DNA of 64,000 nt from Paraburkholderia sp. HP33-1. Lineage in GTDB: Bacteria > Pseudomonadota > Gammaproteobacteria > Burkholderiales > Burkholderiaceae. Below, piece by piece: positions 1 to 64,000 of the stretch. Location: contig NZ_JAJEJR010000003.1 of assembly GCF_021390595.1 (NCBI RefSeq), forward strand, positions 124,001 to 188,000. Reading direction: 5' to 3'. The number at the start of each line of letters is the position of its first letter. The stretch's first letter is position 1. A program made the translations under genes and the position numbers. Under the pieces are notes generated by a model that was given only the letters and a program-made list of their open reading frames with translations, made no database searches and was not told the DNA's origin.

Positions 1-505
1 TATTCCTCAACCGGAATCGGGCGCTGATCGCAATGCGGGCACGCGCAAGGCGGCTCATCACCGTGCCGATCGGCACACCTAGCACGTCCGCTGCCTCCTG
101 GTAACTCAGACCTTCAACGGCGACCAGCAGCAAGACCGCGCGCTGCGCATCGGGCAGACGCTGCACCGCATTCATGATCTGTGTGCCAAAGACCGCGCTT
201 TGCGGATCTGCCCCCTGCGGGTCCGCTACAGTGTCCACGAAGCTCTCATCCCAATCGACGCGGGCCCGACTTCGAACATTGCGTGCCCGGATTTCGCTGA
301 CCCACGAGTTATGCATGATCGAATACATCCAACTTAACGGTGCGGTATCCGCCTGCAATTGATGGGCGCGCTCAAGTGCTCTCAGGCAGGTTCGCTGCAA
401 AAGGTCCTCGGCATCGTGCTTATCGCGTGCGAGGTGCAGCGCGAATATCCGCAGCCGAGGCAGGAGTGCCGGAAGCACGTCATGAAGACCGGCTGTGGAC
501 GACAT
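1..505 (-). CDS. ECF-type RNA polymerase sigma factor, C-terminus beyond window
   Basis: Reading the reverse strand from the ATG at 505 gives an uninterrupted frame of 168 codons to the left edge, so the 3' end is missing. Region 2 is visible near residues 13-75 (AEDLLQRTCLRALERA, then PLSWMYSIMHNSWVSEIRAR). Region 4 follows near residues 115-165 (LPDAQRAVLLLVAVEGLSYQ, then a GTVMSRLARAR recognition helix). This is the standard two-domain layout of small sigma-70 family group 4 factors that direct RNA polymerase to stress or envelope promoters. A good ribosome site (AAGGAAGG, 508-515) supports the start. A partner anti-sigma factor, if present, would lie left of the window. The regulon is unknown. 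Confidence 0.9.
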   Translation of the reverse strand, partial: MSSTAGLHDVLPALLPRLRIFALHLARDKHDAEDLLQRTCLRALERAHQLQADTAPLSWMYSIMHNSWVSEIRARNVRSRARVDWDESFVDTVADPQGADPQSAVFGTQIMNAVQRLPDAQRAVLLLVAVEGLSYQEAADVLGVPIGTVMSRLARARIAISARFRLRN

Positions 506-590
506 TGCCTTCCTTTGCAACAAAGTGGCGCCGCGTTGAATTAGCGGCTCCCAGGTGCCTACGCGCTGCAGAGCGATTCATCGTAATGCC

Positions 591-635
591 TCAGTGATGC
601 GCGAACAACGCAGTCTGCGAACCGATTGCGCCGAC
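591..635 (-). pseudogene. 3' remnant of a DUF4148 gene
   Basis: The reverse strand encodes VGAIGSQTALFAHH and a stop. This lines up with VGANVTQNALYTHH and stop at the end of the intact DUF4148 gene at 15421-15744 (35 of 45 bases equal by eye). The body of the gene is missing: about ten bases further on, the sequence resumes homology with the region just upstream of the intact gene's start codon. It is a deletion relic, not a functional gene. Confidence 0.7.
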
Positions 636-650
636 TCGACTCGCCGAAAC

Positions 651-770
651 GGAATGTCTCGTTGAAATGCATTCTGGAGAACCGCCAGACGTAGCGAAAT
701 GACATGAATGGCACTAGACAAGTGACACCGACTCACCAATGAGGCATGATGGACTTGGGTATCCAGCACG
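651..770. repeat. Duplicated divergent promoter region, copy A
   Basis: These 120 bases align without gaps to 15771-15890. Shared blocks include AATGTCTC, TGCATTCT, CGAAATGA, ATGGCACTAGA, AAGTGAC and TCACCAATGAGGC. Both copies lie between a LysR-type reading frame and a DUF4148 frame on the other strand. The core GTGA-N7-TCAC near 722-736 keeps dyad symmetry in both copies and is a candidate LysR site. Confidence 0.75.
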
Positions 771-847
771 CCTGTCCGGTGCAGCGTTGCCGTGTTGACC
801 TTCCGTTGATCCGTTGCGATCAGTCACCCGCATCCACCCGCGCGACC

Positions 848-1780
848 ATGAGATCCAGTAGCGAGAAGCTGTCCAGTGGTATTGGCGTGTTCGCCGCCGT
901 CGTTGATGCGGGGACCTTTTCAGCCGCTTCGGAGGCGTTAGGAATGTCGCCGCCGGGCGTCAGCCGGGCGATTGCGAGGCTGGAAACGAGGCTGAAGATC
1001 CGGCTCTTCAACCGAACGACGCGCTCCGTCTCCCTGACCGAAGAGGGCCGTCGCTTTTACGAGCAGGTCATGCCCCACCTCGCCGGGCTGGAGGAAGCAG
1101 CCACGGCCGCGGCAGGTGGCGCGTCGGCTGTGCGCGGCAAGCTGAGAATCAATCTGGATCCCGTCTTCTACCAGACCATTCTCGGGCAGCAGCTGGACGG
1201 ATTCATGGACGCGCACCCCGACCTCGAAATCGAGTTCATCGCGCGGGACAATCTTGGCGATCTCGTCATGGACGGCTTCGACCTCGCCGTGCGATTCGGC
1301 GAGCCCAAAGCATCCACCCTGATCGCGCGAAAGCTGCTCGATACCGGTATTGTTACGGTCGCAGCGCCCGCGTACGTCGCTCGATGGGGACGCCCCGCAA
1401 AACCCGAGGACCTTGAAAACCGAAGCCACAAATGCATTGAATTTCGCAACCCGGAAACGGGCAAACCGTTCCCCTGGGAATTCCATCGCAAGCGAAAGCG
1501 CATCGTGGTTGACACGCGGGGACGGCTCACGGTCAACGATCCGAGTGCGATTATCAAGTCATGCCTCGCCGGTTCCGGAATTGCGCAGATGCTCCTTCTC
1601 GTTGCCGAGCCGCTGATTGCCGACGGCAAATTGATCAATCTCTTTCCCGAATGGGCAGACGAGCGGTATCCCTTATACGCCTACTACCCATCGCGACATC
1701 ATGTGCCGGCGAAGACGAGAGCGTTTCTTGACTTTGTTGTCGAGTTGACGAGCACTAGCCGGCGCGTTGGCGCGAGTTAG
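848..1780 (+). CDS. LysR-family transcriptional regulator
   Basis: The protein is 310 residues, a normal LysR length. A winged helix-turn-helix spans about residues 10-68 (FSAASEALGMSPPGVSRAIA, then LFNRTTRSVSLTEEGRRFY). An effector-binding domain fills the rest (GKLRINLDPVF, GFDLAVRFGEP). The frame is open 34 codons further upstream, but the ATG at 848 fits family N-termini best. The effector is unknown. A DUF4148 gene probably once lay divergently upstream (remnant at 591-635), so its original target may be gone here. The intact DUF4148 gene at 15421-15744 carries a related promoter. An internally deleted copy of this LysR lies at 15890-16073. Confidence 0.93.
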   Translation: MRSSSEKLSSGIGVFAAVVDAGTFSAASEALGMSPPGVSRAIARLETRLKIRLFNRTTRSVSLTEEGRRFYEQVMPHLAGLEEAATAAAGGASAVRGKLRINLDPVFYQTILGQQLDGFMDAHPDLEIEFIARDNLGDLVMDGFDLAVRFGEPKASTLIARKLLDTGIVTVAAPAYVARWGRPAKPEDLENRSHKCIEFRNPETGKPFPWEFHRKRKRIVVDTRGRLTVNDPSAIIKSCLAGSGIAQMLLLVAEPLIADGKLINLFPEWADERYPLYAYYPSRHHVPAKTRAFLDFVVELTSTSRRVGAS

Positions 1781-1901
1781 CGGTTCGCAATGCCGGTCGA
1801 ATCCGCAACCGAAAGCAGCCAGTCAAGCTGATTGACCCCTTAACATTCGTTCACTAAACTGAGATCCCTTTTGTATTGCCAACAAAACGAAAGGGGATTT
1901 C

Positions 1902-2534
1902 ATGCTCGGCCTCACTACGCTCGGACTCTTCTCGGGGGCATGTGTCGCCCTTACCATGACGCCTGGTCCGGATATGCTGCTAATAGCGTCCCGAAGCGTA
2001 ACCCAGGGGCGATCTGCCGGCTTTGCATCGCTTGCCGGAATTCTGGTGGGAACCTACTGTCACGCAATGCTGGCAGCGTTTGGCCTGTCCCAGTTATTTC
2101 TTGCTGTTCCAATTGCTTACGATATTGTCCGGTTCGCTGGCGCAACCTACCTGCTCTATCTCGCGTGGAAGACGTTTCGCGCATCCCCAATCTCGACTGC
2201 ACCGGCACGAAGCGAAGCTCGTTTTCCCATTCGAAAGATTTTCGCGCAGGGGTTGCTAACCAATCTGCTCAATCCGAAGATGGCGCTGTTCGTCCTCGCA
2301 CTATTTCCGCAATTCGTGAGTCCGCAAGATGGCGCAGTGGCCGTTCAGATCATGACGCTCGCGACAGTGCTCAACTTCATCGGTCTGATCGTGAACGGCG
2401 TCGTCATACTTTCCGCAAGTCAACTCAGCCAGCGCTGGGCTAGCCGGCGCCGTCAATCGCGGGCCCCTCAATATCTGCTTGCGTCAGTTTTCGCCGGATT
2501 GGCAGCGAGACTCGCCGTCGCGAGCCGCAATTGA
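1902..2534 (+). CDS. LysE/RhtB-family amino-acid exporter
   Basis: This 210-residue hydrophobic protein has the family signature near its start (ALTMTPGPDMLLIASRS) and the conserved YLLYLAWKTFR and NLLNPKMALFVLA segments. About six membrane helices are expected, as in RhtB and LysE exporters that expel amino acids or their analogues from the cytoplasm. A strong ribosome site (AAGGGGA, 1891-1897) precedes the ATG. It follows the LysR gene by 121 bases on the same strand and may be co-regulated, but the pairing is not proven. The C-terminus (SRRRQSRAP) is more basic than usual. Substrate cannot be read from the sequence. Confidence 0.93.
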   Translation: MLGLTTLGLFSGACVALTMTPGPDMLLIASRSVTQGRSAGFASLAGILVGTYCHAMLAAFGLSQLFLAVPIAYDIVRFAGATYLLYLAWKTFRASPISTAPARSEARFPIRKIFAQGLLTNLLNPKMALFVLALFPQFVSPQDGAVAVQIMTLATVLNFIGLIVNGVVILSASQLSQRWASRRRQSRAPQYLLASVFAGLAARLAVASRN

Positions 2535-2653
2535 AAAAGAACGGGTGGCATGAAATGCGTGCGCATCGGTCTATTTGCACTTCTGGTTCTCATTCAATGC
2601 CTCCGGTTCCATTGTCCACCTTATCCTGGTGCCCATGAAACCGGCAGCAGTCC

Positions 2654-2679
2654 AGTCCAGGCGATCCTTGAACTGGACT
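2654..2679. promoter_or_regulatory. Inverted repeat upstream of sugar ABC operon
   Basis: AGTCCAG (2654-2660) and CTGGACT (2673-2679) form a perfect 7-base inverted repeat with a 12-base spacer. It lies in the 220-base gap between the exporter and the ABC transporter operon. It could be an operator for a sugar-responsive repressor or a small hairpin. No matching regulator gene is adjacent. Confidence 0.4.
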
Positions 2680-2753
2680 CTAAGTGTTGCTAAATTGTAG
2701 AGACTTTCCAAAGCAAGTTGATGCGGCGATCGATAAGCAAAGGGGAAAGTTTT

Positions 2754-2810
2754 ATGGCTGTCCTCGTACACAACGTCGCTGTGGATCATTCGAGCTGGAG
2801 CGTAGCGTGA
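2754..2810 (+). CDS. Possible 18-residue leader peptide
   Basis: An ATG with a very strong ribosome site (AAAGGGGAAAG, 2739-2749) opens an 18-codon frame, MAVLVHNVAVDHSSWSVA. Its TGA overlaps the GTG start of the ABC ATPase (GTGA, 2807-2810). The strong site lies before the short frame rather than before the ATPase, so the ATPase could be translationally coupled to it. It may instead be the stub of a deleted upstream gene. It has no amino-acid run typical of attenuator leaders. Confidence 0.4.
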   Translation: MAVLVHNVAVDHSSWSVA

Positions 2811-3628
2811 AGGCGAGCCAGGCAGCGCCAGGTACGTGCGCCTTTCAGCATATCGTGCGCGCGCAGGGCATCAGCCTGTCCTACGGCAAGATACGCGCGC
2901 TGTCCGGCATCGATCTTGCCATTGGGCGCAATGAGATCGTCGGCCTGATCGGTGATAACGGCGCGGGTAAGTCGACGCTCATCAAAGTGCTGACTGGTGT
3001 CGTGCGGCCGAGCACGGGCAAGCTGTTCATCCGGGACGAGGAGGTCGACTGGAGCCGCTTTTCGGTGCGCGAGGCGCACCGGCTGCGCTTCGAGACGGTA
3101 TATCAGGAGAAATCGCTGGGCGAGAAGCAGCCGCTATGGCGCAATTTCTTTGTCGGCCGGCAGATCATCAACCGGTTCGGCTTCATCAGGGTTGCTGAAG
3201 AGCGGCGCATTGCCAACGCGATTTTGAAGCGCCAGCTCGGTTTCCGCGGCGTGGGGGTCGACGCGGATTCGCTGATTGCGAAACTCTCCGGCGGCGAGCG
3301 TCAGGGCATCGCGATCGGACGGGCGATGTATTTCGACAGCGATCTGATCATTCTCGATGAACCAACGGTGGCGCTTGCCGTCAGCGAGGTCCGCAAGGTT
3401 CTCGACTTCGTGCGCTCGATCAAGGAGTCCGGCCGCGCCTGCATCTACATCGAACATAACCTCGCCCACGTGCACGAACTCGCCGACCGGATGGTCGTGC
3501 TCGATCGTGGCCGGATCGTCGCGGATATCAAGTCGGGTGAGATGAGCCTCGAGGAACTCACCCGGTATTTGATTTCGCTGCAGCAGAGCGGGCACGGGCC
3601 GGCGCCGGCCGCGGGGACAGGGACGTGA
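2807..3628 (+). CDS. Sugar ABC transporter, ATP-binding protein
   Basis: The protein is 273 residues from the GTG at 2807, with one nucleotide-binding domain. Visible motifs are Walker A (GDNGAGKST, about 49-57), the signature LSGGERQ (about 160), Walker B (LIILDEPTVAL, about 180-190) and the switch His (YIEHN). Single-domain ATPases of this type, as in the FrcA fructose system, energise carbohydrate uptake with one permease and a periplasmic binding protein, and both follow here. An upstream ATG at 2684 is also in frame, but homology begins only around QHIVRAQGISLSYG, so the GTG with GGAG at 2796-2799 is preferred. Its end overlaps the permease start by four bases (GTGA). Confidence 0.9.
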   Translation: MKASQAAPGTCAFQHIVRAQGISLSYGKIRALSGIDLAIGRNEIVGLIGDNGAGKSTLIKVLTGVVRPSTGKLFIRDEEVDWSRFSVREAHRLRFETVYQEKSLGEKQPLWRNFFVGRQIINRFGFIRVAEERRIANAILKRQLGFRGVGVDADSLIAKLSGGERQGIAIGRAMYFDSDLIILDEPTVALAVSEVRKVLDFVRSIKESGRACIYIEHNLAHVHELADRMVVLDRGRIVADIKSGEMSLEELTRYLISLQQSGHGPAPAAGTGT

Positions 3629-4665
3629 GTGATCCCATAAAAGACAAACAGCCGGCGCGGTTAGTGTGTTTTCGCCTGCCGGGTGTTGCTCGCCTCGAGG
3701 GAGTGCCGAGCCTCGTCGTGTTCGCGTTGGTGGTCGGCCTGTTCATGGCAACCGCACCGCGCGTCTTTTTAGGCTGGCCGATCTACTTCTCTTTCCTGAC
3801 CACCGTGCCGCCGCTGGCGGTGTTGGTGATTGGGCTTACTCTCGTGGTCGCGGCGGGGGAGATCGATCTGTCCTTCCCCTCCGTGATGGCATTCTCGGGC
3901 TTTCTGTTCGCCTGGTGCGTGAACACCACTGGATCAGCCTGGCTAGCCGTGATCGCGGCGCTGGCTGGCGGCGCGCTGGTCGGCGTGGTGAACGGGGTGC
4001 TGGTCGCGGTGGTCGGTGTGCCTTCAATCATCGTGACAATCGGCACGCAGTTCCTCTGGGCTGGTGTTGCTTCGATCCTGTCCGGCGGGCTCTCCAATGC
4101 GCTCCAGGAACTCGCCAACGGTTCAGCCTATGCAGTATTCGCGGGCACGCTGTTCGGTGTGATCCCGATGCAAGCGCTCTGGGCGCTCGGGCTCGCAGTG
4201 TTCATGTGGTTCATCCTCAATCGCCATCGTTTTGGCGAGCACGTGCTGTTCATCGGAGACAACCGCAACGTAGCAAAGGTCGTGGGCATCAATGTGGTGC
4301 GTGAGACGATGAAATTGTTCACGCTGATGGGTGTGCTGGCCGGTTTCGCGACTGTGCTGCTCACGCTCGAGAATCTGAACTATTTTTCAACCCAGGGGCA
4401 GGGCTACCTGCTGCCTGCGCTGGCCGGTGTGTTCATCGGCGGCACCTCAGTGTTCGGTGGCACGGCGACGATCGTGGGTACTTTCTTCGGCACTTTCGTG
4501 ATTGGCATGCTGGAGGCCGGAATCGTTGCGACAGGTATCGCCGGCTTCTGGGTACAGGCGATCGAAGGAGTGGTGTTCATCGTCGCCGTGACGCTGCATC
4601 TGTTGGTAGAGAATCCCGCCAAGCTGCGCGTGTTGCGCGAAAGGTTCAGGCTTGGGCGGCGATAA
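3625..4665 (+). CDS. Sugar ABC transporter, inner-membrane permease
   Basis: This 346-residue permease belongs to the family that includes RbsC and FrcB. Typical segments are LTLVVAAGEIDLSFPSVMAF, GVVNGVLVAVVGVPSIIVTI and LAGVFIGGTSVFGG, and about eight to ten membrane helices can be seen. It forms the transmembrane channel with the ATPase at 2807 and the binding protein at 4695. The GTG start overlaps the ATPase stop codon, so the two are translationally coupled. The substrate is probably a monosaccharide or polyol; the sequence alone does not say which. Confidence 0.93.
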   Translation: MSDPIKDKQPARLVCFRLPGVARLEGVPSLVVFALVVGLFMATAPRVFLGWPIYFSFLTTVPPLAVLVIGLTLVVAAGEIDLSFPSVMAFSGFLFAWCVNTTGSAWLAVIAALAGGALVGVVNGVLVAVVGVPSIIVTIGTQFLWAGVASILSGGLSNALQELANGSAYAVFAGTLFGVIPMQALWALGLAVFMWFILNRHRFGEHVLFIGDNRNVAKVVGINVVRETMKLFTLMGVLAGFATVLLTLENLNYFSTQGQGYLLPALAGVFIGGTSVFGGTATIVGTFFGTFVIGMLEAGIVATGIAGFWVQAIEGVVFIVAVTLHLLVENPAKLRVLRERFRLGRR

Positions 4666-4694
4666 AGCCGTTAAATCAGGAGAAAGGAGCAGAA

Positions 4695-5699
4695 ATGATC
4701 AAGATCATGACGGGATTCCTCCTGGGGCTGAGCGTTCTTGCGTTTGGCCTCGCGCCGAAGGCCGGTGCCACCGAGCCGACCTCGACGGGGCCGCTCGGCG
4801 CCGGTATGACGATGTATATGCAGATGGGCGGAAACCCTGGCGACGGCGCGACTCTGCCACGTCAGACCGGGGCTGCGGACGCGGGGCATGCCTTGGGCAT
4901 CAAGGTGATCGAGCAGTTCTCGGCCTGGAGTCCAGAGACGATGCTTGCGCAGTTTCGCCAGGCTATGGCCGCGCATCCGACGTGCATCGGCATCATGGGC
5001 CATCCGGGCGATCCAGCCTTCGCGCCGCTGATCAAGCAGGCGGTAGACCAAGGCATCATCGTTACCGTCGGCAATACGCCGCTACCCGAGAACCAGGCAC
5101 TCTACGACGCAAAGGGCTTCGGCTACGCCGGCGTCGAACTCTACGTGGGCGGGCAGATCACCGCGCAAGCGATGCTCAACGCTGGGCTCAAGAAGGGCGA
5201 CGAGGCGCTGGAATACGGTGTGTTCAACGAGAGTGTGCGCAGCCAGTCTGACCGTGGCCTTTCCGAAACGCTGGAGAAGGCCGGTGTGAAGGTGACCAGG
5301 CTCAATATCTCACCTCAGGTGGATTCCGATTCATCGCTCGCCGTGCCGATCCTGGTCGCCTTTATCCAGGCGCACCCTAATCTGAAGGCCATTGGCACTC
5401 AGCACGGCGGCGTGACCGGGTTCATTCCGCAGGCGCTCCAGCAGGCTGGCAAGAAGCCGGGGCAAATCATCGTTGGTGGTATCGATCTGGCACCGGCCAC
5501 GATTTCGGGGCTGCAAAGCAAATTCATCACCGCGACGCTCGACCAGCAACTTTATCTGCAGGGCTTCCTGCCGGTCACGCAATGCGTGCTCTCGGCTGCT
5601 TATCATTTCGCGGGACTGACCATCAACACCGGCGCAGGTGTCCAGACACCCGCGACGATCGACTCGCTCATTCCGCTGATCAAACGCGGGATCCGCTAA
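4695..5699 (+). CDS. Sugar ABC transporter, periplasmic substrate-binding protein
   Basis: The 334-residue protein begins with a Sec signal peptide (MIKIMTGFLLGLSVLAFGLA, cleavage likely near residue 26, AGA). The mature part has the two-lobed fold of the ribose/LacI-like binding proteins (CIGIMGHPGDPAFAPLIKQA, VTVGNTPLPENQALYDAKG, IVGGIDLAPATISGLQSKF). It captures the substrate for the permease just upstream. AGGAGAAAGGAG at 4678-4689 is a strong ribosome site, as expected for a binding protein made in excess over the membrane parts. No kinase or isomerase gene lies nearby to name the sugar. Confidence 0.92.
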   Translation: MIKIMTGFLLGLSVLAFGLAPKAGATEPTSTGPLGAGMTMYMQMGGNPGDGATLPRQTGAADAGHALGIKVIEQFSAWSPETMLAQFRQAMAAHPTCIGIMGHPGDPAFAPLIKQAVDQGIIVTVGNTPLPENQALYDAKGFGYAGVELYVGGQITAQAMLNAGLKKGDEALEYGVFNESVRSQSDRGLSETLEKAGVKVTRLNISPQVDSDSSLAVPILVAFIQAHPNLKAIGTQHGGVTGFIPQALQQAGKKPGQIIVGGIDLAPATISGLQSKFITATLDQQLYLQGFLPVTQCVLSAAYHFAGLTINTGAGVQTPATIDSLIPLIKRGIR

Positions 5700-5784
5700 G
5701 GCCGGATGATGTGAGATCGCATGGCGTGGGTGCTGCCCTCGCCCATCCGAATCCGCCCTACGCAATGATTCAGCGACTGCTTCC

Positions 5785-5823
5785 CCCTTCTCGTCGAACT
5801 TTTTTCCGATTCGATGAGAAGGG
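5785..5823. terminator. Hairpin between convergent genes
   Basis: Bases 5785-5798 pair with 5810-5823 over 14 positions, with one G:T, around an 11-base loop. The hairpin sits exactly between the end of the sugar ABC operon and the stop codon of the convergent LysR gene, which suits a bidirectional terminator. There is no T-run after the stem on either strand; a T tract lies in the loop. Confidence 0.6.
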
Positions 5824-5824
5824 A

Positions 5825-6817
5825 TCACGTGCTGGGAAGTCGAGTCGGAGCCTTGTGCGGTAAGGGTCTTCGGCCTATCGCGGTCGCGCGCTTGACCGTT
5901 TCACTTTCCCGCACTTGCGCCACGACAAACTCGACAAATGCCGAGACGCGTGGCGGCAGATGCCTGCGAGCAGGGTAGTAGACGCAGATGTCGCTGCGTC
6001 GCTCGGCGTATCTCGGCAGCACATGCTTCAGTTTGCCGGCATCGATCAACGGAGCCGCGTGATGTGCACCCAACAGGGCGATGCCACAACCCGCGACGGC
6101 GAGTTCGGTCAAGGCCTCGGTGTCCGTCACAACGAGGCGGGAATGAGGCTGAAGCACAATCTCCCTCGCGCGCGCTTGAAACTTCCACGTTTGAATTCTC
6201 CCTGAATTCGGTGAACGAAACGAAATGAGCTCGTGTTGCTCCAGCTCTTCGACTAACGAGGGTTCGCCGTGCCGTTCAAGGTATGCCGGTGCCGCGCATA
6301 GGATCAACGTCAACGGCGCAAGCGTTCGTGCGACAACACTTGAATCCGTATCCTTGAGCTGACCAATCGCACAGTCATAGCCCTCTGAAACCAGGTCCAC
6401 GCGGCGATTCTCGAACCGCAGGTCGAGCTCGATCTGGGGAAAGCGCTCCCTGAATCGAGCCAGCGCGGGCAGCAGCGCAACGCGACTGAACGCGATCGGC
6501 AGCGAAACCTTCACGGGTCCGCTCAACTGCGTCTCGTCGGACGACAGCGTCGCAATCGCCTCGTCGATCTGTTGCGTCGGCTGTTGCACCATCGCGTAGA
6601 GCCGCCGCCCTTGCTCGGTCACCGACAGGTGCCGCGTCGTGCGCTGAAACAGCCGACAGCCGAGCCGCGCCTCGAGCATGCCGACCTGTTTGCTCACTGC
6701 CCCGGGCGTGATCCCGAGCTGGCGGCCGGCGGCCGAGAAATTAGCCAGCTCGACCGTCGCCGTGAATGTTTTCAATGACCTCAAGAGGTCGATCGAGCCG
6801 GCTCCGTCCGCTTTCAT
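5825..6817 (-). CDS. LysR-family transcriptional regulator
   Basis: A 330-residue regulator. The helix-turn-helix is near residues 12-70 (LANFSAAGRQLGITPGAVSK, then LFQRTTRHLSVTEQGRRLY) and a periplasmic-binding-like effector domain follows. The ATG at 6817 is followed by a short leader before the DNA-binding domain, typical of the CrgA-like subgroup. The C-terminal tail beyond FVEFVVAQ is basic and somewhat long. It is transcribed divergently from the aldehyde dehydrogenase remnant at 6920, so it may have controlled that gene, which is now broken. Effector unknown. Confidence 0.92.
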   Translation of the reverse strand: MKADGAGSIDLLRSLKTFTATVELANFSAAGRQLGITPGAVSKQVGMLEARLGCRLFQRTTRHLSVTEQGRRLYAMVQQPTQQIDEAIATLSSDETQLSGPVKVSLPIAFSRVALLPALARFRERFPQIELDLRFENRRVDLVSEGYDCAIGQLKDTDSSVVARTLAPLTLILCAAPAYLERHGEPSLVEELEQHELISFRSPNSGRIQTWKFQARAREIVLQPHSRLVVTDTEALTELAVAGCGIALLGAHHAAPLIDAGKLKHVLPRYAERRSDICVYYPARRHLPPRVSAFVEFVVAQVRESETVKRATAIGRRPLPHKAPTRLPST

Positions 6818-6919
6818 CTTGCACCTCCGCTCACAACTGTTTCATCGCCAGACAGCGTAGACGAGCACCGCATCGGCGCAGAAAATGGCCTCCACTGGGC
6901 AACGGTCAGGAGGTCGATC

Positions 6920-7607
6920 ATGATCCAGGAATCGATGGCGCTCCCGCAGCGCAAGCGTATGCCGCGCGGTCAACTTCTCATCGATGGCACCTGGCGCGAT
7001 GCATCCGACGGATCGACGCTTTCAAGCATTGATCCGACCACCGAAGAAACGGTCACGGAGTTCGCGAAGCCGACTGTGGCAGACACCGATGCTGCGGTCG
7101 AATCGGCACGCCGGGCATTCGAAACAGGCGCCTGGCCGCGCATGCATCATGAAGCGCGTGCAAAAATCCTGTTCCGTGTGGCCGACCTGCTTGAAGAGAG
7201 GGCGGAAGATTTTGCGTTGCGCGAATCGATGGATATGGACATGCCGTACCGTGATTTCCTCGATATCATCATGCCCCACTGCGCGGGGCTTTTCCGCTTC
7301 TTCGGCGGAATCGCGATGCACGCGATGGGAGGCGCCTATCGCGGGTCATACGAACCGCACGTCCAGGGCGAGGCGGAGGCCGTGCACATCGCGAACGACA
7401 CGCCGTACGGGCTCGCCTCGGGTATTCAGACTCGCGATCTGGGGCGCGCGTTGCGGCTCGGTCTGGATCAACACCTAGCACAAGTACCACCCGAGCGGAC
7501 CGTTCGGCGGCTACAGGATGTCCGGCTACGGACGCGAGCAAGGTGCCGAGGCGCTCTAGAGCTATACCCAATACAAGACCATCTGGGCAAACATAGCCCA
7601 GGCCTGA
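6920..7607 (+). pseudogene. Aldehyde dehydrogenase, decayed
   Basis: The N-terminal part (LLIDGTWRDASDGSTLSSID to about residue 145) and the C-terminal part (HIANDTPYGLASGIQTRDLG) both match NAD(P)-dependent aldehyde dehydrogenases. The roughly 270 residues between them, with the catalytic Glu and Cys, are missing. After about 7470 the frame shifts: another frame reads PFGGYRMSGYGREQGAEAL, then a TAG where Glu is expected, then SYTQYKTIWANIAQA and a true stop at 7605-7607. A large deletion, a frameshift and a nonsense codon make it clearly non-functional. Confidence 0.88.
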
Positions 7608-7629
7608 CGATAGGGATGGAGGCTCGACC

Positions 7630-8286
7630 ATGAAAATCGGAATCATCGGCGCGGGGAATGTCGGAACCGGCCTCACGAAGCATCTGATAGCCCAAGGGCA
7701 TTCAGTGATGCTGAGTTTCAGTCTCGACATGGAGAAACTCCGGACGACGGCAGCGGCGCTGGGTGCGGATGTCGGCACTGTCGCCGAAGCGGTGCGATTT
7801 GCCGATGTCGCGGTACTGGCGACGCCTTGGACCGCAGCGGCCGACGCGCTTGCGCAGGTCGGCACGCCACCCGAACGAAAGGTCTTATGGGACTGCACGA
7901 ATGCGCTGAAGCCCGACATGAGCGGTCTGCTCGTCGGCACGACGACCTCCGGCGCGGAAGAGATCGCGAAGCTGGCGCCTTGGGCAACAGTGATCAAGGC
8001 CATCCCGCCGTTCGCGGAGTTGCTGCACTCCCCGGAGGCGCTGGTCGGCGGGAAACGTGTAGGCGTGTTTGTTTGCGGCGACGATGCAAATGCGCGGACG
8101 ATCGTCGGGCGACTGGTTGGCGACATAGGCGCCGAGCCGATCGACGCCGGACCCCTCGTGCTTGCGCGCTACACTGAACCTGCAGCCATGCTGCTCGTGC
8201 AACTCGCTTACACACGCGGGTTCGGCACGGCAATCGGCTTCTCGTTGTTGCGCGACGCAGCGGGAAATGCGCCTGACGGCGTGTGA
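7630..8286 (+). CDS. F420-reductase-like NAD(P)-binding protein
   Basis: A 218-residue protein of the family that includes NADPH-dependent F420 reductases. The dinucleotide-binding motif opens it (MKIGIIGAGNVGTGLTKHL), followed by VAVLATPW and VLWDCTNALKPDM. Since Burkholderia-type bacteria are not known to make F420, such proteins probably act as small NAD(P)-dependent oxidoreductases on another substrate. It is one of two paralogues in tandem (next at 8337), with a SnoaL-like gene after them. The ATG at 7630 has a GGAGG upstream. Specific substrate unknown. Confidence 0.85.
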   Translation: MKIGIIGAGNVGTGLTKHLIAQGHSVMLSFSLDMEKLRTTAAALGADVGTVAEAVRFADVAVLATPWTAAADALAQVGTPPERKVLWDCTNALKPDMSGLLVGTTTSGAEEIAKLAPWATVIKAIPPFAELLHSPEALVGGKRVGVFVCGDDANARTIVGRLVGDIGAEPIDAGPLVLARYTEPAAMLLVQLAYTRGFGTAIGFSLLRDAAGNAPDGV

Positions 8287-8336
8287 TCCTGATCGCGGAG
8301 GCGACGCCGGCGATCGCCGGCAAAGGAGAGGATGAA

Positions 8337-8990
8337 ATGAAAGTTGGCGTATTGGGATCGGGTGAGGTCGGCCGGGCGCTGGCGGCGGGCTTCCTCAAAC
8401 ATGGCCACGAGGCGATGCTGGGTACGCGCAGCCCCGGCAAGACCGACATACAGGAATGGGCGCGCGATCACGCCGGCGCGAGGACCGGTACGTTCGACGA
8501 GGCGGCCCGCTTCGGCGACATCGTGGTGCTGGCAGTCCTCGGCCGCATTGCGGGAAACGTGATCGAGCTTGCGGGAGCGGACAATCTCGCCGGCAAGACA
8601 TTGATCGACGCCACCAATCCGCTCGCCGACGCGCCGCCGGTCAACGGCGTGCTGAAATACACGACAGGTCCGAACGAATCAGTGGGTGAGCAGATTCAAG
8701 CCCAGATTCCCCGCACACACGTGGTCAAGGCATTCAACAGCGTCGGCAATGCGCTGATGGTGGATCCGCAATTCCCGCAAGGCATGCCGACGATGTTCCT
8801 CTGCGGCGACAACGAAGAGGCGAAGGCACGTGTTGCCGGGATCATCCGTGAGTTCGGCTGGGAGCCTTACGACTGCGGAAGCATCGTCTCGGCACGTGCG
8901 CTCGAACCGCTCTGCATGCTGTGGTGTCTGCCGGGCTTCCTGCGCAACGAATGGCGGCACGCGTTCAAGCTCTTGACCAACGAGGAGTGA
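8337..8990 (+). CDS. F420-reductase-like NAD(P)-binding protein
   Basis: This 217-residue paralogue of the preceding gene starts with the Rossmann motif MKVGVLGSGEVGRALAAGFL. It continues with VVLAVLGR, LIDATNPLADAPP and VVKAFNSVGNALM, all typical of the F420 oxidoreductase-like family. The ATG at 8337 follows AAGGAGAGG (8322-8330). An earlier in-frame GTG overlapping the upstream stop would add 18 unlikely residues. The gene is spaced four bases from the SnoaL-like gene at 8994, so the three form an operon. Substrate unknown. Confidence 0.87.
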   Translation: MKVGVLGSGEVGRALAAGFLKHGHEAMLGTRSPGKTDIQEWARDHAGARTGTFDEAARFGDIVVLAVLGRIAGNVIELAGADNLAGKTLIDATNPLADAPPVNGVLKYTTGPNESVGEQIQAQIPRTHVVKAFNSVGNALMVDPQFPQGMPTMFLCGDNEEAKARVAGIIREFGWEPYDCGSIVSARALEPLCMLWCLPGFLRNEWRHAFKLLTNEE

Positions 8991-8993
8991 ACC

Positions 8994-9404
8994 ATGCAGC
9001 CGTTTCCAGTACCGCCGGAAGGTGATCCGGGTTTCAGTCTCCAGGAAATGAAGCAATTCGTGATCGAACACTTCGAAGACTTCGTGAACCGGAAGAAAGC
9101 GGACGTCGCGCGGCAAAACCTGAGCGCCGATTTCCTGGACCATGACGAACCGTCGGGCCCCCAAATCGGGCCCGAAGCTGCGATTGCGATGATGACGGGG
9201 CTCTACAAAAAATGGCCGGATCTGCATGTCACCATCGAAGACATCATCGCCGAGCGGGACAAGGTGATGGTCAGAAACACCTGGCGCGCCACCGACGCGG
9301 CGTCCGGACAGGAGATCGAGTTCCACGGCTTTGTGCTGTGGCGGTTTGCGAATCGTCAGATTGTCGAGAGATGGGCTACGGTGACAGCACCGCGGGCAGC
9401 ATGA
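8994..9404 (+). CDS. SnoaL-like ester cyclase-family protein
   Basis: A 136-residue protein with the SnoaL/NTF2-like small alpha-beta barrel. Family cues are FLDHDEPSGPQIGPEAAIAM, YKKWPDLHVTIEDIIAERDK, VMVRNTWRATD and GFVLWRFANRQIVERW. Such proteins bind small hydrophobic molecules; some are cyclases, but most in soil bacteria have no known role. It begins four bases after the upstream reductase, so it is probably translated from the same mRNA. Confidence 0.85.
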   Translation: MQPFPVPPEGDPGFSLQEMKQFVIEHFEDFVNRKKADVARQNLSADFLDHDEPSGPQIGPEAAIAMMTGLYKKWPDLHVTIEDIIAERDKVMVRNTWRATDAASGQEIEFHGFVLWRFANRQIVERWATVTAPRAA

Positions 9405-9510
9405 CCAACGCTGCCGTCACTACGCCGCGTGCGACGGCTTTATTACACGCCGGATCAGCTGTTCGTTGACCTCTACGAGCCGCTTACCAGCGCTCGTGAC
9501 AAACGGTCAT

Positions 9511-9530
9511 AACGAAGGGGCCCCTTCGTT
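9511..9530. promoter_or_regulatory. Perfect 20-base palindrome
   Basis: AACGAAGGGG is followed directly by its exact reverse complement, giving a loop-free palindrome in the 300-base gap between the SnoaL-like gene (ends 9404) and the truncated YCII gene (9708). A dyad without loop suits a dimeric regulator site better than a terminator, and no T-run follows. The rest of 9405-9707 shows no gene. Confidence 0.45.
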
Positions 9531-9707
9531 CCATGCATGACCGGAACGACCCATGGCGCCATGCCAGGCTTCAGTTCGGCGAATTGATAGTCATTGAAAC
9601 GCCTCTCGACCGGGCGATTTTTTGCGGCCCTTGTCCAAACCATCTGCGTCGGCGCGTCATTGCATTGAGCGGCGAGTTTGCCGCTCGCACCTCTCAAAAG
9701 GACTGCC

Positions 9708-9875
9708 ATGAACTTCCCGATGCTGATCTATGAAGGCCCGGCCGCTTTCGCGCGTCGCGCCGAACCGGATGCTGCCAGGCGCGAAGCCTATATGTCGGCG
9801 TGGCCTCGCTACACGAAGGCGTTACAGGACGCAGGCGTGATCGAAACGCGGCCGTGCCTGATGCCGCCAGCCTGA
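9708..9875 (+). pseudogene. Truncated YCII/DGPF-family protein
   Basis: The 55-residue frame MNFPMLIYEGPAAF...WPRYTKALQDAGVIET matches the N-terminal half of YCII-related (DGPF) proteins, which are normally about 115-135 residues. It ends at MPPA, just after the conserved LQDAGV helix. The DGPF half is missing. The ribosome site is present (AAAAGGAC), so a short product may still be made. A full-length relative is at 18925-19293. Confidence 0.6.
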
Positions 9876-9909
9876 GTCCAATCCATTCGAACGACAGGAG
9901 GACCGCGTT

Positions 9910-10092
9910 ATGTGTCCGATTTGTGCTTCGGCCGCCGTCGCCTTTCTTGGAAAAGCGGCGGGGTCCACCGGTGGCAGCCTCGCCGTGCTCGCAGTGAAGA
10001 AGTACATCGCACGCCGCGGCAAGACAACCGGTCACCCTTCACTGCAGACCCAAGGAGGTCGCCATGGACTACCAGGTGGTGTCACGGACTGA
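9910..10092 (+). CDS. Small protein with CPIC motif
   Basis: A 60-residue frame with an excellent ribosome site (AGGAGG, about 9896-9901). It opens MCPICASAAVAFLGKAAGST, then has a small hydrophobic stretch (GGSLAVLAVKKYIA) and a polar tail. Its 3' end overlaps the DUF899 gene by 29 bases in another frame. Short CPxC proteins of this look occur next to DUF899 genes, but I cannot give a function. The CxxC pair could be redox-active or bind metal. Confidence 0.55.
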   Translation: MCPICASAAVAFLGKAAGSTGGSLAVLAVKKYIARRGKTTGHPSLQTQGGRHGLPGGVTD

Positions 10093-10783
10093 GTGGCTGG
10101 CTGCCCGAAAGCAGCTTCTCGCCAGGGAAAAGGAACTCACCCGGCAGCGCGATGCGTTGAGCGCCGCGCGCCGCGATCTGCCAATGGTCAAGCTCGACAA
10201 GGCCTACACGTTCGACGGGCCGAACGGCCGCGCGACGTTGCGCGATCTGTTCGGCAGCCACCGTCAGCTCATCGTCTATCACTTCATGTTCGATCCCGAA
10301 TGGGAGGCGGGCTGTCCGAGCTGTTCGCATTGCGCCGACAATTTCGCCGGTGCCATTGTTCATCTGAATGCCCGCGATACAGCGTTCGCAGTCGTATCCC
10401 GTGCGCCGCTTGAGAAAATCGAGGCGTTCAGGAAGCGCATGGGGTGGACTTTCCCGTGGTATTCATCGGCGGGCAGCGACTTCAACTACGACTTCCACGT
10501 GACACTGGATGAAGCTGCCGGCAGCGTCGAGCACAACTTTGAGAACGCCGCCACGCTCGTGAAGGCGGGCAAGCTTTGGGCGGCACAAGGGGAGTTGCCC
10601 GGCCTGAGCGTCTTTCTTCGCGATGGCGCCAACGTGTTCCATACGTATTCGGCATACCAGCGCGGCCTCGACCTGTTGCTCAACACGTACAACTATCTCG
10701 ACCTGACGCCGCTAGGACGGCAGGACGACGACGGGCCGAATCCGCAAGCCTGGATTCGTCACCATGACCGCTACACCGCGTAG
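10064..10783 (+). CDS. DUF899 thioredoxin-like protein
   Basis: The protein is 239 residues and matches the DUF899 family: an N-terminal helix rich in Arg and Lys (WLAARKQLLAREKELTRQRD), then LRDLFGSHRQLIVYHFMFDP and a Cys cluster GCPSCSHC (Cys 84, 87, 90). A later conserved segment reads FPWYSSAGSDFNYDFHVTLD. The fold is thioredoxin-like and the family is thought to be redox-linked, but no reaction is established. AAGGAGG immediately before the ATG supports the start. Confidence 0.9.
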   Translation: MDYQVVSRTEWLAARKQLLAREKELTRQRDALSAARRDLPMVKLDKAYTFDGPNGRATLRDLFGSHRQLIVYHFMFDPEWEAGCPSCSHCADNFAGAIVHLNARDTAFAVVSRAPLEKIEAFRKRMGWTFPWYSSAGSDFNYDFHVTLDEAAGSVEHNFENAATLVKAGKLWAAQGELPGLSVFLRDGANVFHTYSAYQRGLDLLLNTYNYLDLTPLGRQDDDGPNPQAWIRHHDRYTA

Positions 10784-10810
10784 CAAGGCCAGCGATGATG
10801 GATTCGCACC

Positions 10811-10831
10811 GCGCCGTCGGAAAGGCGGCGC
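10811..10831. terminator. GC-rich hairpin between convergent genes
   Basis: GCGCCG (10811-10816) pairs with CGGCGC (10826-10831) around a nine-base loop, in the short gap between the convergent DUF899 and XRE-regulator genes. There is no T-run, so termination is only inferred from position. Confidence 0.4.
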
Positions 10832-10861
10832 GCAATCGCGCTTATTTGATCGCCTCGGGTC

Positions 10862-11728
10862 TTAAAGTAGGCGCTTAGCGGACTCAATGAGAGCGTCCAG
10901 CTTGTCTACGGTCCTGCATTCGTTAAGCGGCGTGTAGACCGTGAGTTTGCGGTCGGAACCGTCCTGCAGTGCGAAACTCGTGTATTCGAATACCATCAAG
11001 CCTTTTCGCGGATGCCTGATGCGCTTGATATTCGACAACGGATTGAGCACCTCGTGCCTGGGCCACCACGCATCGAATTCGTCGCTTCTGCGACGCAGCG
11101 TCGAAATCAGTCGTTCAAAATCAGGATCGCCCGCATACCGCGCACTGTCATGGCGGAACATTGCGAGGGACGTACGCGCCGTTTCCTCCCAGTCAACGAG
11201 CAAATGACGGTGCCGCGCATTGGCGAAAACCATAAACATCAGATTCCGCTCATCCACTGCAAGCCGCTCGTAGTCTCCGAATATGAGTGCGGCGGCTCGA
11301 TTCCAGCCCAGAATATCCCAGCGGCGGTCGGTTACGTAAGCGGGCTGGCCTGACAGGCTGGCAAGCATCCGTTGTAGCGGTTCTTCGAGCTTGTCTGGAT
11401 TCGTCGACCCGACTTGCGGCGACGGACGATCACTCAATACGAACAGATGCTGCCGCTCAACGGCGTCCAGTCGCAACGCATTCGCGATAGCCGCCAGCAC
11501 CTCTTCTGACGCGCGGACATCGCGTCCCTGTTCGAGCCAGGTGTACCACGTCGTGCCAACGTCCGCGAGCATCGCGACTTCCTCGCGACGCAGGCCCGGC
11601 GTGCGTCGTCGAAAGCCGTCCGGCAATCCGACCGTGGCCGGACTCAGGCTCTCGCGCCGTGACCGCAGGAATGCGCCTAGCTCGGCGCGGCGACCTTCGG
11701 GGATGGGGGTTCTGTCGTTCATCGTCAT
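10862..11728 (-). CDS. XRE-family regulator with MmyB-like ligand domain
   Basis: The 288-residue protein has an N-terminal helix-turn-helix (LGAFLRSRRESLSP, TPGLRREEVAMLADVGTTWY, TWLEQGRDVRASEEVLAAIA). A C-terminal MmyB-type ligand-binding domain follows (YVTDRRWDILGWNRAAALIF, MFRHDSARYAGDP). The family represses nearby oxidoreductase genes and responds to small molecules. It is divergent from the SDR gene at 11952 with about 220 bases between, the usual arrangement for these regulators. No distinct operator was recognised there. Confidence 0.92.
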   Translation of the reverse strand: MTMNDRTPIPEGRRAELGAFLRSRRESLSPATVGLPDGFRRRTPGLRREEVAMLADVGTTWYTWLEQGRDVRASEEVLAAIANALRLDAVERQHLFVLSDRPSPQVGSTNPDKLEEPLQRMLASLSGQPAYVTDRRWDILGWNRAAALIFGDYERLAVDERNLMFMVFANARHRHLLVDWEETARTSLAMFRHDSARYAGDPDFERLISTLRRRSDEFDAWWPRHEVLNPLSNIKRIRHPRKGLMVFEYTSFALQDGSDRKLTVYTPLNECRTVDKLDALIESAKRLL

Positions 11729-11951
11729 CGTGGTAGTGCCAATACCAGAATCGGTTCAATACTGCTTGCGGGGTCTGAAAGCGCAGAGGATGTGGGTAAG
11801 GTCAATTACCCATCTATTCAATCATGAACATGACGAGTCAGCTCAGCTTTCAGTTGCGCGCCCCGTCCCTCGCACATTGATACATCGAGCTTCGATGTTG
11901 GTCCGCCCGGGTTCCGATACCCGGCATTTTCAAAGCACGGAGACTTCAATC

Positions 11952-12668
11952 ATGTCACAACATGTCTTCATCGTCGGTGGCTCTTCCGGAATTGGCCTGG
12001 CTACAGCCCGGCGGCTTCTGGATCAGGGATACACGGTTACGATTGCTGGGCGCGATTCTGCGAAACTGGCCAAAGCAAAAGTCGCGTTGCGCGGCACCGC
12101 CAATACGCTGAGATTCGATGCATCCGATGTATCGACCATCGTCAGTGGGTTCGCTGAGATTGGCGCGTTGGATCATCTGGTTCTCGCGCTGGGCAGTAGC
12201 AAGGGCGGAGGCCCATTTTCTGCCGTTAGTCTCGACGAGGTCCGCATGGGATTCGATGAGAAAGTGTTTCCTCATTTCGCATGTGCTCAGGCGGCCCTTT
12301 CGTCGATTGCGAAAACTGGAAGTATCACTTTTCTCTCTGCGGTGTCGGCACACTGGGCCATGCCCGGCTCAGCGGGCCTTGGTGCAGCGAATGCAGCGAT
12401 TGCCGCGATCGTGCCGATCCTGGCGATGGAACTACGGCCGTTGCGGATCAACGCGGTTTCGCCTGGTGTCATTGATACGCCGTGGTGGGACTTTCTCTCA
12501 GCGAACGATAGGGAATCGGTTTTTGCCGGTTATGTGGCAAAAACGCCGGTAGGACGAATTGGCCAGCCTGACGACGTTGCCCGCGCGATCGAGTTTCTGA
12601 TTTCGAACTCGTTCATGTCCGGGCAGACCATCACATGCGACGGGGGAATTGGTCTAGGTTCGTCATGA
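11952..12668 (+). CDS. SDR-fold protein with degenerate active site
   Basis: The 238-residue protein has the SDR cofactor loop (FIVGGSSGIGLATARRLL) and the C-terminal segments INAVSPGVIDTPWW and GQTITCDGGIG. The catalytic Tyr-x3-Lys is absent: the aligned stretch reads LGAANAAIA, so Tyr is Leu and Lys is Asn. It may bind NAD(P) without ordinary dehydrogenase chemistry. The frame is open far upstream, but homology and the divergent promoter fix the ATG at 11952. It is the likely target of the XRE regulator at 10862-11728. Confidence 0.88.
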   Translation: MSQHVFIVGGSSGIGLATARRLLDQGYTVTIAGRDSAKLAKAKVALRGTANTLRFDASDVSTIVSGFAEIGALDHLVLALGSSKGGGPFSAVSLDEVRMGFDEKVFPHFACAQAALSSIAKTGSITFLSAVSAHWAMPGSAGLGAANAAIAAIVPILAMELRPLRINAVSPGVIDTPWWDFLSANDRESVFAGYVAKTPVGRIGQPDDVARAIEFLISNSFMSGQTITCDGGIGLGSS

Positions 12669-12934
12669 TGCTGGAGATTGACAGCGATCACCAGTCGGCT
12701 CGAAGAACCCTGTCGCAGTCACGTCGTTGCAATCATCAAAGAAGAGGCCGCAGCCATCGAGCGGCAACTGCCTCATTTGCTTGCAGACGCACGAAGGGCA
12801 GCTGCCTGAGGGAAGCCGACACTTGGACGGCCGTCCGGAAGCGCTAGTCAACGGCCGCAGATGGCCGCCCCCCTGCCTGCAATCATCAGCACTGCGAAAG
12901 TCGTCACAGTGAACCCGTGGCGAAGCTGAGAATC

Positions 12935-13020
12935 TGGAGCAGGTGGCAGGATTCCAACCCGCGTGGACATTTGTCGCTGGCTTTGCAGACCAGTGCCTTC
13001 AAGCTCTCGGCCACACCTGC
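12935..13020 (-). tRNA. Serine-type tRNA with GCA (Cys) anticodon
   Basis: The reverse strand folds as a full cloverleaf with encoded CCA (86 bases). The acceptor GCAGGTG/CACCTGC is perfect over 7 pairs. The D-arm GCC...GGC and the TG at 8-9 match serine tRNAs. The anticodon stem CTGGT/GCCAG carries loop CTGCAAA, so the anticodon is GCA, which reads Cys codons. A 14-base variable arm (stem GAC/GTC) is of class II size. The T-arm is GCGGG/CCTGC with loop TTGGAAT. The usual G19:C56 contact appears as C19 and G56, a matched swap. A -10-like TAGATT lies 12 bases upstream (13032-13037). Body identity is Ser-like; function is inferred. Confidence 0.72.
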
Positions 13021-13041
13021 GTCGCTCCTACAATCTACGCA

Positions 13042-13397
13042 ACCCACCTTACGATTCGACCCCACCGACGTGCGCTTCCGCACAAATCCTCGGTTGAATC
13101 GTCCAGGCGGCTCTCGTGATTGGCTGCAAGAGTCACCGCGAAAGCTTGCGGACGACCTTCTTTGCGGCGCGCATAGGTCTGCTCCTTCAGCGAAGCAGTG
13201 GCCCAAGTGTCCGATTCTCGATATAGACGAACGACGCATCATGGTGGAACCGCGCCCCACACCTCCGGCTCAGCTGGTTGAGGAGTTGTCCGGTGCCTGC
13301 CGAGGTCGGCATGACGGTGAACATGCTGCGGCGCGTGCCGGCAGACGTATCGAAGACAACAGGGCCCGCTCAGGCAAAACTCCCGACGCCCTGCCAA
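13042..13397. other. No recognisable gene
   Basis: About 355 bases between the tRNA and the end of the aldo/keto reductase gene. Open frames exist on both strands, but none has a ribosome site or family features. I see no repeat or RNA structure that stands out. Confidence 0.5.
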
Positions 13398-14417
13398 TCA
13401 TGCGGCGACGCGATCCCGGTCATGGAAGCGTTGCATCCAGTGGGGGAATGGCACTGGCGTCTCGGAGACCCTATCGAGGCGCGCGAGCTGTTCAGAGGTC
13501 AGCAGGAGATTCTGCGCATCGAGGTTGAGCGCGAGCTGCTCGGACGTGCGGGCTCCGACGATGACGGAAGTGATCTGCTCGCGTGCGAGTAACCAGGCCA
13601 GTGCGACTTGAGCTGGCATAGCCACCAGTTCGCCGGCGACTTCACGCAATACTGCGAGAATCGGCTCGGCCCTGACTGCGTCAACCGGAGGAAAGTCGAG
13701 CTTCGTACGGCGCCCGGTAGCTTCGCCTTTCTCAGAGTACTTGCCGCTCAGGTAGCCGCCTGCCAGCGGGCTCCAGACCAGAAGGCCCATCAAATTTGTC
13801 GCCGCAACAGGCATGATTTCGTGCTCGATGTCGCGGCTCGTCAGCGAGTAGTGCACCTGATTGCTCGCGACATGTACACGATCGGTGCGGGAGGTTATGC
13901 CGAAGGCACGCTCGAGCTCGGCAGCGCTGAAATTGCACACGCCGATGTGGCGGACCTTGCCCTGCGTAACGAGGTCGTCCAGGACACGAAGCGTTTCGTC
14001 GAGTGGAACAAGCGCGTCACGATCATGCAACTGGAAAAGGTCGATGTGATCGCGACCGATTCTCTTCAGACTGGTCTCAACTGAACGCATGATATGCGAG
14101 CGGCCCAGCCCCACTTCGTTATGGCCGGGGCCGGTGCGCAATCGGACCTTGGTGGCGACGAGCATTCGCGTTTCGTCAAGGCCCAGCGCGTTTAGCACCT
14201 GCCCCACGACTTCTTCGGAGCGGCCCTGTGAATAGGCGTCCGCCGTGTCGATCAGGTTGACGCCGCGCTCCACGGCCGTCGCAACGAGGCGGGTGGCCTG
14301 ATCGCTGTCCAGTCCGGCAATGTCGCCCCAGATGCCCGACCCTGCGCCGAACGTCATTGTGCCCAGGCTCAGTCGTGAGACGCGCAGGCCGGTTCTACCA
14401 AGCGTGCTGTATTCCAT
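13398..14417 (-). CDS. Aldo/keto reductase
   Basis: A 339-residue TIM-barrel oxidoreductase of the aldo/keto reductase superfamily. The catalytic tetrad is visible: Asp57 and Tyr62 in LIDTADAYSQGRSEEVV, Lys90 in LVATKVRL, and His131 in DLFQLHDRD. The NADPH-binding C-terminal part (SVIVGARTSEQLALNL) is intact. It reduces aldehydes or ketones with NADPH in the cytoplasm; the natural substrate is unknown. It is followed upstream on the same strand by the NmrA-like gene at 14498, which may share its transcript. Confidence 0.93.
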   Translation of the reverse strand: MEYSTLGRTGLRVSRLSLGTMTFGAGSGIWGDIAGLDSDQATRLVATAVERGVNLIDTADAYSQGRSEEVVGQVLNALGLDETRMLVATKVRLRTGPGHNEVGLGRSHIMRSVETSLKRIGRDHIDLFQLHDRDALVPLDETLRVLDDLVTQGKVRHIGVCNFSAAELERAFGITSRTDRVHVASNQVHYSLTSRDIEHEIMPVAATNLMGLLVWSPLAGGYLSGKYSEKGEATGRRTKLDFPPVDAVRAEPILAVLREVAGELVAMPAQVALAWLLAREQITSVIVGARTSEQLALNLDAQNLLLTSEQLARLDRVSETPVPFPHWMQRFHDRDRVAA

Positions 14418-14497
14418 CGTGCACTCCTTGCGTGAATGTGAATGTCATGCAATGGTCGGGCGCAGCGCAGCTGCCCGTGTCGCCCGACCGGTTCCAG

Positions 14498-15364
14498 TCA
14501 GACCGGACGCGACACCATCTCGCCCAGAACCGTATCCAGCTCGACCTGACCGCGGGTAACTTCGTCGGGATGCGTTTCGAAATCGATCCAACCTTCGTTG
14601 AATCCATCCAGCATCCGCATCCGTGGCAGCGGATGCTTCATGCCCTGCGAGCGGAACTGCACCTCCCAGGTCTGCCTGTCGACAACGTCGGCGGTTACCG
14701 GGCGGTCTAGCACGCGAGCAAAAGCCGATGCGAGGTCGTTGGGGCTCACGCGGCGCGGACCTTCGAGTTCGACGATGCGCACGCCGCTCCATGTTTGCAT
14801 GAGCAGTTCGGCCGCAACGCGCCCTACGTCGGCGGTGGCCACCATTGGCACGGGCCTGTCGAGCGGCTGCAGGTAACTGGCGATGACGCCATCGTCACGA
14901 GCGGACGCGACATCCAGTGCGGCGTTTTCCATGAACCAGCCAGGCCGCAGGAATGTCACCGGCATCGGCATATCGCGCAACGCCTGCTCCATCAGCGTGC
15001 GTTGCGTGAGCAGATTGATCTCACCAGCCTGTGCACCGATCGTTGACAGGCAAACCACTTTTTCGGGCCGCGCCTTCACAAGCGCCGCGGACACGGCGTC
15101 GATCACCGCTTGCGCTTCGGGAAACCCCGGCTCCGGATCGAACTCCGAAGGAGGCAGGATGAAAACGCCTGTCGCGCCTTCGAACGCAGCGGCGAGCGAC
15201 GCCGCGTCGTCCATCTGGGCCGTCGCGAGTTCGCAGCCGCGCTCCGCCCACGAACCTGCCCGTGAGACGTCGCGCACGACCGCTCGCACTGGCTGACCAG
15301 CCGCCAGAAGCCGACGGGCCACTGCGCCGCCGACCTTGCCTGTGATTCCGGTAATTGCATACAT
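14498..15364 (-). CDS. NmrA-like NAD(P)-binding protein
   Basis: The 288-residue protein starts with the extended-SDR motif GITGKVGGAVARRLL (Gly 6, 9, 12). It continues with GATGVFILPPSEFDP and FLRPGWFMENA, typical of NmrA/QorB-like proteins. The usual Tyr-x3-Lys catalytic pair is not obvious, in keeping with the redox-sensing or quinone-reducing members. It lies 80 bases upstream of the aldo/keto reductase on the same strand and just downstream of the DUF4148 gene. Substrate unknown. Confidence 0.9.
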   Translation of the reverse strand: MYAITGITGKVGGAVARRLLAAGQPVRAVVRDVSRAGSWAERGCELATAQMDDAASLAAAFEGATGVFILPPSEFDPEPGFPEAQAVIDAVSAALVKARPEKVVCLSTIGAQAGEINLLTQRTLMEQALRDMPMPVTFLRPGWFMENAALDVASARDDGVIASYLQPLDRPVPMVATADVGRVAAELLMQTWSGVRIVELEGPRRVSPNDLASAFARVLDRPVTADVVDRQTWEVQFRSQGMKHPLPRMRMLDGFNEGWIDFETHPDEVTRGQVELDTVLGEMVSRPV

Positions 15365-15420
15365 TGCTCACTCTCCTTGCATGGGTGAATAGGGTGGCCA
15401 AATCGTGGCATCACGGTGGC

Positions 15421-15744
15421 TCAGTGATGCGTGTACAACGCGTTCTGCGTCACATTCGCGCCGACGCGGCTTCCGGAAGCGGACCGACCATCCGTTGCGC
15501 CGCCTACGGCGTCGACGGCATACGGATCGGCGCCGGCAGCCGCGTGAATCCGCGCCTCGGCAACCAGCAAGTGGTCCGGGTAATGTGGATCGTTTCGACC
15601 GGGCTGATAACCGGCGCGCTCCAGTTGGACGAGTTCCTTGCGCACTTGCTCGCGCGTCACGCTGGCCCCGTCGGGCTGTGCATGTGCAGCTACAGGCAGA
15701 GAAACGGCGGCCGCGACGGAAACGATGAGAAGGCGGATGTTCAT
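15421..15744 (-). CDS. DUF4148 periplasmic protein
   Basis: A 107-residue exported protein of the DUF4148 family, common in Burkholderiaceae. It has a signal peptide (MNIRLLIVSVAAAVSLPVAA, cleavage after AHA), then the family core TREQVRKELVQLERAGYQPG, then HYPDHLLVAEARI. The ATG at 15744 has AGGAAA upstream; an in-frame ATG 30 codons earlier would bury the signal peptide. The promoter region (15771-15890) is duplicated at 651-770 beside the intact LysR gene. Function unknown, probably periplasmic. Confidence 0.88.
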   Translation of the reverse strand: MNIRLLIVSVAAAVSLPVAAHAQPDGASVTREQVRKELVQLERAGYQPGRNDPHYPDHLLVAEARIHAAAGADPYAVDAVGGATDGRSASGSRVGANVTQNALYTHH

Positions 15745-15770
15745 GGCAATTTCCTTTCTTTGGCCGAGGC

Positions 15771-15890
15771 GAAATGTCTCGGTGAGGTGCATTCTCGGGA
15801 AACGGCGGCCGAAACGAAATGATATGGATGGCACTAGATAAGTGACTGTTAGTCACCAATGAGGCGTGACTGCCTTCGATATCCAGCGTG
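15771..15890. repeat. Duplicated divergent promoter region, copy B
   Basis: This copy aligns gaplessly with 651-770 and serves the DUF4148 gene on the reverse strand. At its right end homology jumps to the middle of the LysR gene (1126 onward), which implies a 356-base deletion relative to copy A. Confidence 0.75.
15842..15856. promoter_or_regulatory. Candidate LysR operator
   Basis: GTGACT-GTT-AGTCAC is a perfect 6-base dyad about 100 bases upstream of the DUF4148 start. The corresponding place in copy A (722-736) keeps GTGA and TCAC. It fits the T-N11-A style of LysR sites only loosely. Confidence 0.45.
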
Positions 15891-16073
15891 GCTGTGCGCG
15901 GAAAGCTGAGAATCAATCTGGACCCCGTCTTCTATCGGACCATTCTCGGGCAACAGCTTGATAGGTTCATGGATGCGCATTCCGATCTCGAAATCGAGTT
16001 GATCGCGCGAGACAATCTTGGCGATCTCGTCATCGACGGCTTCGACCTCGCCCTGCGTTTCGGCGAACCCAAA
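15890..16073 (+). pseudogene. LysR effector-domain fragment
   Basis: The frame reads VRGKLRINLDPVFYRTILGQ, then LGDLVIDGFDLALRFGEPK, close to residues about 95-155 of the LysR protein at 848-1780. The helix-turn-helix and start codon are lost by the 356-base deletion at the left. At the right, homology ends abruptly at about 16073, where a piece of an SDR gene begins in the same frame. Confidence 0.85.
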
Positions 16074-16451
16074 GTATCGCGCTGGGGCATTGAAAGTACG
16101 ATCATGGTCCCGGGCGCTTTCACGCGGGGCACCAATCACTTCGCTCATTCCGGCAAACCGGCGGACACCGGCGTTGTGGGTGAATACGAAAACGGCCCCT
16201 ACGCGGGCGTTGCCGACCAGGCCCTCAAGGGATTGGCAAGTCTGGAGCCGGCCGATGCCGATCCTGAGGAAGTAGCACGCCAGATCGTCAACGTCGTGAA
16301 TATGCCCTTCGGTAAGCGGCCGTTCCGCGTGCATGTCGATCCGTCGCAAGACGGCGCTGAAATCGTCAACGCGGTAGCGGACAGAATGCGGCGCGAGATG
16401 TATGTCGCCATTGGACTGCAGGATCTGCTGTCGCCTCGCATCGACGATTGA
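16074..16451 (+). pseudogene. C-terminal fragment of an SDR oxidoreductase
   Basis: Joined in frame to the LysR fragment, this stretch reads RWGIESTIMVPGAFTRGTNH and later VNMPFGKRPFRVHVDPSQDG, ending LLSPRIDD. These are C-terminal features of a short-chain dehydrogenase group in Burkholderia relatives. The cofactor and catalytic halves are missing. The chimera could be translated, but no start signal fits. Confidence 0.7.
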
Positions 16452-16590
16452 CGAGCCCTCGGGCCGCGCTTTTGCTTGCCGCTTTGCTCCATTTTTTGGC
16501 CTCGGCGCGGCGCCGCTTCGACCGCAGTCGCCGTTGCGCCGATCTTGCGCGGTCCCTTGCTCCAATCGCTTCGAAGATTCGCCACAGCGC

Positions 16591-16941
16591 TCAGGGGGCG
16601 TTCCCTTCCGGTGCCGGCGGCGGGTAGTACGGCTTGTAGTTGGCAGGTGGAGTCGCGGGTGGCGCCGCAAGCATCAGGCCATAGACCGGGACCCGGTGTC
16701 CGCGCGCGTACATGCACTGGATGTAGGCGGTGTCGTATTGGTACTGCGCGCCGTATCCTGAGTCGCTTGAGTGACTGGGTCCGAGCGCAAACTGGCGGCA
16801 GTCGTGGTCATCACCGAGAAACTGGTCGAAACTCTTGGTACTGCCGGGGAGCACCATCACGCTGGGGCCCGACGGCATCGCCGTACAGGCGGCCACAACG
16901 ACCGCAGCCGCCATCAGGAGGGGAACGGTACGCGGTTTCAT
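16591..16941 (-). CDS. Lipoprotein, hypothetical
   Basis: The 116-residue protein has a lipoprotein signal (MKPRTVPLLMAAAVVVAACT, lipobox VAAC). The mature part (VMVLPGSTKSFDQFLGDDHD, DTAYIQCMYARGHRVPV) resembles envelope proteins that normally carry a glycine-zipper domain. The glycine zipper is not present here, so this may be a shortened form. It starts 13 bases after the Gly/His-rich gene at 16955 and probably shares its mRNA. Function unknown. Confidence 0.72.
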   Translation of the reverse strand: MKPRTVPLLMAAAVVVAACTAMPSGPSVMVLPGSTKSFDQFLGDDHDCRQFALGPSHSSDSGYGAQYQYDTAYIQCMYARGHRVPVYGLMLAAPPATPPANYKPYYPPPAPEGNAP

Positions 16942-16954
16942 CAGTACCTCCGCA

Positions 16955-17404
16955 TTACGGCGACGGCTGGGCCGGTACCGTCTGCCAGCCGCCCGGACAG
17001 TCCTTGATGTACGGGTAGTAGCCATTGGGCTGGTCGCAGCGGTACCACCATGCGTTCGCCGACGCACCGTCCGACCCATCGCCTTGCTCGATGTATTGCG
17101 CCGCGTATTGCGCCGCGGGCGCGTAGTAGCCGGGGTAGGAAACTGGGTACGGCCAGCCGTAGTATGGATATCCCCACCAGCCCGGCCAGCCGCCGCCTAC
17201 CACGAAGGCCACGTTCCCGTGCCCATGGTGAAAGCCGTCATGGTGAAAACCGTCATGGTGGAAGAAGCCCTCATGACCATGAAAGCCGCCACCGTGCATG
17301 CCGCCCCCGCCACCATGATCGCCGGCCAGCGTCGGACCGCTGGCGGCCATCGCCGCCCCTGCCACCAGTGCCAAGGCAATCTTGCAAAGCCTGCGGCCGT
17401 TCAT
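16955..17404 (-). CDS. Secreted Gly/His/Tyr-rich protein
   Basis: A 149-residue exported protein: signal peptide (MNGRRLCKIALALVAGAAMA), then a low-complexity region of Gly and His (GGGGGMHGGGFHGHEGFFHH with GFHHD repeated), then WGYPYYGWPYPVSYPGYYAP. The C-terminus has DQPNGYYPYIKDCPGGW, a motif common in small envelope proteins of Burkholderia. His-rich stretches suggest metal binding, but this is inference. The ATG at 17404 has GGGAGA upstream. The following 260 bases to 17665 hold no clear gene. Confidence 0.78.
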   Translation of the reverse strand: MNGRRLCKIALALVAGAAMAASGPTLAGDHGGGGGMHGGGFHGHEGFFHHDGFHHDGFHHGHGNVAFVVGGGWPGWWGYPYYGWPYPVSYPGYYAPAAQYAAQYIEQGDGSDGASANAWWYRCDQPNGYYPYIKDCPGGWQTVPAQPSP

Positions 17405-17665
17405 GATGTGTCTCCCGCCTTGCTGCCTGCCGGGCGGGTCACTCGGGACCTGCGCCCGGCCATGGAGCCACTGAAAATGAGGCGTTACTACTATCACCGG
17501 CAAGACACCGGCGGTGCCTGCTGGTATGGGGCTCCGCAATATCGTAAACACCTGACAGGCCGGACTTATTCCGTCAACCGGACCCGACTTCCCATCGTGC
17601 TTTTTCTAGGCGAAGCGGCCACGCAACCAACGACGTGACGAAACCGGCAAACGCAATGCGCGCCG

Positions 17666-18928
17666 CTAGCTGCTCGCCGGTGCAAGCTCCATTCGCTTGC
17701 GCTGAAGGAACCGGCGCACAGCCGGATCGCGCTCGAGGCCGATCGCCAGATCGTACGCGTCGAGTGCTTGCGCCGTTGCGCCGGCACGCGCGAGCAGATT
17801 GGCGCGTGCGGCCCAGTATGGCTGGTAGTCGGCCAGCCGCCGATCGTCCGCGTACGGCGCAAGCGCGTCGAGCGCCGCCTGCGGGCCATCACGTTCCGCC
17901 AACGCGAGCGCGCGGTTCACCGCGACCACCGGCGACGCTGCAATGGCGAGCAACCCATCGTAGAGTTGGACGATCTCATTCCAGTTCAGGCAGCCCGTCC
18001 GGCAACGATGCACATGCGCCGACTGCAGCGCGGCCTCCAGCTGAAAGCGCCCGATTGCATTGAACGCGTTCGCGCGCCTCAGCAGTGCGTTGGCTGCGTC
18101 GATCATCGGCGCGTTCCATGTTGCCGGGTCCTGAGCCGACAGCGGCACGTAGTCACCGCCCGCATCGCGTCGCGCATCGCGCCGTGCCTGCGCAAACAGC
18201 ATCAACGCGAGCAGACCAAGCGCCTCTGGTTCCTCGGGAAGCAGTTCGACGAGCAGGTGCGCGAGATACAGCGCCTCGTCAACGAGGTCGCGCCGCTCCG
18301 TATCGCCGCCGACTGGGTCCGTCCAACCTTCCGCATACACCGCATAGACTGCTTCAAGCACCGCGGCAAGCCGGTCGGGCAGTTCCTCGCGCTCGGGTAC
18401 GCTGAACGGAATGCCCGCTTCGCGGATCTTGGTCTTCGCCCGCACGAGGCGTTTGCTCATCGCGGCGGGCGACATCAGGAATGCCGATGCAATCGCCTTC
18501 GCTTCCAGCCCCAACACCACTTGCAGCATCAGCGGGGTGCGAATCGCCGCCTCGAGCGCGGGGTGCGTGCACGCGAACAGCAGCGCAAGCCGCCGGTCGG
18601 GCAAAGCGCCTGCTTCATACTCGTCGATCTCGTCGGCGAGGATCAGGAGCTGGTTCGCAACCTGGTCGCCGGCCTGACGATGGCGCGCGCCATCGATCGC
18701 CCGACGGCGCGCAACCGTCATCAGCCACGCTTCGGGACTCGCGGGGCAGCCGTGCTTCGGCCAGTCGGCGAGCGCCGCCGCGAATGCGTCGGCGAGCGCG
18801 TCCTCGGCCGCGGCGACGTCGCGCGTGCGCATCGCCAGCAGCGCGACGAGCTTGCCGTAGCTGCGGCGGGCGACCGCCTCGGCAATCGAACGCGCGGCGC
18901 CGTCACCGGCGCCGCCGGACGAACTCAT
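17666..18928 (-). CDS. ECF42-type sigma factor with C-terminal extension
   Basis: The 420-residue protein starts with sigma region 2 (SYGKLVALLAMRTRDVAAAE, DALADAFAAALADWP, AWLMTVARRRAIDGAR). Region 4 follows (VVLGLEAKAIASAFLMSP, AAMSKRLVRAKTKIREAG). A long helical repeat extension then runs to the end (VNRALALAERDGPQAALDAL). This layout with a neighbouring DGPF/YCII gene is the ECF42 group, in which the extension rather than an anti-sigma factor is thought to control activity. Its ATG overlaps the YCII stop codon by four bases (ATGA), so the two are coupled. Confidence 0.93.
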   Translation of the reverse strand: MSSSGGAGDGAARSIAEAVARRSYGKLVALLAMRTRDVAAAEDALADAFAAALADWPKHGCPASPEAWLMTVARRRAIDGARHRQAGDQVANQLLILADEIDEYEAGALPDRRLALLFACTHPALEAAIRTPLMLQVVLGLEAKAIASAFLMSPAAMSKRLVRAKTKIREAGIPFSVPEREELPDRLAAVLEAVYAVYAEGWTDPVGGDTERRDLVDEALYLAHLLVELLPEEPEALGLLALMLFAQARRDARRDAGGDYVPLSAQDPATWNAPMIDAANALLRRANAFNAIGRFQLEAALQSAHVHRCRTGCLNWNEIVQLYDGLLAIAASPVVAVNRALALAERDGPQAALDALAPYADDRRLADYQPYWAARANLLARAGATAQALDAYDLAIGLERDPAVRRFLQRKRMELAPASS

Positions 18929-19293
18929 GCTGATGGCGCTTCGTAGGGAGCGGTCCAGACCGGGCGCACCTCCATGATGCCGTGCGCCGCGCCCGGACAA
19001 CGCGACGCCCACGTCATCGCCGCGTCCAGGTTGGGCACGTCGATCAGGTAGTAGCCGGCGAGTTGCTCCTTCGAATCGGAATACGGTCCGTCAAGCACCT
19101 GCGGCTTGCCGTCGACGAGCCGCACCGTGGTGGCCGTGTTCGAGTGCTGCAGCCGGTTGGCGCCCGCCAGAGCCCCCGCTTTTTTCAACGATTCGGTGTA
19201 AGCGTGATAGGCGGCAACGCCTTGTTGCCGCTCGCTGTCGGTCATCTTGTTCCAGCTGTTTTCTTCCGAGTAGATCATCAACAGGTATTCCAT
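18925..19293 (-). CDS. YCII/DGPF-family protein
   Basis: A 122-residue YCII-related protein (MEYLLMIYSEENSW, YTESLKKAGALAGANRLQ) with the family tetrad as DGPY (VLDGPYSDSKEQLAGYYLID). The start at 19293 has GGAGG five bases upstream; another ATG five codons earlier is less well placed. It is the usual partner of ECF42 sigma factors and is translationally coupled to the next gene. Its biochemical role is unknown. Confidence 0.9.
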   Translation of the reverse strand: MEYLLMIYSEENSWNKMTDSERQQGVAAYHAYTESLKKAGALAGANRLQHSNTATTVRLVDGKPQVLDGPYSDSKEQLAGYYLIDVPNLDAAMTWASRCPGAAHGIMEVRPVWTAPYEAPSA

Positions 19294-19519
19294 TTGAGCC
19301 TCCGTCATGGGGTTGAGGCGGATGAATTGAATCGGGCCGCCATCACAATGACGCGCAGGCCGCATGCTGATGGACAGGTGGCGCCAAAAAAAATCGCGGA
19401 CGGCCGCTGAAACCCACGCTGCATTGGAAAAAGACGTTTGGATTCAAGCCAGTTCGAGCGCGTTTCTCAAGCCATTGTCTGGCGGGCGACGCGCCTTGTC
19501 GACCTGTCCGATCCTGTCT

Positions 19520-21331
19520 TCACGCAGAGTCGACGTGATCGCGCACTGCGCCGCGCTGCTCCGTCTGCCCTGGCGTCTCGCCGAACTGCAGCGCGGCAAG
19601 CTGTGCATAGAGCGGCGAGGCCTGAAGGAGATCGGCGTGTCGGCCCTGCGCGACGATGCGGCCTTGTTCCAGCACGACAATGCGGTCAGCTTGCTGCACT
19701 GTAGCGAGACGGTGCGCGATGACCAGCGTGGTGCGATTCTGCGCGGCATTGTCTAGCGCCCGTTGCACCAGTCGTTCGCTGGCGGCGTCGAGCGCACTGG
19801 TGGCCTCGTCGAGCAGCAGGACGGATGGATTCTTCAGGATCGCGCGCGCAATCGCGATGCGCTGCCGCTGTCCACCAGAAAGCCGCACCCCGCGCTCGCC
19901 GAGAAATGTGTCGTAGCCTTGCGGCAGTTCTTCGATAAAGCCGGCCGCGGCGGCCATTTCGGCGGCCTGCTGAACCTGACCGAGCGTGGATTCGGGTGCG
20001 CCGTAGCGGATGTTGTCGAGCACGCTCCCGGAGAAGATCACCGACTCCTGCAGTACCACCCCGACTTCCCGGCGCAACTCCGCAAGCGGCACTTGCCGTG
20101 TCGGGACGCCGTTGATCAGAATGCTGCCGGCCTGCGGGTCGTAAAAGCGCAGCAGCAGTTGGAACAGAGTGGTCTTGCCGGCGCCGGACGGTCCGACCAA
20201 TGCGACATGCTCGCCCGGGCGGATATCGAGCGACAAACCGGAAAGCGCGGCGATGCCGGGGCGCGACGGATACGAAAAGCTGACGTTGTCGAAGCGGATG
20301 CCGTCCCCCTGCGTCGGCAACCGGGCGGCGGCCTCGGCCTGCGCCACCGGCGAGCGCGCTGCCAGTAGTTGCAGCAGTCGCTCAGTGGCGCCGGCAGCCC
20401 GCTGCAGATCGCCCCACACCTCGGCGACTGCCCCCACTGCTCCGGCGGTGACCACCGCGTAGAGGATGAACTGGGACAATTGGCCAGCCGTCATGTGCCC
20501 GGCCAGCACTGCCTGCGCGCCGAGCCACAGCACGAAGACGATCGCCGCGAACACCAGCACGATGACCACGGCGGTCAGCCAGGCGCGCGCCCGAATGCGC
20601 GTGAGTGCCGTCTCGAATGCGCTTTCCACCCTGCCGGCGAACCGCTGCGCCTCGCGGGTCTCCTGCGAAAACGATTGCACGGTCGGCATGGCATTGAGCA
20701 CCTCCCCCGCCAAAGCGCTAGCGTTCGCCACCTTGTCCTGGCTCGCACGCGAGAGTCTGCGCACGCGCCGCCCGAAAATGACGATGGGTGCGACCACCAC
20801 GACCAGCGTGGCCATGATGTAGCCCGACAGCACCGGGCTCGTCACGGCCAGCATCGCCACGCCCCCGGTAAGCAGGAAGAAGTTGCGCAAGCCCATCGAC
20901 AGACTGGTGCCCACCACCGTCTGGATCAACGTGGTGTCGGTGGTCAGTCGCGAGAGCACCTCGCCGCTCTGCGTGGTCTCGAAGAATTGCGGACTCATCC
21001 CCAGCACGTGCTCGTAGACCGCCTTGCGCAAGTCCGCCGTGACCCGCTCGCCGAGCCACGACACCAGATAGAAGCGTAGCGCCGTGGCCCCGGCCAGCAC
21101 CAACGAAACGGCCAATAGCGCGAGGAAATAGCGATCGATGTGCGCCCGGTTGCCGCCGGCGAAGCCCCGGTCGATCAGATATCTGAACGTCACCGGCAAC
21201 GCCAGCGTCGCACCCGCCGACGTCACCAGCGCCATGAAGGCAAGCGCCCAGCGTCCGGCATAACGGCGCAGAAAGGGCAACAGGGCAAACAGCGGACTGA
21301 TACGCGCAGTAGACGGGGCGACATCTGGCAT
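19520..21331 (-). CDS. ABC exporter, fused membrane and ATPase domains
   Basis: The 603-residue half-transporter has six membrane helices in residues about 20-330 and an ATPase domain after that. Walker A is GPSGAGKTT (380-388), the signature RLSGGQRQRIAIARAI, Walker B VLLLDEATSALD, and the switch His is in VIAHRLATV. It resembles MsbA/LmrA-like exporters, which work as homodimers to move lipids or drugs outward. The frame is open 101 codons upstream, but the membrane domain begins only after MPDVAPSTARISPL, so the ATG at 21331 is chosen. Substrate unknown. Confidence 0.93.
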   Translation of the reverse strand: MPDVAPSTARISPLFALLPFLRRYAGRWALAFMALVTSAGATLALPVTFRYLIDRGFAGGNRAHIDRYFLALLAVSLVLAGATALRFYLVSWLGERVTADLRKAVYEHVLGMSPQFFETTQSGEVLSRLTTDTTLIQTVVGTSLSMGLRNFFLLTGGVAMLAVTSPVLSGYIMATLVVVVAPIVIFGRRVRRLSRASQDKVANASALAGEVLNAMPTVQSFSQETREAQRFAGRVESAFETALTRIRARAWLTAVVIVLVFAAIVFVLWLGAQAVLAGHMTAGQLSQFILYAVVTAGAVGAVAEVWGDLQRAAGATERLLQLLAARSPVAQAEAAARLPTQGDGIRFDNVSFSYPSRPGIAALSGLSLDIRPGEHVALVGPSGAGKTTLFQLLLRFYDPQAGSILINGVPTRQVPLAELRREVGVVLQESVIFSGSVLDNIRYGAPESTLGQVQQAAEMAAAAGFIEELPQGYDTFLGERGVRLSGGQRQRIAIARAILKNPSVLLLDEATSALDAASERLVQRALDNAAQNRTTLVIAHRLATVQQADRIVVLEQGRIVAQGRHADLLQASPLYAQLAALQFGETPGQTEQRGAVRDHVDSA

Positions 21332-21499
21332 GAGGGTTCCTGAGCGGCTTGTGAATCCCCTTGATTGTGCCAGTCCCGCTGACTCGAAGTGAGTCCGTCT
21401 GCAAGACTGAGCGCCGCTCAGCGATCCGCGTCTGCATGCTTGCTGCGACACCGCGTCTGTATCAAGATCAAGTCGCCTCATGAGGAACAGACGACTCCT

Positions 21500-21709
21500 A
21501 TGACAGACGATCCCAATTCCGATCCTGATTCCGATGCCGACAAACTGAAAGGCCCCGGCGGCATGACGTTGCGGCAGATCCACGAACAGGTGCGAAAGAG
21601 CGCCGAGCGCGACCGCAAAGCGCAGGCTGCGCACGACTCATCCGCGCCGCCGCAGAGCCGGTGGCAACGGTGGGTGCGCTATGTATGGGGCCGCAGCGGG
21701 CGTCGCTGA
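21500..21709 (+). CDS. Small hypothetical protein
   Basis: A 69-residue polar protein (MTDDPNSDPDSDADKLKGPG, MTLRQIHEQVRKSAERDRKA) with a basic Trp-containing tail (RWQRWVRYVWGRSGRR) that could touch a membrane. GAGGAA precedes the ATG. It is divergent from the ABC exporter. I do not recognise a family. The 186 bases up to the next gene show nothing else. Confidence 0.6.
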   Translation: MTDDPNSDPDSDADKLKGPGGMTLRQIHEQVRKSAERDRKAQAAHDSSAPPQSRWQRWVRYVWGRSGRR

Positions 21710-21895
21710 CTACGACAAGCCACCGGCGCAGCGCTATGCGAACTCACGCCATGTTTGTGTGCGCCAAAGAACAGAGAGTCGGGGTATCCACGGTGTCAAC
21801 GGGCTAACGGCGTGAGCTACGATCAATAGGGTCAAAAGCGCGGCGACGACAGCGCCGCAGCGCGAACCTTCCGACCACCAACAGGAGATGGTCCG

Positions 21896-22420
21896 ATGCA
21901 AAACCTCGTCCAGATCGCATGCGTGGCCTGCCTCGCCATAGCGACCGCTGCAGCGGCGCAACCCCCCGCGTCTCAACCCTCTGCGGGCGGGACGCCCGAC
22001 AAGATCCCATTCGACATTCCCTATGGCACTGCAATCGGTGTAGACGCCGCGAAGAAGCTGCTCTCGATTGCAGAAGCAGAAGCGAAGCGGCGCGATTGGA
22101 AAATGAACATAGCTGTTGTCGATCCGAATGGCGACCTCCTTGCGTTTGAACGAATGGACGGCGCGCAGTACGCATCGATTGAGGTATCGCAGAGGAAAGC
22201 CAGTACATCAGCACGATTTCGTCGCGAAACCCGGGTCTTCTACAACCAGTTCGAGGCCGGACATGCTTACATCGGTACGCTGGAGCCGGGACTGGTCGCG
22301 TCGCCGGGAGGATTTCCGCTTATAGAGGGAGGAAAGGTGGTCGGCGCGATCGGATGCAGTGGCGGCACGGGCGACCAGGACGCCGCGGTGTGCAAGGTTG
22401 CCGCTGACACGATCAAATAG
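21896..22420 (+). CDS. GlcG/HbpS-family heme-binding-like protein
   Basis: The 174-residue protein has a signal peptide (VQIACVACLAIATAAAAQPP), then the GlcG/HbpS domain: AIGVDAAKKLLSIAEAEA, MNIAVVDPNGDLLAFERMDG and PLIEGGKVVGAIGCSGGTGD. Family members bind heme or small ligands in the periplasm or outside the cell; their roles vary. AGGAGA precedes the ATG. It stands alone, with 273 bases before the sulfur operon. Confidence 0.88.
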   Translation: MQNLVQIACVACLAIATAAAAQPPASQPSAGGTPDKIPFDIPYGTAIGVDAAKKLLSIAEAEAKRRDWKMNIAVVDPNGDLLAFERMDGAQYASIEVSQRKASTSARFRRETRVFYNQFEAGHAYIGTLEPGLVASPGGFPLIEGGKVVGAIGCSGGTGDQDAAVCKVAADTIK

Positions 22421-22565
22421 TGCCGTGCACCTTCCAGACAACTTTTCATCGGGCGAACTTATTGCCGTTATCAGCAGAGAGCGGCTAGCGTCGCATGAAG
22501 CCGACGCATTGGCCTGAAAGATCAACACCCGCCTACGCCCCTAACAAGCACGCCCTATATCTTTA

Positions 22566-22584
22566 GCTAAATCTAATATTTAGC
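22566..22584. promoter_or_regulatory. AT-rich dyad upstream of sulfur operon
   Basis: GCTAAAT and ATTTAGC form a perfect 7-base inverted repeat with a 5-base spacer, 110 bases before the flavin monooxygenase start. The local sequence is AT-rich in an otherwise GC-rich region. It is a candidate operator for a sulfur-control regulator such as a CysB/Cbl-type LysR protein; none is encoded nearby. Confidence 0.45.
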
Positions 22585-22693
22585 GTTCGCATAACCCGGT
22601 GTTAGCCTGAATTCATCGCACAGGCGTGCACCGCGTCACGTCTGCTTCTGCTTCCATTTCTCCATAGAAACGAATATCCGGAAAGGAGCTATC

Positions 22694-23770
22694 GTGAGCG
22701 TCGAATTCATCGGCATGATCCAGCAACGCAAGGTCTCGGAGACGCATGCTCCGCAAGGCCCCGCGATCGATACCGACTACGTGCGCGTTTTCGCCCAGGC
22801 GCATGAGAACGCGGGCTTCGACCGCATCCTCGTACCCCACGGTTCGACCAGCGCCGACGCGACCATCACGATCGCCTACGCCGCGAGCGTGACGTCGCGC
22901 GTGCACTTCATGCTCGCGCATCGGCCGGGCTTCGTCGCGCCGACACTCGCGGCAAGACAGATTGCGACGCTCGATCACTTCTCCGGCGGCCGCCTCGCCG
23001 TGCATTTCATCTCCGGCGGCAGCGACGAAGAGCAGCGGCGCGACGGCGACTTCCTGAGCCATGACGAGCGCTACGCGCGCACCGACGAGTATTTGCAGAT
23101 CCTGCGCCGTCTCTGGACCGAAGCGGGTCCGTTCGATCACGAGGGCCGTTTTTACCGCTTCGAAAAGGCGTTCTCCGAAGTCAAACCGAAACAGACGCCA
23201 CACGTGCCGATCTATTTCGGCGGCGCATCGGCACCTGCGCTCGCAGTCGCGGGCAAGCACGCGGACGTCTACGCGCTGTGGGGCGAATCGAAACAGCAGG
23301 TCCACGAGCAGATCAGGCGCGTGCAAGCCGAAGCCGCGAAACACGGCCGTAGCGTGCGCTTCTCGGTGTCGTTCCGGCCGATCCTCGCGTCGACTGAAAA
23401 AGCCGCATGGGAACGCGCCGAACACATTCTCGACGAGACGCGCCGGCTTCGCGTCGAGCAAGGCTTCGCGCGTGGCGGTCCGCAACAGAGCGAAGGCGCG
23501 CGGCGTCTGCTTGCAGCTGCCGGCGACGGCGTGCACGCGGACGAGCGGCTGTGGACCGCGGTCGCCAAAGAGATCGGCGGCCGTTCGAATTCGACCGCGC
23601 TCGTCGGCACACCGGCGCAGGTCGCGCAAACGCTCGCCGAATATCACGCGCTGGGCGTCACGACGTTCCTGATCCGCGGCTTCGATCCGCTCGAAGACGC
23701 GATCGACTACGGCCGTGAACTGATCCCCGCGACGCGCGAACTGACGTCGCGCGCACGCCACGCGGCGTAA
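22694..23770 (+). CDS. SsuD-like FMN-dependent monooxygenase
   Basis: A 358-residue member of the bacterial luciferase-like flavin monooxygenases, close to alkanesulfonate monooxygenases. Family segments include ATLDHFSGGRLAVHFISGGS, SHDERYARTDEYLQILRRLW, VPIYFGGASAPALAVAGKHA and ALVGTPAQVAQTLAEYHALG. With reduced FMN and oxygen such enzymes split a C-S bond and release sulfite for cysteine synthesis. It has a GTG start with AAGGAG upstream. It is the first gene of a six-gene operon whose later genes are mostly sulfur-related. No flavin reductase is in the operon, so FMNH2 must come from elsewhere. Confidence 0.92.
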   Translation: MSVEFIGMIQQRKVSETHAPQGPAIDTDYVRVFAQAHENAGFDRILVPHGSTSADATITIAYAASVTSRVHFMLAHRPGFVAPTLAARQIATLDHFSGGRLAVHFISGGSDEEQRRDGDFLSHDERYARTDEYLQILRRLWTEAGPFDHEGRFYRFEKAFSEVKPKQTPHVPIYFGGASAPALAVAGKHADVYALWGESKQQVHEQIRRVQAEAAKHGRSVRFSVSFRPILASTEKAAWERAEHILDETRRLRVEQGFARGGPQQSEGARRLLAAAGDGVHADERLWTAVAKEIGGRSNSTALVGTPAQVAQTLAEYHALGVTTFLIRGFDPLEDAIDYGRELIPATRELTSRARHAA

Positions 23771-23788
23771 CGCGAGCGCGACGACACC

Positions 23789-24604
23789 ATGAGCACCGTA
23801 CTCGCCGATACGCGTTCGCCTGCATTTCGTCCCACGCCGCTACGCAAATTCTGGTTCGACGACGACGCCGAGCCGCCCCGCTCGCTCGCGCAAGAGCGCT
23901 TGCACCGGCAGCAGCGTCTTGCCGGCGCATTCCGTCTGTTCGCGCGTTACGGCTTCGCGCAGGGTCTGGCGGGTCACATCACCGCGCGCGATCCCGAATG
24001 GACCGATCATTTCTGGGTCAATCCGCTTGGCCGGCATTTCGGCCGCATCCGCGTGTCGGATCTGTTGCTCGTCAACAGTCACGGCGAGATCGTGATCGGC
24101 GACGCTCCGGTGAATCAGGCCGCGTTCGCGATTCATGCGGCGATTCACGAGGCACGGTCCGACGTGGTGGCCGCCGCGCATACCCATTCGCTGTATGGCA
24201 AGGCATGGTCGACGCTCGGACGCAAGCTCGATCCATTGACGCAAGACTCCTGCGCTTTCTACGAAGACCATGCGCTGTTCGACGACTTTCGCGGCGTCGT
24301 GCTCGACACCACCGAAGGCGCACGCATTGCAGACGCACTCGGGTCGCACAAGGCCGTGATCCTGAAGAACCACGGCATCCTCACGGCCGGTCCTTCCGTG
24401 GAAGCCGCCGCATGGTGGTACATCGCGTTCGACAACGCGTGCCATGCCCAACTGCTCGCACAGGCGGCCGGCACGCCGCAACCGATCCCGCACGACATGG
24501 CGGCCCTCACGCATCAGCAGGTCGGCCGCGCGAACGGCGCACGACATGCGTTCGATAGCCTCTATGAAGGGCTCGTCGAGGCCGAACCAGAGCTGCTCGA
24601 CTGA
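23789..24604 (+). CDS. Class II aldolase/adducin-family protein
   Basis: A 271-residue protein of the class II aldolase family. The metal-binding histidines are visible in VVAAAHTHSLYGKAWSTLG and VILKNHGILTAG. The surrounding segments (GHITARDPEWTDHFWVNPLG, SDLLLVNSHGEIVIGDAPVN) are typical of the Zn-dependent members. They cleave or rearrange hydroxy-carbonyl compounds, so it may process the carbon part left after C-S cleavage. It lies 18 bases after the monooxygenase, and its stop overlaps the start of the cupin gene. Confidence 0.9.
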   Translation: MSTVLADTRSPAFRPTPLRKFWFDDDAEPPRSLAQERLHRQQRLAGAFRLFARYGFAQGLAGHITARDPEWTDHFWVNPLGRHFGRIRVSDLLLVNSHGEIVIGDAPVNQAAFAIHAAIHEARSDVVAAAHTHSLYGKAWSTLGRKLDPLTQDSCAFYEDHALFDDFRGVVLDTTEGARIADALGSHKAVILKNHGILTAGPSVEAAAWWYIAFDNACHAQLLAQAAGTPQPIPHDMAALTHQQVGRANGARHAFDSLYEGLVEAEPELLD

Positions 24605-25197
24605 TGGCCATTCATAGACTGCGCCGTTTTGTTGGCGAAATTGCGCACCTCGTCGATTCAGGCGTGAACGAAGCCGGGTTGCTCGAACAGGGCGCGCACG
24701 CATTGCGCGAGCTAATCCGTGTCGACGACTGGCTACCGGACGCTTATCTGCAACCGTCCGTCGAGCGCTATCAGCAATTCCTGTTGTATGCCGATGCTCG
24801 CCAGCGCTTTAGCGTCGTCAGCTTCGTGTGGGGACCGGGACAGCAGACGCCGATTCACGACCACACGGTTTGGGGCTTGATCGGTGTGCTGCGCGGCGCC
24901 GAACTCGCCGCGCCGTACGCGCGCAACGACGACGGCACGCTGCGTCAGACGGGTGCCGAAGTGCGCCTCGAAGCGGGCGACGTCGAAGCGGTGTCACCGG
25001 GGATCGGCGATATTCATCGCGTGCGCAATGCGTATGACGACCGCACGTCGATCAGCATCCACGTGTATGGCGCGAACATCGGCGCGGTGCGCCGCTCGAC
25101 CTATACGCCCGACGGCCTCGCCAAGCCCTTCATCTCCGGTTACTCGAACGACGCGCTCCCCAACCTGTGGGACCTCAGCAAGGAACAGCACCCCTGA
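24604..25197 (+). CDS. Cysteine-dioxygenase-type thiol dioxygenase
   Basis: A 197-residue cupin of the cysteine dioxygenase family. The three iron ligands are visible: His85 and His87 in TPIHDHTVWG, and His138 in GDIHRVRN. Such enzymes add two oxygens to a thiol, giving a sulfinic acid (cysteine sulfinate or 3-sulfinopropionate). In this operon it could oxidise a thiol product so that sulfite can be released, which is inference. Its ATG overlaps the aldolase stop (TGATG), and its own stop overlaps the rhodanese start in the same way. Confidence 0.92.
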   Translation: MAIHRLRRFVGEIAHLVDSGVNEAGLLEQGAHALRELIRVDDWLPDAYLQPSVERYQQFLLYADARQRFSVVSFVWGPGQQTPIHDHTVWGLIGVLRGAELAAPYARNDDGTLRQTGAEVRLEAGDVEAVSPGIGDIHRVRNAYDDRTSISIHVYGANIGAVRRSTYTPDGLAKPFISGYSNDALPNLWDLSKEQHP

Positions 25198-26804
25198 TGA
25201 CGACCTATCCGGTTCGCACCTACGAAGATGTGCGCGAAGCACTTCTCGCGCGCCGCGAAATCGCGCTGCTCGACGTGCGCGAAGAAGACCCGCATGCGCA
25301 GGCTCATCCGCTTTTCGCTGCTAATTTCCCCCTGTCGAAACTCGAACTCGACGCCTATACGCGTCTGCCGCGCCGCGATGTGCCGATCGTGCTGTTCGAT
25401 GCCGGCGAAGGACTTGCCACACGCGCCGCCGACAAGCTGACGGCGCTTGGCTACACCCAGGTCGCGTTGCTCGCGGGTGGCCTCGACGGGTGGATTCGCG
25501 CCGGCGGCGAGGTGTTTTGCGACGTCAACGTGCCAGGCAAGGCGTTTGGCGAATTCGTCGAAGCGCGCCGGCACACGCCGTCTTTGTCGGCTGAGGCCGT
25601 CGAGACGCTGCTAACCGATGGCGACGACGTCATCGTGCTCGACGCGCGACGTTTCGACGAATACCAGACTATGAACATTCCCGGCAGCATCAGCGTGCCC
25701 GGTGCCGAACTCGTGCTGCGTGCGCGTGCGCTCGCACCGGACCCGAAGACGCGCGTGATCGTCAATTGCGCGGGACGCACGCGCAGCATCATCGGCGCTC
25801 AATCGCTCGTCAATGCGGGTTTGCCGAATCCCGTCGCGGCGCTGCGCAACGGCACGATCGGCTGGACGCTCGCGGGACAGTCGCTCGAACATGGCAGCGA
25901 CCGGCAGTTCGATCCTCGAGCCGGGCTGGACGCGGTCAACCTCGGCGCGTCGCGTGGCGCGGCGCGCGCGCTTGCCGACCGCGCAGGGGTGGGCCGCACG
26001 ACACTCGGCGAAGCCGCGCGCTGGGCCGTCGACGCGTGGCGCACCACCTATCGCTTCGACGTGCGCACGCCCGCCGAATACGAACGCGCGCATGCGCAGG
26101 GCTTTCAGGGCGCACCGGGCGGCCAGCTCGTTCAGGAAACCGACATGTTTGCCCCCGTGCGCGGCGCGCGCGTGGTGCTGTTCGACGACGATGGTGTGCG
26201 CGCGAACATGACCGCCTCTTGGCTCGCGCAGATGAACATCGACGTGTATGTCGTCGACGGCGCCGCACCGCAAGACCTCACCGCAAGCGGCGCGTGGCGT
26301 GGCGCAAAGCCCGAGCCGGCGTCCACGCCTACCGTGTCCGCGCAGGAACTAACCGCGCTCCTCGCAGACCCTTCGAGCGGCACGCTCGTGATCGACGTCA
26401 CGGCGAGCGCAAATCACGTGAAAGCCCATATTCCGGGCGCCTGGTGGCTCGTGCGCTCGCGGCTCACGAGCGCCATCGACGATCTGCGCACGCTACCCGA
26501 TGCGAAACGCTACGTGATCACGTGCGCGACGAGCGCGCTCGCGAAGTTCGCCGCGCCGGAGATTGCCTCGCTGACTGGCAAGCCGGTGCAGGTTCTCGAA
26601 GGTGGCACGTCGGCGTGGATCCGCGCGGGCTTGCCGACCGAAAGCGGCGATGCGCATCTCGCGTCGCCGCGCATCGATCGTTACCGGCGTCCCTATGAAG
26701 GCACCGACAACGCGCGCGAGGCAATGAACGCATATCTGGAATGGGAGTACGGCCTCGTCGCGCAGCTCGAGCGCGACGGCACACATGGGTTCTTCGTGCT
26801 ATGA
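25197..26804 (+). CDS. Four-domain rhodanese-like sulfurtransferase
   Basis: The 535-residue protein holds four rhodanese domains, near residues 5-105, 130-225, 265-360 and 380-485. Domains 2 and 4 carry the catalytic Cys (Cys191 in VIVNCAGRTRS, Cys443 in VITCATSALAK). Domains 1 and 3 have Asp-rich loops instead (LFDAGEGLATR, LFDDDGVRAN). Rhodaneses carry sulfane sulfur as a persulfide. A tandem with alternating active and inactive domains could relay sulfur or bind a partner. Its ends overlap both neighbours, so it is made together with the dioxygenase and the binding protein. Confidence 0.92.
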   Translation: MTTYPVRTYEDVREALLARREIALLDVREEDPHAQAHPLFAANFPLSKLELDAYTRLPRRDVPIVLFDAGEGLATRAADKLTALGYTQVALLAGGLDGWIRAGGEVFCDVNVPGKAFGEFVEARRHTPSLSAEAVETLLTDGDDVIVLDARRFDEYQTMNIPGSISVPGAELVLRARALAPDPKTRVIVNCAGRTRSIIGAQSLVNAGLPNPVAALRNGTIGWTLAGQSLEHGSDRQFDPRAGLDAVNLGASRGAARALADRAGVGRTTLGEAARWAVDAWRTTYRFDVRTPAEYERAHAQGFQGAPGGQLVQETDMFAPVRGARVVLFDDDGVRANMTASWLAQMNIDVYVVDGAAPQDLTASGAWRGAKPEPASTPTVSAQELTALLADPSSGTLVIDVTASANHVKAHIPGAWWLVRSRLTSAIDDLRTLPDAKRYVITCATSALAKFAAPEIASLTGKPVQVLEGGTSAWIRAGLPTESGDAHLASPRIDRYRRPYEGTDNAREAMNAYLEWEYGLVAQLERDGTHGFFVL

Positions 26805-27736
26805 ATCGGCTTCTACTGAAGTTCTCCGGGGTTCTGCTCGTCGCGTGCGTGCCTTTTGCGGCTATGGCCGATTCCACGCTGAAAGTCGGCGACCAGCAGT
26901 TGCAGACGCACGGCATTCTCGAAGCCTCCGGACAACTGAATAATCTGCCGTACAAGATCGAATGGTTCAACTTCCCGGCTGCGCAACCGCTAGGCGAAGC
27001 GCTCAACGCGGGCGCGATCGACGTCGGCGGTCTCGGCGATGCGCCACTGATCTTCGCCTACGCCGCGGGCGCGCGAGTGCGCGCGGTCGCGGCGACGCGC
27101 TCGATTCCGCGTGACCTCGCGATCATCGTGCCCGACGACTCGCCGATCAGAACGGCCGCCGACCTCAAGGGCAAGCGCATTGCGACGACGCGCGGCTCGA
27201 TCGGCCACTATCTCGCGATCGCGACGCTGGAGCGGGCCGGCATCAAGCTCTCCGACGTGTCGCTGCGCTTCATGCAGCCGGCCGATGCGAAGGCAGCGCT
27301 CGCGTCGGGCAATGTCGATGCATGGTCCACGTGGGACCCATACGTCGCGCTCGCCGAGCAAAAGGATCATGACCGCAGCATCGCCAACGGTATCGGCCTG
27401 TCGTCGGGTCTCAGTTTTCAGGCGGCGACGCAGACGTCGATCGAGGACAAGCATGCTGAAATCGCCGACTTCCTCAAGCGCGTAGCGGCAGGGCAGCGCT
27501 GGGCGCTCGCGCATCCGGACGAAGTCGCCGCGATGCAATCGAAGGTGACCGGCTTGCCGCCCGACGTGCTGAAGACCGTCTACCAACGCGCACAGCTGCA
27601 TCCTGTCACGATCGACGACGGCCTCGTCGCCGAGCAGCAAAAGACCGCCGACCTCTATCACCGCGCCGACGTGATCAAGACGCGCCTCGACGTCACGCCA
27701 AGCTTCGACCGGCAATTCCCGCTCGACGCGCGATGA
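26801..27736 (+). CDS. SsuA-like sulfonate-binding protein
   Basis: The 311-residue protein has a signal peptide (MNRLLLKFSGVLLVACVPFA, cleavage near AMA) and the fold of aliphatic-sulfonate-binding proteins: QLNNLPYKIEWFNFPAAQPL, GGLGDAPLIFAYAAG, DLKGKRIATTRGSIGHY and VDAWSTWDPYVA. It captures the substrate in the periplasm. No permease or ATPase is in this operon. The reverse-strand operon at 30381-34327 supplies both, so the two may share components. Its ATG overlaps the rhodanese stop. Confidence 0.93.
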   Translation: MNRLLLKFSGVLLVACVPFAAMADSTLKVGDQQLQTHGILEASGQLNNLPYKIEWFNFPAAQPLGEALNAGAIDVGGLGDAPLIFAYAAGARVRAVAATRSIPRDLAIIVPDDSPIRTAADLKGKRIATTRGSIGHYLAIATLERAGIKLSDVSLRFMQPADAKAALASGNVDAWSTWDPYVALAEQKDHDRSIANGIGLSSGLSFQAATQTSIEDKHAEIADFLKRVAAGQRWALAHPDEVAAMQSKVTGLPPDVLKTVYQRAQLHPVTIDDGLVAEQQKTADLYHRADVIKTRLDVTPSFDRQFPLDAR

Positions 27737-29016
27737 GATCGCTCGCAACCCGGCAACCCGCAATCGCAACCGATCTGTTCACAATGACGAGCCGTCCCCC
27801 TGATAACGCGCTTGCCGAAGCCGAGCGCGACGCCGCCGCGCTCGATGCGTTGGCAGATCTCGACAGTCCGCAAGCCGCCGCGTGGCTCGACGCGCTGACC
27901 CGCGAGTTCGCGGCCGGCGCGGCCGCGCTCGACGCTGGCCCGCTGTTCCCGCACGACAACCTCGCGCGCCTGCGTCGCGCGGGCCTGCTGTCGCTGACCG
28001 TGCCTCGCGCGCTCGGTGGACGCGAGGCTACGCTCGCGCAAACGCTGCGCGTGGTCGGCGCGATTGCGCGCGGCGAACCGTCGACGGCGCTGATCCTCGT
28101 GATGCAATGCCTGTATCACCTGCGGTTGCAGGCCAATCCGAATTGGCCTGCCGCGCTCAAGGAACGCATCGCACGCGACGCCGTCGAGCGTGGTGCGCTC
28201 ATCAACTCGCTACGCGTCGAGCCCGAGCTTGGTTCACCGTCGCGCGGCGGCCTGCCCGCGACGATCGGCCGGCGCGCGGACGATCACTGGCTGCTGAACG
28301 GCCGCAAGCTCTATTCGACCGGCAGCCCGGGGCTCACGTGGTTCGCGGTCTGGGGCCGCACGGACGAAGACTCGCCGCGCGTCGGCGCGTGGCTCGTGCA
28401 TCGCGATACGCCGGGCATCCGCTTCGGCGAGCCGTGGAACCATCTCGGCATGCGTGCGACCGGTAGTCACGAGGTGATCTTCGACAATGTGCTCGTGCCG
28501 CTCGACCATGCGGTCGATTTGCAACCGGCGCAGCAGGCTACGGGAATGGACCCGCTGACCGGCATCTGGATGAACGTGCTGCTGCCGTCGATCTATGACG
28601 GCGTGGCACGGGCCGCGCGCGACTGGTTCGTGCAATGGGCTGCGCAGCGCGCACCGTCTGGCCTCAACGCGCCACTGTCGAGCCTCGAGCGCTTTCAGCA
28701 GACGGCGGGCCGCATCGACTCGCTGCTATTCAACAACCGCGCGTTGCTCGATGCGGGCGCGGCCGGTCACGTCGACGCGACGCAAGCGCCGGCCATCAAG
28801 TATCTGGTCAGCCGGCACGCGATCGAAGCCGTGCAGCTCGCGCTCGAAGCGAGCGGCAATCCCGGACTGAGCCGCAACAACCCGCTGGAGCGCCACTATC
28901 GCGACGTGCTGTGCGCGCGCATTCATACGCCGCAGGACGATACGGTGCTCGGCAATCTCGGGCGGGCCGCATTTGCCGGCGTTGCAGCATCCGCGTCTGC
29001 GGCTCGCGGTCGATAA
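27733..29016 (+). CDS. Acyl-CoA-dehydrogenase-like flavin monooxygenase
   Basis: A 427-residue protein of the acyl-CoA dehydrogenase fold, in the group with SfnB and the DszC-like monooxygenases used in sulfur acquisition. Visible segments are LRRAGLLSLTVPRALGGREA, RKLYSTGSPGLTWFAVWGRT and NHLGMRATGSHEVIFDNVLV. The lack of CoA-pathway neighbours favours a monooxygenase role on an organosulfur compound. It is the last gene of the operon and overlaps the binding-protein gene by four bases. Confidence 0.88.
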   Translation: MRSLATRQPAIATDLFTMTSRPPDNALAEAERDAAALDALADLDSPQAAAWLDALTREFAAGAAALDAGPLFPHDNLARLRRAGLLSLTVPRALGGREATLAQTLRVVGAIARGEPSTALILVMQCLYHLRLQANPNWPAALKERIARDAVERGALINSLRVEPELGSPSRGGLPATIGRRADDHWLLNGRKLYSTGSPGLTWFAVWGRTDEDSPRVGAWLVHRDTPGIRFGEPWNHLGMRATGSHEVIFDNVLVPLDHAVDLQPAQQATGMDPLTGIWMNVLLPSIYDGVARAARDWFVQWAAQRAPSGLNAPLSSLERFQQTAGRIDSLLFNNRALLDAGAAGHVDATQAPAIKYLVSRHAIEAVQLALEASGNPGLSRNNPLERHYRDVLCARIHTPQDDTVLGNLGRAAFAGVAASASAARGR

Positions 29017-29029
29017 GGCGTACGACGCC
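29017..29029. terminator. Small hairpin between convergent genes
   Basis: GGCGT and ACGCC pair around a three-base loop in the 23-base gap between the end of the forward sulfur operon and the convergent membrane-protein gene. Short and without a T-run, so only a weak terminator candidate. Confidence 0.3.
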
Positions 29030-29039
29030 AACACCTGTT

Positions 29040-30194
29040 CTACCGCGCAAAATCGATGGACCAGCCCGGCGGAACAGTCACGTGATAGGACGTGGAGTTC
29101 GATTGAATTTCCCACTGCTGCAGAAGCTGCGCTTCGAATCGTTCGCCGGAAGCAAGCAGAATCAGGAAAATCAGAACCGCAGCTACCGGTTTGAGCAATG
29201 TAATCCTCGTGTTGGCAATCGACAGCGTCAACGTCCATAGCATGAAAATGCCCCACGGATATACATAGCGCGCGCCAGTTCCGTACCAGGCGATTTGTAC
29301 GGCCGGTGCCACCCTCGTGACACCCAGACCCCAGAGAAGCACGCCAAAGTAAAGCAGAAATGCAAACACCAGCCGCGCACGCGACAGAGCGCAAACACCA
29401 ATCACAAGCACGGCGAATAGACAGCCGGCCGTGGTGGTGGCGATCACCGAGGGCAGGAAATCCGTAAACATCGCCTGAATCATCCAGGTGACCCAGGGGA
29501 TATCGTGTATTCCTTTCGGTGGCTGCGGATTGCGCAGCATGACGATGGTCTGCACTGCAACAGCGACGAAATATGTCGCCAAAATCGGCAAGTTTATCGA
29601 CGCAGATCTTGATCTCAGCCGGCGCAGCGCAATAGCTATCGCGACGATCGGCATGAGGAGAACACCGAACGGCCCGGTCAGCGTCAACAATCCAACTGCG
29701 GTGGCTCGCGGCAGCGACCGGCGACCCTGGCTTTCAAATACTGCTTCCCAGAGCAGCACGAGCAGCGCAGGCAGCAGAATCCATTGCAGGTATGTGATCG
29801 AGAGCAGCACCTCGCCGTTCTGAGGAGCGAGGACCGGCGCAAGGCCCATGAATACAGCAGTGACCGGTGTGAACTGGCGAAGAGCGAACGCGATGTATGC
29901 GCATACGCCTGACGTGACAGCCGCGCAGCACCATACGAAAAAGTAGGGAGTCGCGCTGAATGGCACGATAGCGCGCTGCGTTTCGGCAATCAGCCGAGGT
30001 ACCAGATGCAAATAGCCAGAATAGTTTGTCAGGATGGCGCGCAAGCCCAACTGATGCGCCTGGAGAATAAAGATGGGGGCGTCCTCCGCCCACAGGAATC
30101 CGTGCTCGAGCCGGGTAGTTGCACGAGACCAGACAATGAGAAAAGCGAACAGAAAGACGAGTGCGCCCCGCGCGCGATGATTGGTTATCTTCAT
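29040..30194 (-). CDS. Polytopic membrane protein, possibly glycosyltransferase-like
   Basis: The 384-residue protein has about ten hydrophobic segments. After the first helix comes an acidic motif, LEHGFLWAEDAPIFIL, of the kind seen in lipid-linked glycosyltransferases of the GT-C type, and then NYSGYLHLVPRLIAETQRA. The start ATG at 30194 is preferred because the earlier in-frame part is non-hydrophobic. Its codon use is less GC-biased than the neighbours, and it has no link to sulfur metabolism, so it may be an insertion between the two sulfur operons. Function not assigned. Confidence 0.7.
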   Translation of the reverse strand: MKITNHRARGALVFLFAFLIVWSRATTRLEHGFLWAEDAPIFILQAHQLGLRAILTNYSGYLHLVPRLIAETQRAIVPFSATPYFFVWCCAAVTSGVCAYIAFALRQFTPVTAVFMGLAPVLAPQNGEVLLSITYLQWILLPALLVLLWEAVFESQGRRSLPRATAVGLLTLTGPFGVLLMPIVAIAIALRRLRSRSASINLPILATYFVAVAVQTIVMLRNPQPPKGIHDIPWVTWMIQAMFTDFLPSVIATTTAGCLFAVLVIGVCALSRARLVFAFLLYFGVLLWGLGVTRVAPAVQIAWYGTGARYVYPWGIFMLWTLTLSIANTRITLLKPVAAVLIFLILLASGERFEAQLLQQWEIQSNSTSYHVTVPPGWSIDFAR

Positions 30195-30380
30195 GGCGGC
30201 GACAATATCAAAGTGCCTTTTGGAAGTCGAGGGGTCTATTTCATTTGAAAATCTCTGTTTACTTCCTGTCTTTTGGGCGGGAGCCGCGGCCCATACGAAC
30301 GGCCGCCGCTGGCAGGCCGACAAAGAAACGCGGCGCGCGCAAAACTCACGCGCCGCGCAATCATTTGCACCGACTCTATG

Positions 30381-31418
30381 TCAAGCCAACACGTCGGAAA
30401 ACACCCGCGTCGCGAAGCGATCCGAACTCGTGCCCGCATTGAGCACGCCGACCGATTTAAGATCGTCCGCGTAAAGCGCGATTTCCTTCCTGAACGCATC
30501 GCCGACCGGATGGTGACGATCCGTGTGGCTCTTCAACATCCCGGTCAGTTGCGCGACGTTCGCGCCCGGCGCGTTCGGCGCGAAGATCGCCGCCGCCTCG
30601 GCCGGATGGTTGGCGGTCCATTCGGTCGCTTCGAGCAGCGCCTGCGTGAGTGCCTGGGCGGTTGAGCGGTCCTTGCGGATCAGTGAGCCGCGCACGCCCA
30701 GCACGCAGCACACGCGGTTCGCGTACTCGCCGCACAGATTGTTCGACACCTCCTGCAGGTGATCGGTCTCGCGCAGCGTCCAGATGGTCGGGTCACCATC
30801 GGCGATCGCCTGCACCTCCCCTTTCTTGAGCGCCTCGCCAAGCAGCGGTGCCGGGTACTGGCGCCAGCGCACGTCGTTGTCGGGATCGATGCCGATCTTC
30901 TTCAGCGTGATCGCGAAGAAATTCTTCGCCGGGCTCGCCATGTCGCTGACGCCGACGGTGCGCCCCTTGAGCCCTTGCAGATCGACGATGCCGGATGCGC
31001 GCGTCGCGAGCAGCCGCATGCAGCCACCGTGGATGCCCGCCGTCAGCTTTACGTCGAATCCCTGTTCCAGCGGTTTGATCCAGCGCAGCGCCATGCCGAC
31101 GCCGGCATCGGACTTGCCCGTCGCGATCGCTTCGAGCAACTGGTCGGTCGAGCCCGCGAAGTTGACGAGTTCCACTTGCAGCCCATGCTTGCGGAAAAAA
31201 CCTTGCTGCGCGGCGACCGGCACGGGCGCCGTGCAGATCGCGCCCGCGTTCCACGACAGTTTGAGCGGCTTCACCGCTTCATCGGCCGATGCGCGCAGCC
31301 CCGGCAGCCCGAACGCGGCGCCGCCTAGCGTGGCCGCGCCTGCTGTCCGCGCGGCGCGGCCGAGCCATGCGCGGCGCGCGAGGTTCGTCGGCGCGCGCTC
31401 GTCGTCGAAATGGTTCAT
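30381..31418 (-). CDS. Nitrate/sulfonate/taurine-type ABC substrate-binding protein
   Basis: The 345-residue protein has a twin-Arg-like export signal (RRAWLGRAARTAGAATLGGA), then the NMT1/SsuA-like domain: LKLSWNAGAICTAPVPVAAQ, FFRKHGLQVELVNFAGSTDQ and LKGRTVGVSDMASPAKNFFA. It delivers substrate to the permease at 32263. It is the last gene of the reverse operon, 59 bases after the ATPase. It is only distantly related to the other two binding proteins of the region, so it may bring in a different compound. Confidence 0.92.
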   Translation of the reverse strand: MNHFDDERAPTNLARRAWLGRAARTAGAATLGGAAFGLPGLRASADEAVKPLKLSWNAGAICTAPVPVAAQQGFFRKHGLQVELVNFAGSTDQLLEAIATGKSDAGVGMALRWIKPLEQGFDVKLTAGIHGGCMRLLATRASGIVDLQGLKGRTVGVSDMASPAKNFFAITLKKIGIDPDNDVRWRQYPAPLLGEALKKGEVQAIADGDPTIWTLRETDHLQEVSNNLCGEYANRVCCVLGVRGSLIRKDRSTAQALTQALLEATEWTANHPAEAAAIFAPNAPGANVAQLTGMLKSHTDRHHPVGDAFRKEIALYADDLKSVGVLNAGTSSDRFATRVFSDVLA

Positions 31419-31477
31419 TGCTGTGTTTTCCCAGAGGTGTGGTGTGGTAATGAATGAGCGAGTTGTCGGCGCGCGTC

Positions 31478-32269
31478 TCAGGTGTCGAGGCCCAGTTGCG
31501 CCAGCACCTGGCGGCGTAGCGCGACGAGCGCCGGGTCGTCCCGATGCCGCGGATACGGCGCGTCGTTGCGCACCTGCGCGACGATGCGCGCGGGCCGCTC
31601 GCTGAGCACGATCACGCGATTCGCGACGTACAGCGCTTCCTCGACGTCGTGCGTGACGAGCAGCACTGAAAACCCCTGCGCCTGCCACAGCTGCACGAGC
31701 TCGCCCTGCATGCGCATGCGCGTCAGCGAATCGAGCTTGCCGAACGGTTCGTCGAGCACCAGCAATTGCGGATCGTTGACGAGCGCGCGTGCGAGCGCCG
31801 CGCGCTGCGCCATGCCGCCCGACAGTTGATGCGGAAACGCGTTCGCGAATGCGGACAGCCCGACCAGTTCGAGCGCGGCATCGATGCGCGCGGCGCCGTC
31901 GCGCCTCGCGCGACGCATCTCGGGACCAAGCCCGACGTTGTCGCGCACGGTGCGCCACGGGAACAGCGTCGGGTCCTGAAACACGACCACCCGCGACGGG
32001 TCGGGTCCGCTGACGCGCTCGCCGTCGGCATGGATCGCCCCCTGTACCGGCGCTTCCAGGCCGGCCACGAGTCGCAGCAACGTCGACTTGCCGCAGCCGC
32101 TCGGCCCCAGCAGCGCAACGAATTCGCTGGGCTCGATCGAGAGGCTGAGGTCGTCGAGCACCGGCAAGGCGGCGCCGCGCAGCACGAAGCGATGACTGAC
32201 GTTGCGCACGTCGATGCGCGCGCCTTGCCGCGTGTCGGCGACGAATTGCGCTTCAGAAGCGGCTACCAT
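31478..32269 (-). CDS. Sulfonate/taurine-type ABC ATP-binding protein
   Basis: A 263-residue ATPase: Walker A GPSGCGKST, Q-loop VVFQDPTLFPWRTVRDN, signature QLSGGMAQRAALARAL, Walker B LLVLDEPFGKLDSLTR, switch LLVTHDVEEAL. The sequence is typical of SsuB/TauB. The long open frame to 33175 is an artefact of high GC; homology and overlap with the permease end fix the start at 32269. It overlaps the permease gene by seven bases and powers its uptake. Confidence 0.93.
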   Translation of the reverse strand: MVAASEAQFVADTRQGARIDVRNVSHRFVLRGAALPVLDDLSLSIEPSEFVALLGPSGCGKSTLLRLVAGLEAPVQGAIHADGERVSGPDPSRVVVFQDPTLFPWRTVRDNVGLGPEMRRARRDGAARIDAALELVGLSAFANAFPHQLSGGMAQRAALARALVNDPQLLVLDEPFGKLDSLTRMRMQGELVQLWQAQGFSVLLVTHDVEEALYVANRVIVLSERPARIVAQVRNDAPYPRHRDDPALVALRRQVLAQLGLDT

Positions 32270-33348
32270 TTCAGCATTCCTTTTTGCCAGGCGAGCAGAC
32301 GATCGCGCGCGCGGAACAGCAGCGTGATGAGGGCGGAGCACATCAGTGCCATCACGAGCAGCGCGGCATACATGTTCGGATAGGCGGCCCAGCCCTGCGC
32401 CCATTGCAGGTACCAGCCGAGTCCGGCCTTCACGCCCATCATCTCCGCGACGAACAGCACGGCAAACGACGCGCCGAGGCCCATGAAAAGGCCCACGAAC
32501 ACGGACGGCAACGCGGCGGGAATCGCGACGCGCAGGATCAGGAAGGTGGGTCGCGCGCCAAGCGTGCGGGCCACGTCGTAGTAAGCGGAGTTGACGCTCG
32601 CGACGCCGGACCACGTGAGCACGGCAACCGGAAACGCAGTGGCCAGCGCGATCAGGAACACGCTCGCGCTGAAGCTCGACGGAAAGAAGAAGAACGCGAG
32701 CGGAAGCCACGCGGTGGCAGGTAGCGGCCCGATCAGCCGCAGCACGGGATGCACCCAGTAGCCGACCGCCTTCGACCAGCCGATCGCGACGCCGATGACG
32801 AAGCCGGTCAACGCACCGGCGACATAGCCATAAGCAAGCAGCACGAATGAATGTCCGACGCTCGCGGCGAGCCGCGGCAGATCGTCGGCGTAGACGGCGA
32901 TCAGGGCTTGCGGCGGCGCGAAGAACGGACGCGGCAGCCATTCGAGTTGCGCGGTGACGATTTCCCATCCGGTGATGCCGAGCGACAGCGCGAGCAGCCA
33001 CGGCGTCGCATCGAGCCATGCGTCGAGACGGGAGCTTGTGGTGACCGGGCGTAGTTTCGCCGCCGTGCCTGCGCGGCGGCCGGCAATGCCGATTGCCAAC
33101 GACGCCGCTGCGAGCACCAGCTTCAGAATCAGCAGTTCGCGCGTGTACGGCCAATCGTCGAGCGCGGGCCACCATCGCGTGAGCGCCGCGCCCGCGAGCC
33201 AGCCAAGCGCAGCCAGCACAGCGACGACACGCTTGCCTTGTTCACGCGCGGCAGGTTCTGCGGCGTCGGCAAAGCCGGCGAGTTCAAGCGTCTGCGATTG
33301 AGTCGACACGGCGGCACGCTCCGTCAGGGCGAGATCATGCGTTGGCAA
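32263..33348 (-). CDS. Sulfonate/taurine-type ABC permease
   Basis: The 361-residue permease has an N-terminal extension of about 130 residues with extra membrane segments. The classic binding-protein-dependent permease domain follows (GHSFVLLAYGYVAGALTGFV, ARTLGARPTFLILRVAIPAA, AVLFVAEMMGVKAGLGWYLQ). SsuC/TauC proteins are usually about 260-280 residues, so the extension is unusual. It works with the ATPase at 31478. Its start overlaps the end of the binding-protein gene at 33335 by 14 bases. Confidence 0.92.
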   Translation of the reverse strand: MPTHDLALTERAAVSTQSQTLELAGFADAAEPAAREQGKRVVAVLAALGWLAGAALTRWWPALDDWPYTRELLILKLVLAAASLAIGIAGRRAGTAAKLRPVTTSSRLDAWLDATPWLLALSLGITGWEIVTAQLEWLPRPFFAPPQALIAVYADDLPRLAASVGHSFVLLAYGYVAGALTGFVIGVAIGWSKAVGYWVHPVLRLIGPLPATAWLPLAFFFFPSSFSASVFLIALATAFPVAVLTWSGVASVNSAYYDVARTLGARPTFLILRVAIPAALPSVFVGLFMGLGASFAVLFVAEMMGVKAGLGWYLQWAQGWAAYPNMYAALLVMALMCSALITLLFRARDRLLAWQKGMLKW

Positions 33349-34327
33349 GATGGGTCTCCGAAATCGCGCGCACGTCGATGCGGCCTGGCAGGATCGCGTC
33401 GCGCTGCGCGCGGTCCGCGACTTTTTGCAGCGCGTCGATGTCGCTGTCGTTGACGAAATGCTGCTTCAGCGACGCGCGTTTCGTGATCTGCCGCGCCGCA
33501 TCGAGTGGCGAACGCGTGAGCGTTGCGTAGATCTGCGCGTAGGCCTCGGGGTTCGCAATCGCCCAGTCTCCCGCGCGTTGATAACGCCGCAGCAAGTCCG
33601 CGATCGCGGCGCGTTTGCGCGGGTCCGCGAGCGCGCCGCCCGATGCCGTGATGAAGCCGAGCCCGCTGTTGATGCCGGTGCCGTCGCGCAGCACACGCCC
33701 GCCGCGCTGCACGGCGATGCCGTAGTACGGATCGAATGTTGCCCATACTTCGATCGAACCCGATGCGAACGCGGCGAACGCATCGACGGGCAGAATGAAG
33801 CGCACCGACACGTCGTCTTTCGACAACCCCGCCTCGGCCAGCGCGCCATACAGCTGGAACTGCGAAATGCTGCCGCGCGCCGACGACACGAACACCGTCT
33901 TTCCCTTTAGATCCGATACCGAAGTAATCGTGGAACGCGGCGCGACCAGAATGCCGAGTTGCGCGCCCGAGCCTACTCGCGTCGCGACGATTTTCAGCGA
34001 TGGGTCGCCGACGGCCGCCGCGAGTACCGGCAAGTCGCCCGCTGGCGCGAGATCGACTGAACCGGCCCGTTGCGCTTCGAACAGCGGTGCCGCGCCCTGA
34101 AAGTTGGCCCAGCGCCACGCGTACGGCGTGCCGTCGAGCACTTTCGCGGCTTCGACGAGTGCGCGCGTGCCGCCCGCCTGATCGCCGAGAATGAGCGTCA
34201 CGCCGTCCGTCGAGTGGGCGTCGTTCGCATCCGCGAACGCGCAAGCCGAGGCGAACGGTGTCGCGGCAAGCGCACGCAGCAGCGTGCGCCGCCGCGTCGA
34301 CATGGACGTTGGAACGAATGCGGTCAT
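33335..34327 (-). CDS. SsuA-like sulfonate-binding protein
   Basis: The 330-residue protein opens with a twin-Arg-like signal (STRRRTLLRALAATPFASAC) and has the sulfonate-binding layout: YAWRWANFQGAAPLFEAQRA, GSVDLAPAGDLPVLAAAVG, DLKGKTVFVSSARGSISQF and IEVWATFDPYYGIA. It resembles the binding protein at 26801 in domain order and key segments. It is the first gene of the reverse operon, so it is the main substrate receptor for the ABC transporter encoded after it. Confidence 0.93.
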   Translation of the reverse strand: MTAFVPTSMSTRRRTLLRALAATPFASACAFADANDAHSTDGVTLILGDQAGGTRALVEAAKVLDGTPYAWRWANFQGAAPLFEAQRAGSVDLAPAGDLPVLAAAVGDPSLKIVATRVGSGAQLGILVAPRSTITSVSDLKGKTVFVSSARGSISQFQLYGALAEAGLSKDDVSVRFILPVDAFAAFASGSIEVWATFDPYYGIAVQRGGRVLRDGTGINSGLGFITASGGALADPRKRAAIADLLRRYQRAGDWAIANPEAYAQIYATLTRSPLDAARQITKRASLKQHFVNDSDIDALQKVADRAQRDAILPGRIDVRAISETHLANA

Positions 34328-34392
34328 AGGTCCTCGCTGTCGATATGCAGCACAGCGTAGCGACGAACAACCGCGCTGAGAATTATTCTATT

Positions 34393-34418
34393 TCGATATG
34401 TTTATATCGATTCGATAT
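34393..34418. promoter_or_regulatory. AT-rich palindrome with extra half-site
   Basis: TCGATAT-GTTT-ATATCGA (34393-34410) is a perfect dyad, followed at once by a third half TTCGATAT (34411-34418). It lies about 70 bases upstream of the reverse sulfonate operon in an AT-rich patch. It is a likely regulator site; the regulator is not identifiable here. Confidence 0.5.
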
Positions 34419-34489
34419 TTATGTTTTGCATCTTGCGAGGCGAGTGGGCGTGCACGCTTCGCCAAGCTCTTAAGGCATTTGACGGCTTC

Positions 34490-34942
34490 TCAATGCCAGT
34501 GCCCACCATGTCCGTGCCAGTGGCCGTAGTAGCCTCCATGTCCGTAGCCACCTCCCCAGTAGCCTCCGATCACCACTGAAGGTCCCCACCATCCGTAGTA
34601 GCCCGGCCATGGATAGCCGTAGGGGTAACCGTAATAGCCCGGATAACCGTAGTACCCGGGATAGCCGTAGTAGCCTGGGTAGCCGTAATAAGCAGGCGGA
34701 GGTACCGCGATATACGTGCAATTCTGTCCCGACAACGCAAGGTCGTTTCGCGTCGCGTTCGCGCCGGCGGTACCGCTTGCCGGCATTGGACCGTTGCTAG
34801 CTGTTGATTCTGCAGTGGCGCTGGTGCAGGTGTAATAGCCGCCTGCGCCCGGGTAGTATGAATACGGGCCAGAATAGACGCAGCCAGACAGCGCGAGTGT
34901 GCCCGCCACGCCAATGCACAGACCAAGGATTCCAGAGCGCAT
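34490..34942 (-). CDS. Lipoprotein with Tyr-Gly-Tyr-Pro repeats
   Basis: The 150-residue protein has a lipoprotein signal (ILGLCIGVAGTLALSGC). A Ser/Thr/Ala-rich middle is followed by tandem YYGYPG units (about four copies near residues 83-107) and a Gly/His-rich end (GHGGYYGHWHGHGGHWH). The repeats are also clear at DNA level. The low-complexity, aromatic and His-rich design suggests a surface or metal-interacting envelope protein. No known domain recognised. Confidence 0.75.
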   Translation of the reverse strand: MRSGILGLCIGVAGTLALSGCVYSGPYSYYPGAGGYYTCTSATAESTASNGPMPASGTAGANATRNDLALSGQNCTYIAVPPPAYYGYPGYYGYPGYYGYPGYYGYPYGYPWPGYYGWWGPSVVIGGYWGGGYGHGGYYGHWHGHGGHWH

Positions 34943-35238
34943 GATCGCTCCCTATTCGGGTGCAACGCGCCCGCCACGACACGGGGTCCTTTTATTCTAG
35001 TCTTCGAATCTTGCATCGGCGCTATCCGGCCCGATGCGAGGGCGGCTGTGCAGCGTCATGCATTCGCGGTTCGAAAAAAAATCCACTCTTCAGACGCATA
35101 GGGCAGGTACGCGCCTCGCGGCGGAGCAGATATGCCGTCGAAATCAGGAGTCTCGTCATGGACCCGCTCGATCCCCGTCAATCGGCTGTCGGCCACCCGC
35201 CGCGCAGCAGAGGTGAAATGACGAGAATTCGACGCGCA
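34943..35238. other. No recognisable gene
   Basis: This gap of about 300 bases separates the repeat lipoprotein from the toxin-immunity islet. Only short frames without family features are seen. It probably holds the lipoprotein promoter and the left junction of the islet. Confidence 0.5.
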
Positions 35239-35532
35239 CTAAGAGTCGCTAAAGAGACGTTTTAATTCTTCAAGAAACGACGCGGTCGTGTGGCCCCATA
35301 ATTCCGGGTTAAACCCCGGGCCGTAATCTCTTTCAAATGCGGAGTCCAAGTCGCCAGGGTGCTCGTTCATGAATAAATTTATTTCATTGATTATTTCCTG
35401 ATGATAGTCCGGCGGACTATCCCTTTTATAACAGGAAGCGATCTCAGGAATCGTGTCTCCCCATAAATCGAAATCCTGATTGAAATATGCGCCAAAAAGT
35501 TCATACATCCGAGGATAGCGATCTGATAACAT
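35239..35532 (-). CDS. cdiI: CdiI-type immunity protein
   Basis: A 97-residue acidic protein (YPRMYELFGAYFNQDFDLWG, NEINLFMNEHPGDLDSAFER, FLEELKRLF) that fits the CdiI_2 family of contact-dependent-inhibition immunity proteins. These bind and neutralise a cognate toxin in the cytoplasm. It begins eight bases after the toxin stop codon, the expected order. The AT-rich composition matches the toxin's C-terminal region and differs from the neighbouring genes, suggesting they arrived together. Confidence 0.78.
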   Translation of the reverse strand: MLSDRYPRMYELFGAYFNQDFDLWGDTIPEIASCYKRDSPPDYHQEIINEINLFMNEHPGDLDSAFERDYGPGFNPELWGHTTASFLEELKRLFSDS

Positions 35533-35540
35533 GACTTTCC

Positions 35541-36377
35541 TTATTCCACGTAGGCAGTGAGCACATAATACGGCATATTGTTGTATGTTTGATATTTCAG
35601 CACGACCGTAACTAGATTCATTTGCGTAAACTTGAGGTTTTTTCTTTTTATTCCATACCCAATATTTCCCTCAACCCGCTTAACCAAAGTAAGAGGAATA
35701 TTGTTGTTCGATGAACGCGCCCAATTCCGGATTTTTATCGCATTTGAATTCATAACATCCGATATAGCTAACTCTGCTACGCGAAGGTTATAGAACGACG
35801 AAACAATCTCCCTTTTTGGTTCCCGTTTAAGTCGATCCAGTAGCCACGCCTCGTCCTTTTCGACTTGCTTCAGGAGTGTGTGCCCCCCGAGCCTGGGCTT
35901 GAACGCTTTCGCCTCGTGCATGCGCAGATTGATCCGGCCCATTGTGACACTGGCCGCGCGCGCAGCCTTGATCGAGCCAGCAAAGCCGAACGGCACGACC
36001 ATATCGAGCGACAGGCCGATATTGTTCGCCATGTCGGGACTGGCCTTCATCGCCTCAGCCAGCTTCGTCGTGCCCTGCTGGGTCAGCGTGGCCGTATCCT
36101 GTCCTGTCCAGACCTGACGCAAACCCGCTGCCGCCGTGTCAGACCCGTGTGCGCCGAACACGATACATCCGGCCTTGCTTGCCATCGTCGGTTCCGGCAT
36201 CACACACAGCACCCCGGCTCCGACCATTTCCAGCAGGCCCCCTACGAGTTGCAACCCGCCCCATAGCCGGTTGGAAAGCATGTCCGTGTGGCTGATCGAC
36301 TGGCGGGTGAGCACTGCTGCGAGTTGCGGCGCACTGAGCACGACGCGCACGCCGTCCGAATCCTGTTGATACGACAT
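35541..36377 (-). CDS. RNase A-like polymorphic toxin
   Basis: The 278-residue protein has a GC-rich N-terminal region of about 155 residues with two hydrophobic stretches (GGLQLVGGLLEMVGAGVLCV, DMVVPFGFAGSIKAA), seen in stand-alone polymorphic toxins. An AT-rich C-terminal domain of about 117 residues follows. That domain starts RLGGHTLLKQVEKDEAWLLD and ends YYVLTAYVE, matching the bacterial RNase A-like toxin family known from CdiA of Yersinia kristensenii. His166 and the pair Thr274/Tyr276 are likely active-site residues. It should degrade RNA in target cells. No CdiA or type VI gene is adjacent, so its delivery route is open. GAGGAA precedes the ATG. Confidence 0.8.
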   Translation of the reverse strand: MSYQQDSDGVRVVLSAPQLAAVLTRQSISHTDMLSNRLWGGLQLVGGLLEMVGAGVLCVMPEPTMASKAGCIVFGAHGSDTAAAGLRQVWTGQDTATLTQQGTTKLAEAMKASPDMANNIGLSLDMVVPFGFAGSIKAARAASVTMGRINLRMHEAKAFKPRLGGHTLLKQVEKDEAWLLDRLKREPKREIVSSFYNLRVAELAISDVMNSNAIKIRNWARSSNNNIPLTLVKRVEGNIGYGIKRKNLKFTQMNLVTVVLKYQTYNNMPYYVLTAYVE

Positions 36378-36624
36378 TCCGTATTCCTCTGTACCTGTTG
36401 GCGAATAGCCAACCTAGCAGGCGACTACAGGGACAGGGAATGGGCGATGGATGATTTCAGTGTCCCGCAGCGTCAACGAACGGCGATATTGTTCACGCCG
36501 GAATGCACGCCGTGGTACGTAGGGACAGGCGGGATAATGCCGGTTTCGTCCAGCAGATCGGTGTTTTTTGCGGAGTCAGGCCGATGTGCAGACGTGCGCC
36601 CAATGCTTCCATAAGCGGGCGGCT

Positions 36625-36766
36625 CTATTCCAGCAAATCAGTGCAGTGATAGGCCGCTTCGACCTTGTTCGCCACGGTATGCGCGAGCGCCCGCTCGGCG
36701 AGGTCGCGCGCATAGCCGTGTTCGCTGACCCAACTCAGGAAACTCGAACGGTAGCCGTGGGCGGAT
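36625..36766 (-). pseudogene. C-terminal remnant of a tyrosine recombinase
   Basis: The reverse strand reads AHGYRSSFLSWVSEHGYARD, then LAERALAHTVANKVEAAYH, then a stop at 36625-36627. The HxxR box and the HxVxNKVEAAY end are those of P4-type phage integrases. The start, the rest of the catalytic domain and the final Tyr context are missing. It marks a former integration event next to the toxin islet. Bases 36378-36624 and 36767-36919 show no gene. Confidence 0.75.
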
Positions 36767-36919
36767 GCGCTCGCTCGAAGTCGCGAAAGCACTGGAGGCG
36801 GACAAGGTCGGTGTTGGCGTGCCGCACGTGCCGGAGGATATGGGCAATGACCGCGCCACGATCGGTCGCGGTCATTGCTTGAGATGAGCTTGCGCGCAGC
36901 CGCGCGCCGCCTCGCGTTT

Positions 36920-37159
36920 TCACACGCCGATGGTCCGCGTCGTTTTCAGCGCGATCCATGTCATGCCTTCGCGCAGTCCTTCGAGTACCGCTTCTCTTTC
37001 CACGATGAACACACGTGCATGATGAAAGGTGTGTTCGAAGTCGCCCTCGGGCGACTCGTGTTTGACATGGATCGTCGCCTGAAATCCGCCTTCCGGCGCC
37101 GCCTCTGTCTCGACGCTCACGGACCAGCTTCCTTGCTGCGCGTTTGCAGATATGGTCAT
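36920..37159 (-). CDS. Small conserved protein, possibly oxygen-regulated
   Basis: A 79-residue protein (MTISANAQQGSWSVSVETEA, HHARVFIVEREAVLEGLREG, MTWIALKTTR). I recall similar proteins in Burkholderiales but not a function. GAGGAG precedes the ATG at 37159; a longer frame upstream would run through the regulatory site. An FNR-like box at 37227-37240 with a -10-like TACGCT 32 bases away points to induction at low oxygen. Confidence 0.7.
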   Translation of the reverse strand: MTISANAQQGSWSVSVETEAAPEGGFQATIHVKHESPEGDFEHTFHHARVFIVEREAVLEGLREGMTWIALKTTRTIGV

Positions 37160-37226
37160 TGGATGCTCCTCGGGTTGGCGCGAACGGTTGCCACCGTCAG
37201 CGTAATGCCGTGCAATGCCTCTCTCG

Positions 37227-37240
37227 TTGATCCTGGTCAA
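37227..37240. promoter_or_regulatory. FNR/ANR-type box
   Basis: TTGATCCTGGTCAA matches TTGAT-N4-ATCAA with one change. A TACGCT hexamer (37199-37204, reverse strand) is centred 32 bases away, the spacing for activation from -41.5 toward the small gene at 36920-37159. Confidence 0.65.
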
Positions 37241-37408
37241 GCGTCAAAGCGAACCGTGAGTCACGCTCGATGTCATTCGCGCGCTGCTTTCAGCTTCGTT
37301 GCAGACGCACGCCGACGTTTCGCGGTAAGCTTTCCGCGGTATCCGCATCACGCGTTCGCGTCGGTGAGGCAACGCTGCCCTCATGATCGACGAACGCCGG
37401 AGTTCATC

Positions 37409-38743
37409 ATGTGGTACGCCTTCATCGATGCCCAGCAACGCCTCGCGCGCGCGATGGCCGGAGGAGTGCTATCCGAATCCGGCTCGGCGCCGGGCGCGCA
37501 AGCGGCCTGGCTCAGCACGGAACAGGCGGTCGACGCGTTCAGCTACTGGCTGCTCAGGTCCGCCTGCGCTTTCGAGCGGACGCCACCGTTCGCGATCCAC
37601 TCCGTTCTCGCCAATGATAGCCGCGTGGCCGTCGAGGAAAGCGTCGTCGCGTCGCCTGCGCTCGGCGCGCTGCTCAGATTCAAACGCAAACCGCCTACGT
37701 CATCAGCTGACGAAAAGCTGCCGGTGCTGTTGTGTGCGCCGCTCGCCGGACATCATTCGGTCATGCTGCGCGAGACGGTCGAAACGTTGCTCCAGGAACG
37801 TGACGTATTCGTGACCGACTGGGCCGACGCGCGCGACGTTCCGCGCGAAGCCGGCCCGCTGTCGCTCGACGACTACGTGCGGGCGCTCGAAAGCTTCGTC
37901 GGCACCGCCCGCGCGTTCGGCTCGCCCGTTCATGTGGTCGCGATCTGTCAGGCGAGCGTGCCCGCGCTCGCCGCCGCGGCCTTGCTCGCCAAGGACGATA
38001 CCGCGCCGATCGCGAGTGTCTCGCTGCTCGGCGGTCCGATCGATACCCGTTTGAACCCGACCGTCACGGACCGCTTCGCGAGCTCCCATACGCTCCAGTG
38101 GTTTCACGATAATGCGATCGATCTCGTTCCTCCGCCCTATCGCGGCGCGGGACGCCTCGTGTATCCGGGTTTCATCCAGCAGGCGGCGCTCTTTGCCGCG
38201 CATCCGGAGCGGCATTTGCGCCTCGAAGCGGATTACTGGTCCAGGTGGCTGGCCGGCGATATCTCCGGTGCACAGCAAGCGCTGCGCACGGCGAACGAAT
38301 ATGCCGCGGTCCTCGATATGGCGGAGTGCTACTTCCTCGACATGCTTCGTGTGGTGTTTCACGAGCATCTGTTACCGCGCAATCTATGGTCGGTCGCCGG
38401 GCGTCAGGTGCGGATCGCCGCGCTGCGCGATACGCCGCTGTGCACGATCGAAGGCGACAGCGACGAGATCACGGGCGCGGGGCAAACGCATTGCGCGCAT
38501 GCGCTGTACGAAGCATCGCCGATGCGGCCCAGACGGCAGTTCACCGTTGAGCAGTGCAATCACTACGACCTGTTTATCGGTCCGCGTTGGCGCGATGCGG
38601 TTTATCCGGCGCTCTGCGAATTCTGGCGCGAGGTCGAACACACCGCGTTGGAGATTCGCCGGCCGCCCCGCGCGGCCAGGGGGTCGGCGAGCCGAAAACG
38701 GCGTGAGGCGGCAGCGAAACCGTCGGCAGTCCGGATTTCGTGA
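37409..38743 (+). CDS. phaZ: Intracellular PHB depolymerase
   Basis: The 444-residue protein matches the intracellular polyhydroxybutyrate depolymerases. The nucleophile is a Cys in the lipase-like box VVAICQASVP (Cys180), as in the Cupriavidus enzyme. The later conserved parts HPERHLRLEADYW, TIEGDSDEITGAGQTHCAHA and CNHYDLFIGPRWR supply the Asp and His. It breaks the storage polymer down to short hydroxybutyrate units in the cytoplasm. The basic tail (SRKRREAAAKPSAVRIS) may hold it on the granule. The ATG at 37409 begins the family homology; the frame is open further upstream without it. It belongs with the acetoacetyl-CoA reductase at 42111. Confidence 0.93.
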   Translation: MWYAFIDAQQRLARAMAGGVLSESGSAPGAQAAWLSTEQAVDAFSYWLLRSACAFERTPPFAIHSVLANDSRVAVEESVVASPALGALLRFKRKPPTSSADEKLPVLLCAPLAGHHSVMLRETVETLLQERDVFVTDWADARDVPREAGPLSLDDYVRALESFVGTARAFGSPVHVVAICQASVPALAAAALLAKDDTAPIASVSLLGGPIDTRLNPTVTDRFASSHTLQWFHDNAIDLVPPPYRGAGRLVYPGFIQQAALFAAHPERHLRLEADYWSRWLAGDISGAQQALRTANEYAAVLDMAECYFLDMLRVVFHEHLLPRNLWSVAGRQVRIAALRDTPLCTIEGDSDEITGAGQTHCAHALYEASPMRPRRQFTVEQCNHYDLFIGPRWRDAVYPALCEFWREVEHTALEIRRPPRAARGSASRKRREAAAKPSAVRIS

Positions 38744-38852
38744 CGCGCAAAGGGGATCTGTATTCCACGGTTGAATTGTCACGACGTCGCAAGAACTTCG
38801 CATCGAGCAGGCGCCGTTGCTTCTGCGAGGAAACAGACATCGACCCCTCCTA

Positions 38853-39857
38853 CTATCGGATCTTAACGACGACCTTACCCTTTGCACGCCCTGTTTCGAC
38901 GTAAGCCACAGCCTCTTGTGTTGATTCGAACGGGAAAATCCGATCAATCACGGGTCTTACCGCAGCTATGTCGACGAGCTTCGCGATTTGGGCTAACTGG
39001 TCTCCATCGGCGCGCATGAAGAGGAATGAGTAACCAACGTCACGACGTCTCGCCGCCTTTCGGATGCGATAGCTTAGAAACCGCATCGCCGCTTTCAGGA
39101 ACCAGGAGGCACCCATCTGCCTCGCAAAATCAGGATCGGGCGGACCGGCGATTCCGATGAGCTTGCCACCCGGCTTGAGCACTTGTAGTGATTTTTCGAG
39201 CGTATTTCCGCCCTGCGTATCCAGCACCACGTCGCAGTCTTTCAATACAGCGGCAAAGTCGTCTTTCTTGTAGTCGATGACGGTGTCGGCACCGAGCTGC
39301 TTCATCAATCCGGCATTCGCGGCGCTCGCTGTCGTCGCGACCGTCGCGCCCAGATGCTTCGCCAGTTGAATGGCAAAGGTGCCAACGCCGCCCGAGCCGG
39401 CGTGGATGAGTACCTTCTGCCCTTTCTTCAGTTGCCCTCGCTCGACCAGCGCCTGCCAGGCGGTCAAGCCCACCAACGGGATTGAAGCCGCTTCTTCCAT
39501 ACTGAGCGTTTTGGGCTTGAGGGCCACGGCATCTTCAGTAATCGCGATGAATTCCGCGAAAGTACCGATGCGATCTTTGGGCGGCCGCGCATAGACCTCA
39601 TCGCCCGGCTTGAATTTCCGCACGCGCGATCCGGCTCGGACAACGACCCCGGCCAGGTCGTTGCCCAGAATCAGCGGCAAACGATAGGGCAGAATGAGCT
39701 TGAACTCCCCATCCCTGATCTTTGAATCAAGCGGGTTCACCCCAGCGGCGTGAATCTGGATCAATACGTCGTCCTCACGCAGTTCAGGGACCGGCATATT
39801 GCCGGCTCGTACGCCATTCTTGCGTCCGTATCGATCGACGACGAATGCCTTCATCAT
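38853..39857 (-). CDS. MDR-family NAD(P)-dependent quinone oxidoreductase
   Basis: A 334-residue medium-chain dehydrogenase without the zinc-binding Cys cluster, like quinone oxidoreductases. Segments include DDVLIQIHAAGVNPLDSKIR, LILGNDLAGVVVRAGSRVRK and the cofactor loop VLIHAGSGGVGTFAIQLAK. It reduces quinones or enones with NADPH. It follows the SDR gene at 39904 by 46 bases on the same strand, and both are probably under the TetR repressor at 40832. Confidence 0.93.
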   Translation of the reverse strand: MMKAFVVDRYGRKNGVRAGNMPVPELREDDVLIQIHAAGVNPLDSKIRDGEFKLILPYRLPLILGNDLAGVVVRAGSRVRKFKPGDEVYARPPKDRIGTFAEFIAITEDAVALKPKTLSMEEAASIPLVGLTAWQALVERGQLKKGQKVLIHAGSGGVGTFAIQLAKHLGATVATTASAANAGLMKQLGADTVIDYKKDDFAAVLKDCDVVLDTQGGNTLEKSLQVLKPGGKLIGIAGPPDPDFARQMGASWFLKAAMRFLSYRIRKAARRRDVGYSFLFMRADGDQLAQIAKLVDIAAVRPVIDRIFPFESTQEAVAYVETGRAKGKVVVKIR

Positions 39858-39903
39858 GGGTGATTGTTCCTTGTCAGTTGCTTGTTGCGTCAGGTAACAG
39901 CTT

Positions 39904-40713
39904 CTACGTTGCGAGCCTCAGATCTTTGCGAATGCCGGCGTCCACCAGCCCTGCAGGCGTAAATCTGCGCAGCAATCGCAGTCGTCCGGCGAGGCCGCCC
40001 GCTGCATAACGAAGTCTCGGGCGAGCCGCGAGTGCGGCCTGCAATACGGTTTCGGCCACAACCTGAGGACCGTCAGCGCGCTCGACCACCTCCTTTACTC
40101 GCTTATCCACGGCCGCCCGTACCTCGTGGTACGCGTCGAGGGGAGCGTCGGGTGCCATGAAGTTCGTGTCGAAAGGCGTCTTGATGTAGGCCGGCTCAAT
40201 GAGCGACACCCGGATGCCCATCGTGCGCAACTCGTGATCGAGCGACTCCGAATAGCCTGCTACCGCATGCTTGGTGGCGGAATACAGCGCCATATATGGC
40301 ATCGGCAAGAAACCCAGAACGGAGCCGATGTTGATGATGCGGCCGCGACCTTGTTGCCGCATATGGGGTAGCACGGCACGCGTCATGCGAACAATCCCGA
40401 AGAAGTTCGTATCGAAGATTGCACGGGCCTGATCAAGCGAACTCTCTTCCGCGCCGGCGGGGGCGACCCCGAAGCCAGCGTTGTTCACGAGGAGATCGAT
40501 GCGGCCGTGCAGGCGCAGTACCTCCTTGACGGCTGCTTCAACTGATTCGTCGCTAGTCACGTCCAGCGGCAGCATCTCGAACGTCCGCTGGCCAGCTTGT
40601 ACGCCGCGCCGGCTGGTGCCGTAGACCTTGTATCCGGCCTTCGCAAGGCGGGTCGCTGTGGCTTCGCCGATGCCTGAAGAGGCACCTGTAACGAGCGCTA
40701 TTCCTGTTTTCAT
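39904..40713 (-). CDS. SDR-family oxidoreductase
   Basis: The 269-residue protein has the classical SDR motifs: TGxxxGIG (VTGASSGIGEATATRLA), NNAGFG, and the catalytic LYSATKHAVAGY with Tyr-x3-Lys. The long C-terminus (FTPAGLVDAGIRKDL) fits the retinol-dehydrogenase-like group. It is the first gene after the operator at 40777-40794, so TetR control is likely. Substrate unknown. Confidence 0.93.
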   Translation of the reverse strand: MKTGIALVTGASSGIGEATATRLAKAGYKVYGTSRRGVQAGQRTFEMLPLDVTSDESVEAAVKEVLRLHGRIDLLVNNAGFGVAPAGAEESSLDQARAIFDTNFFGIVRMTRAVLPHMRQQGRGRIINIGSVLGFLPMPYMALYSATKHAVAGYSESLDHELRTMGIRVSLIEPAYIKTPFDTNFMAPDAPLDAYHEVRAAVDKRVKEVVERADGPQVVAETVLQAALAARPRLRYAAGGLAGRLRLLRRFTPAGLVDAGIRKDLRLAT

Positions 40714-40776
40714 GATGTCCTTCGGGTAGTGAGAAATGATCTTCAGGCGCTTGGTCGAACATTCACTTCGCCTTGA

Positions 40777-40794
40777 ATATGATGATCGTCATAT
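40777..40794. promoter_or_regulatory. TetR operator, SDR promoter
   Basis: ATATGATGATCGTCATAT is a nearly perfect 18-base dyad just upstream of the SDR gene. It agrees at 14 of 18 positions with the site at the start of the tetR gene (41425-41442), which makes both strong candidates for binding by that regulator. Confidence 0.7.
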
Positions 40795-40831
40795 TTAGGG
40801 TCCATCAAAAGCGCACGGAGGGCACGCGGCT

Positions 40832-41428
40832 TTACTCATCAGCGGGTGCGAATTTTTTCAATGCGGCTTCAAGAAAACTGTCCGACAGCTTGGGGTCGTC
40901 GACAGCGCGCGCCAGCACCAATGTGCCAACCATAGTCGCAACGGTCAAAAGTGCCTGCTCATGGGCGCCCGGTTGGCCCCAATCGGGCAACTGGCGAGCA
41001 ACCACGTCGATCATCTGCTTGATGCGGCGGGTGGCTGCGCGCCGCACGACGGGCGCCTGACGCGGCATCTCCGAGCCAAGCGCGGAGACCGGGCAGCCGG
41101 TCTCTATCGCTTCACGGTGCTCCTTCGACAGATAGGCACGCACGATTGACGGTAACGCCTGCTCCGGCGGCACGGAGGCGGCGATCTGTTCCGACAGGGC
41201 CACGGCCTCAGCACCGGCGCGGTCAGCCGCTTCGGCAAGCAGCACCTCGCGCGATGGAAAGTGTGCGTAGAAGCCGCCGTGGGTCAGGCCAGCCTCCTTC
41301 ATGATGTCGGCCACTCCCGTCCCGTCGTACCCGCTTCGCCGAATCGCGCGCGCGGCAACCTCGACGATGCGTTCGTGCGTGATTTCTTTACGGCTGGCGG
41401 TTTTCCGAGCGAGGGATGATTTCTGCAT
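40832..41428 (-). CDS. TetR-family transcriptional repressor
   Basis: The 198-residue protein has the TetR helix-turn-helix (TGVADIMKEAGLTHGGFYAH, then FPSREVLLAEAADRAG) and a C-terminal domain typical of the group near NemR/YcdC (ETGCPVSALGSEMPRQ). An alternative ATG at 41440 would add four residues; neither has a clear ribosome site. A dyad overlaps the start codon, so it probably represses itself and the following SDR-MDR pair, and is released by an electrophile or similar signal. The Cys in ETGCPV may sense it. Confidence 0.92.
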   Translation of the reverse strand: MQKSSLARKTASRKEITHERIVEVAARAIRRSGYDGTGVADIMKEAGLTHGGFYAHFPSREVLLAEAADRAGAEAVALSEQIAASVPPEQALPSIVRAYLSKEHREAIETGCPVSALGSEMPRQAPVVRRAATRRIKQMIDVVARQLPDWGQPGAHEQALLTVATMVGTLVLARAVDDPKLSDSFLEAALKKFAPADE

Positions 41429-41442
41429 GATGGTCATCATAT
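41425..41442. promoter_or_regulatory. TetR operator, autoregulatory
   Basis: GCATGATGGTCATCATAT overlaps the tetR start codon and matches the site at 40777-40794 at 14 of 18 positions. Confidence 0.65.
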
Positions 41443-41655
41443 ACTATTTGGGCACGATTTGCTGCGGGGTAAAAATCTCGAAGGGAATCAAGGTGTCGAC
41501 CAGGCAGCGCTAGCGTGCGCAACTCTGTTCAAGATGCTGAGCCCGAGCTCGGTGTCTGATTACGGTGGTCTTGGCAGGGATGGCCATCGCGCGCTTCCTG
41601 GCTAACACTCGCGAGGACAGACAGTGACGGTTCCTCGTTGGGCGAGCTGCAACGC

Positions 41656-41970
41656 TCACTGGCCGCGCTCCAGGGCGGCCGCCGTTTCGAGCGCCTTCTC
41701 CGCCGCATCAAACGCGCAGCGGATGGCCACTTCAGCGTCGTCGCCCGCGCAGTGCGCAACGGGCCTGAGTTCGTGCGCCGGTGTGAGCAGATCGAGCCGC
41801 ACGTCATACAGCGGATGGGCCGATCCCAGACGCAACGCCTCGATGGCGAGATGGCAGTTCGACACGAGCACGCCAAACCGCGCGAGACGCACCAGTTGCA
41901 CACCCGCTTGCGCTTCGAGCCGCCCCGCGCCCGCGAAGCCGAGGTAGACGATCTGCATGCCGATGCCCAT
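41656..41970 (-). CDS. Possible HPF/RaiA-like ribosome-associated protein
   Basis: A 104-residue protein. The second half (VSNCHLAIEALRLGSAHPLY, DVRLDLLTPAHELRPVAHCA, AEVAIRCAFDAAEKALETAA) has the beta-strand and helix pattern of the HPF/RaiA-like proteins common beside universal stress proteins in Burkholderia. The first half is weaker. Such proteins bind ribosomes and protect them in dormancy. GGGAGG precedes the ATG at 41970. An FNR-like box lies about 100 bases upstream (42071-42084) with a -10-like GATAAG. The assignment is by pattern only. Confidence 0.55.
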   Translation of the reverse strand: MGIGMQIVYLGFAGAGRLEAQAGVQLVRLARFGVLVSNCHLAIEALRLGSAHPLYDVRLDLLTPAHELRPVAHCAGDDAEVAIRCAFDAAEKALETAAALERGQ

Positions 41971-42070
41971 CCTCGCCTCCCGCTGCGAATATCGATCGGG
42001 CCTGTTCCGCGTAGATCGAGGTCCAGGCCCTCGCTATGGGCTTATCCTGTTCTTACATTTAAGGCGCTCA

Positions 42071-42084
42071 TTGACGTGCGTCAA
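42071..42084. promoter_or_regulatory. FNR/ANR-type box
   Basis: TTGACGTGCGTCAA is a perfect dyad. A reverse-strand GATAAG (42041-42046) is centred 34 bases away, which fits activation of the HPF-like gene at 41656-41970. Confidence 0.65.
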
Positions 42085-42110
42085 GCGTGGCGAAGGCCGG
42101 CCCTCCCCCC

Positions 42111-42857
42111 TCACTGCATATGCATGCCCCCATTGATCGCAATGTCGGCACCGGTGATAAAAGCCGCCTGCTCCGAGCACAGAAAGGCGATCAACGTCGC
42201 CACTTCATCCGGACGCCCCAGCCGCCCGACCGGAATCTGGGGAAGGATCTTCTTGTCGAGAATCTCGCGTGGCACCGCTTCGACCATCGCGGTCGCCAGA
42301 TACCCGGGCGATACCGTATTCACCGTGACGCCGTGCTTCGCGGTTTCGAGCGCGAGTGCCTTCGTGAAGCCATGCACACCCGCCTTGGCCGACGAATAAT
42401 TGGTTTGCCCGTAGGCACCGCGCGAACCGTTGACCGACCCCACGTTGACGATACGCCCGTGGCGCCGCTCGAGCATGCCGGGCAGCAGCGGCTTGGTCAT
42501 GTTGAACAGACCGTCGAGATCGGTGCGCAGCACGGCGTCCCAATGTTCCTTTGTCATCTTCGCGAAGCTCGTGTCGTGCGTGATGCCAGCGTTGTTGATC
42601 AGCACGTCGACCGCGCCCAGCTCGCCGAGAACGCTTTGCGCGCAGCGCGCGCATGAATCGAAGTCGGCGATGTCGGCTTCATACGCGTGAAACTCTCGAC
42701 CCGCGTCGCGCTCGTTCTGCAGCCAGATCGACACGTGATCGTTGCGCGTCGAGTGCAACACCGCGACCGTCATCCCCGCGTCATGCAGGGCCCGGCTGAT
42801 CGCCGTGCCCAAGCCGCCCATCCCGCCTGTCACCAATGCCACGCGATCCGTTCCCAT
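42111..42857 (-). CDS. phbB: Acetoacetyl-CoA reductase
   Basis: The 248-residue SDR enzyme matches PhbB: MGTDRVALVTGGMGGLGTAI, NNAGITHDTSFAKMTKEHWD, the catalytic NYSSAKAGVHGFTKALALE (Tyr-x3-Lys) and the end GADIAINGGMHMQ. It reduces acetoacetyl-CoA to (R)-3-hydroxybutyryl-CoA with NADPH for PHB storage. AAGGAGGAG precedes the ATG. In a low-oxygen block this reaction can serve as an electron sink. It probably shares a transcript with the small gene at 42922. Confidence 0.93.
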   Translation of the reverse strand: MGTDRVALVTGGMGGLGTAISRALHDAGMTVAVLHSTRNDHVSIWLQNERDAGREFHAYEADIADFDSCARCAQSVLGELGAVDVLINNAGITHDTSFAKMTKEHWDAVLRTDLDGLFNMTKPLLPGMLERRHGRIVNVGSVNGSRGAYGQTNYSSAKAGVHGFTKALALETAKHGVTVNTVSPGYLATAMVEAVPREILDKKILPQIPVGRLGRPDEVATLIAFLCSEQAAFITGADIAINGGMHMQ

Positions 42858-42921
42858 CTGATCTCCTCCTTGCTGTGTCTGTGATTGACGGTGCGCGCCC
42901 CGGCTTTGCCGACTCGCACCG

Positions 42922-43269
42922 CTAAACGACGCCCGCGAACGGCACCGCGTTCTGCGAGCTCCAACACCATGCACTCAGGCCGCCGGCTAGCGGCGCGCCA
43001 CCTGGCACGTTCGCGTACGCCGCCTGCCACCACGCGTACCAGGCGGCGAAGGCCCGGTTGGCTTCGTCGAACCAGTCCGCCTCGCGCTGTGCGGCGAAGG
43101 CGATCGACTTGCTCCAGTCGGCGAAGATGCGCTCCGCGCACTCGCGGGCCGCGCTGTGCGCGGTTTGATACATCACCGCGCAATCGAGCCAGCCTTGGGG
43201 CAGCGCGGATGCCGTCGCGGCCCACGCTGACGCCGGGCGCATGCGCGGTGCATCGGATTCAGAAGCCAT
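42922..43269 (-). CDS. Hypothetical protein beside phbB
   Basis: A 115-residue protein rich in Ala, Trp and Phe (GWLDCAVMYQTAHSAARECA, ERIFADWSKSIAFAAQREAD, FAAWYAWWQAAYANVPGG). The amphipathic helix pattern and place directly upstream of the acetoacetyl-CoA reductase gene on the same strand suggest a PHB-granule (phasin-like) protein, but it is shorter than phasins and I do not recognise the family. It lies between two FNR-like boxes. Confidence 0.6.
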   Translation of the reverse strand: MASESDAPRMRPASAWAATASALPQGWLDCAVMYQTAHSAARECAERIFADWSKSIAFAAQREADWFDEANRAFAAWYAWWQAAYANVPGGAPLAGGLSAWCWSSQNAVPFAGVV

Positions 43270-43364
43270 GATCGTTGCCCTCCAGAGCACAGCATAGGAC
43301 TGCCAGGAGCGGTTGCAAAGCATCGACCGCGCCTGCCACATGTTGAGCGCGCGACGGCCCCCGC

Positions 43365-43378
43365 TTGATCTGCGTCAA
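43365..43378. promoter_or_regulatory. FNR/ANR-type box
   Basis: TTGATCTGCGTCAA lies 82 bases upstream of the universal stress gene at 43460. A TAGACT hexamer (43400-43405) is centred 31 bases from the box, the expected class II geometry. Confidence 0.7.
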
Positions 43379-43459
43379 CGGCCGCGCCCGCCGGGCCCAT
43401 AGACTCCATTTGACGACGGGCTCGCGCCCGTTCCCACGTTCTGTCACGGAGCCCCGGCG

Positions 43460-44299
43460 ATGAGCTACAAAAGCATTCTCGTTCACCTCGATACGAGCGT
43501 TCGTGCACATCCTCGCCTCGAGCTCGCGTTGCAGCTCGCGCATCGCTTTCATGCGACGCTGACCGGCCTGTTTTCGACCTACGTGCCGCCGCGCCACGGA
43601 TTCTTCGTGATGGCCGGCACCGCCGACTACTACGCGGAGCACGAACGCCTGCGGCTCGAGCGTGCCGGCGCGCTCGAACGGCTGTTTCGCGCGGAGCTCG
43701 CGCGCGCGAACGTCGACGGCCAGTGGATCGCCGCGCAGGGCTACGCGAACGACGTCGTGCCGCCGTACGCGCGTCTCGCCGATCTGATCGTGCTCGGGCA
43801 GACGGACCCGGTCGATCCCGAGGCCTTCGTCGCCGAACAGTTCGTCGAGCACATCGTGCTGTCGGCCGGACGGCCGGTGTTGCTGGTGCCGTCGGCTGGC
43901 ACCTTCGCGCCGCCGGGCCGGCACGTGCTGATCGCATGGGACGGCAGCCGTGAAGCCACCCGCGCGATCCACGACGCGCTCCCGTTCCTCGCGCACGCAG
44001 CCAAAGTCACGCTACTGACGGTTCATTCGCCAGCCGACCGGCCACCACGCGACACGGTTCCGGACGCGGACATCGCGCTGACCATCGCGCGTCACGGCGT
44101 GAAAGTCGACGTGCGCGATCTCTCCATCGGAGCTGACACGCCGGTCGGCGATGCGCTGCTGTCGCAGTCGGACGAGCTCGGCTGCGACATGATCGTGATG
44201 GGGGCGTACGCGCATTCGCGTCTGCACGAAGTCGTACTGGGCGGCGCGACGCGCACGATGCTCGAGTCGATGACCGTGCCGGTGCTGTTGTCGCATTGA
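43460..44299 (+). CDS. Universal stress protein, tandem domain
   Basis: The 279-residue protein has two Usp-like halves. The first is MSYKSILVHLDTSVRAHPRL with a divergent nucleotide loop. The second is HVLIAWDGSREATRAIHDAL and ends CDMIVMGAYAHSRLHEVVLG, then GATRTMLESMTVPVLLSH, with the ATP-binding G-x2-G-x9-G(S/T)-like pattern. Universal stress proteins are cytoplasmic and support survival during energy or oxygen limitation. An FNR-like box with good spacing lies upstream. Confidence 0.92.
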   Translation: MSYKSILVHLDTSVRAHPRLELALQLAHRFHATLTGLFSTYVPPRHGFFVMAGTADYYAEHERLRLERAGALERLFRAELARANVDGQWIAAQGYANDVVPPYARLADLIVLGQTDPVDPEAFVAEQFVEHIVLSAGRPVLLVPSAGTFAPPGRHVLIAWDGSREATRAIHDALPFLAHAAKVTLLTVHSPADRPPRDTVPDADIALTIARHGVKVDVRDLSIGADTPVGDALLSQSDELGCDMIVMGAYAHSRLHEVVLGGATRTMLESMTVPVLLSH

Positions 44300-44345
44300 A
44301 GTCCGCGCTTAAGGAAACCGCCCTGTTGCGCCGCCGCGCCGCGTT

Positions 44346-44807
44346 TCAGGGCTGCGCCTGCCCGGCGGAATCATGCCGCACGATCAGCACGGGCTTGTCG
44401 GTCGCACGCACGAGCGACTCCGCGACGCTGCCGAGCAGAAACCGCTGCACGCCGTGCCGGCCGTGCGTGCCCATCACGATCAGATCCGCGTCGATCTCGT
44501 CGGCGACGCGCGCGAGCACCAACGACACGCTTTCGGCGTAGGCGTCAATCACGCGCACGCTGCCGGGCACCTGCGCTTCGCGCATCATCTCGCGCGGCGA
44601 ATCGAGCGCGCGGCTGGCGAATTCTTGCGCCGCGGTCGGCGGCTCCGGCTCGAAAGCCGCATCGGCGGTGTCCGACCACTTGCCGTGCCCAACCACGCAA
44701 CAGGCTTCGAGTGTGGCGCCCGTCAGCTTCGCGAGCTGTAGCGCTTCGGCAAAGGCGCGCTGCGCGCTGGGACTGTCGTCGAGCGCAACCAGGATTCGTT
44801 GATACAT
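44346..44807 (-). CDS. Universal stress protein
   Basis: A 153-residue single-domain UspA protein: MYQRILVALDDSPSAQRAFA, DLIVMGTHGRHGVQRFLLGS and VAESLVRATDKPVLIVRH, with a full ATP-binding motif. It begins MYQ like its relative at 47512. An FNR-like box sits 91 bases upstream of the start (44898-44911), suggesting low-oxygen induction. The longer open frame upstream has no Usp homology. Confidence 0.93.
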   Translation of the reverse strand: MYQRILVALDDSPSAQRAFAEALQLAKLTGATLEACCVVGHGKWSDTADAAFEPEPPTAAQEFASRALDSPREMMREAQVPGSVRVIDAYAESVSLVLARVADEIDADLIVMGTHGRHGVQRFLLGSVAESLVRATDKPVLIVRHDSAGQAQP

Positions 44808-44897
44808 GTTGGACTCCCTCTGAAAGCGCTGGCATGACCCGAAGTGGTGCCCTCGCGCGTCTGTAACGACAGTGTGGAGTGCGCGCCGGCGCGCGGC

Positions 44898-44911
44898 TTG
44901 ACGCAAGTCAA
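44898..44911. promoter_or_regulatory. FNR/ANR-type box
   Basis: TTGACGCAAGTCAA is a 5-base perfect dyad with a 4-base spacer upstream of the reverse-strand Usp gene. A weak -10-like CACACT is centred about 31 bases away. Confidence 0.6.
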
Positions 44912-44953
44912 CGGGTCGCCGCTCGTCCAGCCTCGCCGCATCCGCCCCCTCGC

Positions 44954-44967
44954 TAGGAATATTCCTA
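44954..44967. promoter_or_regulatory. Perfect 14-base palindrome
   Basis: TAGGAATATTCCTA lies between the divergent Usp (reverse) and receiver-protein (forward) genes, about 80 bases before the latter. Two further dyads follow: TGGTACCA (44987-44994) and GACCA-ATAC-TGGTC (45030-45043), the second touching the start region. They are candidate sites for a regulator other than FNR. Confidence 0.45.
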
Positions 44968-45046
44968 CAAAGACTACCTGAACTCCTGGTACCACTTAAA
45001 GCACCGCCGATACATTGTTGAGATAAGTTGACCAATACTGGTCGAC

Positions 45047-45454
45047 ATGGACACCACCATGTCAGCCACCGTCTCCAGAGTTTTCCTCGTCGACGACGCG
45101 ATTGACGTCCGGCGCCGGCTCGCGTGCCTGATCGCGCTGATTCCCGGCGTCGAAATCGCCGGCCAGTCCACGGGCGCAGAGCACGCGTTCGACGACATCG
45201 TCGCGAGCCGCGCCGACGTTGCGGTGCTGGACCCGTGCTTCTCGGGCAAAACGGACCTCGTGCTGCTCGGGGCGCTGTCACGGGTGCGGCCGTCCATCGT
45301 CAGTATCGTACTGACCAACCATTGCGCGACGGCGTTTCGCCGCGCGTGCGAAGCGGCAGGCGCCGACTTCTTCTTCGACAAGACCTCGGAGTTCATCCTC
45401 GCCTGCCATGCCATCGAAGCGATTGCGTACGTGCGTCGTGCGCAATCGACCTGA
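45047..45454 (+). CDS. Single-domain response regulator receiver
   Basis: The 135-residue protein is one receiver domain with no output domain. Acidic residues Asp16/Asp17 (VFLVDDAID), phospho-acceptor Asp62 (VAVLDPCFSG), Thr90 (VLTNH) and Lys112 (FFFDKTSEF) are all present. It could be a phosphate carrier or sink, or act by protein contact, in a pathway with the histidine kinase at 46377. Start is ATG 45047, or ATG 45059 with four fewer residues; neither has a strong ribosome site. The fnr-like gene follows after 16 bases. Confidence 0.87.
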   Translation: MDTTMSATVSRVFLVDDAIDVRRRLACLIALIPGVEIAGQSTGAEHAFDDIVASRADVAVLDPCFSGKTDLVLLGALSRVRPSIVSIVLTNHCATAFRRACEAAGADFFFDKTSEFILACHAIEAIAYVRRAQST

Positions 45455-45470
45455 CCGTCAGGAGCCGAAC

Positions 45471-46253
45471 ATGCAAGTTGCCGCAGCCTCAGAAGCTCGC
45501 CACGACGCGCCCCGCCCCTCGCGCGTCGTACCGATTCACGTCGTGCCGCGCGCCGCCGCCACACGGCACGATCTGCCGCGCTGCTCCACCTGCGCGATGC
45601 GCGCGATCTGCATGCCGCCCGATCTGACACGCGACCAACTCGCCCAGCTCGACGCGGTCATCTGCTCGACGCGCTCGATCAAACGTGGCGACGCACTGTA
45701 TCGCGCGGCCGACACGTTTCAGAGCATTTACACGATACGCGCCGGGTCGTTCAAGACCGTGGTCATGCATCGCGACGGCCGCGAGCACGTGACCGGTTTT
45801 CAGATCGCCGGCGACACGCTCGGCCTCGACGGCATCTCCGCGGGCAAACAGAATTGCGATGCGATCGCGCTCGAGGACAGCGTCGTGTGCATCATTCCGT
45901 TCGCGCAGCTCGAGGCGGTCTGCCGCGAGATGAAGCCGATGCAGCATCACATCTATCAGATGATGAGCAGCGAGATCGTGCGCGAATCGAGCCAGATGTT
46001 GCTGCTCGGTACGATGACCGCCGAACAGCGCGTCGCGACGTTTCTGCTGAACCTGTCGAAACGCTTCAAGGCGCGCGGTTTTTCCGCCGCGGAGTTTCAT
46101 CTGCGCATGACGCGCGAGGAAATCGGCTGCTTTCTCGGCATGAAGCTCGAAACGGTGAGCCGGATGTTCTCGAAGTTCCAGCGTGAGCACCTCGTGCGCG
46201 CGAATGGCAAAACGATCCGCATCGAGGACGCGGAAGGACTAGCCCGGGTTTGA
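45471..46253 (+). CDS. fnr: FNR/ANR-type oxygen-sensing regulator
   Basis: A 260-residue CRP/FNR-family protein. The iron-sulfur ligands are Cys38, Cys41 and Cys47 (CSTCAMRAIC) and Cys140 (DSVVCIIPF), the same set as in E. coli FNR. The dimer helix and the recognition helix GMKLETVSRMFSKFQ (Glu227, Ser230, Arg231) match FNR, so the TTGAT-N4-ATCAA site should be bound. It would be active without oxygen and switch on genes for anaerobic survival. Six such boxes lie in the surrounding 13 kb. CAGGAG precedes the ATG. Confidence 0.93.
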   Translation: MQVAAASEARHDAPRPSRVVPIHVVPRAAATRHDLPRCSTCAMRAICMPPDLTRDQLAQLDAVICSTRSIKRGDALYRAADTFQSIYTIRAGSFKTVVMHRDGREHVTGFQIAGDTLGLDGISAGKQNCDAIALEDSVVCIIPFAQLEAVCREMKPMQHHIYQMMSSEIVRESSQMLLLGTMTAEQRVATFLLNLSKRFKARGFSAAEFHLRMTREEIGCFLGMKLETVSRMFSKFQREHLVRANGKTIRIEDAEGLARV

Positions 46254-46376
46254 GCGCCACGCGCGACGCTCGCCTCACGCTCGTTCACGCGACATACCGG
46301 ATGGAATAAGCGCTCCCAAACTGATATAACTCGGTGAACCGCGGTGCGCGACCTTGCCGGACCGCTTGGAGGAGCG

Positions 46377-47477
46377 ATGGGTGTGCCGAGTGGCGAATCT
46401 TCCTGCTTCGCTGGTGCGGCGTCCGCGTCGGACATAGCCGTCGAAGATCGTTATTTCATGTTGATCGAGGCGGTTCAGGACTACGCGATCTTCATGCTGG
46501 ACGTGTCCGGCCGTGTCACGAGCTGGAATCCCGGCGCACAGCGCATCAAGGGCTACACGCCCGACGAAATCATCGGCCAGCATTTCTCGAAGTTCTATAC
46601 CCCGGAAGACATTGCGGCCGGCAAGCCCGCTCGCGAACTGGAAACCGCCGCGGCCGTTGGCCGCGCCGAGGACGAAGGCTGGCGCGTTCGTCGCGACGGC
46701 TCGCGTTTCTGGGCCAACGTGGTCGTTTCCGCCGTGCACGATGCGTCGGGCGCCTTGCTCGGATTCGCCAAGGTCACGCGTGACCTGACCGAGCGCATGC
46801 GCCTCGCTGAACTCGAACGCGCGAACGAAGTATCCATGCACGTGCAGACTGCCCGTGAAAACGAGCAGAAACGCATTGCGCGCGAACTGCACGACGATCT
46901 TGGCCAACGGCTGACCGCGCTGAAAATGAGCGTCGCGTTGCTCGAAGCGAACCTGAACAGGCAAGCCGACACCGCGCCGCTCGCCGTGCAAACGCATGAA
47001 CTGCAAACGCAGATCGACTGGATGGCCGCTTCGCTGCGGCGTATCGCCGCCGACCTGCGGCCCCCGCTGCTCGACGACCTCGGGCTCGCCGCCGCACTCG
47101 ACTGGCTGGTCGAAGATTTCACGAAACGCTATCGCGTACGGGCGAGCGTTCACCTGGAACCGGCCGAACCGGCATGCGGCGAATTCGCGGCAACTGCCCT
47201 GTTTCGCATCGTTCAGGAGGCGTTGACGAACGTCGCGCGGCACGCGAACGCACGGCGCGTGCGCATCGACATGGCCTGCGCGGGCCCCATCGTTTCGCTC
47301 GATATCGACGACGATGGGGTGGGTGTCGCGCTGGATCAGCCGCCCGGAAAGAATTCGTTCGGTCTGGTTGGCATTCGCGAACGCGTGCGGCAATTGCGCG
47401 GCAACGTCTCGTTCACCAGTTCGCCGGGCAACGGCTTCAGGATCTCGATCCAGATACCGGCCGACGCGCTTCTGTAA
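46377..47477 (+). CDS. PAS-domain sensor histidine kinase (HisKA_3 type)
   Basis: The 366-residue protein has an N-terminal PAS domain (residues about 25-140: DYAIFMLDVSGRVTSWNPGA, IKGYTPDEIIGQHFSKFY). A HisKA_3 dimerisation region carries the phospho-His172 (RIARELHDDLGQRLTALK). A C-terminal ATPase domain follows (IVQEALTNVARHANA, DDDGVGV, NSFGLVGIRERV). No membrane segment is seen, so it senses a cytoplasmic signal. Kinases of this type usually pair with LuxR-type regulators; none is present, only the lone receiver at 45047. GGAGGAG lies just before the ATG at 46377. Confidence 0.92.
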   Translation: MGVPSGESSCFAGAASASDIAVEDRYFMLIEAVQDYAIFMLDVSGRVTSWNPGAQRIKGYTPDEIIGQHFSKFYTPEDIAAGKPARELETAAAVGRAEDEGWRVRRDGSRFWANVVVSAVHDASGALLGFAKVTRDLTERMRLAELERANEVSMHVQTARENEQKRIARELHDDLGQRLTALKMSVALLEANLNRQADTAPLAVQTHELQTQIDWMAASLRRIAADLRPPLLDDLGLAAALDWLVEDFTKRYRVRASVHLEPAEPACGEFAATALFRIVQEALTNVARHANARRVRIDMACAGPIVSLDIDDDGVGVALDQPPGKNSFGLVGIRERVRQLRGNVSFTSSPGNGFRISIQIPADALL

Positions 47478-47511
47478 CGCTCACGCGCGTCGGCGCCTCG
47501 CCGCCGCGGCG

Positions 47512-47973
47512 CTACTCATCATGAGCGCCCGGCTCGCGCAACAGCAAGACCGGACAGCGCGAGAAGCGCAACACCCGCTCCGCCACACTACCGATCACGA
47601 GGCGCCGCACGCCGCGCCGTCCATGCGTGCCCAGCACGAGCAGGTCGGCGTGGATCTGCTCCGCATGGCGCAGCACGGTGCTGGCGACGTCGTCCGACAG
47701 GCTCTCCGATTCGACCATTTCGGCGCGGCATGGGACTTCGGCGTCGACGCAGGCCTGTTCGGCCTCTTCGAGCACCGACTGGCCGTCTTTGCGCATCGCC
47801 TCGACCAGCGCGAGCGGGTCGTAGTAGCCGGCATAGGAAAAGAGCGGCGTCTTGTCGACCACGTAGACCGGATGCACGACGCCCTTCGTCAACGCGGCGA
47901 GACTCACCGCTTCTTTGAGCGCGCGTTTCGAGAAGTCGCTGCCGTCGAGCGCGACGAGGATATGCTGGTACAT
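47512..47973 (-). CDS. Universal stress protein
   Basis: A 153-residue single-domain UspA protein (MYQHILVALDGSDFSKRALK, LLVLGTHGRRGVRRLVIGSV, AERVLRFSRCPVLLLR) with the complete ATP-binding loop. It is 50 bases downstream of the tandem Usp at 48024 on the same strand, so both are likely driven by the FNR box at 49119. It closely resembles the protein at 44346. Confidence 0.93.
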   Translation of the reverse strand: MYQHILVALDGSDFSKRALKEAVSLAALTKGVVHPVYVVDKTPLFSYAGYYDPLALVEAMRKDGQSVLEEAEQACVDAEVPCRAEMVESESLSDDVASTVLRHAEQIHADLLVLGTHGRRGVRRLVIGSVAERVLRFSRCPVLLLREPGAHDE

Positions 47974-48023
47974 GCCGATTCTCCACTGAGGTTGGATTTT
48001 TCGACGCGCCGGGCGCGCCGCTA

Positions 48024-49025
48024 CTACTGATAAAAGAGCCCGCCTGCGCTGCCCGGGTGCGGCTCCGACAACCCGATCCGTGGTGTCGCGACCGCTCGCA
48101 ACGACGACGCGCTGCGCGCGCACACGAGCACGGGACAAGCCGCATCGCGCAGCGTGCGCGACGTCACGTGCCCCGGCAACGGATGCGGCGCGCCGCGCAT
48201 GCCGTGCGAACCCATCACGATCAGATCCGCGTGCCAGCGTTGCGCTTCGCCGAGAATCGCGCTCGACGCATCGCCGGACTCATCGTCCAACTCGAGCAAC
48301 GCGGTTTCGGCCGCGCGCCCGCCTTGTTCGAGCATCGCCACGCCGCGCCGCAACACATCGATTCGATGCTGCGACACGACTTCGAACGGCAGCCATTCGC
48401 ACCACGCGAAGCGGTCGTCGGCCGCGTAGACGACCTTGATCCGCGCGCCCGGCGGCGCGACATCGAGTGCGGTGCGCAGCGCGTCGAGCGCGGTGTCACT
48501 GCCATCGATCGCGACCAGCACGCGGCTCGCAGCCGGGGCATCGCTCGCGCCGCCGGACGCCGGGGGCAAGTACAGAACCGGACGACCGATCAACGCGACC
48601 AGTTCCTCGGGATCGATGCGGCTATCCCAGTGATGTTCGCGCGGATGCGCGGCCACCACGACCAGATCCGCGTTCCATTGCGCCGCCGTGTGAGCGAGCG
48701 CTTCGGCCGCGCCCTGATGCAACGCGGTCAGATCGACGATCTCGGCGTCGGTCGCCGCGACGACACCGTGCAACGCAATCACCGCATCGCGCAGTGCGAC
48801 CTGCGCGCCGTGCAGCATCGCGCGATGCGCCTCGCACCAGTCGGGAAAGCTGAGCATCAACGTCGGATAAAGCGCGGCGGGATTGCAGACGATATTGACG
48901 AGACGAAAGCGCGCATCCGCGGCGGCGAACTGCTGGGCCACGCGCGTCCCCGACGGCAATCCGGTGCCGCCCGCGGATGCGATCATCACGCGGCGGAAGG
49001 TGTTGGGCTCAGTCGGAGTGGTCAT
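48024..49025 (-). CDS. Universal stress protein, tandem domain
   Basis: The 333-residue protein has two Usp domains: RRVMIASAGGTGLPSGTRVA ending near DLVVVAAHPREHHWDSRIDP, then RVLVAIDGSDTALDALRTAL to ADLIVMGSHGMRGAPHPLPG. The second has a usable nucleotide loop; the first looks divergent. The start at 49025 has GAGGAAAG upstream, and a canonical FNR box lies about 95 bases before it. It is the first gene of a two-gene Usp unit. Confidence 0.92.
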   Translation of the reverse strand: MTTPTEPNTFRRVMIASAGGTGLPSGTRVAQQFAAADARFRLVNIVCNPAALYPTLMLSFPDWCEAHRAMLHGAQVALRDAVIALHGVVAATDAEIVDLTALHQGAAEALAHTAAQWNADLVVVAAHPREHHWDSRIDPEELVALIGRPVLYLPPASGGASDAPAASRVLVAIDGSDTALDALRTALDVAPPGARIKVVYAADDRFAWCEWLPFEVVSQHRIDVLRRGVAMLEQGGRAAETALLELDDESGDASSAILGEAQRWHADLIVMGSHGMRGAPHPLPGHVTSRTLRDAACPVLVCARSASSLRAVATPRIGLSEPHPGSAGGLFYQ

Positions 49026-49118
49026 CAGCTTTCCTCGGATCGTCGCACCGCGCGGCGGCCAGCGACGGCGGGCACTCAACGGTTCGCTTACATGATGAAC
49101 GCCGACGCGAAGGGCGGC

Positions 49119-49132
49119 TTGATCTGTATCAA
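49119..49132. promoter_or_regulatory. Consensus FNR/ANR box
   Basis: TTGATCTGTATCAA is an exact match to TTGAT-N4-ATCAA. It sits between the stop codon of the alcohol dehydrogenase gene and the tandem Usp gene, pointing to the latter, with a -10-like CATCAT on the reverse strand 31 bases away. Confidence 0.8.
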
Positions 49133-49135
49133 GCG

Positions 49136-50122
49136 TCAATGAACGGCGAGCACGGCCGCGCCGGTCAGGTTGCCGCTGCGCAGATCGTCGAGCGCACGGT
49201 TCGCGTCGCGCAACGCATAGGTGGTCGTCTCGATCGCGAGCCGGATCTCGGCGGCGCTGCGCATGAATGCAAGCCCATCCTCGCGGGTCAGATTCGCCAC
49301 CGACACTACGCGCCGCTCGCCCCACAGAAACGCGTACGGGAACGCGGGTATGTCGCTCATATGGATGCCGCCGCACACCACCACACCGCCTTTCACGACC
49401 GCCTGCAACGCCCGCGGCACGAGTGCGCCGACCGGCGCGAACAGCAGCGCCGCGTCGAGTTCGGCGGGCGGCGTCTCGTCACTGCCGCCGGCCCACGCCG
49501 CGCCGAGGCGCAGCGCGAGTTGCTGGGCCGCGCGATCGCCCGGACGCGTGAACGCATAGACGGAGCGCTGCTGATGACGCGCGATCTGCGCGACCAGATG
49601 CGCGGCCGCGCCGAAACCGTAGATGCCGATCCGTTCGGCGTCGCCTGCCATGCTCAGCGTGCGATAGCCGATCAAACCCGCGCACAGCAGCGGCGCGGCC
49701 TCGATATCGCTGTAGTGCGACGGCAGATGGAAGCAGTAGCGGCTATCAGCGACCGTGCGCTCGGCGTAGCCGCCGTCGATCGTGTAGCCGGTGAAGCCAG
49801 CGTCGTCGCAAAGATTTTCGCGGGCGGACAGGCAGTAGCGGCAGTGGCCGCACGTGCGGCCGACCCACGGTACGCCGACGCGCTCGCCCACCGCGAAGCC
49901 GGTCACGCCCGCGCCCAATTCAGCCACCACGCCGACGATTTCATGGCCTGGAATGACCGGCCGCTTCGGATGCTCCAGCTCGCGGTCGACCAGATGCAGG
50001 TCCGTGCGGCACACGCCGCAAGCATGCACGTCGATCAGAATCTCGCCGGCACCGGGTCGCGGATCCGGCACTTCCCGCTCGGTCAGTGTCGCCGAGGTGC
50101 CGTCGAACACCATCGCTCGCAT
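49136..50122 (-). CDS. Zinc-dependent alcohol dehydrogenase
   Basis: A 328-residue zinc alcohol dehydrogenase. The catalytic zinc site is HACGVCRTDLH with the GHEIVGVV His; the structural zinc is held by four Cys in CGHCRYCLSARENLC; the cofactor loop is IGIYGFGAAAHLVAQIA. The sequence is close to the stand-alone AdhA-type enzymes that interconvert alcohols and aldehydes with NAD. AAGGAGAACACG precedes the ATG at 50122. In an oxygen-limited cell it could discharge NADH by making alcohol. Confidence 0.93.
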   Translation of the reverse strand: MRAMVFDGTSATLTEREVPDPRPGAGEILIDVHACGVCRTDLHLVDRELEHPKRPVIPGHEIVGVVAELGAGVTGFAVGERVGVPWVGRTCGHCRYCLSARENLCDDAGFTGYTIDGGYAERTVADSRYCFHLPSHYSDIEAAPLLCAGLIGYRTLSMAGDAERIGIYGFGAAAHLVAQIARHQQRSVYAFTRPGDRAAQQLALRLGAAWAGGSDETPPAELDAALLFAPVGALVPRALQAVVKGGVVVCGGIHMSDIPAFPYAFLWGERRVVSVANLTREDGLAFMRSAAEIRLAIETTTYALRDANRALDDLRSGNLTGAAVLAVH

Positions 50123-50153
50123 CGTGTTCTCCTTGAGACACGCCGTGGGCAGT

Positions 50154-50167
50154 TTGATCGAGGTCAA
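50154..50167. promoter_or_regulatory. FNR/ANR-type box
   Basis: TTGATCGAGGTCAA lies between divergent genes. A forward TACACT (50189-50194) is centred 31 bases away, so it best fits the DUF3564 gene at 50265. For the dehydrogenase the same rule would put the RNA start inside its start codon. Confidence 0.65.
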
Positions 50168-50264
50168 CAAGTAGCGCTTCCCCGGCCTTACACTGATCTT
50201 ATTCCTGATACGGGGCACGTGCCGTATAAGACCGGATCAGTCGTGTATGTTGCGGAGACTTGTC

Positions 50265-50669
50265 ATGCGTTTGACCGTTCATCTCGACACGTTCGATCGT
50301 GTCAACCCGATGGCCTTCGCCATTCTCTGGCTCGACAAGGAGACGCGGCAATGGTCGCGCGAAGGTCACTTCGGGCTCGATCTGCCCGAATGGGGCGCGT
50401 TGCATGTGGATTGCGGCAATACGCTCGTCTGCGCTGCGCACAGCACCGTGCCGGTCTGCGTGCTCGAAGGGCTCGATCTGAACCAGGTTGAAGGGCCATT
50501 CGAAAGCGAGGTGGGCCGGGTGCAATGGTGCGCCGAACGCGGCTGCGACATGACGAGCGGTCACTGGCGTGTGCAATGCATCGACGTCGAACAGACCGAG
50601 CCGGAAAACGGCGTATTCGCAACCGGCGAAGACACCGACCAGGCCGATCAGGCCGGAGAACGCGCCTGA
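50265..50669 (+). CDS. DUF3564 protein
   Basis: The 134-residue protein matches DUF3564, a family confined largely to Burkholderiaceae: MRLTVHLDTFDRVNPMAFAI, LDKETRQWSREGHFGLDLPE and WGALHVDCGNTLVCAAH. Its function is unknown. GGAG lies ahead of the ATG at 50265, and an FNR-like box with good -10 spacing lies about 100 bases upstream. The acidic tail (TGEDTDQADQAGE) is low-complexity. Confidence 0.85.
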   Translation: MRLTVHLDTFDRVNPMAFAILWLDKETRQWSREGHFGLDLPEWGALHVDCGNTLVCAAHSTVPVCVLEGLDLNQVEGPFESEVGRVQWCAERGCDMTSGHWRVQCIDVEQTEPENGVFATGEDTDQADQAGERA

Positions 50670-50701
50670 GTTCGATGCGCGATGCCTTGACCCCGCCCGC
50701 G

Positions 50702-52120
50702 CTACGCCGCGATCACCTTGCCCGGATTCAGGATATTGTGTGGATCGAGCGCGAGCTTGATCGCCTTCATCGCCGCAAGCTCGGCCGGCGAGCGTGACAA
50801 GCCGAGCACGCTCAGCTTCTCCTCGCCGATCCCATGCTCGGCCGACACCGAGCCGCCCATTTCCCCCGTGAGTTCATAGACGACCTGCTTGACGTCGGCG
50901 ACCGCGTCGTTGGTCCAGCCCGGCTCCTGCACCACCACGTGCAGATTGCCGTCACCGAGATGGCCGTACACGAGGATCGTCGCGTGTGGCCAGCGCGCGC
51001 GCAGGCGCTCGTCGCAACGCTGCGCGGCGTCGCCCGCCTGCGCGACCGCAAAGCTGATGTCGAACGAGATGCGCCCCGGTATCAGACGCGGATATTCGGC
51101 TGGCGCATCGCGAATCGCCCAGAACGCCGCGGCGTCCGCGTCCGATTGGGCGATCGCGGCATCGGCGATGACGCCGGCGTCGAGCATGTCGGCGAGGAAC
51201 TCCTCGAACGCCGCCGACTGCCGCTCCGGGTCCGCGCCGCAACTCTCGAGCAGTACGTAGTACGCGTGATCGCCCGCGAGCGGTACACGCAACTCGGGCA
51301 GGCGTTGCCGCACGAAGTCGCAATAGCTCGGCCACATCACCTCGAACGCGGACACGCCGGCCGGCAGGCGCTCCTGCGCACGGCCGAGCAGCGTGGTCAC
51401 GGCCGCGTAGTCCGGCATCCCGCACCATGCCGTTGATATCGCGCGCGGTTTGGCGCGCAGACGCAGCACCGCTCGCGTGATCACCGCGAGCGTCCCTTCG
51501 CTGCCCGTCAGCAGATTGCGCAGGTCGTAGCCGGTATTGTTCTTGATCATCTTGCGCTGAGCACCGATCACGCTGCCGTCGGCGAGCACCGCTTCGACGT
51601 CGAGCACCTGGTCGCGCATCATGCCGTAGCGGATCACGCGATTGCCGCCCGCGTTGGTCGCGATGTTGCCGCCGATCGTGCAACTGCCGCGCGCGCCGAG
51701 GTCGAGCGCGAACATGAAGCCGGCGCGATCGGCCGCTTCCTGCACGACCTGCAGCGGTGTGCCGGCGAGCACGGTCATCGTCGCGCTGACCGGATCGATC
51801 TCGACGACGCCGTTCATCCGCTCGACGCTCAGCGCGACTTCGCCGCCTAGCACGCAGGCACCGCCCGCGTGCCCGGTCATGCCGCCTTGCGTGACGACCG
51901 GCTGACGGAATTGATGGCAGATCCTGAGCGCGGTGGCGACCTGTTCCGTCGTGCGCGGACGGATCAGCGCGACCGGATCGGTCGATGGCGTGCCGCTCCA
52001 GTCCGTGAACTGCCGCCCGCCGAACTCGTCCGGCAGGCTCACGATGTCCGCGCCAAGCGCCGTGCGCAGCGCGGCGACGGCTTCGTTACCGCGGCTCGCC
52101 GCAGTCTGTTCGTGCTGCAT
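50702..52120 (-). CDS. FAD-linked 2-hydroxyacid dehydrogenase (GlcD/D-LDH-like)
   Basis: A 472-residue oxidoreductase with the PCMH-type FAD domain (PVALIRPRTTEQVATALRIC, VVTQGGMTGHAGGACVLGGE, GSCTIGGNIATNAGGNRVIR) and the C-terminal domain (YGHLGDGNLHVVVQEPGW, SAEHGIGEEKLSVL). This is the GlcD/D-lactate dehydrogenase group, which oxidises D-2-hydroxyacids and passes electrons to the respiratory chain. It overlaps by one base the FMN-dependent gene upstream, so D- and L-type hydroxyacid oxidation are coupled. Confidence 0.92.
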   Translation of the reverse strand: MQHEQTAASRGNEAVAALRTALGADIVSLPDEFGGRQFTDWSGTPSTDPVALIRPRTTEQVATALRICHQFRQPVVTQGGMTGHAGGACVLGGEVALSVERMNGVVEIDPVSATMTVLAGTPLQVVQEAADRAGFMFALDLGARGSCTIGGNIATNAGGNRVIRYGMMRDQVLDVEAVLADGSVIGAQRKMIKNNTGYDLRNLLTGSEGTLAVITRAVLRLRAKPRAISTAWCGMPDYAAVTTLLGRAQERLPAGVSAFEVMWPSYCDFVRQRLPELRVPLAGDHAYYVLLESCGADPERQSAAFEEFLADMLDAGVIADAAIAQSDADAAAFWAIRDAPAEYPRLIPGRISFDISFAVAQAGDAAQRCDERLRARWPHATILVYGHLGDGNLHVVVQEPGWTNDAVADVKQVVYELTGEMGGSVSAEHGIGEEKLSVLGLSRSPAELAAMKAIKLALDPHNILNPGKVIAA

Positions 52121-53397
52121 CAGATATCTCCAGTTCGGCAGGCGGGCAGAACCGCGGCCTGCGCCTGCCCCATTTGCATTTGTGTTGGCGATTCCGTTCG
52201 CGCCCGCGACAGCGGCGCCTCATGCCGCAGCCAGCGCAGATAACTGCGATCGAGCCCGGCAATATCGCTGCAGCCCAACAGCCCGAGCGCCCGGTCGATC
52301 TCGGTCTTCAGAATCTCGATGGCACGCTCGGCACCCGGCTGGCCGCCCGCGCTCAGACCGTAGGTGGTCGCGCGTCCGAGCAGCACCGCGTCGGCGCCCA
52401 GAGCGACCGCCTTCAGGATGTCGGAGCCACGACGAAAGCCACCGTCGAGCATCACGCAGAGTCTGCCGCCGACCTGCTCGACGACCTCGGGCAGCACGTC
52501 CATCGCCGATACCGCGCTGTCGAGTTGCCGCCCGCCGTGATTCGACAACACGATGCCATCGACACCGGCCTCCACGGCCCTCAGTGCATCCGGCGCACCG
52601 AGCACGCCTTTGACGATCAGCCGGTTCGGCCACAGATCGCGCAGCCATCGGATATCGTCCCACGATAGCGACGGGTCCAGTTGCTGTCCCAGCGTGATCG
52701 TCGCGCCCTTCACGCTGTCCTGCCCCGGCGGCAGCAGGTCGCCGAGATTCGCGAAGCGCGGCATGCCGTTCGGCCACAGCACGTTGGCCATCCAGCGCGG
52801 ATGGCGCAGCACGTCGAACTTGTTGCGCCAGTCGAGTTTCAACGGCTGGATGTAGTTGCGCAGATCCCATTCGCGCTTGCCGAACACCGCGCTATCCGTC
52901 GTGACGACCAGCGCCTCGATGCCCGCAGCCTTCGCGCGCTGCGCCAGTTTCGCGAGAAATTCGCGCGTACGGTACATGTAGACCTGCATCCACACGCGAC
53001 CGCCGGCGCGCCGCACGACCTCCTCCAGCGCGACCGTCGACACATTGCTCAGCACGAACGGAATGCCGGCCGCCGCCGCGGCACTGGCCAGCTTGACGTC
53101 GCCTTCGCGAAACATCAGTCCGCTATAGCCGGTTGGCCCGATCATGAACGGCGCCGCGCTGCGCTCGCCGAACAGCGTCACGCTCTGGTTGCGCCGCTCG
53201 ACGTTCACCAGCGTGCGCGGCAAAAAAGCGATTTCGCCGAACACATCGCGATTGCGGCGCAGCGTCGCTTCATCTTCGGCGCCGCCCTCGACATACTCGA
53301 AACAGAAATTCGGCAGGCGCTTGCGCGCCATCGCGCGCAGATCGTCGATGCCGTGCGCGCGCTTCAAGTCGCGGCCTGAATATAGGCGGCGTTCCAA
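52120..53397 (-). CDS. FMN-dependent alpha-hydroxyacid dehydrogenase (LldD-like)
   Basis: The 425-residue protein is of the L-lactate dehydrogenase/glycolate oxidase family. FMN-site segments are GPTGYSGLMFREGDVKLASA, LIVKGVLGAPDALRAVEAGV and GIVLSNHGGRQLDSAVSAMD, the last with the catalytic His, and LDGGFRRGSDILKAVALGAD. It oxidises an L-2-hydroxyacid. It lies 60 bases downstream of uxaA and may belong to the same operon, but the reason for this pairing is not clear. Confidence 0.92.
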   Translation of the reverse strand: MERRLYSGRDLKRAHGIDDLRAMARKRLPNFCFEYVEGGAEDEATLRRNRDVFGEIAFLPRTLVNVERRNQSVTLFGERSAAPFMIGPTGYSGLMFREGDVKLASAAAAAGIPFVLSNVSTVALEEVVRRAGGRVWMQVYMYRTREFLAKLAQRAKAAGIEALVVTTDSAVFGKREWDLRNYIQPLKLDWRNKFDVLRHPRWMANVLWPNGMPRFANLGDLLPPGQDSVKGATITLGQQLDPSLSWDDIRWLRDLWPNRLIVKGVLGAPDALRAVEAGVDGIVLSNHGGRQLDSAVSAMDVLPEVVEQVGGRLCVMLDGGFRRGSDILKAVALGADAVLLGRATTYGLSAGGQPGAERAIEILKTEIDRALGLLGCSDIAGLDRSYLRWLRHEAPLSRARTESPTQMQMGQAQAAVLPACRTGDI

Positions 53398-53457
53398 TTG
53401 CAGCCTCCAGTGCGTGATCTATGTAGTTATTCAGTCGTGTCGCTGCCATGCACCGGC

Positions 53458-55005
53458 TCAGGTCACCACGCCGACCTGCCACGGCACGAATTCGCTCTGC
53501 CCATAGCCGTGCAGTTCGCTCTTCGTGCGCGTGCCGGACGCACAGTCGAGCATCATGCGGAAGATCGCTTCGCCGAGTTCATCGATGCTCGCGCTGCCAT
53601 CGATCACGCCACCGCAATTGATATCGATGTCGTCCTCCTGACGCTGCCACAACGCGGTGTTGGTCGCCAGCTTCAGCGACGGCGACGGCGCGCAGCCATA
53701 AGCGGAGCCGCGCCCGGTCGTGAAGCAGATCAGGTTCGCGCCCGAGGCGACTTGCCCCGTCGCCGACACCGGGTCGTAGCCCGGCGAATCCATGAAGACG
53801 AAGCCCTTCGCCGCGATCGGCTGCGCGTATTCGTAGACGTCGACCAGATTCGTCGTGCCGCCCTTCGCGACCGCGCCGAGCGATTTTTCGAGGATCGTCG
53901 TCAGGCCGCCCACCTTGTTGCCCGCCGATGGGTTGTTGTCCATCGCGCCGCCATTGCGCGCGCAATAGTCCTGCCACCACGCGATGCGCGCGAGCAGTTT
54001 CTCGCCGACCGCCGCGCTCGTCGCGCGGCGCGTCAGCAGATGCTCGGCGCCATAGATCTCGGGCGTTTCCGACAGGATCGCCGTGCCGCCATGCCGCACG
54101 AGCCGATCGACCGCGGCGCCGAGCGCGGGATTGGCGGAGATGCCCGAGTAGCCGTCCGACCCGCCGCACTGCAGACCGACGCATAGATGTGAGGCCGGCA
54201 CCGGCGCACGCTGCACGCGGTTCGCGTCGGCGAGCATCTCGCGCACCATCGCAATGCCGCGCTCGATCGTCTTGCGCGTGCCGCCGCTGTCCTGGATCGT
54301 GAAGCTGCGCAGTTTCTTCGTGCTGGCGTCGAGGCCGCCCGCCGCGAGCACGCCGTCGATCTGGTTCGTCTCGCAGCCGAGCCCGACGAACAGCACCGAC
54401 GCGAAGTTCGGATGCACCGCGTAACCGGCGAGCGTGCGGCGCAGGATCGCAATCCCCTCGCCCTGCATGTCGATGCCGCAGCCGAGTCCGTGCGTCAATG
54501 CGATCACGCCGTCGACGTTAGGGTAGTCGGCGAGCGCGTTGGGATGCACGTCGCGGCGGAAATGATCGGCGATCGCGCGCGCGACCGTGGCCGAGCAGTT
54601 CACGCTCGTCAGGATGCCGATGTAATTACGCGTCGCGATCCGTCCATCGTCGCGACGAATGCCCATGAAATGCGCCGGGTCGTCGACATAGACCGTCGGC
54701 CGCGCATCGACACCGAACGCGTGCTCCCGGGCGAACTCGGACATGCCGAGATTGTGCGTGTGAACATGCTGGCCGCGCGCGATCGCCTCACGCGCGACGC
54801 CGATGATCTGGTTGTAGCGCTTGACCGGCTCGCCTTTCGCGATGTCGCGCGTCGCGACCTTGTGCCCCGGTGGAATCAGCCCGGCGACGACCAGTTGTTC
54901 CGCGTCGATGCGCGTGCCCGGCAACAACTGCCGGGTCGCGATGATGACGTCGTCGCCGGGATGCAGGCGGATGATCGCGGACGCGACGCTAGCTTGAGTC
55001 GACAT
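53458..55005 (-). CDS. uxaA: Altronate dehydratase
   Basis: The 515-residue protein has the small N-terminal SAF domain (IRLHPGDDVIIATRQLLPGT, ATRDIAKGEPVKRYNQIIGV) and the large UxaA/GarD catalytic domain (FMGIRRDDGRIATRNYIGIL, GLGCETNQIDGVL, GLQCGGSDGYSGISANPALG, TTGRGSAYGCAPSPSLKLAT). It dehydrates D-altronate to 2-keto-3-deoxygluconate with a metal ion. The neighbours encode the two upstream steps of the same route, which favours altronate over galactarate. Confidence 0.92.
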   Translation of the reverse strand: MSTQASVASAIIRLHPGDDVIIATRQLLPGTRIDAEQLVVAGLIPPGHKVATRDIAKGEPVKRYNQIIGVAREAIARGQHVHTHNLGMSEFAREHAFGVDARPTVYVDDPAHFMGIRRDDGRIATRNYIGILTSVNCSATVARAIADHFRRDVHPNALADYPNVDGVIALTHGLGCGIDMQGEGIAILRRTLAGYAVHPNFASVLFVGLGCETNQIDGVLAAGGLDASTKKLRSFTIQDSGGTRKTIERGIAMVREMLADANRVQRAPVPASHLCVGLQCGGSDGYSGISANPALGAAVDRLVRHGGTAILSETPEIYGAEHLLTRRATSAAVGEKLLARIAWWQDYCARNGGAMDNNPSAGNKVGGLTTILEKSLGAVAKGGTTNLVDVYEYAQPIAAKGFVFMDSPGYDPVSATGQVASGANLICFTTGRGSAYGCAPSPSLKLATNTALWQRQEDDIDINCGGVIDGSASIDELGEAIFRMMLDCASGTRTKSELHGYGQSEFVPWQVGVVT

Positions 55006-55053
55006 GAAGAGCCTCGAAAGCAGGGTTATTCAAAAGCGTTGAAACAGAATACG

Positions 55054-56337
55054 TCACACCGTGGAGCGGGCGCCCTCCGGCAAATCGCGACTGTCCGACT
55101 CCAGCGACAGCGGCTCGATGCGCCCCACGATGACAAGATAGCTGAACGCACCAAGAAAGCAGAAACCGCCCGCCACAACGAGCGGAATCGTGAACGAGCC
55201 CTTGGTCATGGCGACCATCACGCCGGTGAACGTGGTAATCACGATCCCCGCCAGATTCGACGCGAAGTTCTGGATGCCGCCGATCGATGCGACATGGCGC
55301 GGCGTCGGCGCGACGTCGCAGGGCAACGACCAGATGCTCGCCGCGGCGAACGCGAGGCTGCCATAGGCGATGCCGAAGAACGCGAGCATCAGATAGGTGT
55401 TCTCCGTGAACGCCGACAGCGTGATCACCGACGACAACAGCATGCCACCGACCATACAGGTCTTGCGCGCGGCCGTCAGGCTCCAGCCGCGCCGGAACAG
55501 CGCGTCGGACACATAGCCGCCGAGCCAGCCGCCTGGAATCGCGATCAGCGCCGGAATCATGCCGAGCGTGCCGAGCGATTTCAGCGAGAAGCCGCGCGTC
55601 TGCACGAGATAGCTCGGAAACCACGTGATGAAGAAGTAGATCACGAAGTTCAGACAGAAGAAGCCGAGCATCATCCCCCACAGTGTGCGGTGACGAAACA
55701 GCGACGCCCACGTCACGTTCTTGCCTCCTCTTGCATGAGCCGCTGGCGCAGCGTCGCGTGTGGTTTCCATCGCGTCATGCGTGGGATTGCGATAAATCAC
55801 GAACCAGCCGACGATCCACACCGCGCCGAGCAAGCCGGTGAGGATAAAAGCCGCCTTCCAGCCGAGCGTGCCGATGATCAGCGCGACCACGGGAATCGAC
55901 AGCGCGGAGCCGACCCGCGAGCCGCTATCGAAGATACTCGTTGCGAGTGCACGCTCCCTGGACTGGAACCATTGACTGACGAGCTTCGTACAGGACGGAT
56001 ACGCGCCCGCCTCGCCGACGCCGAGCAACAGCCGGCAGCCGAACATCCCCGCGACGCTGGTCGTGACCGCGGTGGCCGCGGTAAACACCGACCACCATCC
56101 GACCGCGAGCGGCAGCGCGATGCGCGCGCCGACACGATCGACGAACCAGCCGAACGGCATCTGCATCAACGCGTAGGTCCAGAAGAAGCCGCTCAGGATG
56201 AAGCCCATCTCGGCGGGGCCGATGCCGAGCGCCTTTTCGATTTGCGGAGCGGCGACCGCGAGATTCGCACGATCGATGTAATTCACGGCGATCGCGAGAA
56301 AGCACAGAAAAATCACTACCCAACGCATCTTCTTCAT
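55054..56337 (-). CDS. MFS transporter for a sugar acid
   Basis: A 427-residue transporter with 12 predicted helices of the anion:cation symporter family. Cues are VVIFLCFLAIAVNYIDRANL, FVDRVGARIALPLAVGWWS and LLLGVGEAGAYPSCTKLVSQ. ExuT, GudP and LgoT belong here and bring hexuronates or hexonates in with protons. The position between the uxaB-like and uxaA genes suggests L-galactonate or a hexuronate. The ATG at 56337 has AGGAGGAG upstream; the much longer open frame is not coding. Confidence 0.92.
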   Translation of the reverse strand: MKKMRWVVIFLCFLAIAVNYIDRANLAVAAPQIEKALGIGPAEMGFILSGFFWTYALMQMPFGWFVDRVGARIALPLAVGWWSVFTAATAVTTSVAGMFGCRLLLGVGEAGAYPSCTKLVSQWFQSRERALATSIFDSGSRVGSALSIPVVALIIGTLGWKAAFILTGLLGAVWIVGWFVIYRNPTHDAMETTRDAAPAAHARGGKNVTWASLFRHRTLWGMMLGFFCLNFVIYFFITWFPSYLVQTRGFSLKSLGTLGMIPALIAIPGGWLGGYVSDALFRRGWSLTAARKTCMVGGMLLSSVITLSAFTENTYLMLAFFGIAYGSLAFAAASIWSLPCDVAPTPRHVASIGGIQNFASNLAGIVITTFTGVMVAMTKGSFTIPLVVAGGFCFLGAFSYLVIVGRIEPLSLESDSRDLPEGARSTV

Positions 56338-56363
56338 GAAACTGTCTCCTCCTTGGCTGGCAT

Positions 56364-57512
56364 CTATTTGATGAACCACGCGGCAAGCGCCGCGTTCAGA
56401 CGCGGTTGCTCGACCTGCACGCCAAGCTCGCGCGCGAGCTCGATCAGCGGCTTGAAACGCCGCTGCTTTTTTTGCTCGTGATTGCGCGCGATATCGGCGA
56501 GGCGATGATCGAGGAACGGGTTTTCGAAACGTTCGCGCACGTCGTCGAGATAGACGCGCGCGGCACTGCCCTGACCGAGCGCATCGAAGACCGGCAGCAC
56601 CTCGTCGCGCCATAGCGATTCGAGATCGGCACGCAACAGCGGATCGCGCATTGCGTGCAGCACGTTCTCGTCCGGATCGCGTGCGTCGGCCTGCCAGCGC
56701 TCGGCAAGCCACGTATGACCGAGATTGAGCAGCAGCAGCTTCAGGCGCTCGTAGTGCAACAGGTCGTCGGTGACGATCATCGCTTCGTGTTCGCACGGCA
56801 GCACCATGCCGGCACGCCGCTCGATCGCCCACAACGCGTAGGGTTCGGCAACCGCGCCGACCGGCCGGATCGGCTCGGACACGATGCGGTCCACCAGCGA
56901 ATTGACCCAGATGCACGTGTGCTCGATATAGCGCACGAATTCGGACCCCGCGCCCCAGCCACGCGCGATATCGGCGACGAGGCCACGCAGCGTGTCGCCG
57001 TTGCCCGATACGAGTTCGCACGGCAGCAGCGTCAGCGGCGGGGCGCCGGCTTTGAAGCGCGCATGCAGCAGCACCACGAGCTTCGCCGCGAAGCCACGCG
57101 GCACGCTTGCCGCGTTGCGCAGTAGCTCGGCGGTGTCGTCGGCGAAACACTCGTAGCCTCGGTCGCCGGTGTTCGAGATCACGACTCGCGCATCGCGCGC
57201 GAAGCGCTCGACCACCGTCGGCCAATCGGTATTCGCGTTCAATGCCTCGGTGATCGCGTGACATCCCGTGGTCGTATCGATCACCGTTTCGCGGCGCACG
57301 CCGCGGATGCGCACGTCGTACTGCCCGTGCGCGCGCAATGCATCGATGCGCGCGAGGCTCTCGGGATTGGCCGTCGTCTGCACGACGGTGACGTGGCCTA
57401 GCGCGCGGCCCGCATCGAGTGCCTCCGAGACGAACAGATCGGCGTGCGCCTGCAGAAAGCGGCTCGTGCCAAATTGAAGAATCGGGTTGCCTATCGTCCG
57501 CATCGTCCGCAT
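56364..57512 (-). CDS. Tagaturonate/fructuronate reductase-like (mannitol dehydrogenase family)
   Basis: The 382-residue protein is of the polyol dehydrogenase family (ILQFGTSRFLQAHADLFVSE, LTLLPCELVSGNGDTLRGLV, EHTCIWVNSLVDRIVSEP, LLLLNLGHTWLAERW with the catalytic Lys region before it). It is shorter than E. coli UxaB (about 480). In this operon it most likely reduces tagaturonate to altronate with NADH. Its start lies in a 9-base tandem repeat, so the ATG at 57503 is an equal alternative. It is 20 bases from the dehydrogenase gene upstream. Confidence 0.85.
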   Translation of the reverse strand: MRTMRTIGNPILQFGTSRFLQAHADLFVSEALDAGRALGHVTVVQTTANPESLARIDALRAHGQYDVRIRGVRRETVIDTTTGCHAITEALNANTDWPTVVERFARDARVVISNTGDRGYECFADDTAELLRNAASVPRGFAAKLVVLLHARFKAGAPPLTLLPCELVSGNGDTLRGLVADIARGWGAGSEFVRYIEHTCIWVNSLVDRIVSEPIRPVGAVAEPYALWAIERRAGMVLPCEHEAMIVTDDLLHYERLKLLLLNLGHTWLAERWQADARDPDENVLHAMRDPLLRADLESLWRDEVLPVFDALGQGSAARVYLDDVRERFENPFLDHRLADIARNHEQKKQRRFKPLIELARELGVQVEQPRLNAALAAWFIK

Positions 57513-57519
57513 CGTCCGT
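57493..57519. repeat. Three 9-base tandem units at a start codon
   Basis: ATCGTCCGC occurs three times in a row (the last unit ends in T). On the reverse strand each unit encodes Met-Arg-Thr, giving two possible start codons in frame. Gain or loss of units would change the N-terminus by three residues without a frameshift. Confidence 0.7.
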
Positions 57520-57532
57520 TGCCCCCGCTCGC

Positions 57533-58555
57533 TCAGCAGGCGACCAGCGCCTTGATGACGCCGGCATCCGGTTTCAGCAGCCTGGGAAACTCGCTCGGCA
57601 GATTGCCGAGTTCGACCAGATGCGTATTGAGCGCCGCCGTCGGAATCTTGCCCGCGCGCATCGCGGCGAGCACCGTTTCGAAGTCGGCGACGGTCGCATT
57701 GCGGCTCGCGAGCAAGGTCGTTTCGCGCTTGTGAAACTCGGGATCGGCAAACGAAATGCGCTCGGTGACGATCGACACCAGCACGTACTTGCCGCCATGC
57801 GCGACGAACTGCAGCCCGCGCTCCATCGCCTTCACGTTGCCGGTGGCGTCGAACACCACGTCGAAGAATTCGTTATCGGTCAACGCGGCGAGTTCGGCGG
57901 CATCGGTCGCGGCGTTGGTGGTGTCGAGCAGCACCGTGTGATCCGCCTGCAACGCGCCGGCGCACACCGACAAGCGATCCGCGCGGCCATCGAGCACGCT
58001 TACCTCGGTGCCGCGCAGCTTCGCGAAGATCGTCGCGGCCATGCCGATAGGACCGGCCCCGACGACCAGCACGCGCTGCGCAGCCTGCACGTCGGCGCGT
58101 GCGACCGCGTGTGCGCCGATCGCGAGAAACTCGAGCATCGCGGCTTCGTCGAGCGTCACGCCGTCGGCCTTGAAGACGAACGCCTGCGGCACCGCGAGGT
58201 ACTCGGTCATGCCGCCGTCGGTATGGACGCCTAGCACGCGGATGTTCACGCAGCAATTGCCCTTGCCCGCGCGGCAGGCCACGCAGCGCCCGCACGACAG
58301 ATACGGCATCACGTACACCTGATCTCCGCTCTTGACGCGCGCGCCGGCCGGCGCCGCTTCGACGATGCCGGCAAGCTCGTGCCCCATCACACGCGGATAC
58401 GACAGATACGGCTGATTGCCGGTGAAGATATGGAAGTCGGTACCACAGATGCCGACTCGCCGGATGCGGATCAGCACGTCGTCGGGGCCGGGGTTGGGCA
58501 TCGCACGTTCGGCGAGCGCGAGCTGGCCGGGTTGTTCGCAAATGACTGTCTTCAT
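57533..58555 (-). CDS. L-galactonate 5-dehydrogenase-like zinc dehydrogenase
   Basis: A 340-residue zinc-dependent dehydrogenase, the same length as E. coli LgoD. Matching landmarks are VGICGTDFHIFTGNQPYLSY, PRVMGHELAG, four Cys in CGRCVACRAGKGNCC, the loop VLVVGAGPIGMAA and SFADPEFHKRETTLLASRNA. LgoD oxidises L-galactonate to D-tagaturonate with NAD. This is the first gene of a six-gene operon running to 50702, with a FadR-type regulator divergent from it. Substrate call is inferred from similarity and context. Confidence 0.88.
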   Translation of the reverse strand: MKTVICEQPGQLALAERAMPNPGPDDVLIRIRRVGICGTDFHIFTGNQPYLSYPRVMGHELAGIVEAAPAGARVKSGDQVYVMPYLSCGRCVACRAGKGNCCVNIRVLGVHTDGGMTEYLAVPQAFVFKADGVTLDEAAMLEFLAIGAHAVARADVQAAQRVLVVGAGPIGMAATIFAKLRGTEVSVLDGRADRLSVCAGALQADHTVLLDTTNAATDAAELAALTDNEFFDVVFDATGNVKAMERGLQFVAHGGKYVLVSIVTERISFADPEFHKRETTLLASRNATVADFETVLAAMRAGKIPTAALNTHLVELGNLPSEFPRLLKPDAGVIKALVAC

Positions 58556-58672
58556 CGTCGTGGAGGAATTGATCGGGTATCGGGATGCGAAGCGAACCGG
58601 AAGGCGACTCGTCGAGCGCCAATCCGGCCTTACCAATTTGCAAAAATAACGGCACATGCGATACTGGTCAAG

Positions 58673-58691
58673 CCAATTTACGAGAAATTGG
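58673..58691. promoter_or_regulatory. Operator between lgoD-like and GntR genes
   Basis: CCAATTT-ACGAG-AAATTGG is a perfect 7-base inverted repeat. A further half, TACCAATTTG, is at 58631-58640. These resemble the ACCAATTT half-sites bound by the ExuR/UxuR GntR regulators, and the FadR-type gene starts 110 bases away. Confidence 0.65.
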
Positions 58692-58801
58692 GGAAACCCG
58701 CAGGCTGCCCGAGGGCCACGGTTTGCGCACCGGGCGCTTCGATCTACAATCGGCGCTCGCCTTATCGGGCTTGCACAAGCTCTATCGCCGGAATACGTTT
58801 C

Positions 58802-59512
58802 GTGACCGCCAAACCTGCCGACACTCGCCGTCTCTATCTTCAGATCGCGGAAAAACTGCGCGATCTGATCGCTCAGCCGGACTTCGCGCCGAACGGCCGC
58901 CTGCCGCCCGAGCGCGCGCTGGCGGAGACACTCGGCGTGTCGCGGCCGTCGGTGCGCGAAGCACTGGTCGCGCTCGAACTGGAAGGGCTCGTCGAGATTC
59001 GCATGGGCTCGGGCGTCTATCTGTGCGCGGCGCCGTCCGTGCAGAGCGGTGCGTCGCTGTCGCAGGCAGAACTCGGCGACAGCCTGCTCGACATCCTCGG
59101 CGCGCGCTGCCTGATCGAAGGCTCGATCGTCGCGAGCGTCGCGCCGTTCTGCAAACCGAAAGACCTGAAGATGCTGCGCGCCATCTACAACGAGATGCAG
59201 CGCGAAGTGAAGGCCGGCAGAATTCCGGTCGCGTCCGATCGTGCGTTCCATCTCGCGATCGCGCAGATGTCCGGCAACGAAGTGCTCGTGCGCACCGTCA
59301 GCTCGCTATTCGATGCGCGGCATAGTCCGCTGTCGGAAAAGCTGCGCGGCCACTTCGAAAACGAAACGACGTGGGGTGCTGTGCCCGATGAACATCTCGT
59401 GATTCTCGAAGCGCTGGAAGCGCATGACGCGATTCAGGCGCAGGCGGCGATGCAGCGTCATTTGAAGCTGTCGTTGGAGCGGGTGATTGCGGGGGGGCAG
59501 CGGGCGACTTAG
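58802..59512 (+). CDS. GntR/FadR-family regulator
   Basis: The 236-residue protein has the GntR winged helix (LPPERALAETLGVSRPSVRE, ALVALELEGLVEIRMGSGVY) and a C-terminal FCD domain with metal-binding residues (DRAFHLAIAQMSGNEVLVRT, PDEHLVILEALEAHDAIQAQ). It is divergent from the hexonate operon and is its probable repressor, released by a sugar acid. The GTG at 58802 is chosen because homology begins right after it; the frame is open far upstream over the promoter. Confidence 0.9.
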   Translation: MTAKPADTRRLYLQIAEKLRDLIAQPDFAPNGRLPPERALAETLGVSRPSVREALVALELEGLVEIRMGSGVYLCAAPSVQSGASLSQAELGDSLLDILGARCLIEGSIVASVAPFCKPKDLKMLRAIYNEMQREVKAGRIPVASDRAFHLAIAQMSGNEVLVRTVSSLFDARHSPLSEKLRGHFENETTWGAVPDEHLVILEALEAHDAIQAQAAMQRHLKLSLERVIAGGQRAT

Positions 59513-59563
59513 AACCGCTTGCACAAGCTGGACATCAAGCCGTGGACGCCACATCTTGGCGAC

Positions 59564-59689
59564 ATGGCGAAACGAAAAATCAGCAACGAATTGTGGGGGG
59601 CGCTTAACCATTGGTTCCGGTATTCGAACCATCCCCCAAAGGCGGTCGACGGCGTACGGTTCACGACCGCCCTGCGCTGAACGGTATCG
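59564..59689 (+). pseudogene. IS5-family transposase N-terminal remnant
   Basis: The frame starts MAKRKISNELWGAL, the usual N-terminus of this IS5-group transposase. One base is missing near 59610, and the next frame continues PLVPVFEPSPKGGRRRTVHD, then RPALNGI. Homology then stops. No inverted repeats were seen. The stretch to 59817 shows nothing else. Confidence 0.75.
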
Positions 59690-59817
59690 CCACTACAGAC
59701 GGTCACACTTTTCCGAAGCAGTCGCTCAAGCACCGTCAACCGCGTGTTGTTTCAGTTGTGAGCGATCAATCATTGACGCCGTCTCGAACCGCGAGGCATG
59801 TCAAGGTGGACTTAATG

Positions 59818-60012
59818 TCAGTCGGCGTTCCGTTGCGGCACTGTCCCGTAGGAAGTGTTTGTCGGCAAGCCGTACTGGCAAGGTATTTCGTTGGCAGATA
59901 CCCACCGGGCAGATGTTGGCAGAGCTTCAGCGCCCGAGTCGTTTTGCGTGCCTGCCTGTGCAAGCGCGGAGATCGCACATAGAGAAAACAGTAATGTTGC
60001 AAATCGCTTCAT
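59818..60012 (-). CDS. Small secreted protein, hypothetical
   Basis: A 64-residue frame with a convincing signal peptide (MKRFATLLFSLCAISALAQA) and a short polar mature part (GTQNDSGAEALPTSARWVSA, then EIPCQYGLPTN). There is no strong ribosome site. It might be the stub of a longer protein. No family recognised. Bases 60013-60299 hold an open forward frame (LTDRGQNFASLLCYWSFCYF) that I cannot assign. Confidence 0.45.
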   Translation of the reverse strand: MKRFATLLFSLCAISALAQAGTQNDSGAEALPTSARWVSANEIPCQYGLPTNTSYGTVPQRNAD

Positions 60013-60299
60013 GCTTTGATCTTTCGCCGTATGAACGGGCGCGATAGTGGCAGAGGCCTACCGATTGTCAATCATCTACGCGACTGCATCGAACGCCTCA
60101 ATGAGGCGGGTCACTGCCCGATAGCTTCCGGTTCAGGTCGACCCGAAGCTGCCGTTCATCGATCTGCTCCGAACGTCAAAAATCTTGCCGAGAATCGGTC
60201 TTTCACTCGTGCGGCCCGCGCAGCGCTTCATGGCCGAAACGCTCACAGATCGCGGTCAGAACTTCGCATCGCTGCTTTGCTACTGGAGCTTTTGCTATT

Positions 60300-61241
60300 T
60301 CACGGAAGCCCACCATCAAGCAACACATGCGCTTCGATGCGAGCGGCAACTTCCGCTATGCGCCGTAAATGCCTCGACTCAGGATGTGTCAGCAACCACA
60401 GGTCAATCTTGCAGTCCTCTAGCGGAAGCTTGAGGGGGACCAGGTTTTTGTTTCCCCGGGCATGAAAGAGCGCAAGGACTCCGACTCCTAGCCCTTGCTC
60501 GATCATGTGTGCCACCATCTGCATCGTATTGGCCTGTAGCGCGGGCCTCACATCTGGAAAGAACCGTTTCCGCCAATTGACCCCGGGATGCTCAGGCATG
60601 GTGTAGTCCACGGTTATCCAAGGGAGGTCGGCCAGCCCCTGCGCGGAAATTGGTGAATCACGCTCGAAGTTGCGCGCCAAAGCTCGCCCACCAAAGACGC
60701 CAAACCGGATTGAGCCGAGCTGCTTGCCAATTACGTGTTGCGGTGGACGGTTAGTCGAGCGTAACGCGATATCGACTTCGCGGTGAGTAAGGCTGAAGGG
60801 CTCATTTGACGCCAATAGCTCAATGTTGAGCCGGGGATGCTCCGCCCGAATCGCCACCAATGCGGGAACGACAAACGCTTGCAGCACTGCGTCTACCGCA
60901 CTGACACGAACTGTGCCGGTCAACTGATGATCGGGCGAGGCGAAATCACTCTGCGCCTGCGCCAACGCGGTCTCGATGATTTCCGCATGAAGGGAAAGCT
61001 GGGTAGCTAATTCGGTCGGACGATATCCGGCACGCGTTCGCTCAAAAAGTCGTTCTCCCGCGCCGCGTTCCAGACGCTGCACAGCACGAAAAACCGTTGA
61101 GGCATTCATACCCAGAAGTGCACCAGCGTCGGCCAAGGTCCGAGCGCGCACCAGCGCAAGCAGGATAGATAAATCGGTTGGGCTAATTTCGTATTGCACA
61201 GTCGCAATGAGTGTTTTCAGTGTTGCGCATTTACGTTGCAC
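60300..61241 (-). CDS. LysR-family transcriptional regulator
   Basis: The 313-residue protein has a helix-turn-helix (TLADAGALLGMNASTVFRAV, RLERGAGERLFERTRAGYRP) and an effector domain (LTGTVRVSAVDAVLQAFVVP, EVDIALRSTNRPPQHVIGKQ). The N-terminal extension before ISPTDLSILL is about 18 residues, so the true start may be slightly later. It is divergent from the DUF1330 gene at 61358 and probably controls it. Confidence 0.9.
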   Translation of the reverse strand: MQRKCATLKTLIATVQYEISPTDLSILLALVRARTLADAGALLGMNASTVFRAVQRLERGAGERLFERTRAGYRPTELATQLSLHAEIIETALAQAQSDFASPDHQLTGTVRVSAVDAVLQAFVVPALVAIRAEHPRLNIELLASNEPFSLTHREVDIALRSTNRPPQHVIGKQLGSIRFGVFGGRALARNFERDSPISAQGLADLPWITVDYTMPEHPGVNWRKRFFPDVRPALQANTMQMVAHMIEQGLGVGVLALFHARGNKNLVPLKLPLEDCKIDLWLLTHPESRHLRRIAEVAARIEAHVLLDGGLP

Positions 61242-61357
61242 CGCCGAAATTATACAGTGCGATCCACCAGCTTCGTAAGCTACAGCGCGCGCGGCAGTGC
61301 ACGCGGGTTAGAGACCGTCGGAATATTGGCGCATGACTAAAGAATCGGGGAAACGAT

Positions 61358-61663
61358 ATGAACAAGGGTTACTGGATCGTGCGGGTTGACGTTACAGATC
61401 AGGAGAAATTCAATGCTTACGCGGGCGCTAATGTCGCGGCATTGGAGAAGTATGGGGCGCGTTTTCTGGTTCGTGCCGGTACTTTCGAGAATCCCGAAGG
61501 GACCAGCCGGTCACGCAACACAGTGGTGGAGTTCCCGTCATACCAGGCTGCTCTGGATTGTTGGCGCTCGGATGAGTATCAAGCTGCCCTTTTGCATAGA
61601 TTGCAGGCTGCGATACTAGACCTCGTAATTATCGAGGGATACGGCGGACCGCAAGTCGCTTGA
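61358..61663 (+). CDS. DUF1330 protein
   Basis: A 101-residue protein of the DUF1330 family (KGYWIVRVDVTDQEKFNAYA, VVEFPSYQAALDCWRSDEYQ, DLVIIEGY), a small ferredoxin-like fold. Members are often found beside LysR regulators; no reaction is established. It is divergent from the LysR gene at 60300. Confidence 0.9.
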   Translation: MNKGYWIVRVDVTDQEKFNAYAGANVAALEKYGARFLVRAGTFENPEGTSRSRNTVVEFPSYQAALDCWRSDEYQAALLHRLQAAILDLVIIEGYGGPQVA

Positions 61664-62176
61664 TAGAAAGCTCGATGCCCCTCTATCGCCAGCCGCAGAG
61701 CCGTACAACTGTTAGACGGTCGCGTGAGGCGGATATTTGTTGGGCGCGCGACGGTGCTTGCCGGTGCGTTCTTTTCGTCGCCTTCTCAAACGCAGATTCA
61801 TTGCGGTATCACGACGATTGCTACTGGTTCATATTCTTTCGTGAACGGGCAGTTGTGACGTTGGCTTGTACGGCTCCAACGGGCCGACTTTTGCCCACCG
61901 TAATCCCTCGACTTCTTCAATAGCAGACATTCACTCCTACGTCTTAAGGTGATCCGCATCAACGAGTGCCAAGCTGCCGGGTGTCTACTAAGGTCAGGCA
62001 GTCTCCACGGATTGCAATCTCGTCGAAGCCGCAGAGAAGCCTATCGGAGTGGTCCAGATCACACCTACGGTTAAGCAGACGTGTCGTCTTTGAACCTGCG
62101 TGGCACCGGATGAAAGCGCTGTGAACGATGTCTGCACCCGTATGGCCGGTTCCTGTCGCCTCTAGCTCATGCTCTG
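61664..62176. other. No recognisable gene
   Basis: About 510 bases of lower GC than the surroundings. Short frames on both strands lack family features. It may be decayed sequence. Confidence 0.5.
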
Positions 62177-63226
62177 CTACAACTGAAGACCAGATGCGCA
62201 TTTCAGCGCTTCCTCCCAGAATCGACGTGTTAAAAGCCCCGCATCGTCCTCGCGCGCCAGTGCTGCCGCTTCACCGGCCCAGAGAAGCGAAAAATCGCTG
62301 TATCCACTTTGTTCGAACGCGGCGCGAAGCGGATCCACGGCGCCAGTTGCCAGCGGAAATGAGGGGGCAACGGCGTTCATCGGCCCTTGTTCGAGCATGA
62401 AGCGGGTCATCAATCCGCGTGCCGGCCGACCCGTGTAAAGATTAGTCAGCCTTGTCATGTCGTCACGCGCGGCACGCAAGGCTGCGCGGTGAATGCCGGA
62501 CCTGCCTGCCTGAGGTGTTAGCAAGTAGGCCGTTCCTATCTGCACAGCACTCGCGCCGAGCGCAAAGGCCGCTGCAATCCCCCTTCCGTCAGCAATCCCG
62601 CCCGACGCAATGACGGGCACACTCACCGCGTCGACGATCTGCGGCAAAAGCGCGAACAAACCGGGCTGCGCATTGATATCGCTGGTAAGGAACATGCCGC
62701 GATGGCCGCCAGCCTCTGCGCCCTGCGCGATGATAGCGTCGACACCGCGATCCGCAAGCCAGCGCGCCTCTTCGACCGTCGTCGCGGAAGACAGAATCAT
62801 CGCACCGGTATTCCTTACCCGAGCAAGCAGGTCCTCGTCGGGCAGCCCAAAATGGAAGCTGATAACAGGTGGCCTAGTCTCTTCTATCACATCGCACATG
62901 ACCTCGTCGAAAGGCGCCCTACCCGGTCCTCTCCGGACAGCGGACAAATCAAGGCCGATTTCCCTGTAATAGGGGGCGAGTAATTCGTGCCATTTCGCTT
63001 CGGCTCCCTCATCCAGGCTCGGCGGAGTGTGACAGAAGAAATTGACGTTGAACGGAGCTGACGTTCCCGCGCGAATTGAGGCGATCTGTTCGCGTAGTTG
63101 TGCCGGGCTGAGCGCGGCACAAGCAAGCGAACCCAGACCACCTGCCTCGCTGACGGCGATTGTCAGAGGGCTCAGAGAACCGACCATCGGCGCTTGAACA
63201 AGAGGAAGGCGGGAAGGAAGCGTCAT
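62177..63226 (-). CDS. Nitronate monooxygenase-family protein
   Basis: The 349-residue TIM-barrel flavoprotein matches the nitronate monooxygenases: LPLVQAPMVGSLSPLTIAVS, GGLGSLACAALSPAQLREQI, IIAQGAEAGGHRGMFL with the active His, and VIASGGIADGRGIAAAFALG. It uses FMN and oxygen to detoxify nitronates such as propionate-3-nitronate. The ATG at 63226 begins the homology; the 88 extra upstream codons are not coding. It is a stand-alone gene. Confidence 0.92.
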   Translation of the reverse strand: MTLPSRLPLVQAPMVGSLSPLTIAVSEAGGLGSLACAALSPAQLREQIASIRAGTSAPFNVNFFCHTPPSLDEGAEAKWHELLAPYYREIGLDLSAVRRGPGRAPFDEVMCDVIEETRPPVISFHFGLPDEDLLARVRNTGAMILSSATTVEEARWLADRGVDAIIAQGAEAGGHRGMFLTSDINAQPGLFALLPQIVDAVSVPVIASGGIADGRGIAAAFALGASAVQIGTAYLLTPQAGRSGIHRAALRAARDDMTRLTNLYTGRPARGLMTRFMLEQGPMNAVAPSFPLATGAVDPLRAAFEQSGYSDFSLLWAGEAAALAREDDAGLLTRRFWEEALKCASGLQL

Positions 63227-63681
63227 TATCTCGTTTGCAAGAAGGCTAATATGTTCCGAGGCCGACTTCGCAGGTATTGGAGGTGAGATACCCTGCTGTT
63301 TGTGCATCCTGCCTTGGCCGGTGGCGAGAGGCGATCTTATCTGCATTGTTCGCGGGTTGCACGCGCTCATTCCTGGATGGCGCCGGCAGTGAACCTCGCG
63401 CGAGAGGGAAGGCAGCCGCTTGATAGTGCCCATACCGCGTTGTGCGCCGTGATGCAGCCAAGCGGCGCCCCCTCTCCCGGCATCTGACATACAGGGGGCA
63501 CCGATTGTCGACGATCGTCATCGCAACGTCGAACGTCTCTAGCTGGCCGACCCCGGTCCGACACTGACCCCGATCAATCGCTGATTGCAGCAAATATCCG
63601 GAAGGCATAAGTCGACCCGGATCGGTCGGTCGAACTTCTCGAAAGCGGTCGGTCACTCGTCGGTCGTGAGGCCACATCGTA
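63227..63681. other. No recognisable gene
   Basis: About 455 bases between the nitronate monooxygenase start and the end of the glutathione S-transferase gene. Open frames exist, but none has a ribosome site or a known domain. Confidence 0.5.
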
Positions 63682-64000
63682 TTACACCAATGGCGCTGCA
63701 AGCCCTTCCGTTTTAATCACGCGCTGGATCGCAGGTCGCGTTAGCATCCGTTGCAAATACTGACCGAGCAGTGGCCATACGCGCGCGGGTTTCGTGAAGC
63801 CCCTTGTCCATCGGCAGAGCATGAATACGTACGGATCAAGGATCGTGTATTGGTCCCCCAGCAACCAAGGGCCATCGCTCGATTGAAGTTGCGACTCCAA
63901 CTGGTCAAGCAAGATGCCGATCTTCGATTCGGCATGAGTTTGCACTTGGTTCGCGCCCAGCACGTTGTTGGCATCCACCCAACGCTCGGGATAAAAATAG
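63682..64000 (-). CDS. Glutathione S-transferase, N-terminus beyond window
   Basis: The reverse frame is open to the right edge (first codons seen: YFYPERWVDANNVLGANQVQ). It holds the all-helical C-terminal domain of a glutathione S-transferase: KIGILLDQLESQLQSSDGPW, LLGDQYTILDPYVFMLCRW and PLLGQYLQRMLTRPAIQRV. The Asp in TILDPY corresponds to the conserved N-capping Asp. The glutathione-binding thioredoxin-like domain lies outside the window. Confidence 0.85.
   Translation of the reverse strand, partial: YFYPERWVDANNVLGANQVQTHAESKIGILLDQLESQLQSSDGPWLLGDQYTILDPYVFMLCRWTRGFTKPARVWPLLGQYLQRMLTRPAIQRVIKTEGLAAPLV

What the first reader, a model, noticed from the sequence alone, without database searches (positions are those of the whole stretch)
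12935..13020. Serine-type tRNA carrying a cysteine anticodon and a swapped 19-56 pair
The sequence folds as a complete class II tRNA with encoded CCA, and its D-arm and upper stem look like tRNA-Ser (TGGCCGAG, TTGAAGGCA). The anticodon is GCA. Most tRNAs have G19 and C56, which pair in the elbow; here they are C19 and G56, a paired change that argues for selection rather than decay. Seryl-tRNA synthetase does not read the anticodon and recognises the long variable arm (known), so this tRNA could put Ser at Cys codons. That would be programmed mistranslation or a non-ribosomal use (inference). Unusual serine-like tRNAs have been reported in bacteria, but I cannot say whether this exact type is described.
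Basis: partly seen in the sequence, partly recalled or inferred. Interest (0 to 1): 0.86.

Follow-up and report, generated by a model that had tools for sequence, protein, structure and literature searches.

The report
Mobile long-armed cysteine tRNA, inverted elbow
A complete extra tRNA gene for cysteine codons, with an unusual long arm and a swapped but still matched base pair at its bend, sits at unrelated places in three related bacteria, and it looks more like a borrowed phage-style cysteine tRNA than a serine tRNA that would mistranslate cysteine codons.

Summary
In detail: minus strand 12935-13020 is a complete 7/5 tRNA gene with a 14-nt variable arm, GCA anticodon, CCA and C19/G56. The genome also has an ordinary tRNA-Cys. 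The same tRNA (C19/G56, GCA, U73) occurs in Paraburkholderia ribeironis and P. translucens: 3 of 144 genus genomes. It is better conserved than its flanks, stem changes keep pairing, and neighbours differ. The module is 79% identical between two genomes that are 95% identical at two gene regions, so it moved horizontally.

The Ser reading is weaker: N73 is U, and the arm is 13-14 nt with 3-4 pairs, against 18-22 nt and 6-7 pairs in four host tRNA-Ser. Six distinct tRNA-Cys of viral contigs show GCA, U73 and arms of 12-16 nt, with normal G19/C56. I read it as a horizontally spread, phage-style long-armed tRNA-Cys, probably charged by CysRS and reading UGY as Cys, with an inverted elbow pair. 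Other listed Cys determinants are missing and the body is as Ser-like as Cys-like, so Ser or dual charging stays open. Expression and charging are untested.

The parts
12935..13020 (-). tRNA gene, GCA anticodon, 86 nt with encoded CCA
12984..12986 (-). anticodon GCA (loop CTGCAAA, same loop as the host's ordinary tRNA-Cys)
13003..13003 (-). C19 in the D-loop (G in the other seven tRNAs of alignment A2)
   Evidence: coordinate counted
12955..12955 (-). G56 in the T-loop (C in the other seven tRNAs of alignment A2)
   Evidence: coordinate counted
12963..12976 (-). variable arm CGACAAATGTCCAC, 14 nt, 3-4 pair stem
12938..12938 (-). discriminator U73 (the four host tRNA-Ser parsed have G73)
13046..13106 (-). 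conserved upstream inverted repeat/hairpin (arms ACGATTC...GAATCGT, inner GTGCG...CGCAC); 3' arm ends about 30 nt before the tRNA; no Rfam match; possible operator or RNA leader (inference)
12871..13195 (-). extent of the conserved module (P. translucens matches 12871-13195 at 79%; P. ribeironis 12884-13171 at 85%)
11970..12668 (+). neighbour: short-chain dehydrogenase family (start not determined)
13398..14417 (-). neighbour: aldo/keto reductase family

Best explanation
It is a horizontally spread, long-armed tRNA-Cys of the sort seen in tRNA arrays of viral contigs, now a lone module of about 300 bp in a few Paraburkholderia genomes. Shown: the cloverleaf, U73 plus GCA, conservation in three species at unrelated sites, the compensated 19-56 inversion, and similar long-armed GCA/U73 tRNAs in viral contigs. 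Inferred: it is transcribed, charged mainly with Cys by the host CysRS, and reads UGU/UGC as Cys as a spare tRNA. Inferred: C19-G56 keeps the D-loop/T-loop contact and so the L shape, but changes the bases that elbow-reading enzymes see; for example the T-arm sequence stated as accepted by TruB, GUUYRANYC (PMC7912444, passage seen), is not matched at position 56.
For: U73 and GCA, stated as major Cys determinants in E. coli. Variable arm 13-14 nt with 3-4 pairs in the three homologues, against 18-22 nt and 6-7 pairs in the four host tRNA-Ser parsed. In 383 distinct tRNA calls, N73 by structure is U in 29 of 29 tRNA-Cys and G in 34 of 40 tRNA-Ser. Of 29 viral stretches found with a GCA pattern, 8 loci (6 distinct tRNAs) have arms of 12-16 nt, all 8 with U73; in each of the 8 fetched stretches ARAGORN lists it as the only tRNA-Cys, and 5 of 8 also list tRNA-Ser. 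The L084 arm has the same length and stem offsets as the window's. Module in 3 of 144 genus genomes with different neighbours. Module and genome divergence disagree: window to P. translucens 95.2% and 95.6% at two synthetase-gene regions but 79% in the module; window to P. ribeironis 84.8% and 90.7% but 85% in the module. Pair 19-56 is G-C in 7 and C-G in 3 of 10 aligned tRNAs, never broken. One strong PF01406 (CysRS) hit in each of the three carriers.
Against: The other bacterial Cys determinants in the review's table, G2-C71 and C3-G70, present in the host tRNA-Cys, are absent (C2-G71, A3-U70); by my reading so is the G15:G48 pair described for E. coli. The body is as close to Ser (0.815; mean 0.724 over 40) as to Cys (0.800 outside the family; mean 0.710 over 29, family included) in a biased set. 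U73 does not rule out Ser: 3 of 40 tRNA-Ser calls, from viral contigs, have U73, and the review says G73 is of moderate importance in E. coli and that Ser identity rests primarily on the variable arm. No sigma-70-like promoter or terminator by consensus scan. The viral tRNAs were found with a pattern that fixed D-arm and GCA, so only arm, U73 and array context are independent; all have G19/C56, so viral descent is inference. No expression or charging data.
Confidence: 0.55

Rival explanations
1. One reading: SerRS charges it and Ser enters at UGU/UGC codons (programmed or tolerated mistranslation), or it has a dual Ser/Cys identity.
For: [quoted passage not shown] coli (PMC9976931 passages). 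C72, R4-Y69, C11-G24 and G30-C40 are present. The best body matches outside its own family are tRNA-Ser, by a narrow margin. 3 of 40 tRNA-Ser calls carry U73.
Against: U73 instead of G73, C2-G71 instead of G2-C71, and an arm 4-9 nt shorter with about half the pairs of the four host Ser arms. A long-armed GCA/U73 tRNA is the only listed tRNA-Cys in eight viral stretches.
Confidence: 0.2
2. It works in translation only at certain times, as a spare Cys tRNA whose inverted elbow makes it insensitive to a tRNA-cutting toxin or defence enzyme that depletes the ordinary tRNA-Cys.
For: [quoted passage not shown] The tRNA is redundant to a normal tRNA-Cys, has moved and is changed at the elbow.
Against: Its anticodon loop is identical to that of the ordinary tRNA-Cys, so an anticodon nuclease would not be avoided there. 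I did not search for such an enzyme.
Confidence: 0.1
3. Non-ribosomal use: it feeds Cys or Ser to a tRNA-dependent peptide or cell-wall enzyme, or acts as a regulatory RNA.
For: The altered elbow could weaken ribosomal contacts (inference); the upstream hairpin is conserved.
Against: No biosynthetic partner among the nearest genes tested: SDR and aldo/keto reductase in the window, MFS transporter and enolase-family enzyme in P. translucens, LysR regulator and a frame without Pfam match in P. ribeironis. Distant partners were not searched for.
Confidence: 0.05
4. A decaying remnant of a mobile element or an attachment-site copy, with no function.
For: Patchy (3 of 144 genomes), redundant, no promoter or terminator by consensus.
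Against: All stems stay paired in three diverged copies, the tRNA is the best-conserved part of the module, and C19/G56 is kept in all three.
Confidence: 0.1

Closest known systems
Long-armed tRNA-Cys (GCA, U73) in tRNA arrays of viral contigs (IMG/VR loci L069, L071, L073, L082, L084, L092)
   Same: 7-bp acceptor and 5-bp T-stem, GCA, U73, D-arm GCCGAG...AAGGC (fixed by the search pattern), variable arm of 12-16 nt with a stem of 2-4 pairs
   Different: G19/C56 in all; they sit in tRNA arrays; stems differ in sequence. The listings of paper searches showed no title or abstract start on this group; few of those papers were opened.
[quoted passage not shown] the primary paper gkw898 is not held, recalled only)
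   Same: Cys- or Ser-type tRNAs with a long variable arm outside the usual class
   Different: Those have an 8/4 or 9/3 acceptor domain; this one is 7/5
Canonical bacterial tRNA-Ser
   Same: D-arm, C11-G24, G30-C40, similar body
   Different: U73 not G73, C2-G71, arm 13-14 nt against 18-22 nt in the host
Host ordinary tRNA-Cys (C1, near 2421882-2421952)
   Same: Anticodon loop CTGCAAA, U73
   Different: Host one has a 4-nt variable loop, G2-C71, C3-G70, C56
Bacterial hybrid-identity (mistranslating) tRNAs reviewed in PMC11415595 (passages seen)
   Same: Extra tRNA mixing features of two identities
   Different: There anticodon and charging disagree; here U73 and anticodon agree on Cys while the body is ambiguous

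Membership tests
tRNA-Cys (bacterial) | U73 discriminator | tested here: met
   U73 in the three homologues
tRNA-Cys (bacterial) | anticodon G34 C35 A36 | tested here: met
tRNA-Cys (bacterial) | other listed determinants G2-C71, C3-G70 | tested here: not met
   C2-G71, A3-U70 (list)
tRNA-Cys (bacterial) | class I variable loop of 4-5 nt | tested here: not met
   13-14 nt; six viral GCA/U73 tRNAs also fail this
tRNA-Cys (bacterial) | aminoacylation by CysRS | not testable with these tools
   needs an assay
tRNA-Ser (bacterial) | G73 | tested here: not met
   U73; 3 of 40 tRNA-Ser calls also have U73
tRNA-Ser (bacterial) | large variable arm of Ser type | tested here: not met
   14/13/13 nt and 3-4 pairs against 18-22 nt and 6-7 pairs in the four host tRNA-Ser parsed
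tRNA-Ser (bacterial) | G2-C71 | tested here: not met
   C2-G71
tRNA-Ser (bacterial) | C72, R4-Y69, C11-G24, G30-C40 | tested here: met
   read from the sequence; list from PMC9976931 Table 1
tRNA-Ser (bacterial) | aminoacylation by SerRS | not testable with these tools
   needs an assay
tRNA-Sec / selC* tRNA-Cys / allo-tRNA | 12-13 bp acceptor domain in extended form (such as 8/5, 8/4 or 9/3) | tested here: not met
   7/5
Long-armed tRNA-Cys of viral contigs | 7/5, GCA, U73, variable arm 12-16 nt with short stem | tested here: met
Long-armed tRNA-Cys of viral contigs | G19-C56 elbow pair | tested here: not met
   C19-G56

The most novel reading that the evidence does not exclude
A mobile 'elbow-inverted' Cys tRNA: a horizontally transferred long-armed tRNA-Cys that, through C19-G56, escapes enzymes which read the G19/C56 elbow (modifying enzymes, tRNA-cutting toxins or defence enzymes) while staying usable by CysRS and the ribosome, giving its carriers a protected Cys-decoding channel, perhaps switched on through the conserved upstream inverted repeat.
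Probability: 0.1. Interest if true: 0.8.

Novelty: new variant of a known kind. Interest (0 to 1): 0.5.

Why it matters
G19-C56 is a conserved tertiary pair of the tRNA elbow. A natural C19-G56 inversion kept in three genomes is a ready test of whether the pair matters by base identity or only by pairing and stacking, and of which modifying and processing enzymes need it. It also shows that a single unusual tRNA gene can move between bacteria as a small module, and that long variable arms are not limited to Ser, Leu, Tyr and Sec tRNAs.

Tried and rejected
Serine mistranslation as the leading reading: dropped to a rival because of U73, C2-G71 and the short arm, although the body comparison did not favour Cys. 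One search made the same comparison with an off-by-one in the excluded anticodon positions and read N73 from a pairwise alignment; one search corrects both (best values unchanged, 0.815 and 0.800). Sec-type or allo-tRNA: rejected, 7/5 acceptor domain. A duplicated CysRS partner: not seen; one strong PF01406 hit per carrier, the other hits weak and in other open frames. A linked mobility gene: none among the nearest frames tested by Pfam (10 in the window; 5 in the two relatives); two of those 15 frames had no Pfam match, and how the module moves is unknown. Module copies on plasmids or phages: distant blastn with the tRNA gave only other tRNAs or partial matches; the C19/G56 pattern gave 0 in viral contigs. 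Heliobacterium chlorum pattern hit: ARAGORN calls no tRNA there. Rfam on 13021-13230: nothing up to E 5. The 'tRNA-His' beside the module in P. ribeironis overlaps a LysR-type frame and is taken as a false call. Paper searches for a 19-56 swap listed no description; PMC10944890 (passages seen) prints 'C19-G56' for an A-site tRNA, apparently only as the order of naming.

Full report
What is there. The only tRNA gene ARAGORN finds in the window is 12935-13020 on the minus strand, anticodon GCA; Rfam's tRNA model scores it 50.1 bits against a cut-off of 29. All 7 acceptor, 5 anticodon and 5 T-stem pairs form; the variable region is 14 nt with a 3-4 pair stem; the T-loop is TTGGAAT, so position 56 is G; position 19 is C; N73 is U and CCA is encoded. 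The lone fold is no more stable than shuffled sequence, so the case rests on comparison.

Where it lies. The window is part of contig C3 (1.15 Mb) of a 7.35-Mb, four-contig genome with 66 tRNA matches. That the organism is a Paraburkholderia is inferred: two named Paraburkholderia records have contigs of the same length as those of genomes listed as 'same genus'. The genome has an ordinary class I tRNA-Cys with the same anticodon loop, so this gene is an extra. In the window it stands between an SDR and an aldo/keto reductase.

Relatives. A search of 144 genus genomes with the tRNA and flanks finds the module in 3, the window's own included. The other 77 genomes with a match have only short ones, nearly all at 46.4 bits in query 163-207; those loci that I scanned are tRNA-Ser(UGA). 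Only up to 5 candidates per genome were scored. The two others correspond to P. translucens MMS20-SJTN17 and P. ribeironis STM 7296. A C19/G56 pattern with any anticodon over the collection of 84,980 species gave these two plus one hit without a tRNA call; the window's own record may be left out there. Over the viral contigs it gave 0. A GCA plus G56 pattern matched 11 of 398 family genomes, of which the window genome and P. translucens are this tRNA; P. ribeironis was not drawn, and ARAGORN called no further G56 tRNA in the loci held beyond the probably false one. A long-arm GCA pattern allowing any base at 19 and G or C at 56 matched 1 of 399 order genomes, the own one; the other two carriers were not drawn. 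In 398 phylum genomes, 10 had a match at E 1e-5 and only the window's own spans the tRNA, with 2 candidates scored per genome at most. The patterns demand exact D-arm letters, so distant relatives could be missed.

Selection and movement. tRNA identity between copies is 89-94%; the 50 nt just upstream 70-74%, the leader region further up 75-83%, the 60 columns downstream 77-81%, and beyond 38-63%. All stem differences among the three copies keep pairing. On an alignment of ten tRNAs (three module copies, five viral tRNA-Cys, one mycobacterial plasmid tRNA-Cys, one CAU tRNA) the 19-56 pair is G-C in 7 and C-G in 3, with no mismatch; the three inverted ones are one family, so this may be a single event. 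Neighbours are an MFS transporter and an enolase-family enzyme in P. translucens, and a LysR regulator and a 184-aa frame without Pfam match in P. ribeironis. In P. translucens the module lies in an interval of about 445 bp between flanks that match the window genome's contig C2 at 94-95%, where no tRNA is called and about 9.7 kb lies instead, and that match a tRNA-free site in P. ribeironis at 85-89%. The window's own flanks have only short partial matches in the other two genomes. Window and P. translucens are 95.2% and 95.6% identical at two regions around synthetase-like hits but 79% in the module; window and P. ribeironis are 84.8% and 90.7% but 85% in the module. Horizontal movement is the simplest account; its mechanism is unknown.

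Ser or Cys? In 383 distinct tRNA calls from fetched loci (a biased set, since loci were fetched by similarity or pattern), identity over 65 positions outside arm, anticodon and N73 is 0.815 for the best tRNA-Ser and 0.800 for the best tRNA-Cys outside the family (means 0.724 and 0.710), so the body does not decide. The D-arm is shared with tRNA-Cys of a Mycobacterium plasmid and of viral contigs (where the pattern demanded it). Identity features discriminate better. PMC9976931 (passages seen) lists U73, G2-C71, C3-G70 and GCA for bacterial Cys, and G73, C72, G2-C71, R4-Y69, C11-G24, G30-C40 and a large arm for Ser. The tRNA has U73 and GCA but lacks G2-C71 and C3-G70; it lacks G73 and G2-C71 of the Ser set but has the other pairs; and its arm is 13-14 nt with 3-4 pairs, against 18, 19, 22 and 19 nt with 6-7 pairs in the four host tRNA-Ser parsed. 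N73 is U in 29 of 29 tRNA-Cys of the set and G in 34 of 40 tRNA-Ser, U in 3, A in 1, unparsed in 2. Against my reading, the review says that G73 is of moderate importance in E. coli and that Ser identity rests primarily on the arm. I conclude that Cys charging is more likely and Ser or dual charging possible.

The phage connection. A pattern for GCA tRNAs with this D-arm found 29 viral stretches. Eight (six distinct tRNAs) have arms of 12-16 nt, all with U73 and G19/C56; they lie in fetched stretches with 9-29 tRNA genes, each with this as the only tRNA-Cys listed, and 5 of 8 with tRNA-Ser besides. The whole records may hold more. One, in L084, has an arm of the window's length and offsets. 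The same data show long arms on some tRNAs called Thr, Ile, Lys, Glu and Gly. A GCA tRNA with a long arm therefore need not be a Ser tRNA. That the Paraburkholderia module came from a phage is inference from this likeness.

The elbow. PMC7912444 (passages seen) describes C56-G19 as part of the continuous stack that forms the elbow, and gives GUUYRANYC as a T-arm sequence accepted by TruB; G56 does not fit the Y. The inversion should keep pairing while changing what elbow-reading enzymes see. Effects on modification, processing and ribosome binding are predictions.

The upstream hairpin. 13046-13106 holds an inverted repeat that folds with z of -3.3, -5.3 and -3.2 in the three species, has no Rfam match and ends about 30 nt before the tRNA. 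It could be an operator or an RNA leader. A consensus scan found no sigma-70-like promoter or terminator in 12700-13400, so expression is open.

Verdict. The most likely account is a horizontally spread, phage-style long-armed tRNA-Cys with an inverted elbow pair (0.55). The listings of paper searches, and the seven papers opened in part or as abstract, showed no description of this tRNA or of a natural C19-G56 swap; subscription papers, among them the most relevant primary paper on novel cloverleafs, are not in that library.

Noticed in passing
G000:C2:2266920-2267007 minus (L035:121-208), outside the window: A class II tRNA with CAU anticodon and A73 (ARAGORN 'tRNA-Met'), near-invariant in ten Paraburkholderia loci; 121 of 141 genus genomes match the tRNA with flanks at E 0.001 (some only in part), and nine Cupriavidus plasmid records match it full-length at 85-92%. 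Extra 3'-half copies suggest integration sites. Its amino acid is unclear; worth its own study.
   Followed up: partly
viral loci L069, L070, L071, L072, L076, L083, L084, L085, L094: tRNAs called Thr, Ile(UAU), Lys and Glu with variable regions of 12-27 nt, as if long arms had been added to class I tRNAs; some may be parsing artefacts.
   Followed up: partly
L065:1501-1586 (Xanthomonas phage XacN1): An annotated tRNA-Gly (UCC, U73) with a 14-nt variable region and the same type of D-arm, 72% identical to the window tRNA over its full length.
   Followed up: partly
window 13046-13106 minus: Conserved 61-nt inverted repeat upstream of the tRNA; one search lists no copy of it apart from the three modules (E 0.001, few candidates scored per genome); function unknown.
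   Followed up: partly
G000:C2:379000-391800 (L118) and L117: The site that holds the module in P. translucens carries about 9.7 kb in the window genome and a partial repeat of the MFS gene end in P. ribeironis: possibly an insertion hot spot.
   Followed up: partly
viral loci L094 and L079: tRNA-Ser(UGA) with U73 instead of G73 and CCA encoded.
   Followed up: no
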